A DNA stretch of 8,695 bases from Candidatus Desantisiibacteriota bacterium (GTDB lineage Bacteria; JACRDZ01), in contig JACQWU010000147.1 of NCBI GenBank assembly GCA_016209155.1, forward strand, positions 1 through 8,695, written 5' to 3'. Both the position numbers and the translations under genes were made by a program. A model generated the notes under the pieces. It was not told where the DNA came from. It saw only the letters and a list, made by a program, of their open reading frames with translations, and did not search any database. Shown in pieces: positions 1-8,695 of this stretch (its first letter is position 1; each line of letters opens with the position of its first letter).

Positions 1-277
1 CATCATTATTAATATCTAACTTATTTATCCTATGATGTTTATAGTTTTCTGTTTGCGTATCATTATAAAATACATTTGATTTTGACTTTGCAAGAGAGAA
101 TATATTTTCATAATAATATTTATCAAAATATTTCTCTGCTTCAGTACGACTTGAAAATTTAAGAACTGCATCTTTGTTCTGATTTACACCTTTAGCCTTC
201 ATGATAGTAGAAGTTTTAAGGCAACCGGTCCCCATCGAAACAATAAAAATAAACACACAAACCCATTCTCTTTTCAT
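1..277 (-). CDS. N-terminal part of a probable lipoprotein, cut by the window edge
   Basis: An open frame of 92 codons starts at ATG 277-275 on the minus strand and runs off the left edge without a stop. An AGGAAA ribosome binding site lies just upstream of the start. The protein opens with MKREW, a hydrophobic stretch (VCVFIFIVSM) and then GTGC, so Cys19 is a plausible lipidation site; the lipobox is atypical because Gly rather than Leu sits at -3. The mature part is polar and rich in Lys, Tyr and Asn, with a predicted helix around FSSRTEAEKYFDKYY. This layout weakly recalls secreted beta-propeller lipoproteins of the PF09826 type, but the diagnostic part would lie outside the window, so I do not name a function. 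It is divergent from rsmG, and the intergenic region between them carries parS. Confidence 0.75.
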   Translation of the reverse strand, partial: MKREWVCVFIFIVSMGTGCLKTSTIMKAKGVNQNKDAVLKFSSRTEAEKYFDKYYYENIFSLAKSKSNVFYNDTQTENYKHHRINKLDINND

Positions 278-405
278 AATTTTTCCTATTAGGCTACCAG
301 CTTCCAGCCTAAAAACCTTAAATTCAAGTTATATTTTCAATTTCCCGCACTTTAGACTATTTAAAGCTTAACATTTATTTATATCGTTATTTTGACACAA
401 TATCT

Positions 406-434
406 TTAATATATATTTAAAAATATACTATAAT
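406..434 (+). promoter_or_regulatory. Weak candidate promoter for rsmG
   Basis: A perfect -10 hexamer TATAAT lies at 429-434 with TTAATA (4 of 6 matches) at 406-411 and a 17-bp spacer. Transcription from it would pass through parS before reaching rsmG. The surrounding sequence is so AT-rich that chance matches are likely. A separate TTGACA at 392-397 has no good -10 at a proper distance. Confidence 0.3.
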
Positions 435-515
435 ATTTTAAAAACATATGTTACTATATCATAACTAATCGGGCGAATAGTCTGAAGGCTTTTAGGTACA
501 AATCATGCATAATTC

Positions 516-541
516 ACAAATGTTTCACGTGAAACATTTGT
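516..541. promoter_or_regulatory. parS centromere site (ParB/Spo0J binding)
   Basis: Positions 521-536 read TGTTTCACGTGAAACA, exactly the widely conserved bacterial chromosomal parS consensus. The symmetry extends five bases further on each side, giving a perfect 26-bp palindrome from 516 to 541. In known systems ParB loads on parS as a CTP-dependent clamp, spreads along DNA and recruits SMC, and ParA moves the complex during segregation. Most parS sites cluster around oriC. Its position 70 bp upstream of rsmG (gidB), a gene that often neighbours parA-parB and oriC, supports the call. No parA or parB is present in the window. Confidence 0.95.
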
Positions 542-595
542 TTTATGTTTTAATAGCTAACAGTCTTCGGCCTAATTACCTGAATGACTATCAAT

Positions 596-601
596 AAAGG
601 A
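596..601 (+). promoter_or_regulatory. Ribosome binding site that decides the rsmG start
   Basis: AAAGGA at 596-601 lies 9 nt before the ATG at 611. The earlier in-frame ATG at 584 is preceded by CCTAATTACCTGA, which has no Shine-Dalgarno character. The 596-601 site lies inside the extra nine codons, so the 611 start is preferred. Confidence 0.7.
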
Positions 602-610
602 TTATATTCA

Positions 611-1366
611 ATGAATAAATCAATATTTAGTGAATACTTAAATAACGGGCTTGAAAGAATAGGATTCCCAATTCATTTAAATTGCGAAAAAACTGAACTT
701 TTTTTTAATTATATTGAATTACTCGAAAGCTACAATCAAAAATTTAATCTTACCGGTATTAGAACATCAGAGGGAATTATAGAAAAACATTTTATTGAAT
801 CATTGTTGATTTATCCTAATATTCTAACAAGCGATATATATATGCAAGAACATGGAAAAATGAAACGGATAATAGATGTCGGTTCCGGAGCTGGGCTACC
901 CGGTATTCCATTGAAAATAATAATGCCTCTTGATTCATTTACTTTAGTAGAGTCAACAAAGAAAAAATCGTGCTTTTTAGAACAAGTTGGGCACTCCCTT
1001 GGGCTTAAACATCTCGAAATTATTTCTGATAGAGCTGAGAAAATAGGCCATGCTAAAGAATATAGAGAAACCTATCACATTGCAGTATCAAGAGCTCTGG
1101 CAAAATTATCAACTTTAATAGAACTCTGTATCCCTTTCTTAAAGACAAATGGTATCGGCGTTTTCCTAAAAGGTAATAATATATCTCAAGAGATGGAAGA
1201 TGCAAATTCTGTATTACAGGCGCTCAGCGCAAAGATAGAAAATATATCACCCTACACATTACCATATTCTAAGCAGCAGGGACACATTATAATAGTAAAA
1301 AAATATCAACCCACATCATTAGTTTTCCCAAGAAAAGTATCAAAAATTGGAAAACATTACCAATAA
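611..1366 (+). CDS. rsmG: 16S rRNA (guanine527-N7)-methyltransferase RsmG (GidB)
   Basis: This is a cytoplasmic SAM-dependent methyltransferase that makes m7G527 in 16S rRNA. From the 611 start it has 251 residues, close to the usual 210-240. The family signatures appear in order: YNQKFNLTGI (41-50), KHFIESL (59-65), the SAM-binding glycine loop DVGSGAGLPGIPL (89-101), the acidic residue after strand 2 in LVES (E114), and SRALAKL (160-166). GHIIIVKK follows near 224-231, and a C-terminal FPRK (239-242) matches the conserved YPRK end of the family. The usual proline-rich tail after it is replaced by VSKIGKHYQ. An in-frame ATG at 584 would add nine residues but lacks a ribosome binding site. 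A parS site sits just upstream; parA and parB, frequent neighbours elsewhere, do not follow. Confidence 0.95.
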   Translation: MNKSIFSEYLNNGLERIGFPIHLNCEKTELFFNYIELLESYNQKFNLTGIRTSEGIIEKHFIESLLIYPNILTSDIYMQEHGKMKRIIDVGSGAGLPGIPLKIIMPLDSFTLVESTKKKSCFLEQVGHSLGLKHLEIISDRAEKIGHAKEYRETYHIAVSRALAKLSTLIELCIPFLKTNGIGVFLKGNNISQEMEDANSVLQALSAKIENISPYTLPYSKQQGHIIIVKKYQPTSLVFPRKVSKIGKHYQ

Positions 1367-1485
1367 TGTAATTTGCAATATATAGTAATTCGACTATTTG
1401 TAATTTATAGTTACAAACATTTAGTGCCCATAATTAAAAATCATCTGTGTTTAATTTCTTTTTTGTGAAATTCTCTTTTTTTTTC

Positions 1486-1515
1486 TTGACAATTATAAAA
1501 TAAAAATAGTATAAT
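1486..1515 (+). promoter_or_regulatory. Strong sigma70-type promoter
   Basis: A perfect -35 TTGACA (1486-1491) and a perfect -10 TATAAT (1510-1515) are separated by 18 bp. A long T-rich tract lies upstream. The predicted start near 1522 gives a leader of about 70 nt before the 45-aa membrane protein at 1592. The same transcript could continue into yedE and the genes after it. Confidence 0.75.
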
Positions 1516-1591
1516 TAAAACAAGAAATTATAATTGCTTTTTAATAATTCTATTCCAGAAAATATCTAAAAAAATATGGGGGTGAAATATT

Positions 1592-1729
1592 ATGCAATTC
1601 ACTGAGAAAGAAAAAAAAGAACATAAAATAATTATATGGGGTACACTCATACCGCTGGTACTTGCAATGGCCATCCCTGCACTTTTAAATTATCTGGCAA
1701 CTGTAGTTTATAAGCCGGTTTTATATTAA
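1592..1729 (+). CDS. 45-residue single-span membrane protein, function unknown
   Basis: A complete small ORF (ATG 1592, TAA 1727-1729) is preceded by a very strong ribosome binding site, GGGGGTG at 1578-1584, 7 nt before the start, and by a consensus promoter. The protein starts with a charged, Lys/Glu-rich helix (MQFTEKEKKEHK). A hydrophobic span of about 25 residues follows (IIIWGTLIPLVLAMAI, then PALLNYLATVV), and the end is the short tail YKPVLY. The positive N-terminal segment suggests an N-in, C-out single pass. I do not recognise the family. Its place 112 bp upstream of yedE, probably on the same transcript, suggests a small accessory subunit or regulator of that membrane transporter. 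This link is inference only. Confidence 0.75.
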   Translation: MQFTEKEKKEHKIIIWGTLIPLVLAMAIPALLNYLATVVYKPVLY

Positions 1730-1739
1730 TTGATAAACA

Positions 1740-1788
1740 AAAGGCACAGGGGGAGGAGAATATCAACATGATTAATCTTTGTGCCTTT
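1740..1788 (+). promoter_or_regulatory. Long leader hairpin upstream of yedE
   Basis: AAAGGCACA (1740-1748) pairs perfectly with TGTGCCTTT (1780-1788). The helix can continue inward through G-U, G-U, G-C and G-U pairs, 1749-1752 with 1776-1779, giving about 13 pairs. The remaining 23-nt loop holds most of a purine-rich Shine-Dalgarno sequence (GGGGGAGGAG, 1749-1758) and the ATG at 1768. No T-run follows, so it is not an intrinsic terminator. It could act as a translational switch or an RNA-stabilising structure. It matches no riboswitch class that I recognise. Confidence 0.5.
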
Positions 1789-1815
1789 GACACATTTAGT
1801 AATTCTCCGCAATAA
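1768..1815 (+). CDS. Possible 15-residue leader peptide ahead of yedE
   Basis: ATG 1768 opens MINLCAFDTFSNSPQ and stops at TAA 1813-1815. It has the best Shine-Dalgarno sequence in this part of the window: GGGGGAGGAG, with its AGGAG core 9 nt from the start. The ORF begins inside the loop of the 1740-1788 hairpin, crosses its 3' arm, and ends 26 nt before the yedE ATG in a different frame. A ribosome translating it would open the hairpin. Such an arrangement is typical of leader-peptide control, but the peptide has no run of a regulatory amino acid, only one Cys codon. It could be a chance ORF, with the purine run serving another purpose. Confidence 0.35.
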   Translation: MINLCAFDTFSNSPQ

Positions 1816-1816
1816 T
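1787..1816 (+). promoter_or_regulatory. Candidate internal promoter for yedE
   Basis: TTGACA (1787-1792) is followed after 18 bp by AATAAT (1811-1816, 5 of 6 matches to TATAAT). It would start transcription about 20 nt before the yedE ATG, giving a short leader with no Shine-Dalgarno sequence and lacking the hairpin. It overlaps the 3' arm of that hairpin. Evidence is by consensus only. Confidence 0.35.
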
Positions 1817-1841
1817 TGCCTCTCCTTCACCTCAAATTATA

Positions 1842-2900
1842 ATGAAAAAATTTATTAAACAAGAAAAATTAGTTATACTTATAACCGGATTATTAATCGG
1901 AATTTTCGGAGTGTTTTTATTTGTATGGGGGAATCCGCCTCATACAGGTATATGCGTATCATGTTTTTTAGAAAATGTTTCAGGAGCTTTAGGTCTACAT
2001 AACAATTCACGAATGCAATTTTTAAGGCCTGAGATAATGGGTCTTGTTTTTGGCTCCTTTATCACTGCTCTCATTAATAAAGAATTCCGTTCAACTGCAG
2101 GGAACACTCCGCTTATAAGTTTTTTATTAGGAATGCTAATGATTATAGGTTCTTCTGTATTTATAGGCTGTCCTATAAAACTTATGACAAGGATAGGCGG
2201 CGGAGAACTAACTGCATTAATCGGTCTTATAGGATTAATAATCGGGATATGGATAGGGATTCAATTTATTCGCGATGGATTCACACTCGGAGAAAAAAAT
2301 AATGTCTCTAAATTAAACGGGTTTATAATTCCATTTTTAATATTAATTTTTACAATCTTTCTTTTTATAAAACCATTTTTTATTTATTTCAGTAAAACCG
2401 GTCCCGGAAGCCTTCATGCGCCAATTTTAATATCACTTGTAGTCTCGCTTTTTATAGGAGGACTGGCACAGCGTTCACGATTTTGCGTTACCGGAAGTAT
2501 TAGAAATTTTTTACTGGCAGGGGATACTCTTTTACTTCAAGGGCTTTTCATGCTTCTTTTAGGAGCAATTATAATCAGTATTCTTACAAATAATTTTGAG
2601 ATAATACTGTATCGAACTGAGTTTCAAAATGAGTATCTATGGGGATTTCTTGGTATGCTGCTTGTTGGATGGGCATCAGTTTATGCCGGCGGATGTCCCT
2701 TCCGTCAGCTCATTTTGGCCGGCGAAGGAGATACAGATGCAGGAATATGTATCTTAGGGATGCTTTTTGGAGGGGCTATCGTACAAAACTTTTTTATAAA
2801 AACCACATCTTCAGGAATTACTGTTTCAGGGCAAATATCTGTTCTTTCGGGATTTATATTTCTTATTATTACAGGACTTCTATTGAGAGAAAAAACATGA
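1842..2900 (+). CDS. yedE: YedE-family putative selenium transporter (YeeE/YedE membrane protein)
   Basis: This 352-residue polytopic inner-membrane protein consists mostly of hydrophobic spans with short loops. It carries the signatures of the selenium-associated YedE branch of the YeeE/YedE family. These are WGNPPHTGICVSC (29-41), GALGLH (48-53), RPEIMGLVFG (62-71), FIGCPIKL (107-114), RSRFCVTGSIR (211-221) and GGCPFRQLILAGEGD (283-297). Conserved cysteines 38, 110, 215 and 285 lie in or near the membrane spans, as expected for a family that moves sulfur or selenium compounds through a line of cysteines (known for thiosulfate-importing YeeE). The YedE branch is linked to selenium genes in other genomes, but its substrate is inferred. 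YedF and the selD/selA genes are not in the window. The ATG at 1842 follows a pyrimidine-rich stretch with no ribosome binding site, which is odd. The gene overlaps the next by 4 bp. Confidence 0.87.
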   Translation: MKKFIKQEKLVILITGLLIGIFGVFLFVWGNPPHTGICVSCFLENVSGALGLHNNSRMQFLRPEIMGLVFGSFITALINKEFRSTAGNTPLISFLLGMLMIIGSSVFIGCPIKLMTRIGGGELTALIGLIGLIIGIWIGIQFIRDGFTLGEKNNVSKLNGFIIPFLILIFTIFLFIKPFFIYFSKTGPGSLHAPILISLVVSLFIGGLAQRSRFCVTGSIRNFLLAGDTLLLQGLFMLLLGAIIISILTNNFEIILYRTEFQNEYLWGFLGMLLVGWASVYAGGCPFRQLILAGEGDTDAGICILGMLFGGAIVQNFFIKTTSSGITVSGQISVLSGFIFLIITGLLLREKT

Positions 2901-4123
2901 TCATATGTGCCATGTATATAATTACACTTGAAAAAAATTATATTTATAATGGAGCTATCCTTATTAAAGGTGCATTCATACAAGCTATCGGGAAGAAAAA
3001 AAAAATTATGTCATCTTTTCCGGATGAACCTGTTAAAGATATTGGAGAGGCTATTATTTTTCCCGGTTTCATTAATGCGCATACACACTTACAATTTAGT
3101 AAAGTAAAAATAAGCTCTACTCCTGTTTCTTTTACCGAATGGCTTCCAAAAATGATAGCAATAAATAATCGTTTCACACTTTCTGACTGGAAAAAAAGCA
3201 CAAACTACGGAATAAAAAAATTAACAGGGACAGGAATAACAGCTCTGGCTGATATTTCCCGCTCAAAGACAAGCTTCAAAGCTCTCGCTTCTTATCCTTA
3301 TCACTCCTTAATCTTTTATGAAGTAATAGCACCGGATGAACCATATATAAAAAAAATTCTAAAAGATATCAGAAAAAAAATAATATTAAAAGATAAATCT
3401 AAAATAAACATAGGTGTTTCACCACATGCGCTATATTGTTTGTCCTTATCTACTTTAAAACAAATATCATCCTTCGCTAAAAAATATTCAATTCCGGTTA
3501 TGATACATGTAAGTGAAACAAAAGAAGAAATGGAATTAATAGACCGGGGAACGGGGTATTTAAAAGAGCTTATGACAAAAAGGGGATTGAAAATTAAATA
3601 TGGTTATAAAAAAACCCCTGTTGAAATTTTAGCAGAAAATGGCATTTTGAACTCAGATACAATTATAGTTCACGGAGTACATCTTACCAAGCAGGATTTA
3701 TCTCTTTTAAAATATTATAACGCAAGTGTAGTTTTATGCCCGAAAAGCAATAAATTTTTAAAAACCGGAACCGCTCCCGTCCGTGATTTATTTAATACAG
3801 GGATTACTCTGGCTCTCGGAACTGACAGCCTTGCAAGCAATGATTCTTTTAATATGTTTGAAGAAATGCATGAAGTAAAAAAAATTTATAATAAAATACA
3901 TAATAAAGATTTGCTAAAGATGGCTACCTTAAATGGAGCTAAAGCTTTAAATATATCTGCATCTTTGGGAAGTCTGTCTACCGGAAAATTTGCGGATATA
4001 AATGCAGTTAAAATTAAAAAAACAAAAAAATTTGACCCGTATCAGTATTTATGCGAGGAAACAAATATAGAAGATATATCCCTGACAATGATTCGAGGAA
4101 AAATATTTTATTCAAAAACATGA
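2897..4123 (+). CDS. Metal-dependent amidohydrolase, probable deaminase of the MtaD/TrzA/aminofutalosine deaminase type
   Basis: The 408-residue protein has the amidohydrolase TIM-barrel layout. PGFINAHTHLQFS (56-68) gives metal ligands H62 and H64, and FTEWL (79-83) is typical of this branch. SPHALY (175-180) gives substrate-contacting H177, and IHVSETKEE (203-211) gives ligand H204 and catalytic E207. VHGVHLT (258-264) gives H259, and LGTDSLASNDS (307-317) gives D310. These residues correspond to the active site of S-adenosylhomocysteine/MTA deaminase. Related enzymes deaminate aminofutalosine (menaquinone), guanine or triazines, so the substrate is open. It lacks the NTHMH motif of SsnA, the amidohydrolase linked to selenium-dependent hydroxylases. 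The start is set at ATG 2897, overlapping the yedE stop as ATGA, because family members begin at this point. The open frame continues upstream to 2639 only as a shadow of yedE. Confidence 0.85.
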   Translation: MIICAMYIITLEKNYIYNGAILIKGAFIQAIGKKKKIMSSFPDEPVKDIGEAIIFPGFINAHTHLQFSKVKISSTPVSFTEWLPKMIAINNRFTLSDWKKSTNYGIKKLTGTGITALADISRSKTSFKALASYPYHSLIFYEVIAPDEPYIKKILKDIRKKIILKDKSKINIGVSPHALYCLSLSTLKQISSFAKKYSIPVMIHVSETKEEMELIDRGTGYLKELMTKRGLKIKYGYKKTPVEILAENGILNSDTIIVHGVHLTKQDLSLLKYYNASVVLCPKSNKFLKTGTAPVRDLFNTGITLALGTDSLASNDSFNMFEEMHEVKKIYNKIHNKDLLKMATLNGAKALNISASLGSLSTGKFADINAVKIKKTKKFDPYQYLCEETNIEDISLTMIRGKIFYSKT

Positions 4124-4133
4124 AAAATTATTT

Positions 4134-5303
4134 ATGAAAATAAAAATTTTAATTCTTTTATTTATATTTAAAACAATGATATATGCCGGAAATGCTGCCT
4201 ATCAGGATGTTTCACCAAAAACTTTAGTCCAGGATGCGGATATAATTATTTCAGGAGAAATAGTAAAAATTCTTTCTTCCAATCCTGATGTAACAGCAAT
4301 GGATACAGGAATTATTGCAATAGATAAAATATTAAAAGGGGCTAAAAATACATCTTTTATCCGTATAATTTATCCGGGCAAAAATCGCACCGGTATATCA
4401 CCGATGGATATAACCTTTAAATCCGGAGATAAAGGATTATGGATGCTTAAAAGCTATAAAAATAATTGTTTCAGAGTTTATCATCCTGATTGCTTTCAAA
4501 AAAAAGATGCAGAATTAATTATTAAAGATATTATCAATAAAAAATCTTTAAATAAAATAAAACAATATAATCCTGAAGATAAATTAATTATTAGCAAATT
4601 ATATAGGCATGAAGGGACTGAAGAAACTCTGCCTTTTTTAATTGATATGCTGAAAGAAAAAAATGAGCAGATTTTTTCTAATGGAAGATTGGGAATATAC
4701 CGGATAACAAATCAAATTTTTATAGACAAGGATACCCTGTCCTTAAAAGAAAAAAATGAATTTATTAAATTATGCCGCAGTTGGTGGGAAAAAAATAGTA
4801 ATCTACCCCGCGAGCAGTGGATAAAAAATGGAATAATAAGAGACATCCAATTATTAAAGGTCAAAGATGAAACTATTAGCAAACGAGCCGCTGTCAGGCT
4901 AATAGATTACACAGGACAATATGGTTTTACAGGTTCGGGATTTGCGCCTCAAACAGAAGCGGCTATCGGGAAATGGGATCGCTGGTGGGAAAAAAACGCA
5001 AACAGGCATCAAGAGGACTGGGCAGAAGACCTTATAACCAGCGAGGATCCGTATCACAGGCATTATGGAATAATAATAACAACTGAATTAATCAAATTCG
5101 GAAATAAAAATATAATTAATAATTTAATAAAATGTCTAATGGACCCCTATCCCCAAATACAGGAAGATGCAATAGAAAGTCTTTATATTCTTACCGGAGA
5201 AAATTTTGGATTTGACTCCCGCAAAACAGCGGAAAAAAATATGGAATCAATAAAGCAATGGATGAATTGGCGGGAAAGAATAAAAAAAAAGAAAGACTTG
5301 TAA
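4134..5303 (+). CDS. Exported HEAT-like repeat protein with WWEKN repeats
   Basis: The 389-residue protein begins with a signal peptide (MKIKILILLFIFKTMIYAG), so it is probably periplasmic. Residues about 28-130 look like a small beta-rich domain seen in secreted proteins: ADIIISGEIVKI, then DKILKGA and GDKGLWMLKSYKNN. From about 160 onward come helical HEAT-like units. Three of them share one pattern, a helix, an (I/L)TG-type turn with an FGFD- or YGFTG-like loop, then a Trp-rich helix: 184-229 (SWWEKNSNLPREQW), 253-296 (RWWEKNANRHQEDW) and 346-380 (LTGENFGFD then QWMNWRER). HEAT arrays usually bind proteins; the partner here is unknown. It lies 10 bp after the amidohydrolase stop with only a weak ribosome binding site, suggesting coupled translation in the same operon. 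Confidence 0.75.
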   Translation: MKIKILILLFIFKTMIYAGNAAYQDVSPKTLVQDADIIISGEIVKILSSNPDVTAMDTGIIAIDKILKGAKNTSFIRIIYPGKNRTGISPMDITFKSGDKGLWMLKSYKNNCFRVYHPDCFQKKDAELIIKDIINKKSLNKIKQYNPEDKLIISKLYRHEGTEETLPFLIDMLKEKNEQIFSNGRLGIYRITNQIFIDKDTLSLKEKNEFIKLCRSWWEKNSNLPREQWIKNGIIRDIQLLKVKDETISKRAAVRLIDYTGQYGFTGSGFAPQTEAAIGKWDRWWEKNANRHQEDWAEDLITSEDPYHRHYGIIITTELIKFGNKNIINNLIKCLMDPYPQIQEDAIESLYILTGENFGFDSRKTAEKNMESIKQWMNWRERIKKKKDL

Positions 5304-5370
5304 TATATTAAATTTTATTTTATTATATATAAATAAGTATTATTATGTTCACTGAAAAAGGATTGTTTGT

Positions 5371-6423
5371 ATGAAAAAATCTATCCCTGTAAATTTTAAA
5401 AATATCGGGAAAATTATAAAAATGATAAATTCATCTCTCGATCTTTCAAAAGTATTAAAATATATAACAGAAATTACCACAAAAACTTTACTGGTAAAAG
5501 CAAGTTCAATCCGGCTTTTAGACTCAAGTGCTAAAAATCTTGAAATAAAATCTGCCTATAAACTATCCTCGTCTTATCTTAAAAAAGGACCGGTCACAAT
5601 TGACGGAAGCCCTCTGGACAAAGAAGTGCTGAAGGGAAAAATTGTATATATAAAAGACGTGCTCCATGACAAAAGAATTCAGTATCCGAAAGAAATGAAA
5701 AAAGAAGGTATAAGCTCTGTACTTTCTGTACCGCTTAAAATAAATAAAAAAGTACTTGGTACATTAAGAATATATTTATCTGATCCAAAAAAATTTAGCA
5801 GTGAAGAAATAGAATTTTTAAATTTTATAGCTGAGCATGGAGCTATGGCAATTTCTAATGCACGTATGTATGAACGCATAAAATTGTTATACAATATTAT
5901 TAAAACAATGAATCAAACACTGGATTCCGAAAAAATTTTGAATCTGGTAACCGAGAATATTGTTAAAGTTTTAAGAGTAAAAGGATGTTCACTCAGATTA
6001 TTGAATCATACCAAAAAAAGTCTTGAATTGACATCAGCATATGGATTAAGCGATGACTTTTTAAAAAAAGGACCGGTAAACGCAAGACAAAACATAAAAT
6101 ATGAGCTGAAATCTGAATCTATATTTATCTCCGATGTTTCAACTGATAAAAGAATTGAATACCCGGAGGAAACACAAAGAGAAGGAATTTCTTCGATCTA
6201 TTGTGTCCCTCTTATTGTGCATAAAACCGTTATCGGTGAATTACGTGTTTATATATCAAAACAGAATGAACTCACTGATTTCGAAAAAGAATTTATAGAT
6301 ATTTTAGCTAATGAAGGGGCTATTGCAATTGAAAATGCAAGACTCTACGAACATTTAAAAAAAGATTACGATGATCTTACAAAAGAAATATGGGAATGGT
6401 ATAATATTAGAGAAAAATCTTAA
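5371..6423 (+). CDS. Tandem GAF-domain protein without output domain
   Basis: This 350-residue soluble protein consists of two GAF domains, about 25-165 and 185-325, joined by a helix. They align at an offset of about 160 residues. SSIRLLDSS (45-53) matches CSLRLLNHT (206-214), YLKKGPV (69-75) matches FLKKGPV (230-236), and DKRIQYPKE (100-108) matches DKRIEYPEE (259-267). EGISS then a VPL strand recurs in both, as does the final helix ISNARMYE/IENARLYE. GAF domains bind small molecules, cyclic nucleotides or cofactors and normally drive a kinase, cyclase or regulator. None is attached here; only a short Trp-rich tail (KEIWEWYNIREKS) follows. It may therefore act by dimerising with or regulating a separate protein. 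No obvious cyclic-nucleotide NKFDE motif is seen. AAAGGA at 5357-5362, 8 nt before the ATG, supports the start. It lies 67 bp after the HEAT gene and converges on the PEGA-propeller gene. Confidence 0.87.
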   Translation: MKKSIPVNFKNIGKIIKMINSSLDLSKVLKYITEITTKTLLVKASSIRLLDSSAKNLEIKSAYKLSSSYLKKGPVTIDGSPLDKEVLKGKIVYIKDVLHDKRIQYPKEMKKEGISSVLSVPLKINKKVLGTLRIYLSDPKKFSSEEIEFLNFIAEHGAMAISNARMYERIKLLYNIIKTMNQTLDSEKILNLVTENIVKVLRVKGCSLRLLNHTKKSLELTSAYGLSDDFLKKGPVNARQNIKYELKSESIFISDVSTDKRIEYPEETQREGISSIYCVPLIVHKTVIGELRVYISKQNELTDFEKEFIDILANEGAIAIENARLYEHLKKDYDDLTKEIWEWYNIREKS

Positions 6424-6429
6424 GATTCT

Positions 6430-7809
6430 TTATTTTTCCATTATATATACATTTCCATCTGTTGAAGCAAAAATAAGATAGTTAGATATTAAAACCGGTG
6501 AAGATAAAATAGCTCCATCTGTACTATAATTCCAGATAACTCCTCCTGAGGCTGCCTCAACAGCATACAAATTTTTATCCCATGAACCAAAATATACATA
6601 ACCTCCTCCGACAACCGGCGCAGAAGTGATGTTGCCCAAAGTGGAAACCGCCCATTTCAGTTCCCCTCTATTCTGAGTTAAAGAGTACAGATTATTATCA
6701 TCTGAACCTATGTATATATTAGTACTATCAATAGCCGGAGAAGAATTTATTCCCCCGGATGTTCTATAACTCCATTTTATATTTCCGTTCTTTACATCTA
6801 AAGCATACACAGAATTATTTTGTGCTCCAACAAAAATAAAATTATCATTTGCAGCCGGAGTGGAAGTTATACCGCCTTCACCGGTAAATCGCCATAGGAT
6901 ACTGCCATCATCCTCTCTTAAAGCATACATATCATTATTTATTGTCCCCACTAAAACCCCCATATCAAAGATACACGGCGCTCCCCACATCTTTCCGGAA
7001 GTTTTATATTTCCATCTTAAACCTCCTGTTTGGGCATCTAAAGAATATAGAGTACTGTCAAAACAGCTGATATACAATGAGGTTCTATGAATTACAGGAG
7101 CTGAACTTATTGCCTCTTCGGTAAAAAAATTCCATATTACTTTACCATCTACACATGAAAGTGCATATAAAAAACCAGATTCATCTCCAACATATACAAC
7201 ATTATCCAAGACAGCAGCTGTTCCCAAAAAATTATTCTCCGCTTTAAATTTCCATTTTATTTTTCCTGTTTCAATCTCAATTGCATAAAAATATTTATCG
7301 TTTGAACCTATATATATTATTCCCCTGTCAACTACAGGAGAACTTCTAATTTCTGTTCCACAAGACACCTTAAATTTTAATTTAAAAGGAGGTTTAATAT
7401 TTTTATTTATAGGAATATTACTTGTACGATTATTATCGTATTTGTAGAAAGGCCATGTTTTCTCAGGTATTAAACTAATATTTTTTTGTATTGTATTATT
7501 TTCTATAACAACAGCTTTTTTTATAACTGTTACATAGCCATCTTTTTCAATTTTAATTAAATATGTATCACTTGGTATATTCCTTAATTCAACAGGTGAT
7601 TTTTCAGCTTTTAATTCATTATTCACATACACTTTTGCATCAAGCGGATCTGTAGTTATCATTAAAGAACCTTTATGCTCTAAGCTTTCACCATTTGTTT
7701 CATTATCAAATGATGAACCTGCAGTATCTTCCGCACAATGAACATTATTATTTATAAAAAAAACAATACTGATTATAAATAAAAAATTCAGTGATTTCTT
7801 TATAAACAT
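6430..7809 (-). CDS. Exported PEGA-domain plus eight-bladed PQQ-like beta-propeller protein
   Basis: The 459-residue protein has an N-terminal signal sequence (hydrophobic about 8-20, with a cleavage candidate near HCAED). An acidic linker leads to a PEGA domain (about 47-114, GSLMITTDPLDAKVYVN, with IEKDGY near 87-92). Then follow seven full 40-residue PQQ-like (BamB-type) units from 154 to 433 and a 26-residue half unit at 434-459. Each unit carries an SSP/SAP strand start, a Y-x-G-S/G-type turn, LYAL-like and xGxxxW motifs. The strand FKLKFKVSC (142-150) probably closes the last blade, giving eight blades. Such propellers are scaffolds in the envelope, and PEGA often joins surface or cell-wall proteins. 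No PQQ-enzyme catalytic residues are evident. GAGG, 5 nt before the ATG, and an 18-bp gap from the STAS-PilZ gene indicate one operon. Confidence 0.88.
   Translation of the reverse strand: MFIKKSLNFLFIISIVFFINNNVHCAEDTAGSSFDNETNGESLEHKGSLMITTDPLDAKVYVNNELKAEKSPVELRNIPSDTYLIKIEKDGYVTVIKKAVVIENNTIQKNISLIPEKTWPFYKYDNNRTSNIPINKNIKPPFKLKFKVSCGTEIRSSPVVDRGIIYIGSNDKYFYAIEIETGKIKWKFKAENNFLGTAAVLDNVVYVGDESGFLYALSCVDGKVIWNFFTEEAISSAPVIHRTSLYISCFDSTLYSLDAQTGGLRWKYKTSGKMWGAPCIFDMGVLVGTINNDMYALREDDGSILWRFTGEGGITSTPAANDNFIFVGAQNNSVYALDVKNGNIKWSYRTSGGINSSPAIDSTNIYIGSDDNNLYSLTQNRGELKWAVSTLGNITSAPVVGGGYVYFGSWDKNLYAVEAASGGVIWNYSTDGAILSSPVLISNYLIFASTDGNVYIMEK
6433..7350 (-). repeat. Coding tandem repeat, 120-bp period (propeller blades)
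   Basis: Seven full units of exactly 40 codons and one of 26 codons follow one another without insertions or deletions, corresponding to residues 154-459 of the propeller protein. Each begins with a segment such as ISSAPV, ITSTPA, INSSPA, ITSAPV or ILSSPV. The units have diverged in sequence but keep the exact length. Confidence 0.85.
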
Positions 7810-7827
7810 AATATCCTCTAAGATTTT

Positions 7828-8553
7828 TTACAAAATAGATAAAAATCTGGTTAATTTTAATTCCTCTCTAAATTTCAATCCGATACCCAAAAAATCATTA
7901 CCCTGGTTTACTCTTAGAATATTGCATTCTATCTGTAAATTATCTTTTTTGTCATCTACATTTATTGCTTTTCGTTTACTGGTTTCCAGATAAAGCTCTA
8001 ATATACGGCCATCTCTAATACCCAGACTGAAAAGAGTTTTAAAATCATAAACCTCACTAACATCCGCATATTCAATCCATGCTCCAGAGGTACTTATATT
8101 GCGGGTTAGAGCGTTTGGAAAAATGATATCGTTTAAGTCATCTTTAATAATTATAGCGGCAGATAAACTTATTGACACACGGGGATCCTGTCTTCTGTCG
8201 TTTTCTAATTTGGAAGAAGATTTTATTTCCTCTATGAGTGATTGTACAGCATCTTTTTCTTGGTTGTATATTGTAATTTCTTTATTTACTTTAAAATGAT
8301 GAATATAATTTAATAACCTGGATGGAAAATGTACTAATCTTATCTTTAGTCCATTTTGAATGGCATTATCAATTACATCTACACTCAGAGAATCCATTAT
8401 ATCCACTTTTTCAAGATTAATTACCAGCTTGTCCCTTTTCTGTTTTAATAAATCCTCGAATTTATTACTAAGAATTTCAAGGTCCTTCCCGACGAGATTC
8501 CCATCAATATACAAAACAGTTATAGGCCCAATTTCTTTTTCATTAATTTCCAA
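7828..8553 (-). CDS. STAS-PilZ fusion protein, putative c-di-GMP-responsive regulator
   Basis: The 241-residue cytoplasmic protein has two domains. Residues about 3-112 form a STAS fold (anti-sigma-factor antagonist type): ITVLYIDGNLVG, DKLVINLEKVDIMDS and NGLKIRLVHF. Ser55 stands where SpoIIAA-like proteins are phosphorylated, but the usual SSG after it is replaced by SLS. Residues about 119-238 form a PilZ domain with both c-di-GMP signatures intact: RQDPR (R121 and R125, RxxxR) and NISTSG (N152, S154, G157, the (D/N)xSxxG motif). It may therefore connect c-di-GMP levels to a partner-switch protein; this is inference, and the partner kinase or anti-sigma factor is not in the window. The start is TTG at 8553, supported by AAGGAG 8 nt upstream. 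It is the first gene of an operon with the PEGA-propeller gene. Confidence 0.85.
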   Translation of the reverse strand: MEINEKEIGPITVLYIDGNLVGKDLEILSNKFEDLLKQKRDKLVINLEKVDIMDSLSVDVIDNAIQNGLKIRLVHFPSRLLNYIHHFKVNKEITIYNQEKDAVQSLIEEIKSSSKLENDRRQDPRVSISLSAAIIIKDDLNDIIFPNALTRNISTSGAWIEYADVSEVYDFKTLFSLGIRDGRILELYLETSKRKAINVDDKKDNLQIECNILRVNQGNDFLGIGLKFREELKLTRFLSIL

Positions 8554-8561
8554 TTAAAAAA

Positions 8562-8567
8562 CTCCTT
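8562..8567 (-). promoter_or_regulatory. Ribosome binding site that supports a TTG start
   Basis: AAGGAG on the minus strand lies 8 nt before TTG at 8553-8551. No ATG or GTG near this site would preserve the STAS N-terminus, so TTG is the likely start codon. Confidence 0.75.
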
Positions 8568-8583
8568 ATTTTAGATTAAATTT

Positions 8584-8612
8584 ATTTTAATATGAAACTA
8601 AAATTTTATCAA
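8584..8612 (-). promoter_or_regulatory. Sigma70-type promoter for the STAS-PilZ operon
   Basis: On the minus strand TTGATA (8612-8607, 5 of 6 matches) and TAAAAT (8589-8584, 5 of 6 matches) are separated by exactly 17 bp. The predicted transcript start is about 25 nt before the TTG start codon and just upstream of its ribosome binding site. Confidence 0.6.
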
Positions 8613-8695
8613 TACTTTTTTTTAGTTTTTACATAAACTTCTTATCGTCATATTATAAGATAAAATAAATAATGAAGAACCCTGCGGCAGACAGA

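Follow-up and report, generated by a model that had tools for sequence, protein, structure and literature searches.

A candidate chromosomal parS site beside rsmG, enclosed by a decayed MITE-like hairpin repeat copy

The stretch of DNA analysed here (the window) is 8,695 bp long and constitutes the whole of contig C63, from a draft genome of 3.08 Mb that comprises 352 contigs and is 79% complete. Towards its left end, a 26-bp palindrome lies between a divergent ORF on the − strand (positions 2 to 277) and a + strand gene that we identified as rsmG by its scores against TIGR00138 (162.4 bits) and PF02527 (159 bits). Judged from the sequence, rsmG most likely starts at position 611, behind the motif AAAGGA and ~70 bp past the palindrome, which thus stands directly upstream of rsmG, as the sequence-only reading had stated. 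The features of this region are as follows.

298 to 321, + strand: partial sequence similar to the right arm of the repeat family described below (83% over 24 bp against the family consensus), lying close to where the divergent ORF begins; no match to covariance model R1 at an E value of 1
406 to 434, + strand: promoter-like site (10/12) upstream of the palindrome; weak, as the number of such sites is not clearly above that in shuffled sequence
468 to 584, + strand: repeat copy enclosing the putative parS site (R1, 56.6 bits, E value 1.7e-9; folding z score −3.9)
468 to 520, + strand: left arm and inner sequence common to other copies; positions 491 to 521 are 90% identical to copy L169
516 to 541, no strand assigned: perfect 26-bp palindrome, consisting of the parS core flanked by ACAAA/TTTGT; terminator-like on the + strand, with only 3 GC pairs
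521 to 536, no strand assigned: putative parS site with the exact consensus TGTTTCACGTGAAACA; no other site at up to 1 mismatch genome-wide
542 to 584, + strand: right inner segment and right arm, resembling the TTATGTT...GCTAA segment of copies L179, L219, and L181
611 to 1366, + strand: rsmG (gidB), 16S rRNA m7G527 methyltransferase, 251 aa; Shine-Dalgarno-like AAAGGA at 596 to 601; start chosen from sequence

Farther along the window, positions 1842 to 2900 encode a YedE-type putative selenium transporter (TIGR04112, 383 bits) that overlaps an amidohydrolase gene (2897 to 4123), the product of which resembles aminofutalosine deaminase with a score under the cutoff of that model. On the − strand, a gene for a protein with a PEGA domain and a PQQ-like beta-propeller (6430 to 7809) adjoins one for a STAS-PilZ protein (7828 to 8553).

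The palindrome, ACAAATGTTTCACGTGAAACATTTGT, consists of two 13-nt arms that are 100% complementary and are separated by no spacer. Its core matched the exact 16-bp consensus without a mismatch and conformed to the consensus TGTTNCACGTGAAACA by which chromosomal parS sites of the ParB/Spo0J type are recognized, bearing out the earlier description of an exact parS extended by five symmetric bases per side. Within the window, the core was the sole match to parS at up to 3 mismatches (0.04 expected from shuffled sequences). A search of the whole draft genome, as the sequence-only reading had proposed, revealed no scattered parS copies: the core was again the only site at up to 1 mismatch, and the number of exact copies expected from base composition is 0.0011 in 3.08 Mb. 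This uniqueness applies to a draft that is 79% complete, and further parS sites could be missing from it. Three near-parS sites with 2 mismatches (on contigs C44, C210, and C305) lay inside predicted ORFs, and a reversed control pattern gave 1 match; we did not count them.

We found a single ParB in the genome (C107, 4990 to 5268; 125.8 bits), directly preceded by a ParA with a deviant Walker motif, so that the site shares its genome with a candidate cognate ParA-ParB pair. The sequence-only reading had held that absence of ParB would speak against it and had described the locus as being without parAB, which is true of the window's contig and untrue of the genome. The best solved relatives of this ParB are ParB and Noc proteins. 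At three columns of the recognition helix, which we take to be the ParB-versus-Noc specificity positions, it carries R, T, and G, whereas the aligned Noc chains carry Q, K, and R. It scored 259.8 bits on the NCBI Noc model, below the cutoff of 315, a result that we counted against the parS explanation.

The genes that might be expected together with the site are distributed over three separate contigs, with mnmG on C178, rsmG on C63, and parA-parB on C107. C178 begins with the C-terminal part of MnmG, which is followed by ribD instead of rsmG, showing that mnmG and rsmG are out of their usual order. Because C107 ends at parB and C63 ends 0.6 kb upstream of rsmG, the contigs do not fix how far parS is from parAB. 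By contrast, mnmG, rsmG, parA, and parB form one intact cluster in each of the three phylum relatives that we examined (G001, G002, and G003), in line with the earlier suggestion that gene order had changed in this lineage. Each relative also has a parS site with one mismatch beside rsmG, located at the mnmG end upstream of rsmG in G001 and G003 and at the rsmG end in G002, and the neighbourhood of the site is thus conserved. On contig C21 of G003, cumulative GC skew reaches a local minimum around position 24000, which is ~3 kb from parS; the same contig carries dnaA, ~16 kb from parS. A search for dnaA in the 79% complete draft genome of the window found none. By analogy with the arrangement in G003, the window's parS is likely to be origin proximal.

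The palindrome does not stand alone, a circumstance that the sequence-only reading had not noticed: positions 468 to 584 constitute one copy, now decayed, of a hairpin repeat that is dispersed through the genome. BLAST of positions 440 to 612 against the genome returned >30 partial matches, chiefly to the left arm, and 17 aligned copies yielded the family consensus TTCAGGTGAATAGACTGAAGGTGGAAGGCTTTTAGGTAC...CTAATATCCTTCAGCCTTCAGCCTAAATACCTGAA. Covariance model R1, which was built without the window copy in its training set, recovered that copy when run on the genome. Furthermore, when positions 456 to 600 were folded with the flanks shuffled around the fixed palindrome, none of 1,000 shuffles folded as well as the native sequence. 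Ranking this fold against other parS sites was unusable, because neighbouring parS copies elsewhere pair mutually and give strong scores. We examined 64 places of the repeat in the genome (for example, L168, 1008 to 1103, and L183, 971 to 1060); the copies are ~65 to 150 bp long, lie between genes, and contain CTGAAGG-like heptamers. The family was absent from the three phylum relatives, and we obtained one weak match only in 141 further genomes and one weak match only when the 80 rsmG loci from other bacteria and the loci of the relatives were searched. The confinement of the family to this genome supports the assignment of C63 to it. A second type of hairpin repeat, made of GCAATGAGTAATGAG units and an inverted copy, adjoins, at L253 (~960 to 1080), a left arm belonging to the first family.

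For its many dispersed copies and inverted arms, we call the repeat MITE-like, a label that does not imply mobility. Some copies consist of the left arm alone, and direct repeats at the copy ends are 0 to 5 nt long and not constant in length, giving no consistent target-site duplication. The arms of a copy pair with each other no better than with those of different copies (26.17 versus 26.40 of 35 positions), implying that the copies drift and that the stem is under no visible selection. This lack of covariation speaks against a conserved cis-acting RNA, and a search of Rfam gave no match. The right arm typically ends 15 to 40 nt before the next start codon (26 nt before the ATG at 611 in the window copy). 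Where the flanking genes are codirectional, the repeat is oriented with them in 40 cases and against them in 5, a bias that hints that the repeat is perhaps not entirely passive. MITE-like or intergenic hairpin repeats of the ERIC, NEMIS, and RUP type are known in bacteria. The window's family is like them in its size, its inverted arms, and its dozens of noncoding intergenic copies, and it is unlike them in having a strong orientation bias and no consistent target-site duplication.

The parS site sits near the middle of the window's repeat copy, flanked by inner segments common to other copies. Among the copies examined, only this one contains a palindrome of >12 bp, and parS is therefore not a property of the repeat family. 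The five symmetric bases on either side of the core can be set against 99 parS sites, comprising that of the window, those of the three relatives, and those at 80 rsmG loci of other bacteria. At a random site, the chance of at least 5 further symmetric bases is ~0.0016, whereas 16 of the 99 sites have them (mean of 1.7 and maximum of 8 when right flanks were dealt among the sites), and 8 have at least 8 (0.13 in the same shuffles). Extensions being common at real parS sites, that in the window is not unusual. The apexes of some long-loop copies of the repeat (L178 and L179) resemble ACAAAATTTTGT, so that the ACAAA/TTTGT flanks may, at least in part, be the repeat's own apex, an interpretation drawn from few copies.

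Extended sites elsewhere have a character of their own. Five of the 16 lie just past a gene end (within 60 nt) and are followed by a T-run, compared with 2 of the 83 other sites, and it seems that in some genomes parS doubles as part of a terminator hairpin. At L081, L088, L106, and L124, parS has 6 to 11 extra symmetric bases and then a T-run just past the gene. The extended sites of Lachnospiraceae and related genomes (L106, L108, L124, L128, and L157) are, like that of the window, perfectly symmetric beyond 16 bp, by up to 11 bp per side; unlike it, several are terminator-like behind genes, and none matched the window's repeat family.

Could the window's palindrome likewise be an intrinsic terminator that matches parS by accident? 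It is terminator-like on the + strand, with the tail TTTATGTTTT, and the association of extended sites with terminators is in keeping with such a role. However, no gene ends here, as the upstream ORF is divergent, the stem has only 3 GC pairs, and an exact parS match is far beyond chance; we regard this reading as extremely unlikely. Scarcely more credible is the proposal that the palindrome is merely a variable loop of the repeat with no role in partition. Its position near the middle of the copy would suit that proposal, as would the inner hairpins found in the long loops of two other copies (L234 and L241), but the lack of a comparable palindrome in any other copy argues against it, and an exact parS beside rsmG, as in the relatives, would be a large coincidence. 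It is also very improbable, though somewhat less so, that a mobile hairpin carried or captured a centromere site, such that parS can move with the repeat, or that the 117-bp inverted repeat tunes loading by extruding as a cruciform.

A role chiefly in regulating rsmG, with ParB at parS or a hairpin in the leader RNA lowering expression, deserves more weight than these readings and is still unlikely. The parS site lies between the promoter-like site and the start codon; ParB represses promoters beside parS3 and parS4 in Pseudomonas aeruginosa (PMC5521831), and regulation has been proposed for a parS that overlaps the promoter of gidB in Mycobacterium bovis BCG (PMC2346475). Against this, promoter-like sites do not clearly exceed their number in shuffled sequence, the arms lack covariation, and the relatives carry parS at the mnmG or rsmG end and not in the rsmG leader. 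By analogy with those systems, an effect of ParB on rsmG expression in the window's bacterium is possible. That replication might originate in this very region is suggested by an AT-rich intergenic stretch of 300 bp with parS beside rsmG, and yet this stretch contains no exact DnaA box, the window has 10 boxes at up to 1 mismatch against 12.7 expected, and in G003 three of the four exact DnaA boxes, including a pair 11 bp apart, are near dnaA, 15 to 17 kb from parS. We give this last idea almost no credence.

Taken together, these results suggest that positions 516 to 541 very probably hold a real and ordinary parS site that was kept with rsmG after the breakup of the cluster, a site with its usual neighbourhood and an unusual repeat around it. 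The 16-bp core would be the chromosome's parS, at which the single ParB, made from the parA-parB pair elsewhere in the genome, would load and so mark the region, which is probably origin proximal, for segregation. The breakup of the ancestral mnmG-rsmG-parAB cluster would have left parS beside rsmG, and the site now lies near the dyad of a decayed MITE-like hairpin copy whose family has spread between genes across the genome. We regard the repeat as most likely a passive neighbour rather than a partition element; some of the five symmetric bases added to the core may come from it. Building on the sequence of the site, its uniqueness, the gene content, the conserved neighbourhood, and the repeat membership, all of which we observed, we infer that ParB binds the site, that the site functions in segregation and is origin proximal, and that the repeat is passive. 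We hold with considerable confidence that this account is right as a whole, namely, that a candidate parS served by the sole ParB was retained with rsmG inside a passive MITE-like repeat copy.

This account places a parS site in a poorly sampled phylum. It implies that linkage of parS to rsmG can outlast linkage to parAB, as the site stayed by rsmG after mnmG and, apparently, parAB had left. A chromosomal parS inside a dispersed repeat is unusual and invites the question of how centromere sites withstand or make use of the spread of repeats. A literature search turned up no account of parS within repeats or terminators.

The position of parS beside rsmG has already been described in mycobacteria and Thermus. 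According to Casart et al. (2008; PMC2346475), parS lies directly upstream of gidB (rsmG) in M. bovis BCG and M. smegmatis, where, as in the window, the same 16-bp palindrome occupies the upstream region or 5′ end of rsmG. Unlike in the window, mycobacterial gidB is directly followed by parA-parB, and the passages of that report consulted here describe no hairpin repeat. Thermus thermophilus has a single chromosomal parS within gidB (PMC4409726). That site differs from the window's in lying in coding sequence and adjoining parA, and ParB binding was demonstrated there by gel shift; it resembles the window's in being the only parS (consensus, up to 1 mismatch) and in its tie to rsmG (PMC4409726).
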